Of a stretch of DNA of 64,000 nucleotides, positions 1 to 64,000 are shown piece after piece; positions within the stretch are counted from its first letter, which is position 1; each line of letters opens with the position of its first letter. This stretch comes from Candidatus Poribacteria bacterium (GTDB lineage: Bacteria > Poribacteria > WGA-4E > PCPOR2b), in NCBI GenBank assembly GCA_022822785.1, contig JAJEAL010000140.1:1-64000 (forward strand). Direction: 5' to 3'. The translations under genes were made by a program, and so were the position numbers. The notes beneath the pieces are model-generated. The model was given only the letters and a program-made list of their open reading frames with translations, searched no databases and was not told where the DNA came from.

Positions 1-27
1 GAGTTTTTGACAAAAACTCGGTTTCTG
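1..27. repeat. Edge-truncated palindromic repeat, AAACTCGGTTTCTG family
   Basis: The first bases form a stem, GAGTTTTT at 1-8 with AAAAACTC at 12-19, and continue into CGGTTTCTG. The same arm is found complete at 35741-35774, so this is a second copy cut by the window edge. TTGACA at 7-12 with TATATG at 29-34 (16-base spacer) could act as a promoter for the lpxB operon, but it overlaps the repeat and may be coincidence. Confidence 0.55.
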
Positions 28-78
28 CTATATGGTTTCCTAGCATAGGCATTTACGTATCACGCATCACTCAATACC

Positions 79-1194
79 ATGTCAACGATTATGATTGTCG
101 CCGGTGAACCGTCCGGTGATTTACAAGCCTCCCGCGTAGCTGCCAAGTTGAAGGAGCTCGCTCCAGAGTTAACGCTCTTTGGTATGGGGGGCGATTTGAT
201 GGCTGCAGCGGGGGTCGAACTCGTCTATCATATACACGACTCTGCGGTGATGGGCATCGGCGATGTGGTTACCGCCATCCCTGCATTCCTAAACAAACGC
301 AAACACCTCAGATATCTGATTCGCGCCAAACGGCCTGACGCTGTCGTATTGATCGACTTTGGCGATTTTAATATGCCCTTGGCACGCTTCGCGCATCGTC
401 TGGAGATTCCGGTCATCTACTATATTCCTCCTAAAGCGTGGGCATGGCGCTCGAACCGCGCAAAAAAGATTGCCAAAACGACGACCGCTGTCGCATCAAT
501 CTTCCCATTTGCGGCGGAATTTTACCGGCGGGCAGGTGCGAATGTCGAGTTTGTTGGGCATCCGCTACTGGACTTTGCCCGAACTAATCTGAGTTGCACG
601 GAAGCCCGTCATGTGCTCGGCTTGGAGGCAGATTGCCCCGTGCTTGGACTGATGCCCGGCAGTCGTCGTCGAGAAGTTGAGCGCATCCTTCCGGTGATGT
701 TGGCGGTAACGGACCAGATACATCAGGTTGTGCCAGACTGTCAATTTGTGCTTCCCCTCGCGCCCGGTATCGGTTCGACAGCGCTGCCGGAGATGCCATT
801 GGTCAAAGTTGTTACGGGACGGGTCTATGAAGCGATGCGAGCATCTTCGCTCATGCTGATTGCGTCGGGTACAGCGACCCTCGAAGCCGCTTGCCTCGGC
901 ACGCCGATGATTGTCGTTTATAAGATGTCGAGATTATCGTGGCGCATCCTCAGAGCCCTGGTCAAAATGGAGCTCAGCGGGTTGCCCAATGTCATCGCAG
1001 GGCGCGAAATCGTCCCAGAGCTGCTTCAAGATCGGGTGACCGCAGAACGAATTACGCCCATTGCCCTTGAGCTGCTACAGAACGCTAAAAAACGAGAGGC
1101 GCAGCAGGAGCACTTGCGCTGGGTGTATGAACAATTGGGGGAGCCCGGTGCAGTAGAACGAACTGCCCAACTGATACTGAGCCACATCAAATGA
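79..1194 (+). CDS. lpxB: Lipid-A-disaccharide synthase
   Basis: Peripheral inner-membrane glycosyltransferase (GT19) that joins UDP-2,3-diacylglucosamine to lipid X, making the lipid A disaccharide and releasing UDP. The 371-residue length is normal. The N-terminal GEPSGD motif (about residues 9-14), the PPKAWAWR segment (about 117-124) and the PGSRRREV stretch near residue 192 are family hallmarks. It is followed 12 bases later by a Nudix gene and then lpxK, so the lipid A genes lie in one operon-like run. It is good evidence for an outer membrane containing lipid A. Confidence 0.96.
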   Translation: MSTIMIVAGEPSGDLQASRVAAKLKELAPELTLFGMGGDLMAAAGVELVYHIHDSAVMGIGDVVTAIPAFLNKRKHLRYLIRAKRPDAVVLIDFGDFNMPLARFAHRLEIPVIYYIPPKAWAWRSNRAKKIAKTTTAVASIFPFAAEFYRRAGANVEFVGHPLLDFARTNLSCTEARHVLGLEADCPVLGLMPGSRRREVERILPVMLAVTDQIHQVVPDCQFVLPLAPGIGSTALPEMPLVKVVTGRVYEAMRASSLMLIASGTATLEAACLGTPMIVVYKMSRLSWRILRALVKMELSGLPNVIAGREIVPELLQDRVTAERITPIALELLQNAKKREAQQEHLRWVYEQLGEPGAVERTAQLILSHIK

Positions 1195-1206
1195 GGAGAA
1201 TTTTGG

Positions 1207-1674
1207 ATGATTGACGAAAGCTGGTACAAGCGCCCGCCCGGCGTTAGTGATCGGACCTCTTCGGGAGGTATAGTCGTACGGATAGCAGATGACCAGATTT
1301 ATGTTGCTCTGGTTGGGGAGCTTGGACTCACCGAACGTGTCTTGCCGAAAGGTGGCGTCGAGGCGGGCGAAAGTTTAGAGGCGGCAGCTCGACGGGAAAT
1401 AGAAGAAGAGGCAGGATTATCCTCATTAGAGCTGATAGAAAAACTGGGGGTTCGAGGACGGCTCTCGTATGACAGAGTTTGCTGGATTACAACCCACTAT
1501 TTCCTCTTCGTCACAGAACAGGTCGAAGGTAATCCAACCGATGTTGAACACCACTACGAACTGGCGTGGCATCCAATTGGGAAACTCCCGGCGATATTTT
1601 GGCCAGAACAGCGGGAATTGATAGAAACAAACCGTGACAAGATTGTTGGGCTTATCAAACAAAATTATCCATGA
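1207..1674 (+). CDS. Nudix hydrolase
   Basis: A 155-residue protein with a complete Nudix box (about residues 48-70: GGVEAGE, then REIEEEAGL), so it should hydrolyse a nucleoside diphosphate linked to another group using Mg2+ held by the RExxEE glutamates. An SD-like GAGGAG lies just upstream of the ATG. Its last codons overlap the lpxK start by four bases (ATGA), which suggests translational coupling. The LPKGGVEAGES segment resembles Ap4A or diphosphoinositol hydrolases. The substrate cannot be read from sequence. The position between two lipid A genes is suggestive only. Confidence 0.9.
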   Translation: MIDESWYKRPPGVSDRTSSGGIVVRIADDQIYVALVGELGLTERVLPKGGVEAGESLEAAARREIEEEAGLSSLELIEKLGVRGRLSYDRVCWITTHYFLFVTEQVEGNPTDVEHHYELAWHPIGKLPAIFWPEQRELIETNRDKIVGLIKQNYP

Positions 1675-2810
1675 AGGATTATCTGTACGCTATCATTACG
1701 GGCAGAACGAGAGGCGTAATTCCGAGTCTCCTGATCGGCTTGCTGACTCCATTGAGTTATCTCTACGCTGCTGTTGTCACAATGCGCGGTTGGTTCTACG
1801 ATTGCGGATTTCTCAAACAGCAAAAACTCCCCTGTGCCGTGATTAGTGTTGGGAATATCGTCGCCGGCGGCACAGGCAAAACGCCGACGGTCATCTGGAT
1901 AGCAAGATATCTGCGAAATGAAGGGTATCAGGTAGGAGTACTCCTGCGTGGGTATCAGCGAGAAGGGCATCGTTCGGTTACGATCGTATCCGACGGCAAA
2001 CGGATTTTGGCACCCGTGACAGCGAGTGGCGATGAAGCGAGAATGATAGCCCATAGGCTGCCGGGCGTTCCCGTCGTGGTCGGAAACGATCGCTATGCTG
2101 CGGGACTTGAAGCGGTGCAGCTTTGGGGTCACACCGATGGCGTACTTATCTTGGACGACGGATTTCAACGGCGTCAGTTGGCGCGAGAGTTAGACATCGT
2201 CACCATCGATAGCACGAACCCCTTCGGCACCGGGAGATTGCTCCCGGCGGGGACCCTACGCGAATCGAAGGGGGGCTTGAAACGGGCAGATATCCTCATG
2301 CTGACACGGACGGATCTCGCGGTAGAATCTACCAACCTTGACCGATTGGCACACAGGAAGCAGATTATTGAGAGCTGTCATCAACCGATGCGGTTGTATC
2401 GGTTGAGTAGCGACGAGAAGTTTTCGCTAGAGGTGTTAAAAGGGCAATGTCTCCTCGCCGTGTGTGGAATCGGTAATCCCGAAGCCTTTGTCGGAACGCT
2501 TAGTCAGTACAAACCGAAGAGTGTGGAGCTTCTCGCATTTCCCGATCATCATCGTTATTCGGCGACAGACTTCAGCGATGTCGTCACAAAGGCGCGTGAG
2601 ATTGGGGCGGCTATCGTTGTCACAACCGAGAAAGACGCGGAGAAGCTGGCGTCCCTTGCAGGGAGAACAGGAAATTGGGACTTAGACTCTGTGCCATTTC
2701 TTGTATTGGGCATTGAACTCAAAATCACAACGAATCTGGACGCCTTAAAAGACCGGTTAAAGCAGATTATCACCGAACCGCAATCAGGATTAAAGGCGTT
2801 CAAGGATTGA
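1671..2810 (+). CDS. lpxK: Tetraacyldisaccharide 4'-kinase
   Basis: Inner-membrane P-loop kinase that phosphorylates the 4' position of the lipid A disaccharide 1-phosphate, the step after LpxB. A hydrophobic anchor spans about residues 16-38. The Walker A variant GGTGKTP is at about residues 66-72, following GNIVA. The later DDGFQRR motif (about 163-169) is also typical. Its 379 residues are slightly longer than the usual 330-350. The start overlaps the Nudix stop codon. Confidence 0.95.
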   Translation: MKDYLYAIITGRTRGVIPSLLIGLLTPLSYLYAAVVTMRGWFYDCGFLKQQKLPCAVISVGNIVAGGTGKTPTVIWIARYLRNEGYQVGVLLRGYQREGHRSVTIVSDGKRILAPVTASGDEARMIAHRLPGVPVVVGNDRYAAGLEAVQLWGHTDGVLILDDGFQRRQLARELDIVTIDSTNPFGTGRLLPAGTLRESKGGLKRADILMLTRTDLAVESTNLDRLAHRKQIIESCHQPMRLYRLSSDEKFSLEVLKGQCLLAVCGIGNPEAFVGTLSQYKPKSVELLAFPDHHRYSATDFSDVVTKAREIGAAIVVTTEKDAEKLASLAGRTGNWDLDSVPFLVLGIELKITTNLDALKDRLKQIITEPQSGLKAFKD

Positions 2811-2816
2811 TTTATC

Positions 2817-3479
2817 TTGCAAAGATTGAAAATCCTTTACACAGACAATCATCTTCTCGTTGTTCGCAAACCGGCGGGTATGTTGGTGCAAGGCGATCGC
2901 ACCGGCGACACCTCGCTCTTGGATTGTGCTCGGGCATACATAAAAGATAAGTTCAACAAACCGGGTAATGTTTATCTAGGGCTAGTCCATCGTCTCGACC
3001 GACCAACATCGGGTGTTGTTGTGTTTGCTTTAACCTCCAAAGCGGCGAAGCGGTTGTCCGAGCAGTTTCGGGTAGGAAGTGTCCGAAAAACTTATTGGGC
3101 ACTAGTGCACGGTAAAACCCCGATGGAAGGAAGGTTAGTAGATCGGATTCGTCGCCGCGGTCCCACAAGCCGTATAGTCAAAGGAGCTAGCGGTCAACGT
3201 GCGGAACTATTCTTCCGCCGGCTTCGGCACCGTAAAGGTGTGTCTTGGGTAGAGGTTGAACTTGTCACAGGTAGGCACCACCAGATTCGGGTGCAATTTG
3301 CACACCGGGACCACCCGGTGATTGGTGATTTTCGGTATGGATCTAAAGTCAAATTTGGACAGCGAGCATTAGCTTTGCACGCCCGTTCACTGACCATCAG
3401 CCATCCCACACGCAAAGAGGAGATGACTTTCGTGGCGGCGCTAGAATCTTTCTGGCCTACACAGTTTAGGAGTACGTGA
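2817..3479 (+). CDS. RluA-family RNA pseudouridine synthase, short form without S4 domain
   Basis: Converts uridine to pseudouridine in rRNA or tRNA. The catalytic motif HRLDRPTSG starts at residue 58, with the nucleophilic aspartate at D61. The later GRHHQIRVQF segment is the second family signature. It is 220 residues and lacks the N-terminal S4 domain seen in the paralogue at 13682, which points to the RluA/TruC-like short class. The start is TTG, six bases after the lpxK stop. Exact RNA target unknown. Confidence 0.9.
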   Translation: MQRLKILYTDNHLLVVRKPAGMLVQGDRTGDTSLLDCARAYIKDKFNKPGNVYLGLVHRLDRPTSGVVVFALTSKAAKRLSEQFRVGSVRKTYWALVHGKTPMEGRLVDRIRRRGPTSRIVKGASGQRAELFFRRLRHRKGVSWVEVELVTGRHHQIRVQFAHRDHPVIGDFRYGSKVKFGQRALALHARSLTISHPTRKEEMTFVAALESFWPTQFRST

Positions 3480-3583
3480 GATGACCTCCGGAAGGTAGGT
3501 CGTTGATAGGTTAGTCGTTCTGGGAATAACTTCCCACCCGATGCCGTCATCACCACTAACGGCATCAAGTATTGCCTTCGACT

Positions 3584-6460
3584 ATGTTCCAGATTAGCAA
3601 TCCCCTCTTCTTTTTACTGCTTGGCATCGTCCCCATCTTGCTAATTATTAACCGTTACACCCGCGTCGAAGCGGCGCAATGGCGGAAGGTTGGGACACTC
3701 CTGCTGCGTCTCAGCGCGGTGCTATGTCTCATCTTGGCGTTAGCTGGTTTGCAACAGAAAGGCCAAGAGGATATTCTCTCCGTGGTATTCCTACTTGATG
3801 TGTCCGATAGTGTTCCGCCGATACAGCAGCAACAGGGAATCGAGCAGATTAACGCAGCTCTTGACGCACTCAAACCGACCGATGTATTCAGCGTCATTCT
3901 GTTCGCGGAGGGGGCTGCGGTGCGTATATTGAATCGGGCGAAAGCGGAGCAACCCCGTTTAACGGAGGACATTTTATTCGATGCAGAGATTGACCGGGCG
4001 GCGACCAATCTCGCTGGCGCAATTCAACTAGGACTGAACCTACCGGGCTCACGTAGCGACGATCTCAATCGGATTGAAACCGGCGGACAGGAGAGACATA
4101 AGCGGTTAGTGTTATTGACTGATGGCCTCCAAAATGTCGGCGAAGTGACTGCCTTACTTGACCTTGTCCGGGCGAGTGAAATCGAGGTCTTTACGCTTCC
4201 ACTGTCGTCTGAACGGGAATACGAGGTCTGGGTGAGAGAGCTACAGACCCCATCGCAGGTGCGGGCGGGTGAAACCTTCCAGGTCCGCGCAATCGTAGAA
4301 ACAACAGCGGATACAGAGGTTCAAGCCACGCTTTACCGTAACGATATCCCCGTAACTGAACCGCAGATGAGAGGTTTGAAACGGGGAAAGCAGTCAATCA
4401 ACTTTTCACAACAACTCGCTGAGGAAAATATCTACGAATATCGAATCGAGATTTCCGTCGATGATTCAACCGGCGATAACCCCGAAAACAGTATAGGATA
4501 CGGTATCACCCGCGTTTATGGAACGCCGCACATCCTTTATATTGAGGGAGATGTTGGACAAACAGAAACATTGAAAACTGTCCTTGAAACCAACCGTTTG
4601 GCAGTTGAAACGCTCCCACCCGCCGAATTTCCGACAGACCTTGTCACACTCCAAAATAGCGATGCTATCATCTTGAGCAATGTATCCGCCGATGAGCTTT
4701 CCCTATCTCAGATGGAGCTGATTGAAAGCTACGTTCGCGATCTGGGGAAGGGGGTGGTGGTAATTGGCGGGGACCGCGCTTTCGGTAGAGGTGGCTATCA
4801 CGACACACCGCTAGAACAGGTATTACCCGTTGAGATGACACCTCGGCAGAAAAAGGAATCCATCGCGTTGATGCTTGTCGTTGATGCGTCCGGAAGTATG
4901 GCAAACTATATCGGTCCGGATCAGAAAATTCAGCTAGCACTTGAGGGGGTGCGTGCCTCTATCCGTGCGCTCGACGACGAAGACCGTGTCGGGGTGATTG
5001 CCTTCGCTGCGAAAATCAGGATGGATTACGCACCGACAACCAAGCACGAAGAGATACTCCACGAAGTTGGCACGCTGCGTCCCGGTAGCGGTACGAAGAT
5101 GTATCCGGCGCTAGAGCGGGCTTATGAACGGCTCCGAGCTGTTGACGCGAAACAGAAACATATTTTGCTTCTGTCAGATGGCAAATCGGAGGGCGATTTT
5201 ATTCCGCTCGCGAAACGGATTGCAGCGGACAAGATAACCGTCTCGACCATCGCCATCGGTGATGCGGATCGGGGATTGATGAAAGAAATCGCCGAGGCTG
5301 GCGGGGGGGGATACCGAGACGTTCAGAATATCAGCGAACTACCAAAAATTATGGCTGACGAGGTGCGTCAGACGCAGCAGTATACCGTTCAAGAACCGTT
5401 TCAACCGATTATCAATGACGGAGACCACCCGATGTTAGCGGGGATCGACCGCGTGCCGACACTCTACGGTTACATTGCCACCTCAGAAAAGGAACTCGCA
5501 CAGGTCTACATCCATTCTCATGAGGAACACCCAATCCTGGCCGGATGGAACTACGGGATTGGCAGGTCTATTGCCTTCACCGCTGATGTGAAGCCGGGCT
5601 GGGGAGCAGCGTGGATTGAATGGGAGAATTTCGGGAAATTTTGGGGGCAGGTTGTCAATCGAGTACTACCCGCAGCAGGTGGAGCCACGGATTTCGATCT
5701 GAACGTAACGCCCCGGAACGGCGGAGGTGAAGTGCACATAGATACGGCATCAACCGTAGCAACGTATGGGCTCACATTCGATGTGCGTGTTGCTCGTCCT
5801 ACAGCCGAAGGAGAGGTAGTCGAGCTGCGCCGTGTTACACCCACACAATACTCGGGCGACTTCCCCATGCAAGAGCGTGGAACGTATCTTGTTACCGCTC
5901 AGAAAAATCGAGATGGACAGGTCGAAAGCACCGCTACTGAAAGCCTTGTTCTCTCCTATCCCGCGGAGTACGCCGAATTTGAGACGAACCGCCAGCTGCT
6001 CAATGAGCTTGCGAGCCGAACTAACGGCATCTTTGAACCATCGCCAGAACAGATTGCTCAACGCCGGGGGCGAGCGATTGAACATCTGAGACCACTCTCG
6101 TTTGAGCTGTTGATAGTGAGCTTAATTCTGTTTGTGTTAGAGATGATTCTGCGTCGCCTCAGCATTGCGCGCGGCTACCTTACGGAACTCAAGACACAAT
6201 TGAGAGCGCTTCGCCAACGAACAGGAAATACCGCCTCGCCGACCCTTTCACGCTTGAGACAGAAGAAGGCAACGCTCATGGACGGAACAGCATCGACCTC
6301 CAGTGATTTCGCCTCTCAAGCTCAATATCAGGACGGAAATGAATCAGCTTCGGTTTCGAGAGCACCCGCGGCGGCGGATCCACAACCCACAACAACAGGT
6401 GGTATAGGGAGATTGATACAAGCGAAAAGTCGGGCGCATAGAAATAATCCATCGACATAA
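3584..6460 (+). CDS. Large membrane protein with two von Willebrand factor A domains and a glutamine-amidotransferase-like domain
   Basis: Starts with two hydrophobic segments (BatA-like, about residues 8-23 and 36-56). VWA domain 1 has its metal-site motif DVSDS near residue 72, and VWA domain 2 has DASGS near residue 433. Between and after these lie regions like the class I glutamine-amidotransferase-like domain found in large VWA membrane proteins. A transmembrane helix lies near residues 845-862, followed by a low-complexity cytoplasmic tail. The ATG at 3584 begins right at the hydrophobic segment, and an upstream TTG at 3572 is possible. Function unknown; such proteins usually work with MoxR ATPases, and one lies at the far end of the window. 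Confidence 0.85.
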   Translation: MFQISNPLFFLLLGIVPILLIINRYTRVEAAQWRKVGTLLLRLSAVLCLILALAGLQQKGQEDILSVVFLLDVSDSVPPIQQQQGIEQINAALDALKPTDVFSVILFAEGAAVRILNRAKAEQPRLTEDILFDAEIDRAATNLAGAIQLGLNLPGSRSDDLNRIETGGQERHKRLVLLTDGLQNVGEVTALLDLVRASEIEVFTLPLSSEREYEVWVRELQTPSQVRAGETFQVRAIVETTADTEVQATLYRNDIPVTEPQMRGLKRGKQSINFSQQLAEENIYEYRIEISVDDSTGDNPENSIGYGITRVYGTPHILYIEGDVGQTETLKTVLETNRLAVETLPPAEFPTDLVTLQNSDAIILSNVSADELSLSQMELIESYVRDLGKGVVVIGGDRAFGRGGYHDTPLEQVLPVEMTPRQKKESIALMLVVDASGSMANYIGPDQKIQLALEGVRASIRALDDEDRVGVIAFAAKIRMDYAPTTKHEEILHEVGTLRPGSGTKMYPALERAYERLRAVDAKQKHILLLSDGKSEGDFIPLAKRIAADKITVSTIAIGDADRGLMKEIAEAGGGGYRDVQNISELPKIMADEVRQTQQYTVQEPFQPIINDGDHPMLAGIDRVPTLYGYIATSEKELAQVYIHSHEEHPILAGWNYGIGRSIAFTADVKPGWGAAWIEWENFGKFWGQVVNRVLPAAGGATDFDLNVTPRNGGGEVHIDTASTVATYGLTFDVRVARPTAEGEVVELRRVTPTQYSGDFPMQERGTYLVTAQKNRDGQVESTATESLVLSYPAEYAEFETNRQLLNELASRTNGIFEPSPEQIAQRRGRAIEHLRPLSFELLIVSLILFVLEMILRRLSIARGYLTELKTQLRALRQRTGNTASPTLSRLRQKKATLMDGTASTSSDFASQAQYQDGNESASVSRAPAAADPQPTTTGGIGRLIQAKSRAHRNNPST

Positions 6461-6546
6461 GCCCTTCCGAACGCTCAAATCTTGTCCTTGCGGGTTGCTG
6501 TCTGGACCAGCAAGCCAAGAACAACAACCTTTCAAAGGAGGCCGGT

Positions 6547-7338
6547 ATGAAAGCATCGTTTTGCACGAACGCGTTTGGCAACACGCAGCAGGCTATTGAA
6601 GAGGCCATCCCAAAATTGGCACAGATGGGATACGACGGATTGGAGTTTTGGGAACAGTATCTCCCCAACGCAGATTTGAAATGGCTGACAGAGATTATGG
6701 ACGCACATCATCTCGAAATTGTCCAAATCTGCCCCTATTTCGATTTTACCACAAGTTCGGAGACATGGGAGCAGAGCATCCGGGATGCAGAGCGATACAT
6801 TGAGTATGCGATTCAGTTAGGGGGCCCTTTTATCCGGACATACACCGGCAACGTTGGCAGTGCTGATGCAACGGAGGAACAGTGGGATGCCTGTGTGAAA
6901 GGGCTGCAGCGAATCTGTGAGATGGGTATGCCTCACGGGATTGTGTTTCCGCTCGAAACCCATCAGGTTATCCATTCAGGACCAAACTTGACGGACACCA
7001 GTCCAACCACGCTCAAGCTACTCGCCGACGTGGGGATGGAAAATCTGAAGGTAAACATCCAGACCCCTTTGTTAGGAGAATCAGTCTGTGAAACAGCGGC
7101 GCAGCTGGGGCCCCATGTCGTTCATGTCCACGCACACAACTGGATCGGGAGTTGGCCCAATCTAACGTTTCTGGATGCTGGAGATGAGGATTTTACGGAG
7201 TTCGCACAGGTATTGCGGGATAAAGGGTTTGATGGTTACATTTCTATTGAACACGGCAGTCACCACCCACCCTACGAAACAGCTGCACATGAAATCGCCT
7301 ATCTGAAACAGCTGATCTCTGGCGCGCTTTGGAGATGA
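6547..7338 (+). CDS. Sugar phosphate isomerase/epimerase (xylose isomerase-like TIM barrel)
   Basis: A 263-residue AP-endonuclease-2/xylose-isomerase-type barrel: N-terminal CTNAFGNTQQAIEEAIPKLA, a MGYDGLEFW strand, and metal-ligand-type residues in VFPLETHQVI, VHVHAHNW and ISIEHG. Such proteins isomerise or epimerise sugars or inositols with a divalent metal. A strong ribosome site (AAAGGAGG) lies 8 bases before the ATG. It stands alone, about 90 bases after the VWA gene. Substrate not predictable. Confidence 0.85.
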   Translation: MKASFCTNAFGNTQQAIEEAIPKLAQMGYDGLEFWEQYLPNADLKWLTEIMDAHHLEIVQICPYFDFTTSSETWEQSIRDAERYIEYAIQLGGPFIRTYTGNVGSADATEEQWDACVKGLQRICEMGMPHGIVFPLETHQVIHSGPNLTDTSPTTLKLLADVGMENLKVNIQTPLLGESVCETAAQLGPHVVHVHAHNWIGSWPNLTFLDAGDEDFTEFAQVLRDKGFDGYISIEHGSHHPPYETAAHEIAYLKQLISGALWR

Positions 7339-7445
7339 GGTACTACATTAAGAATTAGGGCCAATTATCGTGCGATAGTTTGGAAGAGAACTGAAATTAC
7401 CGCTACGAGCGAATCCTTTACGGCACGTGGTAGGAAGGAGAAGCG

Positions 7446-7910
7446 ATGATACGGAAATATCGACCGTCTGACCTTGAAACGTTACGGCAGATCACTGCAA
7501 TTTGCTTTGAGGGGGTTTCTATCGATAAGAATATCGAAGACAAATTCGGTCTCATCAACGGGTTGGATTGGAAGCAGCGTAAGATGCCGCACATTGACAA
7601 TGACGTAGAAGTCAACGCAGATGGCATATTCGTCGCGGAGATTGACGGGGAGGTAGCGGGGTATATCACCAGCTATGTTAATCACCGGACGAAAATTGGT
7701 GGCATCCCAAATCTGTCTGTCCACCCAGATTTTCAACAGCGAGGCTTCGGGCGACAGCTGATAGAAGCAGCGTTAGCATATTTCAAGGAGGAGGGTATGC
7801 TTTACGCACGGATTGAAACACTAGAGCAAAACCAGATTGGAACGACATTCTATCCGAAGATGGGCTTTGTCGAAATCGCTCGACAGATTCACTACATACG
7901 GCAGCTCTAA
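7446..7910 (+). CDS. GNAT-family N-acetyltransferase
   Basis: A 154-residue protein with the acetyl-CoA pyrophosphate-binding loop QQRGFGRQL near residues 96-104, after the strand NLSVHPDF, and a C-terminal FYPKMGFVEIAR segment typical of the fold. GAAGGAGAAGCG before the ATG is a good ribosome site. It faces the protease gene at 7975 tail to tail, and no clear terminator stem is visible in the 64-base gap. Acceptor substrate unknown. Confidence 0.88.
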   Translation: MIRKYRPSDLETLRQITAICFEGVSIDKNIEDKFGLINGLDWKQRKMPHIDNDVEVNADGIFVAEIDGEVAGYITSYVNHRTKIGGIPNLSVHPDFQQRGFGRQLIEAALAYFKEEGMLYARIETLEQNQIGTTFYPKMGFVEIARQIHYIRQL

Positions 7911-7974
7911 TCCAGAGCAGGTCACACCTTCATTTTGTGCAACATCTTTCCAACGCTTTAGCGTGGGCAGGCTG

Positions 7975-9471
7975 TTACAGGTCTACGGTCGGGGGTGGTG
8001 CGATGATTGCCTCAACTTCCCCTGTCTTAATGAGTTGGATTGCGCCTTGTAGCTGATTGTCATTGAGCAGATCGATTAATTGATAGATACCGACATTGGC
8101 GTCAAAGAGCTTGTGTGCATCGTTCTTGACAATCTCAATATCGAGTGCGATATCGTTTTCTGTAAGCGTCGCCATCAGCTCTGGAAGATCCGCCTCTAAC
8201 ATAGAGAAATCCTTCGGGGTTTCCCCCATCTCTTTTTCTGTCTCCTCAATCCACTCTTCAACAAACTTTTTGAGATATTGTCCTGTAAGCATTTTTTGCC
8301 GCATCAGCGCGGTTACCTCGTCCAGTTCACTCATCTGAACCTCAAGATTCGGCTCAATCCCATTTTCGTGGATGGAGGTGCCGTTCGGTGTGTAGTAGGT
8401 CGAGATTGTGAGTGAAACCGCCCCGGATTTGTTTAAGGACTGCAACGGAAACCGCTGTTGAACAACGCCTTTGCCGAAAGTTTTTGTGCCGAGGATTACC
8501 CCTCGCTTGGAATCCTTGATAGCACCTGCGACAATTTCAGACCCACTCGCGCTATAGCCGTTCACGAGTACAACGAGCTCCACCTCCACTGGACAGAGCA
8601 TGTCAGGCGTTGCCGGATATTGTTGATTATATCTATTAAGCCGTCCTTGGGTTGATACAATAATCCCCTCAGAGACAAAGGCATCTGCTACGTCGTAGGC
8701 AGCTTTAAGCAGCCCTCCCGGATTGTCCCGGAGATCCAGAATTAGTGCCCTCATCGTCCCATCTTCGGCATTGAGTAAGGTATGGAGTGCCTTCCTGAAC
8801 TCTTCAACCGTTCTACCGGTGAAATTCTCAATTTTTATATAGCCGATTCCATCCGCTAGCATTGTTTTTTCAACGCTACTGATTTCGATCTCCTCACGGG
8901 TCAATGTGACATCAAATGGATCCGGATGGCCCCGGCGCTGCACGGTAATCGTAACCTCCGTGCCGATAATTCCCCTCAAAACATCGACGACATCTAAAAG
9001 TGTTTGTCCGCCCGTACCGATATGAATCGGTTCACCATCAACTTTGGTTATGTAGTCGCCTGCTTGCAATCCGGCGCGCATCGCGGGACTATCGGGTTGG
9101 GGTCGAGCAATTTTTATAAAACCTTTATCTGCATAAATCCGGATACCGAGCCCGCCAAACTTTGCGTGGTAGAGATTCTCCGCTTCGCGTTTCTGATCTA
9201 CCGGTGGCAAGTAGAATGTGTAGGGATCGTCTAGCGCGGCAAGTGCGCCTTTAATCGCACCTTCAAACATTGCCTCCCGATCGACTTCATCGTAATAGTG
9301 CACACCTGTCTTTCTGATCACCTCTATTAACGCATTCTGCAGCATGAGAATGTTTTTATCATCTCGATCACTTAAAGCCGTTTTCTCGCCTAACGGCACA
9401 AGGAAGAGTACAACAATGACAGCGGCAGCCAAAATCGTGATAGGCAAAGTGTGTTTTCTATAGCGAACCAT
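7975..9471 (-). CDS. Carboxy-terminal processing protease (S41 family)
   Basis: Periplasmic serine protease of the CtpA/Prc family. An N-terminal signal anchor (about 9-27) is followed by a PDZ domain (about 95-180) and the S41 core with RALILDLRDNPGG. The catalytic dyad is visible: Ser309 in GYSASGSE and Lys334 in TFGKGVVQ, with the 25-residue spacing known from E. coli Prc. Its 498 residues fit the family, and the C-terminal 80 residues are a charged extension. GAGGGGG lies upstream of the ATG. Confidence 0.93.
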   Translation of the reverse strand: MVRYRKHTLPITILAAAVIVVLFLVPLGEKTALSDRDDKNILMLQNALIEVIRKTGVHYYDEVDREAMFEGAIKGALAALDDPYTFYLPPVDQKREAENLYHAKFGGLGIRIYADKGFIKIARPQPDSPAMRAGLQAGDYITKVDGEPIHIGTGGQTLLDVVDVLRGIIGTEVTITVQRRGHPDPFDVTLTREEIEISSVEKTMLADGIGYIKIENFTGRTVEEFRKALHTLLNAEDGTMRALILDLRDNPGGLLKAAYDVADAFVSEGIIVSTQGRLNRYNQQYPATPDMLCPVEVELVVLVNGYSASGSEIVAGAIKDSKRGVILGTKTFGKGVVQQRFPLQSLNKSGAVSLTISTYYTPNGTSIHENGIEPNLEVQMSELDEVTALMRQKMLTGQYLKKFVEEWIEETEKEMGETPKDFSMLEADLPELMATLTENDIALDIEIVKNDAHKLFDANVGIYQLIDLLNDNQLQGAIQLIKTGEVEAIIAPPPTVDL

Positions 9472-9617
9472 GAGACCCCCTCATATTTATTGTTAGATTA
9501 AGCACAATGATTATTGAGATTTGGCTTTATATAATCGTCTAGGTTGCGTAATTATAACACGATTCGTAAGATACTGCAAGTCACTAAAAAGTGACTCGGA
9601 TTAAACTTCAACGATGG

Positions 9618-10256
9618 TCAGAAATGTAAACGCAGGAGCGGTTTCGTTGCCACATGAGAGTAAGTTTGCTCGGTAACGGTATCGAAAAAGAACGGCTCGA
9701 AAAAGGTGTCAAGGCAGGCTAGGAATTCGGGCAGATTCACACCCATGTACATCCCTGTAGGATCGTCCAGGTTAGTGAATACCTGATGTACTTTCTCACG
9801 GCCCCTAGTCGAAAGACTCTGTAGTCCACGGAGTTGTCGCATATGGTACTTAATCAACGACGCCGAAATTTGAATGAGCCCTTGCAGAAACAACCGACAA
9901 TCATCTTCCGTTTTATTCCACAATCCTTCCCACGCTTCATGGGCTTCCCACCAATAAGCGAAATTATAGAGATCGACACCGTAAAGATAATCCTCAGTTC
10001 CACGCCAATCTTCAGGCAGAGAAACCGGGCTATCGTCCTCCTCTAGGCCGTGGCTATGCCCTCGTGGATCTCTGATTGGGTGCGGGGTGACTCCCGGCAC
10101 ATGCCGATAAGGAGGGAACGGCTGGTCTGGACAATACCGGATTCCCTCCGGATCGAACGGTTGCGGTTGTTCAATAGGCTTTGCTTCTTCGATAACCGGT
10201 GGCGTTGCCACTTTCCGTTTTGAACGGCTAAAAAGGTTAGGGATTTTTATCTGCAT
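9618..10256 (-). CDS. DUF309 family protein
   Basis: The core (about residues 95-190) has the DUF309 pattern: an aromatic NFAYWWEAHEAWEGLW helix, then FLQGLIQISASLIKY and a long helical tail. The function of the family is not established. The N-terminal ~80 residues are basic then proline-rich and probably unstructured. I place the start at the internal ATG 10256 (MQIKIPNLF) because the upstream in-frame extension is AT-rich and lacks a ribosome site. Confidence 0.8.
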   Translation of the reverse strand: MQIKIPNLFSRSKRKVATPPVIEEAKPIEQPQPFDPEGIRYCPDQPFPPYRHVPGVTPHPIRDPRGHSHGLEEDDSPVSLPEDWRGTEDYLYGVDLYNFAYWWEAHEAWEGLWNKTEDDCRLFLQGLIQISASLIKYHMRQLRGLQSLSTRGREKVHQVFTNLDDPTGMYMGVNLPEFLACLDTFFEPFFFDTVTEQTYSHVATKPLLRLHF

Positions 10257-10316
10257 GATTAGAATTGTGATCCGGTGACAAGTTTTTGCCTCTATCTTTA
10301 TTGTATCATATCTCAA

Positions 10317-10711
10317 ACCAATTTTGTAGGCAGTAATGAGGGGATTAGGTTTTTAGCTGGTTGACATTCCACTGACTTATGTTCAAAAAGATGTGGAACA
10401 ATAGAAGCATGAAATGTGAGAACGATTTTTTCGTGAGTTCATTAATTTACTGATGCAGCGGGCAGGACCGGGGTGACCCCAATCCCACGTTTTTCTGACA
10501 TTAGCATCCGCATCAATTCCTCATTTTAGAACCTATGGAGAGGTCAATAATAGAACGATGCGAAGCGGGTGCAATGCCCAAATCCGACCGTTTTTTGATA
10601 GCATCTGCCATCTGATTTATGATAACATCCTCGCTGTAAACTTGATGGGACAGGTTGTCGCAATGATGGAGAACTGAATATAAAACAGTCTGAGGGCTGA
10701 AGGAGGAAAAA
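10317..10711. other. 395-base intergenic region, no gene seen
   Basis: No coding frame longer than about 90 codons with protein-like composition was found on either strand. The only clear signal is the ribosome site GAAGGAGG just before the cupin ATG at 10712. The TTGACA at about 10362 has no convincing -10 partner. Confidence 0.5.
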
Positions 10712-11077
10712 ATGAAAACGGACATCTATGTGGTCAGGATCAGCGATGGAGAGCAGGTCGGGGAAGCGGTCAAGTCTGTCCTTGATCCAGTGGATATGGG
10801 AAGTATCGGTCACTTTGCAGTATCCAAAGATCAGCCAACAGAACTACACTATCACGACTTTGACGAGTACTGGTATTTTACGGAAGGCACGACGACTGTT
10901 ACCTTGCGTACCCCTGATGGCACGCGTCAATCATATCAGATTGGACCGGGCGCCTTGATTGTCACCCCCAAAGGGGTGGAACATGGCCATATTCCCGACA
11001 ACACTGTAAAGGGCATTCAGTGGGTCAGTGTCATTGCACCGGATGCACGTCGCGGTCATTTACACCGGGAGCTATAG
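10712..11077 (+). CDS. Single-domain cupin protein
   Basis: A 121-residue beta-barrel with the first cupin motif (LHYHDFDEYWYFTEG, about 46-60) carrying two histidines and a glutamate for metal binding. The second motif (IVTPKGVEHGHI) supplies a further histidine. Small cupins of this type act as isomerases, dioxygenases or sugar-binding proteins. No partner gene indicates its substrate. Strong SD, GAAGGAGGAAAAA, before the ATG. Confidence 0.85.
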   Translation: MKTDIYVVRISDGEQVGEAVKSVLDPVDMGSIGHFAVSKDQPTELHYHDFDEYWYFTEGTTTVTLRTPDGTRQSYQIGPGALIVTPKGVEHGHIPDNTVKGIQWVSVIAPDARRGHLHREL

Positions 11078-11211
11078 GCTGAGCTGCTATTGACTGTATT
11101 ATAGCACGATAAGAGATTCATCACAGGGTTAGGAATAAGTACCTTGCATTATCAATGGGCAAGGCTGCAAATTCATAGTAATACACCAGATATAAACAGT
11201 AAGGAGTAGCC

Positions 11212-12105
11212 ATGGGAAATCAAGTTGTAGCGCTGCCTCGTCGTCGGTTGGGGCGAACGGGTCTAGAGGTAACTGCGCTCAGTATGGGCGGTGCGGGTGT
11301 TGGACGGGACAATGTAACAGATGACGAAGCTATTGAAGCGGTACATCGAGCGATCGAATTGGGAATGAATTATCTTGATACCTCGCCGCTGTACGGTGCT
11401 TGCGAGAGCGAAAGGCGGATTGGCCTGGCGTTGGCTGATGGTTGGCGCGAGAAAATCTATTTGGCGACGAAAACGGGAACGCATCCCGACTGGCGCGGCG
11501 ACTTTTCAGCCTCAACGACGCGCAGGAGTGTCGAGAATAGTCTCCGCTTGCTGGACACAGACTATCTGGATGTGTGCCTTATCCATGATCCGGACACCAT
11601 GGACCCGGTGATAGCGAAGGGGGGAGCACTTGAGGAACTTCAACAGATGCGTGAAGAAGGGATGATACGTTTTATCGGGATTGGTGTCCGCGAACACGAG
11701 CTTCACCGTATCGCTATTGAAACCGGGGTTGTAGACGTGATATTGACCTTCCTCGACTACACGTTGCTCCGCCAGACCGCTGCTGAGAGCTTGTTGTCTT
11801 TCGCAGCACAGCACGACATCGGCGTAATCAATGGCAGCCCAATCGCAATGGGCTTGCTCTCCGGCGTTGAACCGGATGTGACAGCCCGACCACCAGAGGG
11901 GAAACGGGCGCATCGACTCTGGCAGTGGGCGGCAGACAACAATCAGAATCTGCTCAATCTGGCGATTCAGTTTTGCCTGCGCCAACCGCTCATCCATATG
12001 AACTTAACAGGGTCTAAGGATGCAGCAGAGGTGGAACAGAATTTTGCCGCAGCAACCACGCCGGTGCCGGAGGAGATCTGGGAGCAACTCGCGGCTATAA
12101 TGTAA
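11212..12105 (+). CDS. Aldo/keto reductase
   Basis: A 297-residue NADPH-dependent TIM barrel. The catalytic tetrad is visible: Asp and Tyr in NYLDTSPLYG (about residues 46-55), Lys in LATKTG (about 82-87) and His in CLIHDPD (about 122-128). The family reduces carbonyls or oxidises sugars. D-threo-aldose or L-fucose dehydrogenase-like members are close in layout, but the substrate is not set by sequence. GTAAGGAG precedes the ATG. The lpd gene follows 21 bases later, probably in the same transcript. Confidence 0.88.
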   Translation: MGNQVVALPRRRLGRTGLEVTALSMGGAGVGRDNVTDDEAIEAVHRAIELGMNYLDTSPLYGACESERRIGLALADGWREKIYLATKTGTHPDWRGDFSASTTRRSVENSLRLLDTDYLDVCLIHDPDTMDPVIAKGGALEELQQMREEGMIRFIGIGVREHELHRIAIETGVVDVILTFLDYTLLRQTAAESLLSFAAQHDIGVINGSPIAMGLLSGVEPDVTARPPEGKRAHRLWQWAADNNQNLLNLAIQFCLRQPLIHMNLTGSKDAAEVEQNFAAATTPVPEEIWEQLAAIM

Positions 12106-12126
12106 AAACCTGTATAGGAGGCGTTA

Positions 12127-13509
12127 ATGTCTACTTATGATGTTGGTATAATTGGGGGCGGACCGGGCGGTTACGTCGCGGCGATCAAGGCTGCCCAGTT
12201 AGGCGGCAAAGTCTGCTTAATCGAAAAAGGGGAGTTAGGGGGCACCTGTCTGAATCGAGGGTGCATCCCGACCAAGACGCTGTTTTCCGTAGCGCACCTC
12301 GCCACACAGATTCGAGAGGCAGAGGGGTTCGGCATCAAGATTAGCGGTGCGGAGATTGATTATTCACAGGTGCTCGGACACAAGGAGGCCACCGTCAAGA
12401 AGCTCACCGGTGGTATCGCACAACTGCTCAAAAGGAACGGCGTACACACGATTAACGGAACCGGCGTCCTCACCGGGAGGAATAGCATAGCAGCCACAAC
12501 AGTAGACGGCACACAGGAGCAGGTTACCGCAAATCAGATTATCATCGCCACCGGTTCTGAGCCGGCGAACATCCCTCTGTTTGAAATAGACGAGCAGCAG
12601 GTACTGACGACAACAGGGGTTCTCGAATTGACGGACCTCCCCAAGAGTATCATCGTTGTCGGTGGTGGTGTTGCTGGCTGTGAGTTTGCCTCGATTTTCA
12701 ACGGATTGGGCTGCGATGTGACTATCCTTGAACTGTTGCCAACAATTCTCGCTACGGAGGACATACAGATTGTCCGACAACTCCGCCTTTTCATGAGACG
12801 GAAAGGCATCGAAATCAAGACAGACGCCAACGTAACACGTGTGGACAAATCGGCATCCAGTGTAACAGCAACCTTAGAATCGGGCGAACGTTTCAACGCG
12901 GAAAAAATGTTGATTTCTATCGGCAGAAGCTTTAATTCCGCAGGCATTGGATTGGAAACTGTTGGTGTTCGTAGAGATCGAGACAAGATTGTTGTCAATG
13001 AACGGATGGAGACCAACGTGCCGGGCATCTACGCGGTCGGCGATGTAGCGAGCCGGTATCTGCTGGCGCATGTTGCATCTGCGGAGGGGATTGTTGCCGC
13101 GCAAAACTGTATGGGTGGAGACGCAGCGATGGATTATAGCACCATACCGTGGTGCGTCTTTACGATTCCTGAGATTGCTAGATGTGGTATGACAGAGGCT
13201 GAAGCGGAGGCTGAAGGTTACACCGTCAAGGTGGGGCGCTTCCCCTACGCAGCAAGCGGTAAAGCTTTGGGGATGCGCGAGACAGATGGGTTCGTCAAGG
13301 TCATCTCAGATCAGGAATTTGGCGATATCCTCGGCGTCCATATTCTCGGCGCCCACGCTTCAGACCTCATCCACGAAGCGGCTGTTGCCATCCGTCTGGA
13401 AGCGTCGGTTGCTGATTTAGCACATACAATCCACGCGCATCCGACCCTCGCTGAAGCGGTTATGGAATCCGCGGAGGCGGCGTACGATCGCGCCATTCAT
13501 ATTTTCTAA
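12127..13509 (+). CDS. lpdA: Dihydrolipoyl dehydrogenase (pyridine nucleotide-disulfide oxidoreductase)
   Basis: FAD enzyme that reoxidises dihydrolipoamide in 2-oxoacid dehydrogenase or glycine-cleavage complexes. The FAD site GGGPGGYVAA is at about 10-19. The redox disulfide lies in GGTCLNRGCIPTK (about 39-51). A second NAD-type Rossmann segment (VVGGGVAGCEFA) is near 179. The C-terminal HAHPTLAEAV holds the catalytic His-Glu pair. Full length at 460 residues. No E1 or E2 genes lie nearby, so its complex is encoded elsewhere. Confidence 0.94.
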   Translation: MSTYDVGIIGGGPGGYVAAIKAAQLGGKVCLIEKGELGGTCLNRGCIPTKTLFSVAHLATQIREAEGFGIKISGAEIDYSQVLGHKEATVKKLTGGIAQLLKRNGVHTINGTGVLTGRNSIAATTVDGTQEQVTANQIIIATGSEPANIPLFEIDEQQVLTTTGVLELTDLPKSIIVVGGGVAGCEFASIFNGLGCDVTILELLPTILATEDIQIVRQLRLFMRRKGIEIKTDANVTRVDKSASSVTATLESGERFNAEKMLISIGRSFNSAGIGLETVGVRRDRDKIVVNERMETNVPGIYAVGDVASRYLLAHVASAEGIVAAQNCMGGDAAMDYSTIPWCVFTIPEIARCGMTEAEAEAEGYTVKVGRFPYAASGKALGMRETDGFVKVISDQEFGDILGVHILGAHASDLIHEAAVAIRLEASVADLAHTIHAHPTLAEAVMESAEAAYDRAIHIF

Positions 13510-13550
13510 CGCAAGTTGCTGTTGAGAGTCGCGATATTCTCAATATATCG

Positions 13551-13652
13551 TAATCAACACATATCGCTCCTCTAGGGCTTTAAGAGATTACGGCATACGG
13601 AGCCCCGATAAAATCCCCGATAAATCGGGACAGGCGGGATTCAGAGCAATAT
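13551..13652. repeat. Composite palindromic repeat with CCCGATAAATCGGG core
   Basis: The gap between lpdA and the next gene holds CACATATCGCTCC, an arm of the hairpin family also seen at 27021, 55808 and 49279. It is followed by CCCGATAAAATCC and then the perfect palindrome CCCGATAAATCGGG, and ends GGGATTCAGAGC. The same pieces in the same order recur at other intergenic sites in this window, so this is a dispersed repeat and not a gene-specific regulatory site. Confidence 0.7.
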
Positions 13653-13681
13653 GCCTACTACTCTATTCACTGCACTGCATC

Positions 13682-14725
13682 ATGTCAAAGCCTCACGTTT
13701 TCCATTTTGCCCCTTTTCCGGCGGGTATCCCTAATGCGGAAATCCCCCCAAACGGTATCAGACTTGATCGGTTTATCGAGGCACAATTTCCAGAGCAAGC
13801 GGAGGCAGATGCGTTGTCTCCGCTGTCCCGGACATATATCCAAAAACTGATACGGGAAGGGGCTATAACCGTAAACGGCAAACTATCCAAGTCCGGCTAC
13901 AAGCTCCGAACCGGCGATCAGATTTCCCTCACGCTTCCCGACCCACGCCCGCTTCAAGAGATTGAACCTGAACCGATTCCACTCGACATCTTGTATGAGG
14001 ACTCCGTTCTGATTGTCCTAAACAAGCCATCCGGCATAATCGTTCACCCTGCCGGCGATATCCAATCTGGTACACTTGTCAATGCGCTCCTCAACCACTG
14101 TACGTCCCTTCCCGGCATCGGCGGCGTTCAACGTCCCGGCATCGTGCATCGCCTTGATAAAGACACGTCCGGCGTGATTGTCGTCGCTAAGACCGATTAC
14201 ACACATCGGCACCTTTCGTCTCAGTTTGAGGCGCGTACCACTAGACGCCACTATTACGCTGTGATCTGTGGAGTGCCTCCCGACGAAAGGGGAACCGTCA
14301 ACGCTCGCATCATCCGAAGCCCGCGAGATAGGCGGAAGATGACCGTCACAGGGACAGGCGGCGGCCGTCATGCAGTCACTCACTATCGCCTGCTCGAACG
14401 CTATGACCGATTCTCACTCCTCAAATTGAGGTTGGAAACGGGACGCATCCACCAGATCCGAGTCCACCTCAGCCATATTGGTCACCCTGTCGTCGGCGAC
14501 CCTGTCTATGGGGGTGGATATGCTCGCGCGATTCGCGACGCGCCTTCCCTCGCCGTTAAAGCAGCTGTTACGGCGCTCAATCGTCAGGCGCTGCACGCTT
14601 ATACGCTTAGATTTGCCCATCCGGAAACTGATGAGCAGCTGACATTTTCCGCTCCAATACCGCAGGCTATGAGCGAGCTGATTGAAGCGTTAAGGGGTGC
14701 GGAAGACTCAAGCATCAACGAATAA
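13682..14725 (+). CDS. RluD-type 23S rRNA pseudouridine synthase with S4 domain
   Basis: 347 residues. An S4 RNA-binding domain (about 20-90: IQKLIREGAITVNGK, then KSGYKLRTGDQISL) is followed by the RluA catalytic domain. The catalytic motif is HRLDKDTSGVIVVAK (about residues 157-171), with Asp at about 160. The GRIHQIRVHL and GDPVYGG segments are also family signatures. Domain layout matches RluC/RluD, which modify large-subunit rRNA. The N-terminal 20 residues are a proline-rich extension. Confidence 0.92.
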   Translation: MSKPHVFHFAPFPAGIPNAEIPPNGIRLDRFIEAQFPEQAEADALSPLSRTYIQKLIREGAITVNGKLSKSGYKLRTGDQISLTLPDPRPLQEIEPEPIPLDILYEDSVLIVLNKPSGIIVHPAGDIQSGTLVNALLNHCTSLPGIGGVQRPGIVHRLDKDTSGVIVVAKTDYTHRHLSSQFEARTTRRHYYAVICGVPPDERGTVNARIIRSPRDRRKMTVTGTGGGRHAVTHYRLLERYDRFSLLKLRLETGRIHQIRVHLSHIGHPVVGDPVYGGGYARAIRDAPSLAVKAAVTALNRQALHAYTLRFAHPETDEQLTFSAPIPQAMSELIEALRGAEDSSINE

Positions 14726-14750
14726 AGATTTTTCGCTTCCCGTTCTATAG

Positions 14751-14779
14751 TTGACCCAACACTTTGTATATGTTACACT
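14751..14779 (+). promoter_or_regulatory. Sigma-70-type promoter of the isomerase gene
   Basis: TTGACC at 14751 and TACACT at 14774 are separated by 17 bases and lie 31 bases before the ATG at 14811, which has its own SD (TTAGGAGGAATG). TACACT recurs as a -10 element at 60679 and 63055 in this window. Confidence 0.65.
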
Positions 14780-14810
14780 CTCCTGACACACTCAAATTAG
14801 GAGGAATGTT

Positions 14811-15581
14811 ATGAAATGGTCGTTGAACACATATCAAACCTGTCAAGATTGGGAGTTAAGTAAAATTCTCGCAGTCGCTGAAGAGACAGGGTATCACGCT
14901 GTTGAGCTATTAATGGACTACGAACAGAAACACGGTTTCGAGTGGGATACCCCCGAAGCACAGTGGGGGGCACTCAAAGATGAAGTTGATGCCAGTGGCG
15001 TGGTCATCTCATCACTGACGAGTTGCCAGAATTTCCATTCACCAAACGCCGAGGAACGTGCCGAAAGTGTACGCCGCGTCAAACGCGTCATCGATATGAC
15101 AGATTTTATGGGGTGTGACCATGTCCGCGTCCTCGGTGACCGATTCGACGACGACACGCGCGATGCGGTTGTCGGCTACGTCACCGATGCGCTGAAGGAG
15201 CTTGGGGAATATGCACAATCGAAGGACATTACGGTGTCTATCGAGATGCACGGATCTTTCATAGACCCAGTCCCAGCGATGGAGGTCATCAACGGTGTGA
15301 ATCTTCCCAATGTCGGGTTCGTCTTCAACTGCCAGTTTTTCGGCTGCGAAGAAGGAAGTATTGAACCACTCTTTTCGCAGGTCGCGTCACACATTACCGC
15401 CGTGCACACCCACCGTGCTGAAGAACCGGAGACCTTTGAACTTTATCGTCAGATGTTTCAGTGGCTCCAACGCATCGGATTTGACGGCTATATCTCCAAT
15501 GAATGTGCATATCAGGGACCCGATCCGGAAAAGGTGCTTGCGCTATATATAGGGCTATTTAGGGCGTTTACGGGTGAATAG
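14811..15581 (+). CDS. Sugar phosphate isomerase/epimerase (TIM barrel)
   Basis: A 256-residue xylose-isomerase-like barrel. N-terminal SLNTYQTCQDWELSKIL, VELLMDYEQKHG, then acidic and histidine ligands in VSIEMHGSFIDP and AVHTHRAE, with SNECAYQG near the end. Isomerises or epimerises a carbohydrate using a divalent metal; substrate unknown. It is followed 64 bases later by a bicupin gene with its own SD. A sugar isomerase next to a cupin is a common pairing in uronate or inositol use, but this is only suggestive. Confidence 0.85.
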   Translation: MKWSLNTYQTCQDWELSKILAVAEETGYHAVELLMDYEQKHGFEWDTPEAQWGALKDEVDASGVVISSLTSCQNFHSPNAEERAESVRRVKRVIDMTDFMGCDHVRVLGDRFDDDTRDAVVGYVTDALKELGEYAQSKDITVSIEMHGSFIDPVPAMEVINGVNLPNVGFVFNCQFFGCEEGSIEPLFSQVASHITAVHTHRAEEPETFELYRQMFQWLQRIGFDGYISNECAYQGPDPEKVLALYIGLFRAFTGE

Positions 15582-15645
15582 ATTGACCCCACGAGAGCGC
15601 AGAGAAGACTTAACCGAGAAATGACGTAATGAATGCGGAGGAAAC

Positions 15646-16365
15646 ATGGCTTATATAAAAAACTGGCGCGATGTCCAACCTAACATCGCCCATCTCAGCG
15701 CAGTACACTGGGGAGGTTTGCGTTCCCTAGCGGAGGGGAGCGACGATGACCGGAATCGTCTGACCCGGTTGGGCGGGTTTGCCCGACACGCGCTCCAAGG
15801 GCGCAAGACCTCCGACTTTCACAAACATGAGAGTTTGGAACAGGTCTATTACATTCTCAGCGGGAAAGGCGAAGTGCTGTTCGAGGATAAGCGCTATCCC
15901 GTCGAAGATGGCGACGCAATTTATTTGCCGTCCGGCATCCATCATCAGATGTTCAATACCATGAACGAAGAGTGGTTAGAGCATCACGTCATCAGCATGG
16001 ATGTGGCGGGCAACGGCGGTCAGTTTACTATCCGCAATTGGCACCAGACACCGGCGCAGGGGGACGGGGCCGGTGCGGTACGTTGGTATCAACTAGAGCC
16101 CGAAGATGATAGTGAGAACGGTTGTCTGAGAGGGATGCGGTTCATCGCTCGTGAGTCGGTGCAACCCGGTAACAAGACGATTGAACGGTGTCACGCAGAT
16201 ATCGAGCAGGTCTATTACGTAATAAAAAATCGTGGTGTGCTCCAGAGTGACGGCGAGGAGCAGGAGATAACCGAAGGCGACATGATTCATATCCCCGCCG
16301 GTACAACCTACAAAATTCTGAATCCGCATCAGGAATGGGTAAGCTCCCTGATCATGGCGGGTTGA
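15646..16365 (+). CDS. Two-domain (bicupin) protein
   Basis: 239 residues with two cupin barrels. The first has FHKHESLEQVYYILSGKGEV (about 60-79) and a second motif PSGIHHQMFN. The second barrel has CHADIEQVYYVI and HIPAGTTYKIL, and appears to have lost some metal-ligand histidines compared with the first. Probably binds or modifies a small molecule. Its job may be linked to the isomerase just upstream. Confidence 0.82.
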   Translation: MAYIKNWRDVQPNIAHLSAVHWGGLRSLAEGSDDDRNRLTRLGGFARHALQGRKTSDFHKHESLEQVYYILSGKGEVLFEDKRYPVEDGDAIYLPSGIHHQMFNTMNEEWLEHHVISMDVAGNGGQFTIRNWHQTPAQGDGAGAVRWYQLEPEDDSENGCLRGMRFIARESVQPGNKTIERCHADIEQVYYVIKNRGVLQSDGEEQEITEGDMIHIPAGTTYKILNPHQEWVSSLIMAG

Positions 16366-16414
16366 ATGTATAGGACTTACACAGCAGTTTCATAAGTCCC
16401 CCTGACAAGAGCTT

Positions 16415-16456
16415 CCCCCCTGATAAGGGGGGCTAGGGGGGTTGGGGGATTTAGGG
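16415..16456 (+). repeat. Hairpin plus G-quadruplex-forming repeat
   Basis: CCCCCC TGATAA GGGGGG (16415-16432) is a perfect six-pair hairpin. The G-strand continues with further G-runs at 16436-16441, 16444-16448 and 16454-16456, giving four runs of three or more Gs with loops of 3, 2 and 5 bases. This fits the standard intramolecular quadruplex pattern. It lies just after the bicupin gene in a 670-base gap full of repeats. Confidence 0.6.
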
Positions 16457-16527
16457 AGTTAAAAATCAAAAATCTATCCCCTGTAGTGCAATCCCGATAC
16501 ATCGGGGTTGTACGGCTGCGCCCTGTA

Positions 16528-16722
16528 CTACTCACGCTCCCACCGACTCGGGTTCATGCCGGGCGCTTCGTGGGGCATATCGGGCGGTTTGTTACCACCC
16601 TCGTATGGATCTCCGTCGTGAGCAATTACGAGGCTACCTTTCCAACTAACCTTTAATAGACGAACGGGGTCATCCATCCAATCGTTTTGGAACGGGTATG
16701 GCTGAACTCTCCACAGACTCAA
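16528..16722 (-). pseudogene. Short unrecognised open frame, possible 3' gene remnant
   Basis: A 64-codon frame opening at TTG directly after an in-frame stop, with no ribosome site. Its composition (many W, P, D and charged residues, ending PSRWERE) looks more protein-like than random sequence, so it could be the surviving C-terminus of a deleted gene. I do not recognise the family. It may equally be chance. Confidence 0.25.
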
Positions 16723-16926
16723 GCACCGAAAAACCGAGAATTAAATGACCTTACCATCTTTGCGCTTGACGTTGGTTATGGGCAATGATATAGTGAATTG
16801 CGCCTATTGTATCAGATTTGAGAGATCTATTCAACAGCGTTATGTGTGAAAAATGGCGGGGCAAATTCCCCGCTTTGTGCTTTTTATTATAAGTTAGGAC
16901 TTACGCAGCTAAACGTTTAAAACCCT

Positions 16927-16988
16927 GTAGTTCGGCGATTCATCGCCGCTGGACACCGCTCCCAACGCCCGATGAATCGGGCAACTAC
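16927..16988. repeat. 62-base inverted-repeat element
   Basis: Bounded by GTAGTT and AACTAC. The left arm GTAGTTCGGCGATTCATCGC and the right arm (reverse complement GTAGTTGCCCGATTCATCGG) match imperfectly, and each arm contains a smaller palindrome around GATTCATC. Preceded by TAGGACTTACGCAG at 16897, a short motif also present at 16372 and 47945. Confidence 0.6.
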
Positions 16989-17037
16989 AATCGAAGCGCG
17001 TAAGCCCTGTAAGTGTATTGTGAGGAGATATTTATAG

Positions 17038-17796
17038 ATGAGTTCAATTACAAAGGTCGCTATTGTAACGGGAGCCGGTTCTGGTATCGGTAGGCAAACG
17101 TCAATTGCTCTGGCACAGGAGGGCTATTCTATCGTCTTGGCTGGCCGTCGTGTAAAGACTTTAGAAGAAACTGCCACGGAGACAGGAGCGGATAGCTCAC
17201 AAGTCCTCGTTGTACCAACAGATGTGGGGGATCACGCCTCGATTCAAAACCTGTTTGCCCAAACGAAGGAGACCTTTGGCAGGCTTGATTTACTGTTTAA
17301 CAATGCTGGCACCGGTGCACCGCCTGTGCCGCTGGAAGAATTGACCTACGAGCAGTGGCAGACGGTTGCAGATACCAACCTGACCGGCTCATTCCTCTGT
17401 ACACAGGAAGCGTTTAAGATTATGAAGGACCAAGATCCGAGAGGGGGACGCATCATCAATAACGGTTCGATATCGGCGGACGCACCGCGCGTCAATTCTG
17501 CCCCCTATACTGCCACCAAGCATGGGTTGACGGGGCTCACCAAAGCGACATCACTTGATGGACGTAAGTACGATATCGCGTGTGGTCAAATCGACATCGG
17601 TAACGCAGCGACTGAGAGAACCGACAGAATGGAAGTGGGGGTTCCACAACCAAACGGAACCGTCGCAGTTGAACCGAGAATGGCTGTAGATGATGTCGCA
17701 CGTGCGGTTGTGTACATGGCAAATCTTCCGTTGGATTCAAACGTGCTTTTCATGACTATCATGGCAACGAAGATGCCCTACGTCGGTCGCGGATAA
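17038..17796 (+). CDS. SDR-family oxidoreductase
   Basis: 252 residues, classical short-chain dehydrogenase/reductase. NAD(P) motif TGAGSGIG (about 11-18), structural NNAG (about 88-91), catalytic Ser in NGSISAD and the YxxxK pair in [11 protein letters not shown] (about residues 159-163). GTGAGGAG precedes the ATG. A close paralogue lies at 48075 on the other strand, sharing long stretches such as [18 protein letters not shown] and ending [10 protein letters not shown]. Substrate unknown. Confidence 0.9.
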
Positions 17797-17810
17797 CTCA
17801 AGCGGGCATT

Positions 17811-17912
17811 TATAGTAAATGCTAAAAATAAATAGACACTTTCGTCCCCCGGTAGGTGCGGTTTTTAACCGCACCGGTTTGGAGTGTCTCATTAATTCTA
17901 AAATCTACTATA
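17811..17912. mobile_element. MITE, type I (102 bases)
   Basis: Terminal inverted repeats of about 30 bases: the left end TATAGTAAATGCTAAAAATA pairs with the reverse complement of the right end, TATAGTAGATTTTAGAATTA, and both arms continue into AGACACT. The centre is GGTAGGTGCGGTTTTTAACC, itself palindromic. Ends in TA, as expected for Tc1/mariner-type target choice. It has no coding capacity. It separates two SDR genes, and the next gene's ribosome site lies just outside it. Related copies are at 30131 and 57330. Confidence 0.75.
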
Positions 17913-17927
17913 AACATGGGAGAGTGT

Positions 17928-18743
17928 ATGAACCCTAAACGGTTGGAAGGACAAATTGCTTGGATCAGCGGCGGCGCGTCGGGCATGGGTGAAGCCACCG
18001 CCCAGCTCTTCGCAGAGGAGGGGGCGAAGGTTGCTGTCGTAGACATACAAGCCGAGCGCGGTCAGAAACTTGTCGCAGGCATCACCGATAACGGTGGCAA
18101 AGCCATTTTCCACGAATGCGACGTTGCGTGTGAGGATGAAGTGCGCCAATCAATCGAGCAAACGGTTGCACACTTTGGCGGCTTGCAGATTATTGTTAAT
18201 TGCGCGGGGGTTGTTCACGTTGCGGAGCTGCACGAGTATTCGGAGGAGGAATGGGACCACCTGATGGGTGTGAACGTCAAATCAATCTTCTTCTCTATCA
18301 AACATGGCCACCGCCACCTGTGTAAGAACCAGCGCAGCTACATGGTGAACATCGGCTCGGTGGGCAGCTTCATTGCACAAGCCCAAACACCTGCGTATAT
18401 CACATCCAAGCACGCTGTGCTCGGATTGAGCCGATCTATCGCAGTTGATTATGCTGCCGAGGGACTGCGTTGTAACTGCGTCTGCCCCGGAATCACCGAT
18501 ACGCCAATGTTGCACTATCACCTGAGCACCACTCCCGACCCAGAAGCCACGCTTGCCAACCGCCTCAGCCGTGTGCCCACAGGCGTCGCCATCACACCGA
18601 TGGACATCGCTAGAGCGGTGCGCTACCTCTCCTGTGAGGACTCCGCTGGCGTCACCGGCACGTCGCTGGCGGTGGATGGAGGGTATATCACCCCCGCTGA
18701 GTGGGAGACCGAGGGCAAAACAAAATTTATGGAGCCGTCATGA
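17928..18743 (+). CDS. SDR-family oxidoreductase
   Basis: 271 residues from the ATG at 17928, chosen because GGGAGAG lies just upstream. Longer in-frame readings run back through the MITE. Motifs: SGGASGMGEA (NAD binding, about 14-23), NCAG (about 89), catalytic Ser in NIGSVGSF and Tyr/Lys in PAYITSKHAVLG, and VDGGYITP near the end. The stop overlaps the next gene's start (ATGA), implying translational coupling to the isomerase. Confidence 0.9.
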   Translation: MNPKRLEGQIAWISGGASGMGEATAQLFAEEGAKVAVVDIQAERGQKLVAGITDNGGKAIFHECDVACEDEVRQSIEQTVAHFGGLQIIVNCAGVVHVAELHEYSEEEWDHLMGVNVKSIFFSIKHGHRHLCKNQRSYMVNIGSVGSFIAQAQTPAYITSKHAVLGLSRSIAVDYAAEGLRCNCVCPGITDTPMLHYHLSTTPDPEATLANRLSRVPTGVAITPMDIARAVRYLSCEDSAGVTGTSLAVDGGYITPAEWETEGKTKFMEPS

Positions 18744-19579
18744 CACTCAAACTTGCTTGCGCTGACTTTACTTTTCCGCTGTTACCTCATGAGAAGGTGC
18801 TTCAACTGATCGCCATGCTGGAGTTCACAGGTGTGGATGTCGGTCTGTTTGAGGAACGCTCCCATCTTCGACCCTCCCAAGAGTTCGAGAACGTTACCCA
18901 ATCTGCGCGACGATTGAAAAATAGATTAGACACTTGGGGCCTTGAGGCTGCCGACATTTTTCTTCAGATGGGATTGGATTTCAAATCCCATGCCGTTAAT
19001 CACCCCGACGCATCGCAACGGGAGAAGGCGCGCGATTGGTTCATCAAAGCGCTTGATTACGCTGCCGAATGTGAATGTGAGCATGTGACCGGATTGCCCG
19101 GCGCACACTTCGAGACAGAACCGTACGATGACTCTTTCGCCCGCGCTGTCGATGAACTGAGCTGGCGGGTAGATCAATCCAAAACGCGCGGCATCGTCTA
19201 CGGTGTGGAAGCGCACATTGGATCCATCGTGCCGCAACCGGAACCGGCGGAGAAGTTGATACAGCAGGTTCCCGGCTTGACCCTGACCTTAGATTACGCC
19301 CACTTCACGCGGATCGGCCTGCCGGATGCAGCCGTGGAGCCGTTGGTCAAATATGCAAGTCACTTCCACGTTAGAGGTGCCCGCCATGAACGGTTGCAGG
19401 AGACCTTCGCCAACAACACAATTGATTTCAAACGGATTTTGGAAGTCGCAGGAGCGAATGGATATGGCGGTTGGTTCGGCGTTGAGTATGTCTGGACGGA
19501 GTGGGAAAATTGCAACGCGTGTGACAATCTGTCAGAGACAATTCTGTTTCGGGATTATGTTCGATCGCTGGCTAACTAG
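18740..19579 (+). CDS. Sugar phosphate isomerase/epimerase (TIM barrel)
   Basis: 279 residues starting at the ATG that overlaps the preceding stop codon. An N-terminal hydrophobic strand (LKLACADFTFPLL), VDVGLFEERSH, ITLDYAHF-like metal-site strand (LTLDYAHFTR), HFHVRGARHE and WFGVEYVWTEW mark the xylose-isomerase-like barrel. Its coupling to an SDR suggests a two-step conversion of one sugar or inositol: oxidation by the SDR and epimerisation or isomerisation here. Confidence 0.85.
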   Translation: MTLKLACADFTFPLLPHEKVLQLIAMLEFTGVDVGLFEERSHLRPSQEFENVTQSARRLKNRLDTWGLEAADIFLQMGLDFKSHAVNHPDASQREKARDWFIKALDYAAECECEHVTGLPGAHFETEPYDDSFARAVDELSWRVDQSKTRGIVYGVEAHIGSIVPQPEPAEKLIQQVPGLTLTLDYAHFTRIGLPDAAVEPLVKYASHFHVRGARHERLQETFANNTIDFKRILEVAGANGYGGWFGVEYVWTEWENCNACDNLSETILFRDYVRSLAN

Positions 19580-19615
19580 GGCGTGTTGACATTTATATAA
19601 GACGTACTCGTAATC

Positions 19616-19688
19616 GTAGGGGCGAGGTCACCTCGCCCAACGGGTTGGGAAACCCAACCCCTACGAAGGAACGCAGATCTGCGTTCCC
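19616..19688. repeat. Three tandem perfect hairpins, two nested in an outer stem
   Basis: GGGCGAGGT C ACCTCGCCC (19621-19639), GGGTTGGG AAA CCCAACCC (19643-19661) and the 20-base perfect palindrome GGAACGCAGATCTGCGTTCC (19669-19688) follow one another. The first two are enclosed by an outer pair, CGTAGGGG (19616-19623) with CCCCTACG (19659-19666). The cluster sits between the isomerase stop and the SD of the mutarotase gene, so it would be transcribed as a structured leader or spacer. Confidence 0.75.
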
Positions 19689-19713
19689 TACAATTCACAA
19701 AAAGGAGAAAAAA

Positions 19714-20034
19714 ATGTTTTCAATCGGTTTATCTATGCAACTAAAACCCGGGAGCTATGACGGATACAAAGAGGCGCACGACAACCTGTGGCCCGAAATT
19801 GCAAAAAGTATGGACGACAACAGTGTGAGTATGTCGATCTATCGCTTAGGGGACCGCCTATTCCTGCACGCGGTCGCGCCGTCCGAAGCGGACTGGCTCA
19901 AGAGCCGCGAAGACCCCGCACTGGAGCGGTGGTCGGAGTATATGGGAAACTATCTCGCAATGGACGACGAGGGTAACATCATTTTTGACGAACTGCCGGA
20001 GGCGTTCGCATTCGGTATGTTCAAATCGGAATAG
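19714..20034 (+). CDS. L-rhamnose mutarotase-like protein
   Basis: 106 residues, the usual length for the RhaM family, which interconverts alpha and beta anomers of L-rhamnose. Hallmarks: an N-terminal FSIGLSMQLKPG strand, YKEAHDNLWPEI carrying the family histidine, and a C-terminal LPEAFAFG. The start is set by AAAGGAG eight bases upstream; longer readings run into the hairpin cluster. The specific sugar may not be rhamnose, since no other rhamnose genes are seen nearby. Confidence 0.82.
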   Translation: MFSIGLSMQLKPGSYDGYKEAHDNLWPEIAKSMDDNSVSMSIYRLGDRLFLHAVAPSEADWLKSREDPALERWSEYMGNYLAMDDEGNIIFDELPEAFAFGMFKSE

Positions 20035-20038
20035 GGGT

Positions 20039-21154
20039 TCAACCCAGCTGAGCTAACACCGCTTTACACCGTTCCGCCACAACCCGTTCCTGTCCGGGTT
20101 GTAGGTTATGGGGGTTGATCGTTACACTGTCCTCAGTGAAGTGTTGCCCAACCACAATAGGCGGATCACCTGCTTCCAGTGCCTCCGCTATCATAGATCG
20201 TGTGAAGTTAGCCTCCGCGGTTGGGCGGATGTTCAGCAGCGGAATCGTGTATGTCTCCGACTTGGTGAACCGTCCAACAGTTATATTCGGAATCCCCTCT
20301 AATGCTGACTCAATGTAGTCCAGTTGAGCCGTCCATCGAGCGGTATCGGCTTCGTGATCTCTCGCCAAGTAGAGTTCCAGCGCCTTCATAAACCCGACCA
20401 TTTCCTCCCGACTCACCTTCATCGGTCGTCCCACGGTGGCGAATGGGACACCGTTGGCAGCGCACCCCGCAATAAGGTCTTTGCGCCCAATGACCAGCCC
20501 GGTGGATTGCGGTCCCATGATACTCTTGCCGCCACTGAAGATAATCAGATCAGCACCCGCCTCCCAGAAACGCGTCAAGGTCGAAACGGGTGGACATTCC
20601 GACGCAGCGTCCACAATCACGGGCACGGATGCTGCCCTTGCCATCGCTACAACCTCATCTAACGGCACAGAGGCGGGGTGGTTCATGACGGTTGCCATGA
20701 AGAAGATGGCTGCGGTGTTTTCATTGATGGCACGGCGCATCTCTTCGGTCGGCGGTGTCCCTTGATCATCAATTTCAATCAGCGTCCCTCCGGCTACACG
20801 AATCGCTTGGTCATACGCAATTCGATGTATCTTTTGGATGATGACCTCGTGCTTCATCCCGGTTGTATCCGGCAGTTGTGTAATCTTGACGGGATCGGTC
20901 CCCGCCATACAGGCAGCGGTAGTCAACACCAGTCCACAGGCGGCACTTGAGGTCACATACGCTGCCTCCACCCCAAGCATAGCGGCAATCCGTTCACCGA
21001 CCTTCTGCTGCACTTCATCTAAAAAACAGAACTGTTGCGATGCACCGCGCATACTGTCTAACACTTCGGGTGCCATCAGGGAGCCGCCGTATCGGGTGAC
21101 GGTTCCCGCTGCATTGATTAGGGTGCGGACACCTAATTCGTCATAAATGCTCAT
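20039..21154 (-). CDS. SelA-like PLP-dependent enzyme
   Basis: 371 residues of the SelA-like fold-type I PLP family, which also contains D-glucosaminate-6-phosphate ammonia-lyase (DgaE-like). It begins YDELGVRTLINAAGTVTRYG, a typical opening of this family. The PLP lysine should be in FSGGKSIMGPQSTG (about residues 205-218). It is too short, and lacks the context, for selenocysteine synthesis, so a lyase or aldolase role on an amino sugar or keto-sugar acid is more likely. It converges with the mutarotase gene four bases away. Confidence 0.82.
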   Translation of the reverse strand: MSIYDELGVRTLINAAGTVTRYGGSLMAPEVLDSMRGASQQFCFLDEVQQKVGERIAAMLGVEAAYVTSSAACGLVLTTAACMAGTDPVKITQLPDTTGMKHEVIIQKIHRIAYDQAIRVAGGTLIEIDDQGTPPTEEMRRAINENTAAIFFMATVMNHPASVPLDEVVAMARAASVPVIVDAASECPPVSTLTRFWEAGADLIIFSGGKSIMGPQSTGLVIGRKDLIAGCAANGVPFATVGRPMKVSREEMVGFMKALELYLARDHEADTARWTAQLDYIESALEGIPNITVGRFTKSETYTIPLLNIRPTAEANFTRSMIAEALEAGDPPIVVGQHFTEDSVTINPHNLQPGQERVVAERCKAVLAQLG

Positions 21155-21199
21155 CGTTGAGTCCTTTGTGTTTGTTAGCCGAGATTCTCGGCAGGGAAT

Positions 21200-21423
21200 T
21201 TATAACTCGGTGATGTATCTTGCCGGTAGTGCATCATTCAACATCTGACCACTCCTGACTTGTTGAGATTCTTGCCCTGCGGAACGAAGCCCTGCTCAAG
21301 CTCCTTCGATAACCTAGAATACCGCTTGAGTGTGCTATCTGCGATACTCGACTGAATCAGTTCTTTCGTCTCGGTGCTGATAGCTAGTCCCTGTTCCTGT
21401 TGTCTTGTAACCAATTCGTTCAT
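21200..21423 (-). pseudogene. Decayed tyrosine-recombinase N-terminus, copy 1
   Basis: The frame starts MNELVTRQQEQGLAISTETK and continues through an ADSTLKRYSRLSKELE helix, the SAM-like core-binding fold of tyrosine recombinases. It reads to a stop at 21238. A one-frame shift then restores homology to copy 2 (QMLNDALPARYITEL) until a second stop at 21200-21202. The catalytic domain is missing. Its ATG lies 2 bases after the stop of the repeat protein upstream, and its ribosome site AGGAGGAAT lies inside that gene's 3' end, so the two were one operon. Confidence 0.7.
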
Positions 21424-21425
21424 GA

Positions 21426-22082
21426 TTATTCCTCCTGTTCAGGTATCCACGTTGTCTGTCTTGCTTCGTTAGAATCACTGTAGAAACCGATTCCTGCGCC
21501 CGATGATTTATCGTAGACTATAAAATCGTTGCGGTGTGGTTGGGCGTTGAATCTAAACGACTCTTTGCCCTCTGGATCTTTTACCGCGATATTATTAACC
21601 CCTTCACCTGTTCTTAATGCAATCGCCCCTTCCCTAGTTTCGTTAAAGATGTTTACCTCATTGAAGCTATTATCGCCTACGATTAATCTAGGCATGAATA
21701 ATGCAATCGCCTCTGCTCTATTTTTATCATAGATATTTATCTCATTACTTTTTTCTAATGCGCTTAATACAATCGCCCCTTTTTCATTTTTGTCATAGAT
21801 GTTTACCGTATTGTACGCCTCGGAGCTGCTTAACGCAATTGCCAGTTTTCCTTTTTTGTTAAGGATACTCACTCCATTCGCCCCCAAGAATGTGTTTAAT
21901 CTAATCGCCGTTTTCCCATTTTGGTCAACGACTGTCAATCCTCGGCAAGTAATCTCATCGAAAAAGCCGTTTTGTTGTGCTTCGATGTCCGGTGTTACAA
22001 ATTGCCCGATAGTGATACCGATTGCCATAATCCCTGCCCCTAAGAGCATATATCCCAACTTCTGCTTGTAATTCATGTTCAT
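21426..22082 (-). CDS. Membrane-anchored short-repeat protein, copy 1
   Basis: 218 residues. A hydrophobic N-terminal segment (about 10-28, YMLLGAGIMAIGITIGQFV) is followed by ITCRGLTVVDQNGKTAIRL. Then come about six units of about 22-26 residues built on a strand-turn-strand pattern such as NIYDKNEKGAIVL. The C-terminus is GAGIGFYSDSNEARQTTWIP. This looks like a small beta-solenoid or repeat-sheet domain outside the inner membrane. No known family recognised. A paralogue with the same downstream recombinase remnant lies at 26206. Confidence 0.72.
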   Translation of the reverse strand: MNMNYKQKLGYMLLGAGIMAIGITIGQFVTPDIEAQQNGFFDEITCRGLTVVDQNGKTAIRLNTFLGANGVSILNKKGKLAIALSSSEAYNTVNIYDKNEKGAIVLSALEKSNEINIYDKNRAEAIALFMPRLIVGDNSFNEVNIFNETREGAIALRTGEGVNNIAVKDPEGKESFRFNAQPHRNDFIVYDKSSGAGIGFYSDSNEARQTTWIPEQEE

Positions 22083-22211
22083 CTCCTATTGAACTTACCC
22101 CCTTGGATTTAGTGCCGATTGGCTGGGAGCGTAGCATTTTCGGCGTTAAGTTTCGGTAACTGGAATTAATTTCAGTGTAAACTCCTTGTAGCTTCCGGTC
22201 CCGATAAAGAT

Positions 22212-22538
22212 TCATCTCATCGCATAAGCCGCATCGTGTGGTCCCACAGTCAAGAAAATAACAGTTTCATCTTCTTGCCCCTCGCAAAGACGGAATTGAC
22301 ACTCTTTGACCTGCCAATATTCTTCACAAATGACGAAAATCACCCGAAAGTTGCCCACCCGCGCACTGCGATAGCCCCGCAAATCTAATCCGTCAGTAAC
22401 ATTCCGAAGGGGTTCTGTACCAGCATAGGGATTTTCGATAATCCGTTCAATCCTTCGCTTGATACGTCGGCGTAGACTGGAGTAACGTTTAAGGTTTTGG
22501 TTGAACCCGTCTCCATACAAATCTTGGTATTCATTCAT
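22212..22538 (-). CDS. RelE/ParE-type toxin-like protein
   Basis: 108 residues with the small RelE-like layout: basic helices (LKRYSSLRRRIKRRIERI), a strand (GLDLRGYRSARVGNFRVIFVI) and a C-terminal FLTVGPHDAAY segment. In the family this fold cleaves mRNA on the ribosome or inhibits gyrase. The ATG at 22538 overlaps the stop of the preceding gene by eight bases (AATGAATGAATAC), as antitoxin-toxin pairs usually do. The catalytic set is not fully clear, so activity is inferred. Confidence 0.72.
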   Translation of the reverse strand: MNEYQDLYGDGFNQNLKRYSSLRRRIKRRIERIIENPYAGTEPLRNVTDGLDLRGYRSARVGNFRVIFVICEEYWQVKECQFRLCEGQEDETVIFLTVGPHDAAYAMR

Positions 22539-23109
22539 TCCAAACTTCCGCGTGGGTGAGCAATCTCAACTGATTAGATTCTATTCGTTCAAGAATATCT
22601 TCCATATCCTTATAAAGCGGAGAGTCTTTATCGAGATCGAAAAATTCTTGCGTGGTGAACTCTATACGTTCCTGAGCAAGTCCGAGGAGTTCAGAGGTTT
22701 TATCCGACCGAATGGGTCCGAGCGTGGATCGCCAGCCCCAACCACGAGGAGCCCAACCAAAAACACGCCTAATCTCCTGTATGCGAATCGGATTGTTAGT
22801 CAATTTAAGATACCAGTCAACAGGGATTCGATATTCTGTATACTCCTCATCACATCTTCTATATATCCACCGATCTGCTCCCTCGTAGGAGCAACCATTC
22901 CAACGCTTACAAACTCGACCAAGAGCCACAATGCCACACTTATTGGCATACATGAAACAAATATCATCTGGTTCGAGCTTCCCAAGAACCTTGAAGCCAT
23001 ATTTTTCTTTGTCTCCCGAAGTAAAGGCATGACAACGCTCTATCCATTGATTGTGTGGACTACGCCCATTAAAAGCCTTAGCTTCCGTGTTGATATAATA
23101 GTAGTTCAT
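22531..23109 (-). CDS. EVE-like domain protein with antitoxin-like C-terminus
   Basis: 192 residues. The first ~130 (YYYINTEAKAFNGRS, then GFKVLGKLEPDDICFMYAN, GIVALGRVCKRW) resemble the EVE/PUA-like fold that binds modified bases. The last ~40 residues (helix LYKDMEDILERIESNQ, ending RLLTHAEVWNE) look like the C-terminal toxin-binding helix of small antitoxins. The gene takes the antitoxin position directly upstream of, and overlapping, a RelE-type toxin gene. Domain assignments are from fold-like sequence pattern only. Confidence 0.55.
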   Translation of the reverse strand: MNYYYINTEAKAFNGRSPHNQWIERCHAFTSGDKEKYGFKVLGKLEPDDICFMYANKCGIVALGRVCKRWNGCSYEGADRWIYRRCDEEYTEYRIPVDWYLKLTNNPIRIQEIRRVFGWAPRGWGWRSTLGPIRSDKTSELLGLAQERIEFTTQEFFDLDKDSPLYKDMEDILERIESNQLRLLTHAEVWNE

Positions 23110-23220
23110 GTTGACTCCATCTATTTCGGGAAAGCCTTCCGCGAAATATCCACATAGTTAGGTTTTAGTCTTGAAACGTCCGATAAGAGAACTTAGCGGA
23201 TATTATCTGGTTTAAAGACT

Positions 23221-23550
23221 CTAAACCGCAACGACCCGCTGATGCCCCACTTTATCTTCCGCCGGCGTAATCCGAATCTCAATGTTGCGATTAAAACGAT
23301 TGAGAAGTGTAAACAATCGCTCCACGCTAAAGCGGTTAAAATCACCGTTCTTCAGTCTCGAAATATCAGATGGGTCCACACCGAGAATCTTCCCCGCTTT
23401 TGCCTGCGTGAGTTTTCGTCCTTCAATGATATTGTAAATCTCAAAAGCTAAATCTGCCTTCAACAAGGCTTGTTCAGCTTCGGCGTCTGAAAATCCCACA
23501 TCCTTAAACACATTTCCAGAACTCTGCTCAATTTTGACATCTTCACTCAT
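23221..23550 (-). CDS. XRE-family antitoxin (HigA-like)
   Basis: 109 residues with a helix-turn-helix at about 50-75 (KLTQAKAGKILGVDPSDISR). The following NRFSVERLFTLLNRFNRNIEI is typical of HigA-type antitoxins that neutralise the partner and repress the operon. It lies 35 bases downstream of the toxin gene. This toxin-first order is characteristic of higBA. A double dyad upstream of the pair (23922-23958) is a likely binding site for it. Confidence 0.85.
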   Translation of the reverse strand: MSEDVKIEQSSGNVFKDVGFSDAEAEQALLKADLAFEIYNIIEGRKLTQAKAGKILGVDPSDISRLKNGDFNRFSVERLFTLLNRFNRNIEIRITPAEDKVGHQRVVAV

Positions 23551-23585
23551 TGTTTTGCCTCCAGTTGTTGCGCGATTTTGAGGCG

Positions 23586-23900
23586 CTATTTTATCAAATC
23601 AATTTCCCGTTTCGGGGTTCTGATCCCGCGAGTCGATTTCTTCTGAAACACATGGAGCACATAGATTTTCGCGCCAATGCTTACGGTGTAAACGGAGCGG
23701 TATGTGTCCGTATCGTAAGGTGCGACAATTTCCCACACGCCAGATCCAATGCCCCGCATCGGTTTTGCTTTAGGATGTTTCACACCGCGCTGGGCAAAAC
23801 GTAACGCTTCACCAATCGTCCTCCTCACGGCTTTAGGAAAACGTCGGATTTGCTCGCGAGAATCCCCAATCCAAGTTACATCTTTTATCACTTGGTTCAA
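23586..23900 (-). CDS. HigB-like toxin (phage Gp49-like family)
   Basis: 104 residues of the RelE-superfamily Gp49-like group, ribosome-dependent mRNA endonucleases in characterised members. Features: WIGDSREQIRRFPKAVRRTI, then the MRGIGSGVWEIV strand, a YRSVYTV strand and VLHVFQKKSTRGI, the conserved lysine-rich C-terminal motif. Normal length. First gene of a two-gene operon with the XRE antitoxin. Confidence 0.88.
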   Translation of the reverse strand: MNQVIKDVTWIGDSREQIRRFPKAVRRTIGEALRFAQRGVKHPKAKPMRGIGSGVWEIVAPYDTDTYRSVYTVSIGAKIYVLHVFQKKSTRGIRTPKREIDLIK

Positions 23901-23921
23901 AATTATGTCTTCCTCTCAATT

Positions 23922-23958
23922 CATGGTAGACTTACCATATTATGGCAGATTTACCATG
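23922..23958 (-). promoter_or_regulatory. Double-dyad operator of the higBA-like operon
   Basis: Two 16-base palindromes, ATGGTAGACTTACCAT (23923-23938) and ATGGCAGATTTACCAT (23942-23957), share the form ATGGYARRYYTRCCAT. They lie 19 bases centre to centre, 22 bases upstream of the toxin start. The whole 37-base block is itself nearly self-complementary. This is the expected place for an autorepressor site bound by the XRE antitoxin. Confidence 0.65.
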
Positions 23959-24054
23959 AAGATTACAACACTTTTTTGGAGAGGATTGAGGCGGAGGAAA
24001 GAAAGTTAAGGCGGAAAAAATGCCCTATAACAGATCTTATCGGACTATTTAGAA

Positions 24055-25578
24055 TCACAAAAGTCGTTGGTAAAGTTGTTGTCTTTCAGCCCTTGCATTT
24101 CGGAGTTCTTCTGCCTTAGTGAAATCGGAATTGGCACGATCTTCTTCTCCTATGGCACGATAACATTTGCCACGCAAGTCGTAGATGGCAGCAATCTCAT
24201 CTTCAATCCCACCATTAGGGCCATCTACCGCTTTAGTAAAATCTTCGATAGCCTTTTCATACTCTTTGCGGTCGTAGTAAATACAACCGCGCATTTTATA
24301 TGGGTAGTAAAAAGCAGCGTTAGGGCTTGATTCTACATCTGCCATGAGGTCAATTGCCTTGTTACATTTTTTAAGTGCGCGATCAAAATCCCGTTTTCGA
24401 CGATGGGCATCGCCGAGGTTGCAATAGACGCGAGCTTTGTTGGGGACATCATGTTTGATTGCCCAATTGTAATCAGAAATAGCACCATCATAATCGCCGG
24501 TTCTTATGCGACTAAAACCGCGTTCTGTGTAAAACAGAATAAAAGCAGGATCAAGCGCTATGGCTTGGGTCAGGTCTTCAACAGCCCTTTGATAATCTTC
24601 TGTTATACGATACGATACGCCACGCTCGTAATACAACATGGCATTTGTAGGGTCAAGTTCTATTGCCTCGTTATAATACCGAATTGACGCATCGTATTTA
24701 TCTTTACTATCGGTGAGATGTCCTTCAAATTGACGATACATCCCCTTCCGCAGATTTATGAATGTTTCGTAGTGTCTATCCTGATGTTTAATATATCCGT
24801 GGATGTCATTGTAGATAGATTGGAGAGAGATGCCATAATACTCTCGCAGGTGGGCTAACATGGGAACTTTGAGATCTTTGCGAATCTTAATCGGTTCATC
24901 ATATTTGCATTTCTCAATAAAGCCATCTGGAGGCTGAACAAATATGCTGTTCTGGGCTATGACGCGATTTTCTGGGGTCTTAGGTCTTTTTATCCAATCT
25001 CTTGTTGTTTCGTCTTGTTTCAACAAGATAACCCTACCATCTTTTTTAGGTTTGCCATAGCAAGCAAAGAAAAGGGCAACCAAATAGTCGGTTGTGAAGT
25101 CTATAAGACTGGTTTTGGCACCGTAATGTTGGAGTTGAGCTTCAAGTTCAAAATCACCCGCGGTATCACGGGCGTGTCTTCGGGCTTCCACCAGAAACAA
25201 TTGCCTCACATCCTTTACATCGGGGATTGTTATGGTAACCCCTTTTTCCCGCTGCAATGACCTCCAAAGACCTGAGGACACCTCCGTATAACATTTAGGC
25301 TCGCCGCGGTAGATGTAGCTGCCGTCGCTAGACTTTTCCACTAACTCATTGATTATTCCCATAATCTCGCGTTGAGTATATTCCTCCATGTTTTCTGGCA
25401 TGACCACTGTTGCATCTTTCCAAAAGTCTGCATCCGTGGGCGGATCGTCCGGATCAGATAAGGCTGCTTTTTCTATGTCTTCATCAGTTAGTACATCCAC
25501 GCGCTCCCAATCGGTTTCGTCGGGGAGGGCATCTAGTTCAGACCGGGTGTATGTGACGTCTGTATTCTGCTCTTTCAT
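24055..25578 (-). CDS. BrnA-like antitoxin domain fused to FRG domain and TPR repeats
   Basis: 507 residues from the ATG at 25578; a longer frame back to 25638 has no ribosome site and overlaps the toxin gene. Residues 1-62 follow the BrnA pattern: YTRSELDAL, TDWERVDVLTDEDIE, SDPDDPPTDADFW, VVMP. BrnA's C-terminal ribbon-helix-helix part is replaced by an FRG domain (about 75-190, YRGEP at 90-94, HYGAKTSLIDFT at 151-162). About five TPR units follow (about 290-490, for example YNEAIELDP, LYYERGVSYR). It lies just downstream of, and overlaps, a BrnT toxin gene. The role of FRG domains is not settled; they occur in several predicted toxins and defence proteins. Confidence 0.78.
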   Translation of the reverse strand: MKEQNTDVTYTRSELDALPDETDWERVDVLTDEDIEKAALSDPDDPPTDADFWKDATVVMPENMEEYTQREIMGIINELVEKSSDGSYIYRGEPKCYTEVSSGLWRSLQREKGVTITIPDVKDVRQLFLVEARRHARDTAGDFELEAQLQHYGAKTSLIDFTTDYLVALFFACYGKPKKDGRVILLKQDETTRDWIKRPKTPENRVIAQNSIFVQPPDGFIEKCKYDEPIKIRKDLKVPMLAHLREYYGISLQSIYNDIHGYIKHQDRHYETFINLRKGMYRQFEGHLTDSKDKYDASIRYYNEAIELDPTNAMLYYERGVSYRITEDYQRAVEDLTQAIALDPAFILFYTERGFSRIRTGDYDGAISDYNWAIKHDVPNKARVYCNLGDAHRRKRDFDRALKKCNKAIDLMADVESSPNAAFYYPYKMRGCIYYDRKEYEKAIEDFTKAVDGPNGGIEDEIAAIYDLRGKCYRAIGEEDRANSDFTKAEELRNARAERQQLYQRLL

Positions 25579-25835
25579 GTTTGTTTGCCTTTCTTGCTGT
25601 AATGATTCGGATGACCGAATTGCGCCGCGTATAGACAATGCGAAGGATTTTTTCTTTCACTTCGTCCTAAAGCAATGATCCGGGTTTCACCGTAGTCTCG
25701 ACGGGTATCTTCTCTTTCTAATCGGGGACCATCAAAGATTTTTGCTGCCTTGGAAAAACTGATACCATGTTTTGTGATATTGATTCGATTTTTTATCGGA
25801 TCCCAGCTAAATTGTTGCCGATCATGATTAACCAT
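25538..25835 (-). pseudogene. BrnT toxin gene with one-base frameshift
   Basis: The frame from ATG 25835 gives FSWDPIKNRINITKHGISF and EDTRRDYGETRIIALGRSER, the BrnT RNase pattern (WD.xK, KHGxSF, RxxALGxSE). After the A6 run (T6 on + at 25648-25653) the frame is lost. Removing one A restores ILRIVYTRRNSVIRIITARK and ANKHERAEY, the normal BrnT ending, with a stop at 25538-25540 inside the downstream gene. The restored product is 98 residues, close to family length. It could be a true inactivation, an assembly error, or a slippage-controlled toxin. Confidence 0.8.
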
Positions 25836-25852
25836 CTATGGCGCATTCCTTT

Positions 25853-26203
25853 GCCATCCACCTACCCATGTTCCCGTTCCTTGCCCTCTCTACGGATACC
25901 TGCCAATGTCTGACTGGTAATCTCACCGACAATCTCAATACCGTGATTCTTTGCCAACCACTTCGCCGCGGCAACTACCTAGGCAATCATAGATGGGGCT
26001 TTGCCCGCAGTGTGAAGCTCGGTGATATAATCCGCCAGTAGCCCGTCGGTTAAGATCTGATCACCGAGCCATGCTTCAAGCTCTCTCAATAGTCTCTGGT
26101 ATCGCTTGAGAGCGCTATCTGCAATGCTTGACTAAATCAATTCTTTCGTCTCGGTGCTGATAGCTAGCCCCGTTTGCTGTTGCTGTGTAACCAATTCGTT
26201 CAT
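25853..26203 (-). pseudogene. Decayed tyrosine-recombinase N-terminus, copy 2
   Basis: Reads MNELVTQQQQTGLAISTETK, then after a TAG stop continues in frame: SSIADSALKRYQRLLRELEA, DGLLADYITELHTAGKAPS, a second TAG, VVAAAKWLAKNHGIEIVGEI, TSQTLAGIRREGKEREHG, a third TAG, VDG. This is the SAM-like N-terminal domain of a tyrosine recombinase without the catalytic domain. The first TAG falls where copy 1 at 21423 has CAG (Gln). It directly follows the repeat-protein gene, as in copy 1. Confidence 0.75.
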
Positions 26204-26205
26204 GA

Positions 26206-26859
26206 TTATTCCTCCTGTTTAGGTCTCCACGTTGTCTGTTTTGCTTCGTTATAATCGGCGTAGAATCCAATCCCTGCGCCGTCAGATTTATTGTGGACGC
26301 TTAATTCATTGGTATGCGTGTAGGCGTTGAATTCAAAAGCCACTTTCCCATTTTCGTCATAGATTTCCATAGAATTCGCTACCGCTGCATTGTAGCTGCT
26401 TAACGCAATCGCCGTTTTCTCATTTTGGTCATAGATGGATATACCATTTCTTCTGAAACCACTGCTGTCTAACTTAATCGCCTCTTTCCCATTTGGGCGA
26501 TTGATGGATATAACATTGTGTGTCCCAAAGCTGTTTAACTCAATCATCCCGAAACTAATCCTATTTGGATTATAGATGGATATACCATTTCCATAATCCG
26601 CACTTTTTAACCAAATCGCCGTTTTCTCATTTTGGTCATAGATGGATATACCATTTCCTAACTTGTCGTTACTGTCTAACTCAATGGCCCTTTTTCCATT
26701 TTTGTCAACGACTGTCAGTTTTCGGCAAGTAATTTCATTGAAAAGACCGTTGCTTTGTGCTTCGATGGGTGGCGTAAAAAAGGTGCTGCCTACACCCATG
26801 CCGATAAGCATAATCAGTGCGCCTAACGCCATGTATCCTAACTTCTGTTTGTGATTCAT
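26206..26859 (-). CDS. Membrane-anchored short-repeat protein, copy 2
   Basis: 217 residues from ATG 26859, which has AAGGAGAAG upstream. Anchor YMALGALIMLIGMGVGSTFF (about 7-26), then LFNEITCRKLTVVDKNGKRA. Six regular units follow of the type GISIYDQNEKTAIWLKS, period 22-25 residues. The ending GAGIGFYADYNEAKQTTWRP is nearly the same as in copy 1, and the internal units are more regular. Both copies share the anchor, ITCR motif and C-terminus while the middle units differ. Function unknown; the strand-turn period suggests a beta-sheet stack outside the membrane. Confidence 0.72.
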   Translation of the reverse strand: MNHKQKLGYMALGALIMLIGMGVGSTFFTPPIEAQSNGLFNEITCRKLTVVDKNGKRAIELDSNDKLGNGISIYDQNEKTAIWLKSADYGNGISIYNPNRISFGMIELNSFGTHNVISINRPNGKEAIKLDSSGFRRNGISIYDQNEKTAIALSSYNAAVANSMEIYDENGKVAFEFNAYTHTNELSVHNKSDGAGIGFYADYNEAKQTTWRPKQEE

Positions 26860-26961
26860 AACCTTCTCCTTTTTACCCCCCAAGATACTGACCGATTGAC
26901 TGGGGATGTCGTAAATCGGCGTTTAATTTTGTGTAAATGTGTTTACCGAAACTTATAATAA

Positions 26962-27064
26962 TGCACGTTCATTAGTTCGTCGATGAATCGGTTCATCGAA
27001 CTACTGAACCCTACACATTGCGCTCCTCCCCAATAAGATCGAGATTCAAAACTGGAGCGCAGAG
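26962..27064. repeat. Intergenic repeats between island genes
   Basis: Contains the hairpin TAGTTCG...CGAACTA around GATGAATCGGTTCATC (about 26975-27005), related to the element at 16927. A split hairpin follows: CGCTCC (27021-27026) and GGAGCG (27054-27059), with a degenerate CCCGAT-type repeat (CCCAATAAGATCGAGATTCA) between the arms. The same nested layout is seen at 55808-55845. Confidence 0.6.
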
Positions 27065-27104
27065 ATTGATCTTATCACCGCACTAACTCAGTTGGGATGT
27101 ACCT

Positions 27105-28216
27105 CTAGTCATCTTCGGGTGGAGGATTCACATAAGCAGGATTCTCAAGTTCATCGACTTGGCCCCCAAACTTTTTATTCGTATAATCCACTTGCTGGAT
27201 TTTCCAGCCCTCTTGGCGATCCTTGACCATTAATGCGACTAGCTTACCGTTGACCGCCCATTTATAACTGCCGCGCAGACTAGCTTTTCTGCCGGTTGCA
27301 TTGATCGCGACACTCTCGATTTCAACTGTCATTTTTCCCTCGCGCAGGCGAAAAATACCTTCCCACGCTTTTTTGATCGCTTTCCAACCGAGGTGTTTTT
27401 CAAACGCTCCTGCCCAAAATCCCAAGCAACAAAGACATCTTCGCTTTCGCTTCGCAACCAGTAAGCCATAAATTGGTTGGCATCTTTTGTTCCAATGGCC
27501 TCAGCATGTAGGGTAAAAGCCTCAATAATCGCCTCTTCTTCCGCCGGATAATCAACATCAATTTGTAGGACATCGCCACCGCCAGCTCCGCTCGGTGGCG
27601 GCGGTGGTGGACAGTTATCATAAAACAAGTTCTCTCTTCCACCAGCCCACATAAGGATTATATTGCCCCTGCATGACCGACCGGTTATCACAACTTTTGT
27701 GTCTAATACAGTATGTTCACTCGCCCCTTCAACACTCAATCCTTGGGGTGGTTTATTGAAGTAAACCTCTAAAAGCCGATCGTTCATTACATCACTCGTT
27801 GTCCGGACAACCTGCACCGGCGCATCATATGCTACTGTAAGCCTGCTTGGCGACCCAACATTGTAAGGCGCATCTCCACTTCCATGCCATAGCTCAATCC
27901 AAAGCGTTACGGTGGTGTCGTTCTGACCGAGAGAAATATCCGTTCCGACAACACTCCGCCCTGCCCGCATCTCAATGCTCTCATTAATCCTCCGATCGCC
28001 GTCCCGTGTTCCTTCCACGCGAACCTCAATGTCATAGGGCACGAGTTCTTGCGCTTCGATGCGGAAAAACAATCTTCCGTCCTCTAATTTTGTTTTCTTG
28101 ATGCTGACGATAGGCGCACCGGGATATAAGACCTTGTTTTGTTCAGGAGCTAAACTCCTTTCTCCTTCGCTGCATCCCATCAGTAACACCAACAACCCAA
28201 CCAGCAACAGCCTCAT
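27105..28216 (-). pseudogene. Lipoprotein with C-terminal NTF2-like domain, frameshifted
   Basis: From ATG 28216 (SD GGGAGG) the product starts with a lipoprotein signal (LLVGLLVLLMGC, lipobox cysteine at about 14). A beta-rich region and a proline-glycine linker (about 210-222) follow. The NTF2/SnoaL-like domain begins EAIIEAFTLHAEAIGTKDAN. Near 27415-27425 (TTTTGGG run) the frame must shift by one base to continue FWAGAFEKHLGWKAIKKAWE and VEIESVAINATGR, reaching a stop at 27105. One missing base would explain it: a real mutation or a sequencing error. Confidence 0.75.
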
Positions 28217-28240
28217 CTGAATCACCTCCCTTTCTTATAC

Positions 28241-28414
28241 CTATACCGAGCCACCGCGCCCCGCTCCGTTTCTGTGACCCGTGCATAATGCCCCGGCATC
28301 TGTGGGCTGAGATTGAGCAACCACCCCGACAGGCGCAAACAACCCCGCGCCCATCGTCACCAACGCCCCGACACAACCGCCTATCACCGCTATCAATACG
28401 TCTTTCCTTTTCAT
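28241..28414 (-). CDS. Small membrane-anchor ORF (57 residues)
   Basis: Starts at ATG 28414 after a GGGGG stretch. MKRKDVLIAVIGGCVGALVT runs into a hydrophobic helix ending in a VVAQSQ cleavage-like site, then about 20 polar residues to TAG at 28241-28243. It resembles the anchor part of the repeat proteins at 21426 and 26206 without the repeat units, so it may be a truncated member. It is 24 bases upstream of the lipoprotein and probably cotranscribed. Confidence 0.5.
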   Translation of the reverse strand: MKRKDVLIAVIGGCVGALVTMGAGLFAPVGVVAQSQPTDAGALCTGHRNGAGRGGSV

Positions 28415-28540
28415 TGTAAAACCCCCTTTAATGTTGTGTAACTGTCATTACCGAAACTTATAATAACGCAAGTTGCTCGACAACGTGCAGGTCAAGTTTT
28501 CATGCCCGATATCCATTAGAAATAACCAAATGTATGACAC

Positions 28541-28612
28541 ACATGTCGCCCCGCTGGTGCTTGGGGGTATTGGTTTATCGATGTGCTATAAACATGTCGC
28601 CCCGCTGGTGCT
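28541..28612. repeat. Direct repeat, 21 bases, two copies
   Basis: ACATGTCGCCCCGCTGGTGC plus T occurs at 28541-28561 and 28592-28612, 51 bases apart. A partial third copy (CATGTCCCG followed by CCCCGATAAGATTGGGATTC) lies at about 28656-28690. These are variants of the ACATTGCGCTCCGCTGGAGC family at 49279-49433. No gene is seen in the 290 bases between the small ORF and mgtE. Confidence 0.65.
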
Positions 28613-28704
28613 AAATACGACGCTGTTAGGTACTTGGGTAAATACTCATCGCGCATCATGTCCCGCCCCGATAAGATTGGGATTCAGAACAACTGGATCG
28701 AAAG

Positions 28705-30093
28705 TCAGAAAAGAAAGATGCGGGCGATTATGAAGTAGAACAGGATACCGAATACATCAATCGAGGTGGTAACAAAGGGACCGGTGGCAATGGCGGGATC
28801 AATCCGAAATCGCTTAAAGAGCATCGGGATGATTGTGCCAACTGTGGCGGCGATAATCATATTGACGCAAATTGCCAACGAGACGACAACCGGAAACCAG
28901 ACATACTTGGGTGCAAGCTCATCGGGTACACTCCAGTTGGCAAAGCGGGTTACAATAAGAACAAAAATACCGAGCAAGACGCCGTAGGCGACACCGAGAT
29001 TCGCACCGGTTGCAAACTCCCGCCACAATACCTTCCACCCTTCTTTCAGGTCTACCTCTCCGGTGGCAAGCCCACGCACAATGATCGTTGAGGATTGTGT
29101 GCCGATGTTCCCGCCCATCCCCATGATAATGGGGATAAAAAACGCCAACGCCGTAATCTTTTCCAACGGTTCCTCGAACTGCCCGATCATATAGACAGCA
29201 ATTAATCCGCCGACAAAGCTGGCGAGCAACCACGGGAGGCGCGCACGGGTGTTTCTGAACACCGATTTGGAGGCGATATCGACGTCCCCCGTCCCAGCCA
29301 TCTTCAGGACATCTTCCGTGTTTTCGTCGCGGATGACATCGACCACGTCATCAATGGTAACGATACCGACCAGCGCCGCCGTATCATCGAGCACAGGCAC
29401 CGCCAACAGATCGTATCGTGCGACGACCTGCGCGACCTCCTCTTGGGGTGTGTGGGTATAAACGGTGTAGACCCGCGTCGTCATCAAATCCTTCAACGGG
29501 GTATCGGATTTCGTTGCGACAAGCTGTCTGAGAGAGATTACCCCTTTGAGCCGATTCTCGTCATCGACGACGTAGACGTAGAAAACCATCTCGACATCAA
29601 CCATTTCGCGGATACGTTCAACAGTCGCTGCTGCAGTTGTTTCTTCCGAGGCAGCAAAGAAGTGCGGGGTCATGATATAGCCCGCAGTCTTCTCCTCATA
29701 CTGCAGCAGCTGCTCAAGATTTTCGGACGCCTTGCCCTTGATCAGTTTGAGCAGCTCCTCCTGTTGCGCTTCCGGGAGGTTTGCCAACATAGCACTCACA
29801 TCATCCGCGGGCATGGTATGGAGAATATCTGCGAGGACGGGTGCTTCTGTCGTTTCGATAAAGAGATCTCGCTCCTCGCTATTCAGTTCGTTCAGCACTT
29901 CGCCCATACACCCCTCTTGGATCAACAGGTCAAAAAGGATAATCTGCTCTTCGGGGCGTAAACGGGGGAACCAAGGCGCGATGTCAGCCGAATGGGTCTT
30001 AGCAATCACATTTTTCAGATTCGGAATCGCCTTACGCTTTATCAGTTTTATAACCATTGAGATGAGAATTTCGTCTCGGTCTCGTGTATTCAT
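28705..30093 (-). CDS. mgtE: Magnesium transporter MgtE
   Basis: 462 residues, the standard MgtE architecture. An N-terminal superhelical domain (about 15-140, with NLPEAQQEELLKL) is followed by two CBS domains (about 145-265, YIMTPHF and DLLAVPVLDD) that sense Mg2+. A five-helix membrane channel domain follows from about 290, containing FFIPIIMGMGGNIGTQSST. Inner-membrane Mg2+ channel. The end sequence VTTSIDVFGILFYF is typical of the last helix. Confidence 0.95.
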   Translation of the reverse strand: MNTRDRDEILISMVIKLIKRKAIPNLKNVIAKTHSADIAPWFPRLRPEEQIILFDLLIQEGCMGEVLNELNSEERDLFIETTEAPVLADILHTMPADDVSAMLANLPEAQQEELLKLIKGKASENLEQLLQYEEKTAGYIMTPHFFAASEETTAAATVERIREMVDVEMVFYVYVVDDENRLKGVISLRQLVATKSDTPLKDLMTTRVYTVYTHTPQEEVAQVVARYDLLAVPVLDDTAALVGIVTIDDVVDVIRDENTEDVLKMAGTGDVDIASKSVFRNTRARLPWLLASFVGGLIAVYMIGQFEEPLEKITALAFFIPIIMGMGGNIGTQSSTIIVRGLATGEVDLKEGWKVLWREFATGANLGVAYGVLLGIFVLIVTRFANWSVPDELAPKYVWFPVVVSLAICVNMIIAATVGTIIPMLFKRFRIDPAIATGPFVTTSIDVFGILFYFIIARIFLF

Positions 30094-30130
30094 GATTTGC
30101 GTAGCTTTGCTGCCATACTTTTCGCCATAT

Positions 30131-30238
30131 TATGGTAGATTTTAGAATTACTTAGACACTGCCAATCGGCGCAGTTGGAAACAGCACCTACCGTACACGG
30201 GGAGCGAAAGTGTCTATTGATTTTTATAATTCACCATA
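30131..30238. mobile_element. MITE, type I (108 bases), overlapping a gene end
   Basis: Left end TATGGTAGATTTTAGAATTA; right end, read as reverse complement, TATGGTGAATTATAAAAATC; both arms continue into AGACACT (AGACACT on the left, AGTGTCT on the right). The interior carries a CACCTACCGT arm. Same family as 17811 and 57330. The right end overlaps the 3' end of the nuclease gene at 30224. Confidence 0.7.
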
Positions 30239-31054
30239 ATTGCCGAGATCTGCAATCTCCTCTGGAGAAAGCCCTGTGACCTCAGCAATGAGGGCCACAG
30301 CCACACCTTGTGCCAACATAGAACGCGCTATCTCTATTTCTCGTGCCTTGCGTCCTTGCTCAAGTCCACCTTCAAAAGACTCGCGGAAGGCCCGTTCCAC
30401 AACGGCTTCGTCCTTAATGCGCGCCAACTCCTGTGGCGTGACGTTATCTCTTTTAATTTCTTCAATAACCTGTTGAAAGACGGGAGGGCTATACTGGGTC
30501 TCATCCACCTGCTCATCCAACGAGTCATCAATCAGCTCCAGCCATGCCGTGACGCTTTGGGGCGTCCTCTCATTTCGGATACGGGGATTTAAGAAGACGA
30601 GCTTGTGCGGATAAATGCCCAACGGCTGGTTATATTCATTGAATGCCTCCATCTGACTCGTGGCAACGCTGAACCGAACACCGGGATCATTACGCGGGCG
30701 CGTCGCACCTGTCACAACAACTACCGTATAAACCGCCTTGGGGAAGCGGTAGTCCTGATGACTTTTGATCTGTTGCGTGATGCCCATTAGGTGATAGTAC
30801 ATAAACCGATCAAAGAAATCGACCTCTTGAACGTGTTGAATCTCAACAATGATTCGATTTTCAAGGTCCTCAGCAAATAGGTCATACTCAATATCAACAT
30901 AGCCAAACTGCTCTGGATAGCGGTACGCCTGAATGACTGTATCCACCTGAATAGAAATGCCCAAAACGTCATGAACAAACTGCCGAAACACATTAGGCTG
31001 GCTAAAAGCCTTCTTAAAAATAACGTCGAATCTTAACGAGGCAACATCAACCAT
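30224..31054 (-). CDS. Rpn/PD-(D/E)XK transposase-type nuclease
   Basis: 276 residues from ATG 31054 (GGGAGG nine bases upstream). Member of the recombination-promoting nuclease/putative transposase family (PDDEXK_2). It opens VDVASLRFDVIFKKAF. The nuclease core has D58 in IEYDLF and E71/Q73 in IIVEIQH. The C-terminus has a helical region ending with a helix-turn-helix-like MLAQGVAVALIAEVTGLSPE. The last residues (YGEL) and stop codon are encoded inside a MITE end, so the natural C-terminus has been altered. Such genes are often mobile. Confidence 0.85.
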   Translation of the reverse strand: MVDVASLRFDVIFKKAFSQPNVFRQFVHDVLGISIQVDTVIQAYRYPEQFGYVDIEYDLFAEDLENRIIVEIQHVQEVDFFDRFMYYHLMGITQQIKSHQDYRFPKAVYTVVVVTGATRPRNDPGVRFSVATSQMEAFNEYNQPLGIYPHKLVFLNPRIRNERTPQSVTAWLELIDDSLDEQVDETQYSPPVFQQVIEEIKRDNVTPQELARIKDEAVVERAFRESFEGGLEQGRKAREIEIARSMLAQGVAVALIAEVTGLSPEEIADLGNYGEL

Positions 31055-31103
31055 GTTTAACACCTCCCTTTAGTTTGATTCTATGCGTCCTTTAGGTTAA
31101 GAT

Positions 31104-32183
31104 TTACAGCGTTTTCGCACGCTGTCGCAGAAAATGATCGACCAATACTAACGCGGTCATCGCCTCGACAATGGCAGGCGCACGGGGCAGAACGCACGGA
31201 TCATGTCGTCCATGCGCCGATAGCGTGACAGCCTCCCCGTGGAGGTCCACCGTTTCCTGTTTCTTGCGGATGGTAGCTGTCGGCTTGAAAGCGATCTGAA
31301 AAACGATGTTTTCACCGTTTGAGATGCCGCCTTGCGTCCCGCCGGAATTGTTCGTCCGCGTACGGATGCGCCCGTCGTCGTTGTAGAAGGGGTCATTGTG
31401 CTGCGAGCCGGTGCCGCTTACACCACCAAACCCGGAACCGATCTGGAAACCCATCGTCGCCGGCAGAGACATCATCGCTTTTGCCAAATCTGCCTTGAGC
31501 TTGTCGAACACCGGCTCACCGAGTCCAACAGGAACATTCCGCGATACCGATTCGATGATTCCACCGAGGGAGTCACCATCCCGTCGCGCTTGATCGATAC
31601 ATTCCGCCATCTTCTCACTGGCTCTAGGGTCCGGACATCGGACGAGGCTGGACTCAATTTCGTCAAGCGTTACACTGTCCGAATCAACCTCTGCTCCGAT
31701 TGTGTGAACCTGCTTGACGTAAGCGAGGGTCTCCGCTCCACACTGTTCGCGTAAAATCTGCTTTGCGATGGCGCCTGCGGCTACGCGTCCGATTGTCTCA
31801 CGGGCACTCGCTCTGCCGCCGCCTTGCCAGTTACGGAGACCGAACTTTTGCTGGTAAGTAAAATCGGCGTGAGATGGGCGGTACACATCCTTGAGGTGTT
31901 CGTAGGCGGAGGGTTTCGCGTCCTTGTTCCACACCAGCATTGAGATTGGCGATCCAAGCGATTCACCCTCGAAAACGCCGGACAGAATCTCGACCCGATC
32001 CTCCTCCTGACGCGAGGTTGTGAGATGGCTCTGCCCCGGTCGCCGTCGATCCAGCTCCGCTTGAATGGTATTGATGTCAATTTTGAGTTGTGGCGGACAT
32101 CCGTCGATCACGACGCCGATTGCGCCGCCGTGCGACTCGCCCCATGTTGTAATCCGAAAGAGATGACCAAAGGTATTTCCCAT
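31104..32183 (-). CDS. aroC: Chorismate synthase
   Basis: Last step of the shikimate pathway: EPSP to chorismate, using reduced FMN. 359 residues from the canonical [19 protein letters not shown] start at 32183. Signatures [35 protein letters not shown] and [20 protein letters not shown] are present, as is the [12 protein letters not shown] segment near 255. It is divergent from the M50-like gene. No other aromatic pathway genes are in the window. Confidence 0.96.
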
Positions 32184-32271
32184 GCTGCTACTCTCCAATT
32201 CAGTTTCGCATCGTCTCTCAATACAAGCGTGTTAGAACTTATTCTCTGATGAAGTTAAGGTTCAAAACAGC

Positions 32272-32301
32272 TTGACAAATCCGCGGTACATCCATTACTC
32301 T
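32272..32301 (+). promoter_or_regulatory. Sigma-70-type promoter of the M50-like gene
   Basis: TTGACA at 32272 and TACTCT at 32296, spacing 18, in the divergent region between aroC and the M50-like gene, about 95 bases before its ATG. The shape matches other promoters noted in this window. Confidence 0.5.
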
Positions 32302-32396
32302 AAACCCCATCTACAGCTTGCCGGTATCAATGCGAATGCTTGGCAAATATAGCATATCCGCCCCCGAATATCAACCAAAAGTTAGTGAAAGCAGGT

Positions 32397-33095
32397 ATGA
32401 TCAAAAAATTCTTCAAACGGTTGGACATCCGCTTGATTGGTATTTTCATCGTCATCGCGTTACTGTGGAATACACCGGTTGTTTATCCACTCAAGATTTT
32501 TGTCGTTTTTATGCACGAAGTCAGTCACGGCTTGGCAGCGATCGCAACAGGCGGCAGTATCAAAGAGATTCAGATTGTCCAACAAGAAGGTGGGCACGCG
32601 ATTACGCTAGGCGGTTCACGTTTCTGGACACTTACCGCAGGCTATCTTGGAAGCCTATTGTGGGGCGGACTGATTCTTATTCTCGCGGCACGGACGCATC
32701 TCGGCAAATTGATTAGTGCTGTTATCGGCATAGGTATGATCCTTATTTCAGCCTTCTATCTACGAAACACGTTTGGTTTTCTATTCGGAGTTGGGTTTGG
32801 CGGAGCACTAATCCTTGTAGGTAGATTCCTGCCGGAGTCGATTAATGAGTGGCTGCTCCGCATAATCGGTTTGACCAGCTGCCTTTATGCCATTCTCGAC
32901 ATCAAGAGTGATGTTTTAGATCGTTCCCACCTTCAATCCGATGCCCGTATGCTGCACGAAGAGGTGACGCCGTACATCCCGACTATTGTGTGGGGGGTAC
33001 TCTGGATGATAATTGCAATAGTGGTGACCCTATGGGTCCTTTATATTGCCGGCAAAGGTAACAGACAACAGGTTGTATTGGACAATGGAGATTGA
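32397..33095 (+). CDS. M50B-like membrane metalloprotease
   Basis: 232 residues from ATG 32397; an upstream in-frame start at 32340 is possible but the extension looks non-coding. Six or so hydrophobic segments. The zinc motif HEVSH is at residues 40-44 at the end of a membrane helix, as in M50B-type site-2 protease relatives. ATGGSIKEI follows, like the SpoIVFB-type fold. Expected to cleave or bind within the membrane; substrate unknown. It precedes the TrmH-family gene by three bases. Confidence 0.82.
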   Translation: MIKKFFKRLDIRLIGIFIVIALLWNTPVVYPLKIFVVFMHEVSHGLAAIATGGSIKEIQIVQQEGGHAITLGGSRFWTLTAGYLGSLLWGGLILILAARTHLGKLISAVIGIGMILISAFYLRNTFGFLFGVGFGGALILVGRFLPESINEWLLRIIGLTSCLYAILDIKSDVLDRSHLQSDARMLHEEVTPYIPTIVWGVLWMIIAIVVTLWVLYIAGKGNRQQVVLDNGD

Positions 33096-33098
33096 ATT

Positions 33099-33611
33099 TT
33101 GAAACAGTTACGTGGCAAACCGCTCAAGGATTTTCTCAAGAAGGCATCGCGTCCCAATCGAGAACTCATCTTTATATTGCAGGATGTCGAAGATCCGGTC
33201 AACGTCGGATCGGCGTTTCGGATTGCGGATGCAGCCGGGGTGCGCCGAGTCATTCTGACAGGCATCAGCGCACGTCCACCGCACCCGTTGATTCGGAAGG
33301 TCGGCCGGGGCAGGGATCGGCGGGCGAAATGGAGCTATACGGAACAGGCAGCGGATGCAATTTTGGATCTGAAAGCAGAGGGATATGTTAGTTGTGCACT
33401 AGAGATTACCGCAGCATCCGTGTTGTACACCGAAGCCGAATACCCGGATAAGCTCTGTCTAATCGTTGGACATGAAGACCACGGCGTGACGAAGCGGACC
33501 CTTGCTGTCTGTGACATGACAATCTATATTCCGATGTATGGCAAGGGCGCTTCGATGAACGTGCATGTATCGTTGGGAATTGCTGCATACCATATCTTGC
33601 ACAGCCGTTAA
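33099..33611 (+). CDS. TrmH/SpoU-family RNA 2'-O-methyltransferase
   Basis: 170 residues, SPOUT knotted fold. FILQDVEDPVNVGSAFRIAD carries the catalytic asparagine and arginine. LCLIVGHEDHGVT and SMNVHVSLGIAAYHIL are the AdoMet-binding knot motifs. Methylates a tRNA or rRNA ribose; target unknown. The start is TTG, three bases after the M50-like stop; both genes probably share one mRNA. Confidence 0.92.
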   Translation: MKQLRGKPLKDFLKKASRPNRELIFILQDVEDPVNVGSAFRIADAAGVRRVILTGISARPPHPLIRKVGRGRDRRAKWSYTEQAADAILDLKAEGYVSCALEITAASVLYTEAEYPDKLCLIVGHEDHGVTKRTLAVCDMTIYIPMYGKGASMNVHVSLGIAAYHILHSR

Positions 33612-33622
33612 GGAGGAAAACG

Positions 33623-34642
33623 ATGAAACTAAAAGTTGGTGTTGTGGGGCTAGGGCGCGGACGTGTATACCTAGACCGCTTCTCAGAGCAGGCACGAGCG
33701 GAGGTGGTTGCGGTGTGCGATATGGATAGATCTCGGTTAGCGGCGGCTGACTGTCCGACCGATGCGTCTAGATATACACATTATGAAGAATTCCTGAAAC
33801 ATGATCTGGATATAGCGGTTATCTGCACGGAGATGCCGCAACACGCTGAACACACAATCGCCGCATTGGAAGACGGGAAGCACGTCCTCTGTGAAGTGCC
33901 GGCAGCGTACACACTCTCAGAGTGTGAGGCGATTGTCCACGCTGTCAAAAAGACCGGATTGAAATATATGCTCGCCGAAAACTGCTGCTATAGCGATATG
34001 CACCAAGCATGGAAAGCGCAGATTGATGCCGGCGAGCTCGGCAAGATTATCTACGCAGAAGCCGAGTATATCCACGACTGCCGCGGCCTGATGCGGCGTG
34101 AGGATGGGACGTTGACATGGCGTGCCAAGATGCCGCCAATTCAATACTGCACACATAGCCTCGGACCGCTACTTTTTTTAATGGGGGACCGGTGCGTAGC
34201 AGCGACCGGACTAAATACCGGTTCTAACATCGCACCCGACCTCGGCGCAATCGACCTTGAGGTTGGACTGTTTCAGATGGAGAGCGGGGCGGTTGTCAAG
34301 ATTTTGTGCGGTTTCTCGATTGAGCGTCACCCGGCATTCCACTGGTATGTGATCTACGGCACAAATGGTGCGTTAGAAAGCAAACGTCAGTATAAGGAAA
34401 GGGATAGTGGATACTTCCGAGGGATAGTCCCCGACCGAGAGATGACACCCTTTACGAGTGATGACAGTGGGCACGGAATCGCCGAGAGCAGAATCGTTGA
34501 CGGATTCGTTGAATCTATCCTGAACGATACAAAACCACCAATTGATGTTTACGAATCGATGGATTACACTGCACCGGGGATTTGTGCACACCTCTCCGCT
34601 GAAAGGGAGGGCGCGGTTGTGCCGGTGCCGGATTATCGGTGA
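33623..34642 (+). CDS. Gfo/Idh/MocA-family oxidoreductase
   Basis: 339 residues. N-terminal Rossmann fold (VGVVGLGRGRVYLDRF), the HVLCEVPAA motif in place of the usual EKP near residue 92, and a C-terminal alpha/beta domain with the YCTHSLGPLLFL histidine. NAD(P)-dependent sugar or inositol oxidoreductase; substrate unknown. AAGGAGG just before the ATG. Follows the TrmH-family gene by 11 bases. Confidence 0.87.
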   Translation: MKLKVGVVGLGRGRVYLDRFSEQARAEVVAVCDMDRSRLAAADCPTDASRYTHYEEFLKHDLDIAVICTEMPQHAEHTIAALEDGKHVLCEVPAAYTLSECEAIVHAVKKTGLKYMLAENCCYSDMHQAWKAQIDAGELGKIIYAEAEYIHDCRGLMRREDGTLTWRAKMPPIQYCTHSLGPLLFLMGDRCVAATGLNTGSNIAPDLGAIDLEVGLFQMESGAVVKILCGFSIERHPAFHWYVIYGTNGALESKRQYKERDSGYFRGIVPDREMTPFTSDDSGHGIAESRIVDGFVESILNDTKPPIDVYESMDYTAPGICAHLSAEREGAVVPVPDYR

Positions 34643-34685
34643 ACCGGTTGTGGAATGCAGATGTGTGTTCCCTGCTAAAATTGTT

Positions 34686-35714
34686 TCACGCTTTTTCAAA
34701 CGCTATGATATCCCGATGAATCTTACCGGAGATCCGCTCGCGTAGGTCAGCATCGGCGAAACGTTGGCGAAATCCGTGTTTCCGAATCAGATCGAGCACC
34801 GTTTCGCGCCGCAATGTGTTCACGTTATAAGCAACCACAACCGTTCCGTTGGGTTTGAGCAGGCGTTTCCAACTCGGCAGCGCGGCATCCAGTAGTCCAT
34901 CTAGTGGAATCGGCGTGAGTTTCTCGTTTCGGCTTCCGGCGCGGACTCCGTAAGGGAAATCCGTGATTAAACTATCGAATTGCTGATTAGGTAGATAGCG
35001 GTGCGCTTCTCGTGTGTCCCCATTGATAATCTGATACCGGTTTTGGGAGGGACCGTGTGTTAAGAAAAAGTGAGACGTTCCATCGTGAGACTCTTCAAAA
35101 TGGTTTCCAAGGCGCTGCAAAAGTTTTCGGAGATTTTCGGCACTCCGTTTTGAAGCGGTGGGTGAAATCTCTAGTGTCGCACCATCAACTCCTCTTAGCA
35201 CACATTCAAAAAGTGTCTGCCCATAACCGCCCATCGGATCTAGGACACAATCGATGGGTGCCCCATTATAACTGAGATTCAGCATCGCACGAATCAGGTA
35301 AGGCGACTGCCGGGCCGGGGATTGGTAATCAAACGCTTGGGGCGCGATGGTAGCAACCCAATTCTTGTTGAGCGTGAGGATTGACTGACGTGCTCCAGAT
35401 TCAATAAACTCACAAAAAGTATCGTAATCCTGCCGTAGCAACCCTGCTGTCCGTTGGTCCTGGTTGGCCGCCCTATCCTCCCACATGAACGTCTCAATCT
35501 GTGTCAGAAAGGTCAGCCATCGGCATCGCTCGATTTCTTCAGGGCTCAACTCACCTTCATGCCAGACGATAGTGCCCGGCGGATAGATCTCCGGCGTTGC
35601 TAACTCAATGACACGCGGTAGGAGGTTCACAATTTCGGCCTCAGACAACCGGCCGACGATTCCCTCGTGACCGCTGACCTGCTTGTATTGGAAGTAGTAA
35701 AGTGATGGGTTCAT
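34686..35714 (-). CDS. TRM11-like N2-guanine tRNA/RNA methyltransferase
   Basis: 342 residues from ATG 35714; a longer frame back to 35783 runs through a palindromic repeat. N-terminal domain of about 130 residues, then a Rossmann methylase of the UPF0020/TRM-G10 type. AdoMet motif DPMGGYGQTL is near residue 160, and the catalytic motif is TDFPYGVRAG (D-F-P-Y in place of D-P-P-Y) near 252. Probably methylates guanine N2 in tRNA; target not shown by sequence. Confidence 0.85.
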   Translation of the reverse strand: MNPSLYYFQYKQVSGHEGIVGRLSEAEIVNLLPRVIELATPEIYPPGTIVWHEGELSPEEIERCRWLTFLTQIETFMWEDRAANQDQRTAGLLRQDYDTFCEFIESGARQSILTLNKNWVATIAPQAFDYQSPARQSPYLIRAMLNLSYNGAPIDCVLDPMGGYGQTLFECVLRGVDGATLEISPTASKRSAENLRKLLQRLGNHFEESHDGTSHFFLTHGPSQNRYQIINGDTREAHRYLPNQQFDSLITDFPYGVRAGSRNEKLTPIPLDGLLDAALPSWKRLLKPNGTVVVAYNVNTLRRETVLDLIRKHGFRQRFADADLRERISGKIHRDIIAFEKA

Positions 35715-35740
35715 TTTAAAAGAAAGTGCAAAACGTAAAG

Positions 35741-35774
35741 AGAAACCGAGTTTTTTCTTGAAAACTCGGTTTCT
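35741..35774. repeat. 34-base perfect hairpin
   Basis: AGAAACCGAGTTTT (35741-35754) and AAAACTCGGTTTCT (35761-35774) form a 14-pair perfect stem with a 6-base loop. It lies just upstream of the methyltransferase start. A cut copy of the same sequence opens the window at 1-27. Confidence 0.8.
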
Positions 35775-35813
35775 GTTGCACAATTCCTTAACATGAGCGA
35801 AAAGAAAAAAGGA

Positions 35814-35843
35814 TTGACAGGAACCGAAAGGGCGTATTAGAGT
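35814..35843 (+). promoter_or_regulatory. Sigma-70-type promoter of the cytochrome gene
   Basis: TTGACA at 35814 and TAGAGT at 35838, spacing 18, 33 bases before the ATG at 35876. CAGGAG lies upstream of the start codon. Confidence 0.5.
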
Positions 35844-35875
35844 ATATCCACTTGAGACTCTCAGGAGAAATATAG

Positions 35876-36235
35876 ATGCGTGAACCCGTTGTTTGGATTT
35901 CAGTGATATTGGTAATCAGTTTAATGGTAATTATAACCGTTTTATTGGTGAGGATGCCACCAGCGACCCCGAAAATTTATCCAGCCGATAAGGGTCCCAA
36001 CTTTATTGATGTGTCCACCTATTCGCCAGAAATGCAGGAAAACTACAAGCTGTTTGAGCAAAAATGTAGTCGCTGTCACACCCTCGCTCGCGCTATTAAT
36101 TCCGAATTTGTTGGGGAAGAGTGGCGAAGGTATGTCTACAAAATGATGCGGAAACCGGGGTCGGGGTTGACACCGAAAACTTCCGAGCCGATTATTAAGT
36201 TTCTGATTTACGATTCGCAAACACGAAGAAAGTGA
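35876..36235 (+). CDS. Membrane-anchored small c-type cytochrome
   Basis: 119 residues. N-terminal membrane helix (about 7-27, no clear cleavage site), then a globular domain with one haem-binding motif CSRCH (residues 64-68). A candidate distal methionine lies at MMRKPGSGL near residue 90. Periplasm-facing electron carrier. Stands alone with its own promoter; redox partner unknown. Confidence 0.82.
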   Translation: MREPVVWISVILVISLMVIITVLLVRMPPATPKIYPADKGPNFIDVSTYSPEMQENYKLFEQKCSRCHTLARAINSEFVGEEWRRYVYKMMRKPGSGLTPKTSEPIIKFLIYDSQTRRK

Positions 36236-36339
36236 GAGCCAAATGCTAACTAGATCACAGACTCAAGACATCACAGCATTGCCATGATACTAATTCTCAC
36301 ACTTTAACAGATATCATGTTATCAATCGGAGATGCAGCC

Positions 36340-36478
36340 ATGAAACCTAAAATGACAATGGTCTACTGGAAATCGGATAAATTTTGGTTAGGAAAACTCC
36401 TTGAACACCCAGAAATAATGACGCCTATCTTTTAATGGCTATGGATGATGTGTCTGAAGAACATCAGGTAATTGACAA
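36340..36478 (+). pseudogene. HicB-type antitoxin remnant with internal deletion
   Basis: ATG 36340 reads MKPKMTMVYWKSDKFWLGKL, then LEHPEIMT, and stops at 36433-36435. In a second frame from about 36419 the sequence DAYLLMAMDDVSEEHQVI follows. Together they match the two ends of a HicB-like protein (partial RNase H fold) with the middle segment, normally a QGETLEEL-type motif, missing. No HicA partner is visible. It lies just before a nuclease-like gene. Confidence 0.55.
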
Positions 36479-36499
36479 GCACTCACAAGGGAAAAGAGA

Positions 36500-37105
36500 A
36501 TGGCATTCAGCGACTTTCAAAATATAGAACAGGTGATTAAGCAATATCCCCTCGAAATTAGGGGCGAGAACTTTATACCCGATGTGGAACTTGAACTGCC
36601 AGAACTGTTCATTGAAAATCTGAATTTTTCGCTGGAAATGAGATCTGTGGACGAAAGTGAAGCCTTCTTTCGTGAGAACTTTATTTTTCCATTCTTGCAT
36701 CAAACGTGGAAACGCCATCGGAAATTAAAACTCTGGTCACACAAGTCTTTAGTCTATAATCAAGAATTGTATGGCGAACCTGATTACTTAGTATCCGCTG
36801 TGATTGAAGGTGTCATTGATAAACTGATAAATAAACCCTTTCTAGCAGTTGCTGAAGCGAAGAAGGAGGATTTTACCAAAGGATGGGCACAATGTCTTGC
36901 AGAGATGATCGCTTGTCAAAAGATAAATGCAGATGAAAGCGTGGTAATTTATGGAATCGTTCCAACAGGGCTCGTTTGGGAGTTTGGCAAGCTAGAGCAG
37001 GACACTTTTACCAAACATATTTTCTCCTACTCCATTAGGGATCCGAATCAGATCTTTGGCATTTTAGACTTCATTTTTGCGGAGTGTGAAAAACAGATAA
37101 CTTAG
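36500..37105 (+). CDS. PD-(D/E)XK nuclease-fold protein
   Basis: 201 residues, cytoplasmic. The core has YGEPDYLVSAVIE (D95), then PFLAVAEAKKEDF (E119, K121), the D...ExK arrangement of the nuclease fold, with WAQCLAEMIACQKI after it. Similar proteins occur widely in cyanobacteria and other multi-repeat genomes, without known function. It follows a broken HicB gene, and the base composition is more AT-rich than the neighbours, so it may be acquired. Confidence 0.65.
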   Translation: MAFSDFQNIEQVIKQYPLEIRGENFIPDVELELPELFIENLNFSLEMRSVDESEAFFRENFIFPFLHQTWKRHRKLKLWSHKSLVYNQELYGEPDYLVSAVIEGVIDKLINKPFLAVAEAKKEDFTKGWAQCLAEMIACQKINADESVVIYGIVPTGLVWEFGKLEQDTFTKHIFSYSIRDPNQIFGILDFIFAECEKQIT

Positions 37106-37182
37106 GAATAGCTATTAAATATTAGAACACGCCAGCGGGGTACAAGACGGATTTATCTTCGCGCTTTGTACTTTCTTTTGAC

Positions 37183-38007
37183 ATGAGCCAAGAAGAGAGA
37201 ACTACGATGGAAAAACATATAATCACACAACCGGACGAAATGGAGTGGATCAATATCGCCGCAGGTGAGTTCATCATGGGGTCGGATGCAGCGCAGGAAG
37301 GTCGGATCAAGGAGCTTGACTCCGAATTTCCCGATGAGTGGCTTGCGCGCGAGCAACCACAGCGAGCGGTCTATCTCTCCGAATATACCATTGCGAAATA
37401 CACGGTGACCAACCGGCAATTCAAGGCGTTTGTCGATGAGACCGGCTATCGGACGGAACGGGAATTAGATGGCCTCGGCAAATCGATCTGGTATAAGCTG
37501 CGTGAAGCCCCACTGGAGGAGAGGCTTGATCACCCCGTTGTATGTGTCACGCGTAAGGATGCGCTCGCCTACTGTGAGTGGTTCAGCAGGAAAACAGGAA
37601 TCGAAATAGGCTTGCCGACTGAGGCGCAGTGGGAGAAGGCAGCGCGAGGCTGTGACGGGCGGATTTGGCCCTGGGGAAATGAATTCGACGAAGACAGATG
37701 CAATATCGCCGGGAAGGGGACAACGCCCGTTGGCAGTTATCCGCAGGGTGGGTCACCTTATGGCCTTATGGATTGCGCTGCCAATGTTTGGGAGTGGTGC
37801 CACGACTGGTTTGCCACAGACTACTACCACCATGCTCCGCCTCATAATCCCCAGGGTCCTGATAGCGGCGAATATTACGTGGTGCGCGGTGGCTCATGGT
37901 ATCGGGGACGACGGAGCGCGTGCAGCGTCCGAACTGCCGCTCGTTTTCGACACTACATCGCGTGTTACACATTCGGCTTTCGCGTGGTTAAGAAATTCGA
38001 TCTGTAA
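37183..38007 (+). CDS. SUMF1/formylglycine-generating-enzyme-fold protein
   Basis: 274 residues. WINIAAGEFIMGSDAAQEG opening, YTIAKYTVTNRQFKAF, LPTEAQWEKAARG, WPWGNEF, VWEWCHDW and the RGGSWYRGRRSACSVRTAAR ending all fit the SUMF1/EgtB/PvdO family. True FGEs use two cysteines at the active site. Here only the cysteine in SACSVR is at the expected place, so formylglycine production is doubtful. A second ATG at 37207 is possible. No sulfatase gene is visible nearby. Confidence 0.85.
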   Translation: MSQEERTTMEKHIITQPDEMEWINIAAGEFIMGSDAAQEGRIKELDSEFPDEWLAREQPQRAVYLSEYTIAKYTVTNRQFKAFVDETGYRTERELDGLGKSIWYKLREAPLEERLDHPVVCVTRKDALAYCEWFSRKTGIEIGLPTEAQWEKAARGCDGRIWPWGNEFDEDRCNIAGKGTTPVGSYPQGGSPYGLMDCAANVWEWCHDWFATDYYHHAPPHNPQGPDSGEYYVVRGGSWYRGRRSACSVRTAARFRHYIACYTFGFRVVKKFDL

Positions 38008-38082
38008 ATTTCTGATGTACAATTCGCCTCCCAAGTTGTATATAGCTTTTGGAATTTCCAATCCTTATAAAGGAGAGAGTCT

Positions 38083-39945
38083 ATGAACAAACAATTTCTT
38101 CGTTTCACCATTTTTCTATTGATGTGCCTTATTCTACCGTTGAGTGTAACGGCACAAGTTGTAGAAATTCCTGATCCAGGTCTTCGGGAAGCATTCGAGG
38201 AGGCTCTTGGCAAGTCTCCGGGGACACCAATTACGGTAAATGATATGCTAACTGTAAAATCGATTGATCGATGGGGTTGGGGATCTGGTCCCAATATAAG
38301 CAATCTAACAGGACTTGAGGCTGCAAACAATTTAGAACATTTGACAATTGCCCACAGATCCGTATCAGATCTATCGCCGCTTGCAGGATTGACACGCCTT
38401 AGATTGCTATATTTGGGGCATAACGCGATATCAGACATCTCACCACTTGCGGGATTAACTAGTCTCAGCACTCTACTTTTTTATGGTAACAAGGTATCTG
38501 ACCTCTCGCCGCTTGCAGGATTAACTAACTTAAAACATCTGAATATTCATAGCAACTCCATTTCGGACCTCTCGCCGCTTGCAAGATTAACCAACTTAGA
38601 CTCTCTAGTTCTTGACAAGAACTCCTTTTCAGATCTATCACCGCTCGGAGGACTAACCAACCTAGAGACACTGTTTCTTCGTCGTAACTCCATCTCAGAT
38701 TTGTCATCAATTACGGGATTGACGAAACTGGAAACATTGTATCTTAGCAATAACGCTATCTCCGATTTATCGCCGCTCGTAGCAAACACGGGGTTGGGAG
38801 AGGGAGATACGATTTTCCTATTTGGAAATCCTTTGAGCACCATCTCAATCGACACACACATCCCCACCCTCCGGAGTAGAGGCGTCACGGTGCATCGAAC
38901 AACGCTCTACTTGCCCACTATCACCCCTGTCAGTGTTGGAGAAGCGTTCACGCTCGATCTTATCATCGAAGATGTAGTCGATTTAGCGGGATGGCAACTC
39001 GATATCGAATTTAATTCTGCGGTGCTTTCAGCCATTTCTGTGGCCGAGGGCAATTTTCTTTCAAAGGAGGGTGGACAGACTTTCTTTTCGAGCGGCACCA
39101 TTGATAACGCCAACGGCAAAATCAACGCCGTCAGCGCAGCGTTTCTTGGCATCGGTGATATCAGCGGAACAGGGATACTACTTTCAGTAACCTTTGAATC
39201 AAAGGCAGCCGGAGAAGGACGAGTAAAACTGCACAGTATCCAACTCAGTTCGGTCGATAGAGACGACATTCCCAATGAGATTGCGGCTTATCCGTTTGAC
39301 TTCAAACCCCGCTATGATGTCAATAAGGATGGACTGTTGAACATTCTGGACTTGATTAGCGTGAGCCAGAACTTGAGCCAAGCCAATCCACAAACGGATG
39401 TCGACGGGGACGGAACGGTTACTATTTTTGACCTCATCGCTGTCGCCCAACACCTAGGTGAATCAATAACCTCCTTAGCGCCGGGTATAGGGCTGTGGTG
39501 GCACCTACCTGTCCTTGATTCTACAACAATCCAAAGGTGGATTGAGATGGCATACGCCGCAGATGACGGATCGGAAACCTTTCGGCAAGGTATCGCCTAT
39601 CTCAAACGATTGCTCTGGACCGTAAAGAATGCAGATGGGCATTCCTTACCTAGCAAAACCGCGCTGCTCGTAAACTACCCCAATCCATTTAACCCGGAGA
39701 CGTGGATTCCATATCAACTCGCCCACGCTGCCGATGTTACACTTACGATTTATGACACAAAGGGGATACTAGTGCGTCAACTGAATTTAGGATATCAGAT
39801 GGCAGGCTATTACACAGATAGGACAAAAGCTGCCTATTGGGATGGACGCAACAACTTGGGCGAGGCGGTCGGAAGCGGGGTTTATTTCTACCAGTTAGAA
39901 ACGGGGGATTATTCTGCTACGCGAAAGATGGTAATTCTGAAATAA
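38083..39945 (+). CDS. Secreted LRR-cohesin-dockerin protein with FlgD-like C-terminal sorting domain
   Basis: 620 residues. Signal peptide (1-24), then about seven 22-residue leucine-rich repeats (about 75-260, units such as LSPLAGLTNLKHLNI). A cohesin-like domain (about 280-405, LDIEFNSAVLSAISVAEG) and a dockerin type I pair (DVNKDGLLNILDL and DVDGDGTVTIFDL, about 415-465) follow. The C-terminal beta domain begins YPNPFNPETWIPYQL and ends GVYFYQLETGDYSATRKMVI. Calcium loops should bind Ca2+. Cohesin and dockerin on one chain could let copies assemble on the cell surface. SD AAAGGAGAG. Confidence 0.9.
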   Translation: MNKQFLRFTIFLLMCLILPLSVTAQVVEIPDPGLREAFEEALGKSPGTPITVNDMLTVKSIDRWGWGSGPNISNLTGLEAANNLEHLTIAHRSVSDLSPLAGLTRLRLLYLGHNAISDISPLAGLTSLSTLLFYGNKVSDLSPLAGLTNLKHLNIHSNSISDLSPLARLTNLDSLVLDKNSFSDLSPLGGLTNLETLFLRRNSISDLSSITGLTKLETLYLSNNAISDLSPLVANTGLGEGDTIFLFGNPLSTISIDTHIPTLRSRGVTVHRTTLYLPTITPVSVGEAFTLDLIIEDVVDLAGWQLDIEFNSAVLSAISVAEGNFLSKEGGQTFFSSGTIDNANGKINAVSAAFLGIGDISGTGILLSVTFESKAAGEGRVKLHSIQLSSVDRDDIPNEIAAYPFDFKPRYDVNKDGLLNILDLISVSQNLSQANPQTDVDGDGTVTIFDLIAVAQHLGESITSLAPGIGLWWHLPVLDSTTIQRWIEMAYAADDGSETFRQGIAYLKRLLWTVKNADGHSLPSKTALLVNYPNPFNPETWIPYQLAHAADVTLTIYDTKGILVRQLNLGYQMAGYYTDRTKAAYWDGRNNLGEAVGSGVYFYQLETGDYSATRKMVILK

Positions 39946-40165
39946 CCCGTATCACTTAGGATTTGCGCATTTCAGCGCAGCTAGCTGGCGCGGGGCAAGT
40001 CCGAAAAGGATCTCCGATGAATCGAGAGCAGGCCCATACCGGGGCTGCCCCGCCTCCGGTGCGCTGCGTAGGACCTATCGCTCTTTCGTCCAGTCACAAT
40101 TACCATTTACAATTAGGCAAGCCGTATGCGGTGAAAATCACAGAACGGTTTAGATAGGAGGAAAA

Positions 40166-41221
40166 TTGCAAAAGACAGACGATAAAATCAGAATTGAATC
40201 TGAACCTTTTCGCCAGTTTACAAGCGCACTCTATCAAAGTGCTGACGTTTCTAAAAACGATGCGGATGCCGTTTCTGGGATGCAGGTTGACACCGATGAG
40301 CGGGGTGTGTTTTCCCACGGCACTCGCGCCCTGCCCGGCTATGTGCGCGGCATCCTCAACAGCGAAATCAATCCGAAGCCGGCACCACAGGTCCTGACGG
40401 ATGCGCCGAGCACCGCGCTCATTGATGCGGATAACAGCCTTGGCCATGTCGCTGGGATATACGCAATGAATATGGCAATCGAAAAGGCTGATGCCACAGG
40501 GTTTGCATCGGTTGCGGTCCGCAATAGCAACCATTACGGTGCAGCGGCGTGTTTCGCAATGATGGCACTGCCGAAGGGGATGATCGGCTTTAGCACCACC
40601 AAAACGGGTGGCGCAAGTGTTGTGCCGCATGGCGGGATGTCGGGGTTGCTCGGCAACCACCCCGTCGGATACGCAATACCGACCAAGGAAGAGCTGCCAA
40701 TCGTGTTGGACATGGCGGTTGGACAGATTGCGTGGGGCCATGTCGGAACGTATGCGATGGAAGGGCAGCAGCTGCCGCCCGGATATGTGTTAGACGCGGA
40801 CGGTAGACCGACCCAAGATCCACGCCAAGCGAGCGGGATGCTGCCCTTTGGTGGGTATAAAGGGCACGGTTTAGCGATTGTAATGAGTATCCTCAGCGGT
40901 GTGATGACCGGGGGACCGGCTGCCTGTAATCGGACAGCAGAAACACCGCCCGACTTGGCAAGGCGAGGGCATTTCTTTTTTGCGATTAAGATCAGCAACT
41001 TCTGCCCGTTAGACGAATTCACAGAAGCGGTGGATGCGGAGATCCGTACTGTCCGCAACGCTCCACGCGCTGAAGGCGTTGAACGCATCTATCTCCCCGG
41101 CGAGCTCGAATGGCTGCATCAACAGGATGCACAGCGTAACGGCATCCCGTTGCATCCGACACACCTAAAATCACTGGCAACACTCGCGGACGAGTTAGGG
41201 GTTGAGGTTTTCTGGCAGTAA
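40166..41221 (+). CDS. Malate/L-lactate dehydrogenase-family (LDH2) oxidoreductase
   Basis: 351 residues, NAD(P)-dependent 2-hydroxyacid dehydrogenase family (PF02615 type) that includes malate, L-sulfolactate and ureidoglycolate dehydrogenases. FSHGTRALPGY-like opening segment (about residues 51-60), VRNSNHYGAAACFA (about 117-130), FGGYKGHGLAIVMSILSG near 227. Starts at TTG 40166 behind AGGAGGAAAA, because no ATG lies nearer. Stop is four bases from the convergent DUF4159 gene. Confidence 0.85.
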   Translation: MQKTDDKIRIESEPFRQFTSALYQSADVSKNDADAVSGMQVDTDERGVFSHGTRALPGYVRGILNSEINPKPAPQVLTDAPSTALIDADNSLGHVAGIYAMNMAIEKADATGFASVAVRNSNHYGAAACFAMMALPKGMIGFSTTKTGGASVVPHGGMSGLLGNHPVGYAIPTKEELPIVLDMAVGQIAWGHVGTYAMEGQQLPPGYVLDADGRPTQDPRQASGMLPFGGYKGHGLAIVMSILSGVMTGGPAACNRTAETPPDLARRGHFFFAIKISNFCPLDEFTEAVDAEIRTVRNAPRAEGVERIYLPGELEWLHQQDAQRNGIPLHPTHLKSLATLADELGVEVFWQ

Positions 41222-41224
41222 TCG

Positions 41225-42553
41225 CTACGGTTTATATCCGGAACGGTCTGTATTGCCTCCGTACTTCATGGCATAAACGAGTAGGTTCGTCATGAAGCGA
41301 TGGACATCCGTCGAGCGGCGTAGCCGTAACATGGTTCGGCTCTCAATCTCTACCGTCTCCATCGCACACATATAATCCTTACGATTATAGAGGACAGCCA
41401 GTCGATTGTTTATGGTGATTCCTTTTTGGTATTTGAACTGTGTGGGTTTCGGATGGTTTTCAGACCCCCAGAAAACATCGCCGCCCGATGGTGGCAGGGG
41501 CAGCTGATAGTAGATGTTATAGATTTCATGGTGATGCGGCAGGTACTCCAAAGGATATTCGGGAAAGACTGTTTGCAGTTCATCGGCAACGATTGCGGCG
41601 AACAAGCCGTTGAATCCGCAGTCGTCGAAAAAGAGCATTCCTCCTCGTTCGACAATGTATTTTCGCAGCACCGCACGTTCCGATGCAGAAAAGGAGCTGG
41701 TTAAGGGGCCCTCTCTGGCAAGATTCCGTCCAACGGTGATGTCCTTGTCGTGTCCCGTCATGATAACCAACGGTGCATCAAGGATGCGCGTATCGGTCAG
41801 GCGAAGCGATCCGCCTGCATACTTCATATCGGCCCGGAGATTGGTATTTTCCCCGAGCCACTTTGCAAAGCTAGAGATGGCGGTCGGATCCTGCCACCAA
41901 TCGGAGAGGGAGTGTTTGAGTCGAATCAGACGAATATGCCCCTGAATCTCTGTGCCTTTGCCCTCAAGAACAGCGCCCAGATGGTTTTCAGGAACTAGGA
42001 TTGGGTTCTGCACATCAAAAGGCAGGTCTTCTATCCGACCACTTTGGTCTAGCACAAGGCTGTCTCCTATAGCTGTTCCCTCGTTTCCCTCACGCCGCAG
42101 CGGTGCCTCATGTGTTAGTCCTTCTCTTTGGACAGGCGCAAGCACTTTATCTATAGTCGGCATATTTCGATGGATTGTCGCGGAGTGGGTTGGAACAAGA
42201 TCCGCTTCCGCGGATAAATTCTTGTCAAGATTGACGGCTGGATTCTCACTTAACCTGGGCGGCTCTTCCCTCTGTGGCAGGTCAACTGCGAGCGGTGTCC
42301 CTACGGGTGCCACGGTTTGTAAGGACAGCTCCTGTGGCTGTCCGCTTTGAACCTCACGAGGAGACTGTATAGACTGAAGACGGACTCTTCTCGGCAGCTC
42401 ACGAGCTGATGACGGCAGCTTAACCCACTCAACGCTGATAGCGTCGTCTTCCACCATGCCCTGTCGAACTGTGAACACGACAAGGACAGCAAGGATGAGA
42501 TGAAGGAGCAGAGAAATCACCAACGGCATCGTTAATGGCTTTCGTCTTCGCAA
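41225..42553 (-). CDS. DUF4159 family protein with N-terminal membrane anchor
   Basis: 442 residues. One N-terminal membrane helix (about 10-28, LVISLLLHLILAVLVVF) as in TonB-like proteins, a disordered proline/charged linker (about 45-205), then DUF4159 (about 215-435). The latter has LADMKYAGGS-like, LVIMTGHDKD, GGMLFFDDCG and HRFMTNLLVYAM segments. Family function unknown; elsewhere it is encoded with MoxR, DUF58 and VWA proteins, of which this window has a VWA protein at 3584 and a MoxR at its right end. Confidence 0.85.
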   Translation of the reverse strand: MRRRKPLTMPLVISLLLHLILAVLVVFTVRQGMVEDDAISVEWVKLPSSARELPRRVRLQSIQSPREVQSGQPQELSLQTVAPVGTPLAVDLPQREEPPRLSENPAVNLDKNLSAEADLVPTHSATIHRNMPTIDKVLAPVQREGLTHEAPLRREGNEGTAIGDSLVLDQSGRIEDLPFDVQNPILVPENHLGAVLEGKGTEIQGHIRLIRLKHSLSDWWQDPTAISSFAKWLGENTNLRADMKYAGGSLRLTDTRILDAPLVIMTGHDKDITVGRNLAREGPLTSSFSASERAVLRKYIVERGGMLFFDDCGFNGLFAAIVADELQTVFPEYPLEYLPHHHEIYNIYYQLPLPPSGGDVFWGSENHPKPTQFKYQKGITINNRLAVLYNRKDYMCAMETVEIESRTMLRLRRSTDVHRFMTNLLVYAMKYGGNTDRSGYKP

Positions 42554-42638
42554 TGTTCTGCCTTTCTAAACCGGACGGGGCGGACAAATACCCTAGGACA
42601 GACTGTGAAGATTCGACGCTAGAGACGCTGACCTAGTT

Positions 42639-44057
42639 GTGAACCTAAAGATGCACACCATTCCAAGTAAGCCTCTACGTCAACATCTGCCGCAGCTACA
42701 GCTAATCCGTCAACTGCACACGTTTGCGGAAAAGCGAGGGGCCCAACTCTATCTTGTCGGCGGTTCCGTCCGAGATTTGCTTCTCAATCGACCTATCACA
42801 GACATAGATTTCGCACTCGCTGACGATGCAATCGTTTTTGCCAAAGCCTTTGCCGATGAAATCGGCGAGGCGTTTGTACAATTGGAAGAACAGCCACCGA
42901 CTGCGCGGATCGTTATCAGAGAGACACGGCTCACCTTAGATTTCGCTGGGTTTCGCGCGGAAACTTTGGAGGCAGATTTGTACCTGCGCGATTTAACAAT
43001 CAATGCGATGGCGCTAAACCTGTCATCACTCTTGACGAAACCGGAGGTGGATTTGATTAATCCGTGTGGCGGTTTCTCGGACCTCAACGCACGGACGTTG
43101 CACTTTTCGAGCGAAGGGGTAGTGACTGATGATCCGCTCCGGATGCTGAGAGTGTATCGTTTTGCGGGGCAGCTAAGATTTGAAATTCCGGGGGCAACTG
43201 TAAATCTCATTCGTCGGCATAGAGACCTGTTGCCACAGGTCTCGCCCGAACGCATCCGTGACGAATTGACTAAGATATTAGGCCTTCAAAACGCGACCAT
43301 CTATCTGCGCCGCATGGACGACACCCGTCTCCTCTCTCAAATTATCCCGGAAATTGAGAAGGGACGTGAAGCGCGTCAGGGTGCACTTGAACGTCGCCTA
43401 CGCGCCCTTGAAATGTTTGAGGCAAAACCGATACCGGATACGTTACAACCGTACCAGCCACAAATTGAGGCATACCTGCATGAAGGACTGACGCACGACC
43501 TGTGCCGACAACAGATTGTCAAGTTAGCTCTGCTACTGCGCGACAGTGGGGCCGAAACTGCCCTCCAAGCAACGAATCGGTTGCGACTCGGCAGGAAAGC
43601 CGCGCAGTTGATGCGCTGCCTTGTGGAAAATCGCTTGTACCTGATGGACTCGACGGATGGCAAGGGACAGATAACACGTCGGTCAATGATTAGTTTCCTA
43701 AGAAGAGCGGGAGCTGATTGGTTAGGGATTCTGTTGATATCCTACGCGAATATTAGATCCTCTAAAAAGAACCCACGCCGGACCGATGCACCACCGCTAG
43801 TAGAGGCACTACTGAAGCAAATTGTGGATTTTTACTATAACGAATTTGCTCCGATAGTGGAGCGCGGTAGATTAATCACCGGCGACGATATCTTACAAAC
43901 GTTTGGGCGGATTTCCGGCGTCGAAATTGGACGTGTTTTACAGCATATTGAAGACCTCCAGCTTGAAGGAAAGATTCAGACATCAAAGGAGGCACTGGAA
44001 GCAGCACAGATATTTTTAAGAAGCAATGGGATACGGACGTGCCCCCGTCAGCGCTAG
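42639..44057 (+). CDS. CCA-adding/poly(A) polymerase-family tRNA nucleotidyltransferase
   Basis: 472 residues, class II nucleotidyltransferase. LVGGSVRDLLLNRPITDIDF (39-58) contains the DxD metal pair (D55, D57). DLYLRDLTINAMAL (about 114-127) and DDPLRMLRVYRFAGQLRFEI (about 167-186) are the next motifs. Then comes a helical C-terminal body. Adds CCA, or in related enzymes only part of it or poly(A). The start is GTG 42639 or ATG 42651; no strong SD is seen. Confidence 0.9.
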   Translation: MNLKMHTIPSKPLRQHLPQLQLIRQLHTFAEKRGAQLYLVGGSVRDLLLNRPITDIDFALADDAIVFAKAFADEIGEAFVQLEEQPPTARIVIRETRLTLDFAGFRAETLEADLYLRDLTINAMALNLSSLLTKPEVDLINPCGGFSDLNARTLHFSSEGVVTDDPLRMLRVYRFAGQLRFEIPGATVNLIRRHRDLLPQVSPERIRDELTKILGLQNATIYLRRMDDTRLLSQIIPEIEKGREARQGALERRLRALEMFEAKPIPDTLQPYQPQIEAYLHEGLTHDLCRQQIVKLALLLRDSGAETALQATNRLRLGRKAAQLMRCLVENRLYLMDSTDGKGQITRRSMISFLRRAGADWLGILLISYANIRSSKKNPRRTDAPPLVEALLKQIVDFYYNEFAPIVERGRLITGDDILQTFGRISGVEIGRVLQHIEDLQLEGKIQTSKEALEAAQIFLRSNGIRTCPRQR

Positions 44058-44151
44058 CCAGATCGCCAGATATAAAAATGATAGGGTCCGTACATCGTAG
44101 AAGCACGAGAAACCGACTTGCCCTCCTTTGCACTACCATCTCCCATACCTG

Positions 44152-45219
44152 TCACGGCAGCTGGGGTATGACTTCCTTTGCCATCAGTTCCATTGATCGA
44201 CGCATTTTTGCCTTGTCGTCCCAGTCGTGGCCGATCACCAACACGGTGCCGAAACCGCCGGTGAGATCGTAGAGGTCCTGAAGTTTCCGCGTGACCGTGT
44301 CGACACTACCAACGATAGCGATGTTGTCAATGATATATTCGGCGTCAACCGCTTCGTCCGGCATCTCCGGATCTGATTTCAGCAGATCTTGCATCCGGGC
44401 AAGCGTGAGCATACCGCGCAAATAGATTAGCGAGGCAGCGAATGCACCGTTCAACGCATGTTCCCGTGCCTCTGCATCTGATTCCGCAACGAATATGCTG
44501 CGGGAGATGCGCCATTCTGAACGGTCAGGTTCACGTCCGGCTTCAAGGGCACCTTGGGAGTAGAGTTCCCACTGCCGTTTCACCTTGTGAGGTGGCGCCA
44601 TGTTGATGCTAATTGGGAGGAACCCCCGCTGCCCGGCTGTGGTGGCAGCCATTGACTCCTCCCTGACAATACTCATCGCAATTGGCGGGTGCGGTTTCTG
44701 ATACGGTTGTAGCACCTGCCCCAATCCGAGTTCGGGAATTTTTTCGTCGAGCTTGAGGTTCCAGTAATCCCCCTTAAATTCAAAGGGACCCTCCTCCTGC
44801 CAAAGTTTGAGGACGATGTCCATAGCCTCCAAGGTCATCAGTCCTTGCGTCCGAGGGTCGGGGAGGTCGAACAGCGCCCAATCGGTCGGAACACCGCCCT
44901 GTCCAAACCCGACGTTGAATCTGCCCTTCGCTAGGTGGTCGAGATACGCGAGCCTGACGGCGACGTTGGCGGGGTGGTGTTGGGTGATGATAGTCACACC
45001 GGTGCCCAAGCGGATATTTTTGGTCTGCGGCAACATGTGGCCGATGAAGACATCGTTGGACGGAATCGGTTCCCACCCCGCGGTATGGTGCTGCCCAATC
45101 CACGCTTCACTGAATCCTAACTCGTCTGCCCAAATGACACATTCCACGTCCTCTTCAAACGTCTGCGTCCGATCCTTTTCCGGCGGATGCAGCGGCATCA
45201 TAAATGTCCCGATTTTCAT
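44152..45219 (-). CDS. LLM-class flavin-dependent monooxygenase (luciferase-like)
   Basis: 355 residues, bacterial-luciferase-type TIM barrel using reduced FMN. MKIGTFMMPLHPPEKDR opening, EDVECVIWADELGFSEAW, a WIGQHHT region and RFNVGFGQGG (about 92-101) are typical. The C-terminal VLVIGHDW segment closes the barrel. Stand-alone, with GAGGTGACC upstream of the ATG. Substrate unknown. Confidence 0.88.
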   Translation of the reverse strand: MKIGTFMMPLHPPEKDRTQTFEEDVECVIWADELGFSEAWIGQHHTAGWEPIPSNDVFIGHMLPQTKNIRLGTGVTIITQHHPANVAVRLAYLDHLAKGRFNVGFGQGGVPTDWALFDLPDPRTQGLMTLEAMDIVLKLWQEEGPFEFKGDYWNLKLDEKIPELGLGQVLQPYQKPHPPIAMSIVREESMAATTAGQRGFLPISINMAPPHKVKRQWELYSQGALEAGREPDRSEWRISRSIFVAESDAEAREHALNGAFAASLIYLRGMLTLARMQDLLKSDPEMPDEAVDAEYIIDNIAIVGSVDTVTRKLQDLYDLTGGFGTVLVIGHDWDDKAKMRRSMELMAKEVIPQLP

Positions 45220-45371
45220 AGGTCACCTCGTATTGCTCAAGTCTTTTTTGGAATATCAAGAGTGCCGACCGGCTGAAGTTTATCTCGGCTAAAGTCGCGT
45301 CGGTGGCTCTCAAATATCTTACTTATTTTTTCAATATTTTGGCATGGACAAGGGGGCCACTTTATTTTTAC

Positions 45372-45401
45372 TTGCTATGCCATCCTACTTATTGGTATAA
45401 T
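45372..45401 (+). promoter_or_regulatory. Sigma-70-type promoter of the 80-residue ORF
   Basis: TTGCTA at 45372 and the exact TATAAT at 45396, spacing 18, 27 bases before the ATG at 45429, which has AAAGGAGG upstream. Confidence 0.5.
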
Positions 45402-45428
45402 CAAGTAGCAAGTTAAAAGGAGGCTATC

Positions 45429-45671
45429 ATGGACACCATAACAGTAACCATCATATCAGTAGTAATTGGGACAATAGTATCCGTAGTTTCGATGTTTATC
45501 CTGATGCTAAAGTTTATTAAAGAACCACTTGACAAAAGAATTGATAATTCGTGCCATGAGCTGCGCCGTGATATTGATACACTCCGCAATGAGCTACGCC
45601 AAGACCTTCAAGAGGTACGTAAAGATATCCGTCTACTCTTTGATAAAATTATCCCTCCATATCACGAATGA
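45429..45671 (+). CDS. Small membrane protein with coiled coil, unknown
   Basis: 80 residues. One membrane helix (about 5-29, TVTIISVVIGTIVSVVSMFI), then a strongly charged heptad-like coiled coil (about 36-70, LRRDIDTLRNELRQDLQEVR). Family not recognised. Own promoter and a strong SD (AAAGGAGGCTATC) support it being a real gene. Possible membrane scaffold or regulator of an unlinked system. Confidence 0.65.
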   Translation: MDTITVTIISVVIGTIVSVVSMFILMLKFIKEPLDKRIDNSCHELRRDIDTLRNELRQDLQEVRKDIRLLFDKIIPPYHE

Positions 45672-45720
45672 AAGCCAACATCTACTAAGTGCGATTCCTT
45701 TAATGAACCAATACAGACGG

Positions 45721-46605
45721 TTAGGTGCGAATCTCTACGTCTGCTCGCTCTTCCTGAAGTCGTGCCACTGAGACCGATGCAAGCTGTCCCCAACCTCGGT
45801 TTCGTGCTTCGATGAAACGCTGCTCGATGATGTTGGCGAGTTCCATCGGCAGGCGCAACTGACGCCCCATCTCTGTCGCCAAACCGACATCCTTCGCACC
45901 AAGATCCAATTTGAATCCCGGCTCAAAATTGCCTTGAAACAGACTTCCCGGAAATTCTTGCATACATTCGGTATTACCGGAGCTATGAGAGATCGCCTCA
46001 AACATGGTCTCTGTTTGGGCACCAGCTTTAAGTCCCAGCGTTAGTGCTTCTGACACCAGAACGTAGTTACCGAGATTGATGAGATTATTGACAATTTTGC
46101 AGACCGCTCCCATGCCCTGTTCACCGCAGTACATGACTTTTTCCCCGATGAGGTCGAGGACAGGTTTGTAAGACGTATAGACCGACTGATCACCGCCGAC
46201 CATAATACACAGTGTCGCCTGTTCGGCACCGGTGACACCGCCGCTGACCGGGGCATCGAAGACATGGACACCTTTGGGTTTTGCAGCGGCGGCTATCCGA
46301 TGGATGGTATCCGGATCGGTAGTGCTTAAGTCGAAATACGCCATGTTGGGCCGGGCGCCGCTGAGGATACCCGAATCTCCGAGGGCGACCGCCTCCACAT
46401 CTTGAGGACGCGGCAGCGCGGTAAAGACCACTTGACTTGCCGCTGCCACGGCACTTGGACTATCCGCCCACGATGCACCTTGAGACAGCAATTCTTCGGC
46501 TGCCTCCTTCTGTGTATCAAACACCGTCAGGTTGTGCCCCCCTTTGGCGAGGTTGTGTGCCATGAAGCGTCCCATCCGTCCGATACCGATGAACCCGATA
46601 TTCAT
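45721..46605 (-). CDS. 3-hydroxyisobutyrate dehydrogenase-family oxidoreductase
   Basis: 294 residues from ATG 46605 (GGAGGTATAGGC upstream), replacing a longer frame that would overlap the PhyH gene. Rossmann motif GFIGIGRMGRF (about 4-14), substrate-side VFDAPVSGGVTGAEQAT (about 113-129) and the catalytic-lysine region KIVNNLINLGNYVL (about 167-180) mark the beta-hydroxyacid dehydrogenase family. The start lies three bases after the PhyH stop: one operon with it. Confidence 0.9.
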   Translation of the reverse strand: MNIGFIGIGRMGRFMAHNLAKGGHNLTVFDTQKEAAEELLSQGASWADSPSAVAAASQVVFTALPRPQDVEAVALGDSGILSGARPNMAYFDLSTTDPDTIHRIAAAAKPKGVHVFDAPVSGGVTGAEQATLCIMVGGDQSVYTSYKPVLDLIGEKVMYCGEQGMGAVCKIVNNLINLGNYVLVSEALTLGLKAGAQTETMFEAISHSSGNTECMQEFPGSLFQGNFEPGFKLDLGAKDVGLATEMGRQLRLPMELANIIEQRFIEARNRGWGQLASVSVARLQEERADVEIRT

Positions 46606-46607
46606 GC

Positions 46608-47507
46608 CTATACCTCCGAATATCGGCGCAGTCCGCTCGGCAATCCCTCTTGATCGCACGCCGGTGGCTTGACAGGCGCTTCGCAGGGCCAACACTGGCC
46701 GCCGGTGTGCTGATAATCTTCGCCGGATAACCAACAAAACATTTCAGCCGCGGCGATACCACACTTAAACTGCTCAAAATGGGGTTCGCCACTGAAGGTG
46801 GGCCACGAGAAATCGAAATCGGGATCAATTTTCCAGTCACGGCGCGGTTCGGTGGTGCGCCAGTAGTTGTATTTGAACAGGTTGCGGAAGCCGTTGGCAG
46901 TACTTCTCCCCTTGCGGTGCCATATCGAATAGACCGTGATGAAGATAGAACCTGCCGGCGCGGTGGTTGGCACGGCGAGTTTCACACTCCGTAGGTGCGC
47001 CATGTAGTTGGCTTTGGTACGCATGAAGTGGGAACCAGGGATGACCTCGGTGGGACCGGCTTCTTTCGGCGTGTCCTGTGGGTAGTAGAACACTTGCAGG
47101 TAATCCAAGCGTGGGGTGTAAATGGAGCCACCATCGCGATGCCACCCCTGGGACGGTGCAGGGCATTCGGCGCGATGGTTACATAGCGTCTGAGGCAGCT
47201 TAAAGTCTCTTCCGAGCAGCGATCTGACAGCCCCTGCGGCTTGCGGATTTTTGAACACGCCGTCAACAAACCAGTCTTCGGTCAACAGCTCAAGGGGTTG
47301 GTGCTCTGGATGTTCGTCCACAAAGTCCATCATGCGTTGATTGACTTCGTCTTCGACCACGCCTTCGAGCAGCAGATATCCCTGGCGGCAAAATTCAAAT
47401 ACCTCTTGGTCGTTCAGTGTCGGTTCACAATCGTAGGTTTGTCCTATCGTGAGTTCACTAGGTGGAATCCCAATTCGTTCAACCGGGGAGGATGTCGTTG
47501 GATTCAT
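46608..47507 (-). CDS. Phytanoyl-CoA dioxygenase (PhyH)-family oxygenase
   Basis: 299 residues from ATG 47507 (AAAGGAG). Fe(II)/2-oxoglutarate dioxygenase: HRDGGSIYTPRL carries the HxD iron ligands, SIWHRKGRSTANGFRNLF holds the distal histidine and the arginine for 2-oxoglutarate. Substrate unknown; PhyH proteins are strongly expanded in sponge-associated Poribacteria-like genomes. Followed by a beta-hydroxyacid dehydrogenase and preceded by a 124-residue protein, all on one strand. Confidence 0.87.
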   Translation of the reverse strand: MNPTTSSPVERIGIPPSELTIGQTYDCEPTLNDQEVFEFCRQGYLLLEGVVEDEVNQRMMDFVDEHPEHQPLELLTEDWFVDGVFKNPQAAGAVRSLLGRDFKLPQTLCNHRAECPAPSQGWHRDGGSIYTPRLDYLQVFYYPQDTPKEAGPTEVIPGSHFMRTKANYMAHLRSVKLAVPTTAPAGSIFITVYSIWHRKGRSTANGFRNLFKYNYWRTTEPRRDWKIDPDFDFSWPTFSGEPHFEQFKCGIAAAEMFCWLSGEDYQHTGGQCWPCEAPVKPPACDQEGLPSGLRRYSEV

Positions 47508-47540
47508 CAGAAAACTCCTTTGCAATTCACAGTCACGGTT

Positions 47541-47915
47541 TCAGGTCAATTTTTCGAGAATAAATTCGCAGCCAAGTCCAAAGGTTTTGTCTTCTTGGAG
47601 CAGCAGTGCCATCTCCGGGAACTTGATTACCCGCCAGCCATCGTCCATCGCTTCAAGCACGGAGTTGTAGGGCCACTCGTCCGCATCGTCGGGTCCTTCG
47701 AGGATTTGACCGTTCTCCACCAACGCCATACCGAGGATTGGTGAATCAACGCCGGTGCTGCTTGTGTTCAGGTACAGCAATCGTTGCTGTTTTGGCAGGT
47801 CGCCCTCCGAAGTCGCGTCATTCAGACCGTCTAACGCTTGCTGGAGATCCGCCTCCACTAGCGTACCGGCGCGCAGCTTGTCCAACCACTGTTGGATCTG
47901 TTGTTTGTCAACCAT
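47541..47915 (-). CDS. Unknown 124-residue protein
   Basis: Not recognised. MVDKQQIQQWLDKLRAGTLV suggests a small helical N-terminal module. The C-terminal 60 residues (GWRVIKFPEMALLLQEDKTF, ending CEFILEKL) look like a compact alpha/beta fold with many acidic residues. It lies 33 bases upstream of the PhyH gene on the same strand and may be the first gene of that operon. Confidence 0.6.
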   Translation of the reverse strand: MVDKQQIQQWLDKLRAGTLVEADLQQALDGLNDATSEGDLPKQQRLLYLNTSSTGVDSPILGMALVENGQILEGPDDADEWPYNSVLEAMDDGWRVIKFPEMALLLQEDKTFGLGCEFILEKLT

Positions 47916-48004
47916 TGTGAACCTTCTCCAGTTGGTTCATTAAATTAGGACTTACGCCCCTGCTGCTCAATCAACGCGTTTTGGATGGAAGGCAGAGGAG
48001 CTGA

Positions 48005-48040
48005 AAGACTGGAAGGATGGGGAACCACGCTTCCAGTCTT
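48005..48040. terminator. Hairpin, terminator-like
   Basis: AAGACTGGAAG (48005-48015) pairs perfectly with CTTCCAGTCTT (48030-48040), 14-base loop. It lies between the SDR stop (48075, minus) and the next gene, so it could end SDR transcription. No T-run follows on that strand, so the termination role is not certain. Confidence 0.45.
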
Positions 48041-48074
48041 CCAATCTTACGGTTTTACTCGAAATAGCTTCAAT

Positions 48075-48824
48075 TTACGCACGCCCAACATAGGGCATCT
48101 TTGTCGCCATGACGGTTATGAACAGCACGTTTGCCTCTAATGGCAGACTCGCCATGAACACGACGGCGCCTGCAATATCATCTGTGTCCATTCTCGGCTC
48201 AACCATGAGCGAGCCATCCGGCTGAAGACTGCCGGTATCGCTCCGCTGCTCGGCGTCAATCGACGCATTGCCGATGTCAATCTGTCCACATGCGATATCG
48301 TATTTTCGTCCGTCAAGGGAGGTAGATTTCGTTAGACCGGTCAGTGCGTGTTTGGTGGAGGCGTATGGGGCGGAGTTGACGCGCGGCACATGTGCCGATA
48401 CGGAACCGTTATTGATAATACGTCCGCCTCTGGGGTCTTGGTCCTTCATAATCTTGAACGCTTCCTGCGTGCACAGGAATGAGCCGGTCAGGTTGGTGTC
48501 CACGACCGTTTTCCACTGCTCGTAGGTCAGGTCTTCTAAGTTGACACCCGGCGCACCGACTCCCGCGTTGTTAAACAGTAGGTCAAGTCTGCCGAAGGTC
48601 TCTTTTGTCTTGGCGAACAAGGCTTTAATGGAGTCGTGATCTGTCACATCTGTGGGCACAATTAAAGTCCGTGAACTTGCGTCTCCCGCTTGATTGACTG
48701 TATCCTCTAACGCTTCCGGTCGTCGTCCAGCTAGCGTAACGGAATACCCTTCGTTTAGTAGTGCGAGCACCGTTCGCTGACCGATGTTAGAACCTGCTCC
48801 TGTGACAATAGCAACTTTACTCAT
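48075..48824 (-). CDS. SDR-family oxidoreductase, paralogue of the gene at 17038
   Basis: 249 residues. [11 protein letters not shown] (NAD binding), NNAGVGAPG, catalytic [20 protein letters not shown] (Tyr and Lys), ending [10 protein letters not shown]. The residue order and wording match the 17038 gene for most of the length. The N-terminal and C-terminal thirds differ in many single residues, which suggests an older duplication or transfer. The neighbouring genes differ, so the copy moved alone. Confidence 0.9.
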
Positions 48825-49112
48825 CTGTTATATCTCCTATTTCTATCCTGTAGATTGGATGCCGATTCGAGACGATGAAACGTGAAAGTCCTTGCCTACT
48901 ACATTTCACGCATCACATGTTATGTTTTTATCTTAGCATTGAGGGAAAAGAGGGTCAAGCCAAAACTATGGAGGGAAGCCTGTCTGAATCAGGATTTACT
49001 GGATTCGAGGATTTTCAGGATAAAAGTGTGAAGAAAGGTTTAGGGGCAGTCCCATTCGGGACAGTGAATGTCAACATCCCTCTTAGAACCCTCATGCCTG
49101 TGTCCCCCACCC

Positions 49113-49142
49113 AAACCGTGTGACTTTCACTGCACACGGTTT
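49113..49142. repeat. Perfect 10-pair hairpin, group II intron-like loop
   Basis: AAACCGTGTG (49113-49122) and CACACGGTTT (49133-49142) pair perfectly around ACTTTCACTG. Read on the minus strand the loop is CAGTGAAAGT, resembling the CGGTGAAAGTCG loop that precedes domain V in group II introns. Nothing else of an intron or reverse transcriptase is seen, so it may be a chance likeness or a very small remnant. Confidence 0.35.
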
Positions 49143-49278
49143 TCATGGGTATAAATTGATGATGTCGTTTTCGGTTGGTTGTTATCGTTGATTTGTTGAG
49201 CTTTTCGCCCCTCTAGAGCGAAAGAAATGATTGAACTCTTACATCCCCCTATACCTACTTTGACAGCGGCATGTATTC

Positions 49279-49433
49279 CGCTCCAGCGGAGCGCAATGGG
49301 GATCAAGCATCAGCTACAGGGTCCGAATCAAAAACTTCGGATTCGGTGATATGTTCAGCTGTTCGCTCCAGCGGAGCGCAATGTCTATAGAATGGCGATA
49401 GGCCCAAAACCCGCGCTCCAGCGGAGCGCAATG
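49279..49433. repeat. Three copies of a 20-base hairpin repeat
   Basis: CGCTCCAGCGGAGCGCAATG occurs at 49279-49298, 49364-49383 and 49414-49433, identical each time, spaced 85 and 50 bases. Each is a 6-pair stem (CGCTCC/GGAGCG) with AGC loop plus a CAATG tail. The 819-base gap from 48825 to 49643 holds these, the hairpin at 49113 and a HicB remnant, with no intact gene. The spacers differ in size and sequence. Confidence 0.75.
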
Positions 49434-49538
49434 TGGATAGCCGGAGCAAATCACCACAACCCAAAGCGATAGGTAGCAACTTGCGTTAGGATAATAGATC
49501 GCAAGGAAATGGGGAGAGGGAAATTTGGGGCGAGGGAC

Positions 49539-49607
49539 ACCGGGTAGCTCTTCAACAAACCCGATGTATCCTTCTGAAACTTTTTTGAAAGCCCCGATGA
49601 ATTTCAT
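49539..49607 (-). pseudogene. HicB-type antitoxin N-terminal remnant
   Basis: The first 23 codons read MKFIGAFKKVSEGYIGFVEE then LPG, the typical HicB opening (strand, GYIGFVEELPG). The usual QGETLEE motif that should follow is absent, and the frame runs on into repeat sequence (TAACGCAAGTTGCT, a motif also at 13508 and 28463). Looks like a HicB gene cut off by repeat insertion or recombination. Confidence 0.55.
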
Positions 49608-49643
49608 CTATTTTTCGTAAACGAGAAACTATTAGAGTTTGCG

Positions 49644-50936
49644 CTAAAGTTGCTGGTTGAGTTTCCACTGGAGTTGCCCACAATTAGCCACAATGGAATT
49701 AATATCTTCTAGACTGAAACCTATTGACCAGAGAAGAAGAAGTTGAAAAATTAACTCCGTTTTAAGATAAAGAGTCCATAAATCTCTATCTTCAGCGGTT
49801 TGGGAGATCGAATCTAGATTAGAGTGCGTCAGATCATTTCGCGTATTCATAATCTTACATATCAAATTCCTTCGATTTTCCTCGTTCCCAATAATTTCCT
49901 TAAATGGTTCAATGATACATTTAATTCTCTGGTCCAAAGGTACAAATCCTTCATCAAATTTCCTTTTATGATACGCTTCTAAGCCCCGTGCTAAGGTCAA
50001 GAATTTTTCATTTAAGTATGTTTGTCCTCTCGTTGTCACTGAAAAGTATAAATCGAAGGCAGGGTCAGTCTTTTTGTAAGCCTTTATCCAATTCTTGATT
50101 TTCTTTTCAACATCGCTTTGTATTTTCCCAAATCCAAATAACATATTATGCTGTTGAATCTTTGGCTCATCTGCAGAGTAGGGGCGGCTTGAAAAATAAA
50201 TATTTATTGGAATAGTCCTTGTTTGCCCCTGCCCAATATCTTGGCAAAGATCATGAGAAGTTGCCGACATACTATCCAAGGAAACTGTTTGATCCGTGGC
50301 AAAGCACAGAAAAGTTATGATTTTGTGGGCAACAAAGGTGAAATCGCTTAATTCGCGTGGATCCTCTGAAACCAACTTGAAATGAGTCTTTTGGCTTATC
50401 CTTGCCTCTCTGATAATCGGAGCTCCTGGAGGTGTCCAATGAAACGTAATTAACAACCGCATACCGTTGTCAAGATTGATTGAAATATCCTCTGGACGCT
50501 GATACGATATGGTTGCGGTGCTTTCTTCAAAATGGGGTTCAAAGCTAATACCACTTATTCCAACCCACTCATCAATTCCATCTATGGAAAAGGTTAAGGT
50601 ATTAAAAAGGGGAAGGGTACTTTCATCATACTGTACGCCAGTAAAAGCTATACCTACATGGATTAATGATTTTGATATACCACCGAAATTCATTGTCCCT
50701 GTTTTGTAATAGCAATCATCAAGAGTGACTAATCTATTATCTTCAATATGCCCAACTATTCGTCCTATTGGCCTCAATTCATCATTTAAGAATATTTCTC
50801 CATCATCGAACAGTCCAAGGGCTTCTAGCTCAATATTACCTCCATCTGATATTGAGAGTATCCCGGGGAGTGCTCTGTTGCGTGCGGAAGGGAGCCAAAA
50901 ATAACCTAATCCTTTAAATTCTTCTTTAATTCTCAT
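49644..50936 (-). CDS. ApeA-like HEPN anti-phage protein
   Basis: 430 residues. The first 280 residues match the layout of the ApeA N-terminal beta-rich domain: FKGLGYFWLPSARNRALPGIL, a GLFDDGEIF turn, VTLDDCYYK, LHVGIAFTG-type strands. The C-terminal HEPN domain (about 300-420) has the RNase motif RNDLTH with R366 and H371 (Rx4H). ApeA proteins cause abortive infection by RNA cleavage in tested systems. It is AT-rich compared with neighbours and sits just downstream of a restriction-modification gene. Confidence 0.78.
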   Translation of the reverse strand: MRIKEEFKGLGYFWLPSARNRALPGILSISDGGNIELEALGLFDDGEIFLNDELRPIGRIVGHIEDNRLVTLDDCYYKTGTMNFGGISKSLIHVGIAFTGVQYDESTLPLFNTLTFSIDGIDEWVGISGISFEPHFEESTATISYQRPEDISINLDNGMRLLITFHWTPPGAPIIREARISQKTHFKLVSEDPRELSDFTFVAHKIITFLCFATDQTVSLDSMSATSHDLCQDIGQGQTRTIPINIYFSSRPYSADEPKIQQHNMLFGFGKIQSDVEKKIKNWIKAYKKTDPAFDLYFSVTTRGQTYLNEKFLTLARGLEAYHKRKFDEGFVPLDQRIKCIIEPFKEIIGNEENRRNLICKIMNTRNDLTHSNLDSISQTAEDRDLWTLYLKTELIFQLLLLWSIGFSLEDINSIVANCGQLQWKLNQQL

Positions 50937-50999
50937 TGAGGTAACCTCCTAATGTGGTGGATAAATACTTCAATTAAGACATTTCCTTATGCGCTATGT

Positions 51000-53900
51000 T
51001 TAGTCAGCAAGCAACCCCAAATCAGGCAGCCTCTCAACAATCTCCACCGTCTCCAAACTGACCGTGATCACCTTCCCGATTAGCTTGACGATGTACTGCG
51101 GATCATCCTCGCGGTTCGGGTCGTTGATGATGCCGCTGCGTTTGTCTGTCTTGACGCGATATTGGTCAATTACCCACTCCAACGCAGACCGATTCCCAAG
51201 TTTATAATCAAACACCTTCGCGGGTATCCCGTCGAGGGTCAGGAAATCGTTGTAGGCCAACTGCGTTTTGTCTTTGGACAGTCTCATTTTCTCCACACGC
51301 CAATCGAGGGGTTTTCCCGGCGTTTCGACCTTCTTAATCGGATATTCGTCCGCGGCTTCATAGCCGATGTGGATTTCTCCCAACCGTTCACCCGCTTTGG
51401 CAAAAGTCCAAAAGTCCGGTGTGTATGGCAGGCGCGGCAAGTCCCGCTTGAGATTCGCCTGATACCGCTCTCGATAATCGGGGTGATGCAGGAGGGCATA
51501 GGTATAGTGGAAGATGTCCCACTTGCCGATTGTCTCGTCTCGGTAATGGACCCGGAATTGTTTTAACGCCCAATCCGTGATGTTCTCCCGGCGGTTTCTC
51601 CCAGCCTCGTCGTAGGTGTAGAACGGAAAACACTGAGTACCGCAGCCTGGCCCCACAACATGAAGATCGGCTAGGTGGTGGCTCATAAGAATCATGAAAG
51701 GCTTCTCTGATCCTTTATCAGTTAAACAGATCACGCGATTTTCCGCTTCTGTTTCGGAAGTGGGAAAGATGGACGGAAATAGGAGCACCCTATCGTTTAC
51801 CATTCGATCAAAGTAGAGGTTCGATTTCGTAAATGGGCGATAAAGGAATTGTCGGATTTTTGATTTTACAAATTCTGTAATCTGCCCACTCTCTAGCTTC
51901 TGTTTTAAGCCTGAACTCCATTTAATCTTCACGTCATCATAAACCACAAAATCATCAACGTTTGTGTCTCGATTCGCACGGCGCTTCCATCTATCAACTT
52001 CTGTATTGTAGGTATCAATCATTCCCCTCATGTTTTCAGCCAAAGTGTTTTGATTGAAATTACGCGCCCATGCATCACGGTTTGTGCTAACACCGAGACT
52101 GTGAGTCTGAAAAACCACATCCACCGCCTCACCCTTTGCTCCCTTTGCTCTCTTAGTTCCCATTGGAATAAAAGTCTCAAATTCAGCATGAAGACCTTCC
52201 GTCAACCATGTGTAACGGGCATCCGGATCAATAGTTTGCCAATCTATATTGCCGATGTGGCCGTGTTCGTTCAAAAAATCAAATTTCCGTTTTTTATTCC
52301 ACAAGTCATCGGTGCGATAGTAAAAGATACGGGCAGGGTCCGAGCCACTCTCGTCCGTAGTCGTGCCATTTGCTCCCCGTTTCTTTTTCACAAATAGATT
52401 GATGCTCACGCCGACCCGTATCCCAAACACATTGGCATCCGAAACCTTTAATCCCTTCCGAGCATTCCCGCCCAGGTCCAGAATGTAAATCGCGTCGAAA
52501 TCGTCTGCGAGGTGTTTCCGCATCCCATCAAACGCCACATCACCAAGAAAACTATTGTTCGTGATGAAGGTGACAACTCCCTCCTCTCCAATCCGGTCCG
52601 CTGCCCACCGAATCGCCTTTATGTATGGGTCGTAGAGTTTATTTTTAAGCGTCGCTGTGGAGTCTTTCACGTATGTCTCCGCTACCCGCGCATCCATCGT
52701 TGGATATTTCCGATTTTTGTTGTTATCATTTTCGTTGATCTGACCGGCATTGTAAGGGGGATTGCCGATAACGACAAACATCGGGACTTTTTTCTGGTCC
52801 TCAACGCGGCGGGTATTTGCCTCCGTAAATAGCGGCAGCTGTCGATCTTCCACCAACTCAAAGGTATCGACGAGGCAGATCCCTTCAAAGGGCTGATACT
52901 CACCCGTCGCCTCGAAAAGTTCATGTTCGATGTTCATTGACGCGATGTAGTACGGCAGCAGCATCACCTCGTTGCAGTGGAGTTCGGACTGATACTTGTC
53001 GGCTAGCGCAGTCTTCTGAATCTCACGCATTATCCGCACGATAAAATTGCCGGTCCCCACAAACGGATCGATGATATGAACCCCGGAATCGGAGAGCGAT
53101 CGATTGAATTCGGCACCTAGAATCTCCTCAACACTTCTCACCATGAAATCGACAATCGGCTGCGGCGTGTAGACGATACCGTGTGTGTCCGCAACCTCCA
53201 CCGAAAAACCTTGAAAAAACTGCTCGTAAACGGTGTTGAGAAACCCTTGCTTTTGAGAGAAGTCGCTGATCGTTCTCGCTGTCTCCTCAATGGCAATGTA
53301 GAAACGGTCGAGGCTGCGGAGAAAACCGTCACGGCTAAACGAGTGGGAGGTAAGCGCGTCTATCACCTTCTCAATCTCACTGGCGATAACATTGCGGCGG
53401 GTGAAGTCGGGGTTATCGAAAACGGTGCGGAAAATCCGTTCGGTCAAGAGGTGTTGAATCAGCATCTCCTCGACAGCGGCTTCGGAGAGGTCGGGGTTAA
53501 TCGATTGGCAGCACTTCTCATGAAAAGCCCTAAAGGCAGCCGCAAACCGATGGTTTGTCTCCCGTTCCTTTTCAATGAGCACTGCCAAGCCTCTCCCCAG
53601 CGCAGGTACTCTGTCCTTGAACTGTGCGACAGCTGTCTCCCATTCGACGTATGCTTGTGGACGGTGGGAAAAGAAGGCTTGAAGTGTCTCGATTAGTTGC
53701 GTAGCGTCGGTTAGATCCGCGTCAAGGACGCGTTGGTCATTCTGCCAAAGGATGGCGCGTTTTGGGGTTTGAAAGAGGATGTTGTCGCGGGGATAGCCCG
53801 CGTCAAACTTGTGTTGGATTTCGACTTGTAGATTGTCGTGGATGTCCTTCGCCTCCCAATAGCCGTGGGACAGTTGGAAACTGTCAATTAACGCGCCATC

Positions 53901-54161
53901 AATTACAACCCGCCTGTTTTTAACCCCTCTATCCCCGCTTATCACGGTCCCGACAGGTCGGGATCCCGATTTATCGGGAGGGGTCATTGAGTATTCAGGC
54001 ACGAGAGTCCAGTTAAATTCTCGCCCACAATGTTGGAGGAGGGATTGGAACGCCGATCGGACAGCAGTTTCATGTGTAAAGCCGAGTTGGTCAAACTGTT
54101 CAAGAGCGTCGTAGTAATCCCTAATCGGTTTGTGTGTGGGTTTGAGATTCAAGGTTGTCAT
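51000..54161 (-). CDS. Type ISP-like restriction-modification protein without helicase
   Basis: 1053 residues. N-terminal nuclease-type fold with D88 in RRVVIDGALID and E103/K105 in GYWEAKD. N6-adenine methyltransferase domain (about 320-620): YTPQPIVDFMVRSVEEILGA, AdoMet motif DPFVGTGNF near 365 and catalytic NPPY near 465. The C-terminal Type ISP specificity-like domain runs from about 640 to the end. The helicase part found in full Type ISP enzymes is missing. Residues about 61-73 derive from an inserted palindromic repeat (53948-53979). No separate specificity gene is seen, so it may act alone like Type IIG. Confidence 0.8.
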   Translation of the reverse strand: MTTLNLKPTHKPIRDYYDALEQFDQLGFTHETAVRSAFQSLLQHCGREFNWTLVPEYSMTPPDKSGSRPVGTVISGDRGVKNRRVVIDGALIDSFQLSHGYWEAKDIHDNLQVEIQHKFDAGYPRDNILFQTPKRAILWQNDQRVLDADLTDATQLIETLQAFFSHRPQAYVEWETAVAQFKDRVPALGRGLAVLIEKERETNHRFAAAFRAFHEKCCQSINPDLSEAAVEEMLIQHLLTERIFRTVFDNPDFTRRNVIASEIEKVIDALTSHSFSRDGFLRSLDRFYIAIEETARTISDFSQKQGFLNTVYEQFFQGFSVEVADTHGIVYTPQPIVDFMVRSVEEILGAEFNRSLSDSGVHIIDPFVGTGNFIVRIMREIQKTALADKYQSELHCNEVMLLPYYIASMNIEHELFEATGEYQPFEGICLVDTFELVEDRQLPLFTEANTRRVEDQKKVPMFVVIGNPPYNAGQINENDNNKNRKYPTMDARVAETYVKDSTATLKNKLYDPYIKAIRWAADRIGEEGVVTFITNNSFLGDVAFDGMRKHLADDFDAIYILDLGGNARKGLKVSDANVFGIRVGVSINLFVKKKRGANGTTTDESGSDPARIFYYRTDDLWNKKRKFDFLNEHGHIGNIDWQTIDPDARYTWLTEGLHAEFETFIPMGTKRAKGAKGEAVDVVFQTHSLGVSTNRDAWARNFNQNTLAENMRGMIDTYNTEVDRWKRRANRDTNVDDFVVYDDVKIKWSSGLKQKLESGQITEFVKSKIRQFLYRPFTKSNLYFDRMVNDRVLLFPSIFPTSETEAENRVICLTDKGSEKPFMILMSHHLADLHVVGPGCGTQCFPFYTYDEAGRNRRENITDWALKQFRVHYRDETIGKWDIFHYTYALLHHPDYRERYQANLKRDLPRLPYTPDFWTFAKAGERLGEIHIGYEAADEYPIKKVETPGKPLDWRVEKMRLSKDKTQLAYNDFLTLDGIPAKVFDYKLGNRSALEWVIDQYRVKTDKRSGIINDPNREDDPQYIVKLIGKVITVSLETVEIVERLPDLGLLAD
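53948..53979. repeat. Two abutting 16-base palindromes inside a coding sequence
   Basis: TCCCGACAGGTCGGGA (53948-53963) is followed directly by TCCCGATTTATCGGGA (53964-53979), the same core as the intergenic repeat at 55816 and 57529. It encodes part of the N-terminal region of the restriction-modification protein, in frame and without a stop, in a spot where relatives typically go straight from the VPE strand to the nuclease aspartate. Confidence 0.75.
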
Positions 54162-54178
54162 GTAAAAACACCTCCGCT

Positions 54179-54976
54179 TTATCCGACTCGTGCACTCAAG
54201 CCGCCGTCAACGGGCAGCAGCACCCCTGTAATATACCGTGCATCGTCGGACGCGAGGAACGCAGCTGCAGCTGCGACATCCCAGCCGGAGCCCATCTTTT
54301 GACGAAGGGGCACATCTTCGTCCCGTTCTCGGCGGATAACTTCGTGGCTCACTCCGCGCTCTGTGACCCGTCGCTCAATCGCCATGGGCGTATCCATCAG
54401 ACCGGGCAAAATCGCATTCACACGCACCCCATATTCCGCATTTTCAATGGCGAGATTTTGTGTCATCGCATTGATCGCCGCCTTGCTGGTTTTGTAGGCG
54501 AGCATGGTCGGTCGCGTACAGAGCGATGCCGTTGAGGAGATGTTGATAATGACCCCCGATCCTTGGGCTCGCATCACGGGCAGGGCATGTTTGATTGTAA
54601 GAAACATGCCTTTGAGGTTGATATCCATCAATAGTTCCCAATTCGCCTCAGTCACATCAGCGGTGTCAGCGTCACCCGCTGCGATCCCGACGTTGTTATG
54701 CAGGATATCTATCCGTCCGTAACGCGTGACACAGGTTTCGATAATTGCCTGACACTCCTCCTCAACGGTTATGTCCGCAGCGAAAACCGAGGCTTCGCCG
54801 TCAACTTCCTTTATCATCCGGGCGGTATCTTCCGCTGAATCGGGCCGTTTATCAATAAGGAGCACCCGTGCCCCTTCCTTTGCGAAGCGAATCGCGGTTG
54901 CCCTGCCGTTACCGATGGTTTCCCCCGGCGTTTGACCCGCACCAACGACGATGGCAATTTTGCCACTGAGCGACAT
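54179..54976 (-). CDS. SDR-family oxidoreductase
   Basis: 265 residues. N-terminal VVGAGQTPGETIGNGRATAI (a long variant of the TGxxxGxG loop), NNVG (about 91-94), catalytic Ser in NISSTASLCTRP and Tyr/Lys in LAYKTSKAAINAMTQ, ending GVLLPVDGGLSARV. Probably oxidises or reduces a sugar or small alcohol. It begins 27 bases after the next gene on the minus strand ends, so both may share a transcript. Confidence 0.87.
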   Translation of the reverse strand: MSLSGKIAIVVGAGQTPGETIGNGRATAIRFAKEGARVLLIDKRPDSAEDTARMIKEVDGEASVFAADITVEEECQAIIETCVTRYGRIDILHNNVGIAAGDADTADVTEANWELLMDINLKGMFLTIKHALPVMRAQGSGVIINISSTASLCTRPTMLAYKTSKAAINAMTQNLAIENAEYGVRVNAILPGLMDTPMAIERRVTERGVSHEVIRRERDEDVPLRQKMGSGWDVAAAAAFLASDDARYITGVLLPVDGGLSARVG

Positions 54977-55003
54977 ATTCGATCTCCTTTCAGCCTTTAC
55001 ATG

Positions 55004-55606
55004 CTATGGGTTTTCAATCCCAACGAACGGTGCCTCCTCACCGGCGGGGATTGGCACCTCAAATACATTCAGCGTCATTGACACCAAGGTGTAGTAACCT
55101 AGCAGGATTACTAGCTCCACAACCTCCGCTTCACCGAGCAGTTCAACTGCTTCGTCGTATAGATGATCTGACACGCGATGTTGGTCGAGCAATTCATGGG
55201 CAAAGTTATAGACTAACGCCTCGGTAGGATTGGAGAAATCTGGGAGAGTCCCCCCCTTGACGCTCTCTATTACCCCTTCATTCAAACCTTCCCGTCTTGC
55301 AATTCGCTCATGTGCCCACCACTCATATTGTGCCTTCCATTTGGCAGCAACGATTAGGATTGCAAGCTCCCGGAGCTGCGGCGGGAGCGCACTTTCAAAG
55401 CGGACAGTCTCACCGAGCCGCTGTGCCGCCTCGCCTAACACCGGGCTTCTGAGCCATGCGTTGAAGGGACCGCTCATCCCCCCTTCTGTGTTGAGGAGAT
55501 CTTCGGGCGCCCGTCCCTCGCCACGCTTGCCACTAGTGATACTTTTGAAGAGACGTTCTTGTGCGTCAGTAAAGTTTTCAGGCGTAATGTATGATATTCG
55601 ACCCAT
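55004..55606 (-). CDS. Carboxymuconolactone decarboxylase (AhpD-like) family protein
   Basis: 200 residues, all helical. The middle (LRELAILIVAAKWKAQYEWW, then AHERIARREGLNEGVIESV) and VELVILLGYYTLVSMTLNVF match the CMD/AhpD fold. The CxxC pair of the AhpD peroxidase group is absent here, so it is more like the decarboxylase or a ring-cleavage-related enzyme. Located upstream of the SDR on the same strand. Confidence 0.82.
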   Translation of the reverse strand: MGRISYITPENFTDAQERLFKSITSGKRGEGRAPEDLLNTEGGMSGPFNAWLRSPVLGEAAQRLGETVRFESALPPQLRELAILIVAAKWKAQYEWWAHERIARREGLNEGVIESVKGGTLPDFSNPTEALVYNFAHELLDQHRVSDHLYDEAVELLGEAEVVELVILLGYYTLVSMTLNVFEVPIPAGEEAPFVGIENP

Positions 55607-55807
55607 TTCTCAATTCCTTTTTACATGCGTTGATAGAGCATAACTATCTGAATGAATTTCGATGAACTAATGCGAAGAAAGGCGGAGTAACTCTATCACG
55701 CCCACTGTGCGGAGTCAAGCGCAAAGTGGGGAACGTTTAGGGTCATTGGGGCAAGTCCGAGGGAGCGGGGAGGGGAAATTGGCTGTGTCCGCATTCTATA
55801 AACACAT

Positions 55808-55845
55808 CGCTCCTCCCCGATAAATCGGGATTCAAAACTGGAGCG
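55808..55845. repeat. Hairpin nested in a hairpin (CGCTCC...GGAGCG with CCCGATAAATCGGGA inside)
   Basis: Outer arms CGCTCC (55808-55813) and GGAGCG (55840-55845) surround the palindrome CCCGATAAATCGGG (55816-55829) followed by TTCAAAAC. The outer pair alone, with only a 3-base loop, is the repeat at 49279. This reads as one repeat type inserted in the loop of another. Confidence 0.7.
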
Positions 55846-55897
55846 AAGATATCCGTCAGATAGATACAGTGAAATCCAACGTCAGTAGTCAATTCTC

Positions 55898-56061
55898 ATG
55901 AAGTTTAATTTTTTAATTCGGTAATTGCCGAGTGATGCCCGGTGCGCTTGGAACGGGCTCCCGTTTGGTAGGCGCTGTTTCTAACTGCGCCGTTTCAACC
56001 CACGCACCTACCGGGCCCGGGGGAAAATACAAAATTACCGAATTATTTTCTGAAACCTCAT
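55898..56061. mobile_element. MITE, type II (164 bases)
   Basis: Left end ATGAAGTTTAATTTTTTAAT, continuing TCGGTAATT. The right end read as reverse complement is ATGAGGTTTCAGAAAATAAT, continuing TCGGTAATT. The interior carries GGTAGGCGCTGTTTCTAACT and an ACCTACCGGG arm. The gap from 55607 to 56264 holds this and the nested hairpin at 55808, and no gene. A shorter relative lies inside the composite at 57396. Confidence 0.7.
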
Positions 56062-56264
56062 CAAAATTGATATTCCGGTGTCAAGATATGAATCTCGACC
56101 TACGAGATCTTTCCACCAAATAAATCTGTAACAACCTCTTGCCATATCGTCTCCGAAGTTTTTCGTGGTTTCCCGCCTGCGTTTGTGATAACATCCGAGC
56201 GATCAAAAATATATCGTGTAAGACTTTCGCACATTTTCATAGTTCATAGATGAGGGAAGACATA

Positions 56265-57323
56265 ATGAAGACTTACCGAGTGGCGATTGTGGGGCTAGGG
56301 CGCATGGGCAGCACACTTGACCAATCGATTGCGGCAGCGTCCCATGTGAGCGAGCGGCTCCAAGTGGTGGCAGGGGCGGAAACGATTCCAGAGCGGAGGA
56401 CAGCGTTCCAAGAGAAATGGGGCATAGAAACAGTTTACGAAGACTACCAAGAGATGATTGAGAAGGAACAGCCGGATATAGTGGCGGTGTGCACGACAGC
56501 GACCGGTTTGCCCAAACCGGGCAATCGCGCGCCATCAACCACCTTTCGGGACGACGCCCACGCGGATATGGCGGTTTATGCGGCTAACACCGGTGTGCCG
56601 ATGCTCTTTGTGGAGAAGGCAATCTCCTGTTCTGTGCAGAAAGCTGATGAGGTACTTGAAGCCTGCCGTGAACACGGCACCGCGTTTAACACCGGCGTAT
56701 TGAGACGGTTCAACGGACGGTACAAGCGGATACGTGAGATGATTGCACGAGGGGATATCGGTGAGCCACAAGCCGCGGTGGTGTATGGCGCCGCCAGTCT
56801 GATGCACGTGCACATCCACTGGATGGATACCGTCTCCTATTTGTTGGGAGACCCGGATATCGCGGCGGTACGGGGGGATCTGTTGCCCAGGAGCATAGAG
56901 GTTAAAGACAACCGACTTGAGGAAGACCCGCAGGGACTTTTTCAGATCGCCTTCGCCAACGGGATCGAAGCGTGGTCGGTGCCGAACGGGGGACGTGAGT
57001 ATGAGATAGTCGGGACGGAAGGCACTATCCGCTCGATGTGGGACGGTGCAGCGGTGACTTTCCGAAAGGTAGATGGCACCAACGGTTGGCCCCTGCAATG
57101 GGAAGGAGAGATATTCCCAGAGGAGACCCCGGTCAGTACAGTCGTCTCCTGTCTAGAGGACCTAGTAGACGCCCACGAGTTGAGTCGCCCGTCATTGGGC
57201 AATATTGAGGTCACACACCCAATTACGGAGGCGTGCATCACCGTGGCAGAGAGCCACCGGCAGGGCGGTCGGTGGATAGAGTTGCCGATGCAAAATCGAG
57301 ATTTGTATGTTTTCCATGTATGA
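56265..57323 (+). CDS. Gfo/Idh/MocA-family oxidoreductase
   Basis: 352 residues from ATG 56265, chosen because GAGGGAAG lies upstream; 56250 is also possible. Rossmann motif VAIVGLGRMGSTL (about 5-17), the FVEKAISCS segment in place of EKP, and HIHWMDTVSYLL with a catalytic histidine (about 178-189). Reduces or oxidises a sugar or related compound with NAD(P). Followed at once by a composite MITE. Confidence 0.87.
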   Translation: MKTYRVAIVGLGRMGSTLDQSIAAASHVSERLQVVAGAETIPERRTAFQEKWGIETVYEDYQEMIEKEQPDIVAVCTTATGLPKPGNRAPSTTFRDDAHADMAVYAANTGVPMLFVEKAISCSVQKADEVLEACREHGTAFNTGVLRRFNGRYKRIREMIARGDIGEPQAAVVYGAASLMHVHIHWMDTVSYLLGDPDIAAVRGDLLPRSIEVKDNRLEEDPQGLFQIAFANGIEAWSVPNGGREYEIVGTEGTIRSMWDGAAVTFRKVDGTNGWPLQWEGEIFPEETPVSTVVSCLEDLVDAHELSRPSLGNIEVTHPITEACITVAESHRQGGRWIELPMQNRDLYVFHV

Positions 57324-57329
57324 AGCATC

Positions 57330-57591
57330 TATGGTAGATTTTAGAATTATGATGGATATTAGAATTAATGGAAGACTCCAAACCTGTACTGTTAGATGAA
57401 GTTTCAGAAAATAATCTGGTAACTCTATATTTCCCCAAGACCCGGTAGGCGCGGTTTGCAACCGCGCTGGTGTCAATAGCAAATTACTCAATTAATAAAT
57501 TAATCTTCATGAAACCGCACCTACCGGCCCCGATAAATCGGGATCGAAACCGAGGGGCGAAAGTGTTTATTTATTTTTAGACTTCACCATA
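57330..57591. mobile_element. Composite MITE: type I element carrying a type II insertion
   Basis: Outer ends TATGGTAGATTTTAGAATTA (57330-57349) and, at the right, a TTATTTTTAGACTTCACCAT arm ending at 57591 match the type I copies at 17811 and 30131, with AAAGTGT inside the right end. The inner block 57396-57510 has type II ends. The right half holds CCCCGATAAATCGGGATCGA. Total 262 bases, more than twice the other type I copies because of the insertion. Confidence 0.65.
57396..57510. mobile_element. Nested MITE, type II (115 bases)
   Basis: ATGAAGTTTCAGAAAATAAT at the left and, as reverse complement of the right end, ATGAAGATTAATTTATTAAT. It matches the element at 55898 but is shorter and more decayed, and it interrupts the type I element surrounding it. 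CCGGTAGGCGCGGTTTGCAA in its interior is shared with other copies. Confidence 0.65.
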
Positions 57592-57640
57592 ATATGAATT
57601 AACCCCCTAATGCCGAGCAATGATGAATCGGAGAAACAGT

Positions 57641-59281
57641 ATGACCTATCGTAATATCTTAGAAAAAATTCGACTTGCCTTTCCACAACCGGTATCCGAC
57701 ACGATACATGACTCATATTTTATCCACTCTATTATGCGCGCCTTGGACCGGGTTGATGACCTGAAAACACACCTGCCGATGCTCGGCGATTTCGTGGAGG
57801 GCGATTTCGAGCAAGCGAGACGGGCAACGCTACCGGATAGTATGGCTTCAGTTGAGGAGGTTACAGCTGACCTTGTGAGTTATCTTCGAGGGATGACCAT
57901 CTTTGGGCATCCCCGAACGCAACAGAACGTTATTCCGCCCCCAACGATTCCAAGCCTGATTGGGGTACTTCTCGCCTCTCTGTATAATCCGAACATGGCT
58001 TGGGATGAATACAGTCGCTTGGTGGCGTTGGCTGAAGTTGAGGCGGTCGCTATGACAGCACAACTGATTGGATATGATCCGGAACAGGCGAGCGGTGTAT
58101 TTACCTTTGGTGGCACCGCAACAACACTCTATGGCGTGAAGCTGGGGCTTGAAAAGGCGTGTCCGGGGACGATACAGACCGGTGCCCCTGAAGATGCTGT
58201 CGTCCTTGTATCGGACGCGGGGCACTACTGCGCTGCTAACATTGCCGGTTGGCTCGGAATAGGAACGAATAATCTGATTACAATCCCAACAACCGACGAA
58301 AACGAAATAGACCTCACACAACTTGAGCGGGAGGTACGGGGGGCACTAGAGAACGGGAAAAAGATTGCCGCTATCATTGCGACGTTGGGGACCACCGACG
58401 CTTTCGGATTGGACGATTTAGAACGGATTGTCGCTTTACGAGACAGGTTAGTTGAGGAATTCGGGCTGGACTACCAACCACATATCCACGCAGACGCCGT
58501 TATCGGGTGGGCTTGGTCAGTCTTCAATGACTACGATTTCGAGAACAATCCGCTGGGGTTTCGTCCACGCACCATCCGCGCATTAGCGGGCGCGTGTCGG
58601 CGCATACGCCATTTATCTCTAGCAGATTCAGTTGGAATAGACTTTCATAAAACCGGTTTTGCGCCTTACATCTCCAGCCTTGTGCTCGTCAAAGACCAAG
58701 CGGATTTGGAATTGGTGATACGGCACCCGGAGCAGATGCCGTATCTCTACCAGTTTGGGGAACATCGTCCGGGAATGTATACACTTGAAACATCCAGAGC
58801 CGGGACGGGGCCTCTTGCTGCCCTCGCCAATTTTCGACTGTTCGGTGAGGAAGGTTTAAGAGTCATCCTTGGACATATCGTCGAGATGACCCAACTTCTG
58901 CGGGAACACCTTGAAGGACACGAAGGCACAACTGTGCTGAACCGCGAGAATTTCGGAACAGTCACGCTCTTCCGTGCCTATCCGATTGGTATTGACACCT
59001 TCTCAATCAAGCGACATGAATTTGAGGACGCTGCCTACCACGATAGCTTGCTTAAACACAACGATTACAACCGAGAAATTTCTGAATATGTCCATTCGGA
59101 GGCGATGGAAGGCAGAGGGGTTGTGATTTCCATAACAGACTGCTATCGGCGAACTCAATACGGCGAACCGATTGTAGCACTGAAGTCATTTATCCTGTCC
59201 CCATTTGTCGATGAAACCGATGTCGAAATGGTTGTCTCCAAGGTCTTGGAGGCGAGGGGAAAGGTGAGTGGGATATGTTGA
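57641..59281 (+). CDS. PLP-dependent group II decarboxylase
   Basis: 546 residues from ATG 57641 (CGGAGA seven bases upstream). Earlier ATGs at 57620 and 57623 lie in the AT-rich leader. Glutamate/aromatic amino acid decarboxylase fold-type I: VFTFGGTATTLYGVKLGLEK (about 153-172), VSDAGHYCAANIAGWLG, HADAVIGWAW with the PLP-stabilising aspartate, and the PLP lysine in VGIDFHKTGFAPY (about residue 339). Substrate probably an aromatic or acidic amino acid; not determinable. Confidence 0.88.
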   Translation: MTYRNILEKIRLAFPQPVSDTIHDSYFIHSIMRALDRVDDLKTHLPMLGDFVEGDFEQARRATLPDSMASVEEVTADLVSYLRGMTIFGHPRTQQNVIPPPTIPSLIGVLLASLYNPNMAWDEYSRLVALAEVEAVAMTAQLIGYDPEQASGVFTFGGTATTLYGVKLGLEKACPGTIQTGAPEDAVVLVSDAGHYCAANIAGWLGIGTNNLITIPTTDENEIDLTQLEREVRGALENGKKIAAIIATLGTTDAFGLDDLERIVALRDRLVEEFGLDYQPHIHADAVIGWAWSVFNDYDFENNPLGFRPRTIRALAGACRRIRHLSLADSVGIDFHKTGFAPYISSLVLVKDQADLELVIRHPEQMPYLYQFGEHRPGMYTLETSRAGTGPLAALANFRLFGEEGLRVILGHIVEMTQLLREHLEGHEGTTVLNRENFGTVTLFRAYPIGIDTFSIKRHEFEDAAYHDSLLKHNDYNREISEYVHSEAMEGRGVVISITDCYRRTQYGEPIVALKSFILSPFVDETDVEMVVSKVLEARGKVSGIC

Positions 59282-59378
59282 AGGAGAGTGTAAAGCGCTA
59301 CGAGCAATAAGATCTGATGCGTGAAACGTGAATACAATCGGTTCATTAGTCCGGTTAGTTTCCGGCCCACTAGGTCCG

Positions 59379-60527
59379 TCAGAACATGCCCTCCGGCTCC
59401 AGTCCCAAGAAAAACTGACCCGCCGTTTCATAGTGCGCCATACGTCCCTGAATCTGCTGCGTGATAACGTGCGCGTCCTGAAACCGGCGTTGAATCGGCT
59501 TGTGCTCGAAAATGGAGTCGGAACCACACACCTCATAGACAATATCGACCGCCGCGGCAGCCATGCGGATCGCGTGCGTTGAAGCTAGTCGTAATCGGAT
59601 GCGCTCCTCAAGCGTCAGGGCGTGAACCGTGCAGGCACTCTCCCACGCTGCGGCTGCGGCCTCGAGCAGAAACGCACGTGCTGCCCCCCAGATCGCCTCC
59701 GCTCTGCCGATCTCACGTTGGACGATAGGTTTATCTCGCAACAGATTTTGATCAAAGCGTGGACGCTTCCCACCCGCCAACTCAACCGCGGCATCAAGCG
59801 CAGAACGGGCAACGCCAAGTGCCGCGCACGCAAACCCCGAAGCAAAGAGTAGCAATATCGGCATCACATACAATGGTCCCTCCTCACGCGGGGTCTTGGC
59901 TGGATTGAAAGTCCGCTTACTAGGGACGAAGACATCCTCCACTTCAAAACTGAAAGTTCCAGTCCCCCGCAGTCCATTGACCTGCCACACATCTACGAGG
60001 TTCACCTGTTCCTTCGGCATGATTAGCATCCGATCCTCCCTCTTGTCGGTCGAAGGATCTGTGACGGGAGCAACCGCCGCCATCCACGTAGCATGGCGGC
60101 AGCCGCTGCTAAAATTCCATCGTCCAGTGAGGCGGTAACCTCCATTGACCGGAAGGGCAGACGCGTTTGTTGGAGGACCGTTTGCGACCACCGCCCGCGG
60201 CTTACCCCAAATCTCCCGCGCTAACGGCTCAGGCATTTTTGCGGAAACCGTTGCAAAGACGTTATTTTGGTTGATACACCAAGCGGTGCTACCATCCACC
60301 TCAGCGAAGGTCTGAACGATAGAGAGGTGCTCTAGATAGTCAATCTCCCCGCCACCGAGGGAGCGCGGCACCAGTAAGCGGAAGAACCCCTGGTCCGCAA
60401 GTTCGGCAAAAAGTTCCCCAGGCAGTTCTCGTTCGCGATCAATACGGTCTGCCGCCGCAGCGACACGAGGGGCGAGTTGATGTGCTGTAGCGAGAAAAGA
60501 GTCGGGATTGTTTTGGGTGGATGACAT
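59379..60527 (-). CDS. Acyl-CoA dehydrogenase-fold flavin monooxygenase
   Basis: 382 residues from ATG 60527. Acyl-CoA dehydrogenase-like fold with HsaA-type features: DQGFFRLLVPRSLGGGEIDY (about 44-63), FSSGCRHATWM, RRFQDAHVITQQIQGRMAHY near the end, no catalytic Glu of true acyl-CoA dehydrogenases at the expected place. More likely a flavin-dependent hydroxylase component that needs a separate reductase, none of which is nearby. Confidence 0.82.
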   Translation of the reverse strand: MSSTQNNPDSFLATAHQLAPRVAAAADRIDRERELPGELFAELADQGFFRLLVPRSLGGGEIDYLEHLSIVQTFAEVDGSTAWCINQNNVFATVSAKMPEPLAREIWGKPRAVVANGPPTNASALPVNGGYRLTGRWNFSSGCRHATWMAAVAPVTDPSTDKREDRMLIMPKEQVNLVDVWQVNGLRGTGTFSFEVEDVFVPSKRTFNPAKTPREEGPLYVMPILLLFASGFACAALGVARSALDAAVELAGGKRPRFDQNLLRDKPIVQREIGRAEAIWGAARAFLLEAAAAAWESACTVHALTLEERIRLRLASTHAIRMAAAAVDIVYEVCGSDSIFEHKPIQRRFQDAHVITQQIQGRMAHYETAGQFFLGLEPEGMF

Positions 60528-60655
60528 TTTTCGCCTCACGTTTTAAGGACGGTTTCTCAGGTCAATCTGAGGTCAAATCAGTGGTGAATTTCTCGGAGGA
60601 CAGATGAGAATTGTGGGCTATAGTATCATAGATTGATGCAATCCTTCAACCCTTC

Positions 60656-60684
60656 TTGACAATGGAGGCACTTGATGCTACACT
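60656..60684 (+). promoter_or_regulatory. Sigma-70-type promoter of the PrpD-like gene
   Basis: TTGACA at 60656 and TACACT at 60679 with 17 bases between. 48 bases before the ATG at 60733. The match to the -35 consensus is exact. Confidence 0.65.
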
Positions 60685-60732
60685 CGTTCAGCAAGTTTGT
60701 CAGCAAGATTGATAAAAAAGAAGGGGGTTTCT

Positions 60733-62175
60733 ATGGCATCACACATCTCAAACACTCGACCTGACCCTGACCCAATACTTGTTGACATCGCTGCATATGT
60801 CGCACGCGATGTTATTGACAGCGACCTCGCTTACGAGACCGCGCGACACTGTTTGATGGACTCGCTCGGTTGTGCGCTGTTGGCACTGCGGTATCCTGAG
60901 TGCACGAAACATCTGGGACCAACGGTTCCCGGCACGCATGTCCCGCACGGTGCCCGCGTTCCGGGGACGCAATTTGAATTAGATCCGGTGCAAGCAGCCT
61001 ATAACATCGGTTGTCTAATTCGATGGCTGGACTACAACGATACATGGCTCGCGGCAGAATGGGGTCATCCGTCCGACAATCTGGGCGGAATCCTAGCAGT
61101 CGCAGATTACTTGAGTCGCCGGAACTTGGCAGCGGGTCGTCCGCCACTTTTGGTGCGCGATCTCCTCACCGCCATGATTAAAGCGCACGAAATTCAGGGC
61201 GTACTTGCGCTGGAAAACAGCTTGAACCGTGTTGGTTTGGATCATGTGCACTTTGTGAAAGTTGCATCAACCGCGGTTGTGACAGGGCTGCTAGGTGGTA
61301 GTGAGCCGGAGATCATTGATGCGGTTTCTAACGCCTTCGCTGACGGGGGAAGACTACGGGTCTACCGCCAGGCACCGAACACCGGTTCACGAAAGTCGTG
61401 GGCGGCGGGCGATGCCACCAGTCGTGCGGTATGGTTAGCATTGATGACAATGAAGGGAGAAATGGGATATCCATCCGTGTTGTCTGCTGAAGAGTGGGGC
61501 TTTTGCGATGTGCTGTTCAAAGGGACACCGTTCGTTCGTCGGCAGCCTTACGGGTCTTATGTGATGGAGAACATCCTGTTTAAGATTGCGTTTCCAGCAG
61601 AATTTCACGCACAAACAGCGGTGGAATGCGCTTTCACACTGCATGACGAAGTGAGAAATCGGTTGGATGAAATCGCTGAGGTAACAATCACGACACACGA
61701 ATCGGCAGTTCGCATCATCTCAAAGACGGGCCCGCTGCACAATCCAGCGGATCGGGATCACTGCCTCCAATACATGGTAGCAATTGGACTAATCTATGGC
61801 ACACTTACCGCCGACCACTATGAGGATGAGATTGCCGCTGATCCGCGCATCGACGGCTTGCGCGAAAAGATGACCGTCAGAGAGGATCCACAGTATAGCA
61901 AAGACTACCTCGATCCGGACAAACGCTCAATCGCGAACGCACTCCACATCCGCTTCAAGGATGGCGCAACCACCGACCCAGTCGCGGTCGAATATCCGAT
62001 CGGGCATCGCCGTCGTCGTGCGGAAGGGATACCGTTATTGGAGGAGAAGTTTGCCAATAACTTGACGACCCAATTTCCGGCGAAGCAGGCACAGGCAATT
62101 ATGGCGCTCTGCCTAGATGGAGAACAGTTGGAAGCTACGCCGGTGAACGAATTTATGGGCATGTTTGTTATCTAA
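60733..62175 (+). CDS. MmgE/PrpD-family protein (2-methylcitrate dehydratase-like)
   Basis: 480 residues from ATG 60733, which has GAAGGGGG upstream. [20 protein letters not shown] (about 30-49), [20 protein letters not shown] and [20 protein letters not shown] segments and the [11 protein letters not shown] stretch near 300 are typical. Family members dehydrate 2-methylcitrate or iminodisuccinate. In this context no methylcitrate synthase or lyase genes are seen, so the substrate is open. Confidence 0.9.
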
Positions 62176-62403
62176 CTGACCACAATCTTCCCAAAGGCGA
62201 ACGGAAAATCGGCAATTGTTATCCTCTCCTCCTGAACTGTCCGACCTGTTTTTTTATTCTATTTGAATTTAACGAAACCGAACAAAAAGAATCGTCGTTT
62301 GTTAAGCAGCATATACCACAAGATGTTGGGTTATTGAATCCAAAAGCATACAAGAAAAACTTGAAGAAAGTGCCGAAACCCGCATTGCCACTGTCTTTTT
62401 CGC

Positions 62404-62432
62404 TTGACAGGCTAATGTATGTATAGTATAAT
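62404..62432 (+). promoter_or_regulatory. Full-consensus sigma-70 promoter of the HU gene
   Basis: TTGACA at 62404-62409 and TATAAT at 62427-62432, exactly 17 bases apart, both perfect. 56 bases before the HU start codon, which has ATTAGGAGG upstream. Expected to be very strong. Confidence 0.85.
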
Positions 62433-62488
62433 TGGCATCAGTTTTTTTTGTGTGACTTTTTAGCATTTCCTATTAGGAGGATAGTAAT

Positions 62489-62770
62489 ATGGCTGATGTG
62501 ACTAAACAAGCCGTCGTCGACGCCGTTGCTGAGGCAGCTGAATTGACAAAAGCAGATGCAAATAGGGCAGTTGACGCCGTTATTGATTGTATCAAAGGCT
62601 CTTTAGCCGACGGTAAGTCTGTTGGATTAATTGGCTTCGGCACCTTTGAAGTTAGGACAAGAGCCGCCCGTGAAGGTCGAAATCCCCAAACGGGTAGCAC
62701 CATCACAATCCCAGAGAAAAAGGTTCCTGCTTTTAAAGCTGGAAAAGGCCTCAGGGATGCCGTTGCTTAA
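62489..62770 (+). CDS. HU-family DNA-binding protein
   Basis: 93 residues, the usual size. [20 protein letters not shown], a [20 protein letters not shown] segment with the conserved arm turn, the [20 protein letters not shown] arm and a GKGLRDAV ending are all canonical. Bends and packs DNA as a dimer. Monocistronic, with a consensus promoter ahead and a long hairpin after the stop. Confidence 0.95.
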
Positions 62771-62792
62771 CCAATTAGTCATAGCAATCCCG

Positions 62793-62836
62793 ATGGCTGC
62801 CTTGAGACTTGGCTGAACTTGTCTCAAGGCAGCCAT
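62793..62836 (+). terminator. 16-pair hairpin after the HU gene
   Basis: ATGGCTGCCTTGAGAC (62793-62808) and GTCTCAAGGCAGCCAT (62821-62836) pair without mismatch around a 12-base loop, beginning 22 bases after the stop. No T-run follows, so it may be a 3'-end stabiliser or a factor-dependent stop and not a classical intrinsic terminator. Confidence 0.6.
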
Positions 62837-63180
62837 GGCGATTATTCTCCCCACCGTTTACTTCCTCGTTATATTTCTCTCCTACTTTACACTTCAAACG
62901 ACCCTCCCCTCAACAACACCGATTTCCGTGCTTCTGCTTTTCGCTTCAATTCCGCTAATCTGCAATCAGGAGCATGACGAGCTGAGACGGGGTATTTTGC
63001 AGATTCCCTTGCCAGCTTAAAAAGCAATCCTTGACGCCATATCATAAAATAGGCTACACTTATAGACAAATGTTGAACGCACTGAGTAGAGCGGGACAAA
63101 CTCTCAGATAAAGTCCCTATGCGTGGGTTCGCTTAGATAGCCCGACTGTCACAAAGTTAGCAATCTATGGAGAAAAACAG
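62837..63180. other. 344-base leader of the MoxR gene, no other gene seen
   Basis: No protein-like frame found. A promoter candidate, TTGACG at 63031 and TACACT at 63055 (spacing 18), lies about 120 bases before the MoxR start. The TTG start at 63181 is preceded by ATGGAGAAAAACAG. Confidence 0.5.
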
Positions 63181-64000
63181 TTGAATAATACCAATTCCGT
63201 TGACGTGCTAGACGCAGATTTAGAAGCGGCAGAATTTCTCAAAAGTGCACGCGAGTCAATTTTGAATGAGCTGAAGAAACGAATCGTGGGTCAAGAAGAA
63301 GTAATCGATGAATTGCTGATTGTGCTCTTTTCACAAGGACATTGTTTACTTGTGGGAGTCCCTGGACTAGCAAAGACTCTGATCATTAATAGTCTAGCTC
63401 AGATTTTAGATCTTGATTTTAGTCGCATTCAATTCACGCCAGACCTCATGCCCTCTGACATCATTGGTACCGACATCATTCAAGACGATGTGGAAACTGG
63501 CAGACGGTCCTTTCGCTTTATCAAGGGCCCTATTTTCGCCAATATCGTGCTAGCGGACGAGATAAATCGTACGCCCCCCAAGACCCAAGCGGCGCTGCTG
63601 CAAGCAATGCAGGAATACAAAGTCTCCGCCGGCGGCACAACCTATGAGCTAGATCGGCCCTTTTTTGTGTTAGCGACGCAGAACCCGATCGAGCAGGAGG
63701 GGACGTATCCGCTTCCTGAAGCGCAGCTAGATCGGTTTATGTTCAACATTTATCTAGACTATCCCAATCCTACCGATGAAAAAGAGGTGGTGATGACAAC
63801 AACTTCTGCATATGAACCGCAGTTAAACGCTGTTATTACAAGCGCAGAGATTCTGCGATTACAGCAGGTTGTCCGGAAGGTTCCCATCGCGGAATCGATT
63901 GTTGATTATGCGGTAGCATTAAGTCACCGCTCGCGCCCCAACACGCAGGACGCACCAGACTTTATCAAGGATTGGGTGAATTGGGGCGCGGGACCTAGAG
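63181..64000 (+). CDS. MoxR-type AAA ATPase (partial, runs off the window)
   Basis: The frame from TTG 63181 is open to the edge, 273 codons. KKRIVGQEEVIDELL opening, Walker A LLVGVPGLAKTL (about 57-68), the DFSRIQFTPDLMPSDIIGTD stretch, Walker B IVLADEINRTPPKTQ (about 121-135) and the sensor LATQNPIEQEGTYPL all fit the MoxR group. MoxR ATPases act with VWA-domain proteins such as that at 3584 to assemble or activate partner complexes. The C-terminal lid is incomplete here. The next gene, beyond the window, is probably DUF58. Confidence 0.92.
   Translation, partial: MNNTNSVDVLDADLEAAEFLKSARESILNELKKRIVGQEEVIDELLIVLFSQGHCLLVGVPGLAKTLIINSLAQILDLDFSRIQFTPDLMPSDIIGTDIIQDDVETGRRSFRFIKGPIFANIVLADEINRTPPKTQAALLQAMQEYKVSAGGTTYELDRPFFVLATQNPIEQEGTYPLPEAQLDRFMFNIYLDYPNPTDEKEVVMTTTSAYEPQLNAVITSAEILRLQQVVRKVPIAESIVDYAVALSHRSRPNTQDAPDFIKDWVNWGAGPR

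Follow-up and report, generated by a model that had tools for sequence, protein, structure and literature searches.

It has long been asked how toxin-antitoxin modules detect an infection, and the locus described here raises this question in a specific form: is a protein that appears to carry an EVE-like domain in the antitoxin position of a RelE-type pair a genuine fusion, and could its head act as a sensor? The fusion gene (22531-23109, minus strand; positions are those of the window, the whole stretch of 64,000 nucleotides that was analysed) has an ATG start, encodes 192 amino acids and is preceded by the sequence GGAG, as read from the DNA, five bases 5' of the ATG. It shares eight bases, ATGAATGA (22531-22538, minus strand), with a toxin gene of 108 amino acids (22212-22538, minus strand), so that the two genes are translationally coupled. 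The same overlap is found in the canonical pairs of nine related loci. These observations agree with the open reading frame and the overlap reported in an earlier note on this DNA.

The earlier note also called the partner RelE-like, and our searches bear this out. The toxin matched Pfam ParE_toxin (PF05016) with E=1.8e-6, over the curated cut-off, and the PHROG entry 'RelE-like toxin' with E=5.6e-6. Its best solved relatives are YoeB and RelK, at marginal E-values of 0.013-0.25. The reading frame is intact, and none of the conserved residues (the R, H and Y positions) has been lost; the toxin is probably a ribosome-dependent mRNA interferase. An otherwise invariant DR pair is replaced by a single G in the window copy, where the in-frame loss of one codon changed VDRNFR into VGNFR, which we take to be close to the common RelE consensus.

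Judged by its sequence, the fusion protein is a chimera of two families that also exist separately, and both parents were identified. The EVE-like domain (residues 1-148; 22666-23109, minus strand) is 52-59% identical to three stand-alone proteins, relatives of this part being present in the same genus, and residues 1-122 are 55-59% identical to two stand-alone proteins of the same genome. The C-terminal segment (residues 150-192; 22534-22662, minus strand), a predicted toxin-neutralising tail, is over its 43 codons 74% identical to a canonical antitoxin of the same genome and 63% identical to that of a congener, while residues 145-192 share 69% identity with a separate protein of ~76 amino acids in the same genome. 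In relatives, the canonical antitoxin is short (~76-80 amino acids); in eight genomes of our collection its gene stands immediately before that of the same toxin, mostly with the 8-base overlap. It also precedes this toxin in one Desulfobacteraceae MAG. Since the canonical antitoxin that the tail resembles belongs to this very toxin, usually with the same overlap, the fusion gene and the toxin gene do not stand together by chance. What the earlier note described as a helical ending corresponds to the entire C-terminal half of this small antitoxin, which makes the protein a true two-parent fusion.

The two parents meet at residues ~145-149 (AQERI; 22663-22677, minus strand), where the DNA similarity switches. 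Similarity to the EVE genes runs from the ATG or nearby and stops upstream of the junction, and similarity to the antitoxin-toxin pair begins near codon 147. In the structure model an unbroken helix, of modest confidence, spans residues 135-154 across the junction. The fusion protein lacks the N-terminal part of the antitoxin, including its conserved helix LSVQQLEsLIRKVVREEL; the conserved antitoxin core is kept in the tail, and the overlap with the toxin start is unchanged.

Such a junction could in principle have been produced by an assembly or binning artefact that fused two genes, given that the assembly consists of multiple contigs and that the fusion is present in one genome only. We consider this very improbable. 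Protein identity to the nearest copies in the same genome is just 55-70% and DNA identity 68-77%, and such divergent copies are unlikely to have been misjoined through shared k-mers. Moreover, the junction lies within an in-frame reading frame, and the contig that carries it is 87 kb long and has syntenic flanks.

The relationship of the head to EVE domains emerged from comparing profiles. Pfam EVE (PF01878) matched residues 44-116 of the window protein below threshold (E=0.0056), with 17.1-17.9 bits against a gathering threshold of 23. When an 8-row family alignment was compared by hhalign with a 19-member EVE alignment, the match reached 96.1% over 126 columns, covering the whole domain, and it is this profile-profile comparison that upholds the EVE/PUA-like N-terminus proposed in the earlier note. 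The eight rows comprise four close relatives and four remote relatives from plasmids; the four close relatives alone gave 56% over 30 columns against canonical EVE. The remote relatives were recruited with HMM E-values of 2.5e-6 to 2.6e-3 per million sequences, which become weaker for the larger source collection. One plasmid relative independently gives a weak Pfam EVE match, and two of the four are the N-termini of annotated AAA ATPases beside McrC, i.e. the McrB arrangement. In our reading the head belongs, as a divergent branch, to the EVE/YTH superfamily (in the wider sense of EVE/YTH/DCD-like PUA domains) and not to Pfam EVE.

The AlphaFold models have low confidence (pLDDT 52-67, with 52 for the EVE-only model), although their strand-helix order is plausible. 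In Foldseek, the EVE-only model matched the EVE-HNH enzyme VcaM4I best, with YTH domains lower, all of these matches being weak and none significant. A fold assignment from the models alone was dropped, as both were too weak. Searches of PDB sequences with the antitoxin and EVE profiles returned nothing convincing. A sub-threshold Pfam match of the EVE-like residues to F-box-like, a eukaryotic family, was dismissed. Residue T8 is invariant in the 8-row alignment and aligns with the S/T of the K-S/T-E motif of EVE domains; tentatively, it could correspond to T11 of VcaM4I.

The pair sits in a block of ~4 kb (22.1-26.0 kb) with a GC content of 0.41-0.47, compared to about 0.55 to its left. This block consists of low-GC toxin-antitoxin and defence genes: a HigBA-like pair immediately upstream of the fusion gene, composed of a Gp49-family toxin and an HTH_37 antitoxin (23221-23900), an FRG-domain protein with TPR repeats that matches the PADLOC phage-defence candidate PDC-S15 with E=1.8e-19 (24055-25638), and a BrnT-like gene. 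It is bounded by direct repeats at 21296-21569 and 26076-26349, ~79% identical and 4,780 bases apart, and three congeners have the syntenic flanks without the block. A duplicated unit, made up of an integrase-like N-terminal fragment and a 'VVDKNGK' repeat protein, flanks the block at 21241-22082 and 26069-26883; at least one congener has this unit only once. An Rfam scan of 21000-26500 revealed no RNA family.

A single occurrence of the fusion is what one expects at such a variable site, yet it gives no sign of conservation. The earlier note had suggested looking for the same gene pair elsewhere, and this search confined the fusion to one genome. It was absent from 194 relatives and from 73 genomes of the order, from 85 genomes of the phylum searched with the EVE profile and 387 genomes searched with the antitoxin or EVE profiles, and from IMG/VR contigs, a GTDB contig scan, plasmids and phages. 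Every other match, in the 85 genomes of the phylum and ~300 others, covered one half only. The stand-alone EVE half was never seen beside this toxin, and the antitoxin half is often toxin-less. Homologues without the toxin gene, which the earlier note named as a ground for refutation, thus occur for each half separately, but no second full-length fusion was seen.

Is the fusion maintained, or is it an accident on the way to decay, with a broken antitoxin and a toxin that is losing its function while the cell is protected by a canonical antitoxin elsewhere in the genome? Presence in a single genome would fit such decay, and a canonical antitoxin is indeed encoded in the same genome, on contig C17. 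Toxins of this family are commonly split, truncated or absent, as on C17 itself and in four other genomes. Furthermore, omega on the window branch of the toxin was about 0.8 (95% 0.39-2.31), versus 0.12 (0.05-0.22) on the other branches. This fast change fits relaxed constraint as well as adaptation: the toxin may be decaying, or it may be adjusting to its new partner. In contrast, other features speak against a decaying pair. The junction is clean, in frame and follows a complete EVE domain, the ribosome-binding site is usable, the overlap is preserved, and the toxin has kept its conserved residues and an intact reading frame, whereas the toxin of the canonical pair on C17 is frameshifted (split). 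If the fusion dates back as far as the toxin lineage, which is the upper-age case, both reading frames would have stayed open under neutral evolution (0.2 substitutions per site) with a P of about 3e-4; taken singly, the frame of the fusion gives 0.013 and that of the toxin 0.13. Weighing these points, we regard decay as quite unlikely.

The relatives of each half indicate where the parts came from. Antitoxins of the same toxin family have an RHH-like N-terminus in other phyla (two loci) and a plain helix in this order. Since the N-termini vary among lineages, the head is an exchangeable part. The canonical antitoxin on C17 lies ~20 kb from two stand-alone EVE genes. On the same contig, a stand-alone EVE relative overlaps an HSDR_N-type nuclease gene by 4 bases, and in another genome (G003) one lies near the gene of an HSDR_N/N6_Mtase/Methylase_S protein. 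As the stand-alone relatives adjoin or neighbour HSDR_N-type genes, the donor family is linked to restriction. The existence of unfused homologues of both halves in relatives, together with these stand-alone EVE genes in restriction-gene loci, strengthens the reading of the protein as an antitoxin fusion.

Several other arrangements were seen among these families. In many genomes the canonical antitoxin occurs without a toxin, upstream of a Rieske-like gene; it lies directly 5' of that gene in six loci among others (including L027, L034 and L035), and in three genomes the antitoxin reading frame continues into the Rieske-like protein. Locus L061:3089-7956, which resembles a restriction-type locus of an undescribed kind, combines two stand-alone EVE-like genes with genes for an HSDR_N coiled-coil protein and a nuclease-TPR protein (DUF559/MTES_1575). 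The same divergent EVE-like N-terminus, missed by Pfam, is present on haloarchaeal AAA ATPases encoded next to McrC (L115:3417-6551 and L116:3465-6602). Finally, 147 plasmid records, mostly from Klebsiella and E. coli, encode proteins of ~210 residues whose N-terminus is ribbon-helix-helix-like and whose C-terminus is EVE-like (e.g., L117:2150-2806 and L118:2818-3609). These are largely annotated as hypothetical, and one of the genes has ccdAB and an Abi gene nearby.

How might the fusion work? We propose that recombination replaced the N-terminal helix of the small antitoxin by a complete EVE-like domain. Residues ~150-192 would still hold the RelE/ParE-superfamily toxin, made by coupled translation, in an inactive complex. 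The EVE-like domain, of a kind that in other settings recognises chemically modified DNA, would serve as the nucleic-acid-reading head of the antitoxin, probably for a modified base. A type II pair of this kind is our leading explanation, and we place its likelihood a little short of even. When the DNA or RNA of an infecting phage is modified, binding of the base could recruit, destabilise or strip the antitoxin, which would free the toxin. Phage-modification sensing is a hypothesis for which VcaM4I offers a good structural precedent: this enzyme has an N-terminal EVE domain, a linker helix and a C-terminal effector, and removal of the EVE domain and linker leaves a toxic nuclease (PMC7897488). 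The most specific version of the proposal, in which the EVE head is a direct sensor, modified phage bases relieve neutralisation and the RelE-type toxin halts growth, seems to us unlikely rather than likely. If true, it would represent modification-triggered abortive infection that arose when a restriction-type reader was swapped onto an antitoxin.

An alternative explanation might be that the chimera is functional but does not sense anything. The EVE domain would then do no more than stand in for the lost helix, whether in folding, in dimerisation or in binding the operator, and the pair would be an ordinary addiction or stress module. PUA-like domains bind nucleic acid, and the N-terminal variation among antitoxins of the same family described above would be compatible with such a role. 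In addition, an imperfect 27-bp palindrome with 13-nt arms that are 85% complementary (23122-23148) lies just 5' of the fusion gene, 13 bases upstream of its start codon, and is a candidate operator. However, this palindrome is only weakly significant, since an equally good one was found in 12 of 500 shuffles and in 14 of 249 random windows, and we do not find it convincing as an operator. The restriction genes beside the donor EVE family also argue against this explanation, as they suggest that a specificity was brought in. We consider the chimera without sensing possible, though on the unlikely side.

Returning to the sensing antitoxin, both parents have been identified in unfused form, and the genome also encodes a canonical copy of the antitoxin; the locus therefore offers, by the swap of one domain, a clean test of whether an ordinary antitoxin can become a phage sensor through a modified-base reader. 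More generally, it shows that recombination can join to an antitoxin a reader domain of a type that occurs next to restriction systems.

In the open-access literature we found no EVE-containing antitoxin of a RelE toxin, in line with the expectation of the earlier note that no system of this make-up has been described. Among the closest known systems is the canonical type II RelE/ParE pair of this order, with which the window pair shares the toxin family, the antitoxin C-terminus and the 8-base overlap. It differs in that the canonical antitoxin has an N-terminal helix, whereas the fusion has an EVE-like domain of ~148 residues instead. Bell, Wolf and Koonin (2020) described EVE domains next to restriction systems and in toxin-antitoxin settings with PIN or GNAT (PMC7641849). 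Their (PIN)-GNAT-EVE class likewise places EVE in a predicted toxin-antitoxin context, but its EVE domain is joined to the GNAT/PIN protein, the predicted toxin, and the partner is usually ASCH, whereas here EVE is part of a RelE/ParE antitoxin. Neither RelE nor ParE appears as a word in that paper, and GNAT, PIN and ASCH gave no Pfam match in the fusion or its scanned neighbours.

With VcaM4I (PMC7897488, PDB 6yex) the fusion shares an N-terminal EVE domain, a helical linker and a C-terminal functional part, the structural match being weak. The effector of VcaM4I is a fused nuclease, in contrast to the separate toxin that would be held here by the antitoxin tail. The McrB-like AAA ATPases with McrC on haloarchaeal plasmids (Halorussus, Halobacterium) have a remote EVE-like domain of the same family in the specificity position, yet these are Type IV restriction systems and not toxin-antitoxin pairs. 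Conversely, the multidomain antitoxins of the Panacea network (PMC10440598) resemble our proposal in their division of labour, in that one domain neutralises the toxin and another is a proposed sensor. That network is built on the Panacea domain and other toxins, while here the putative sensor would be an EVE-like domain.
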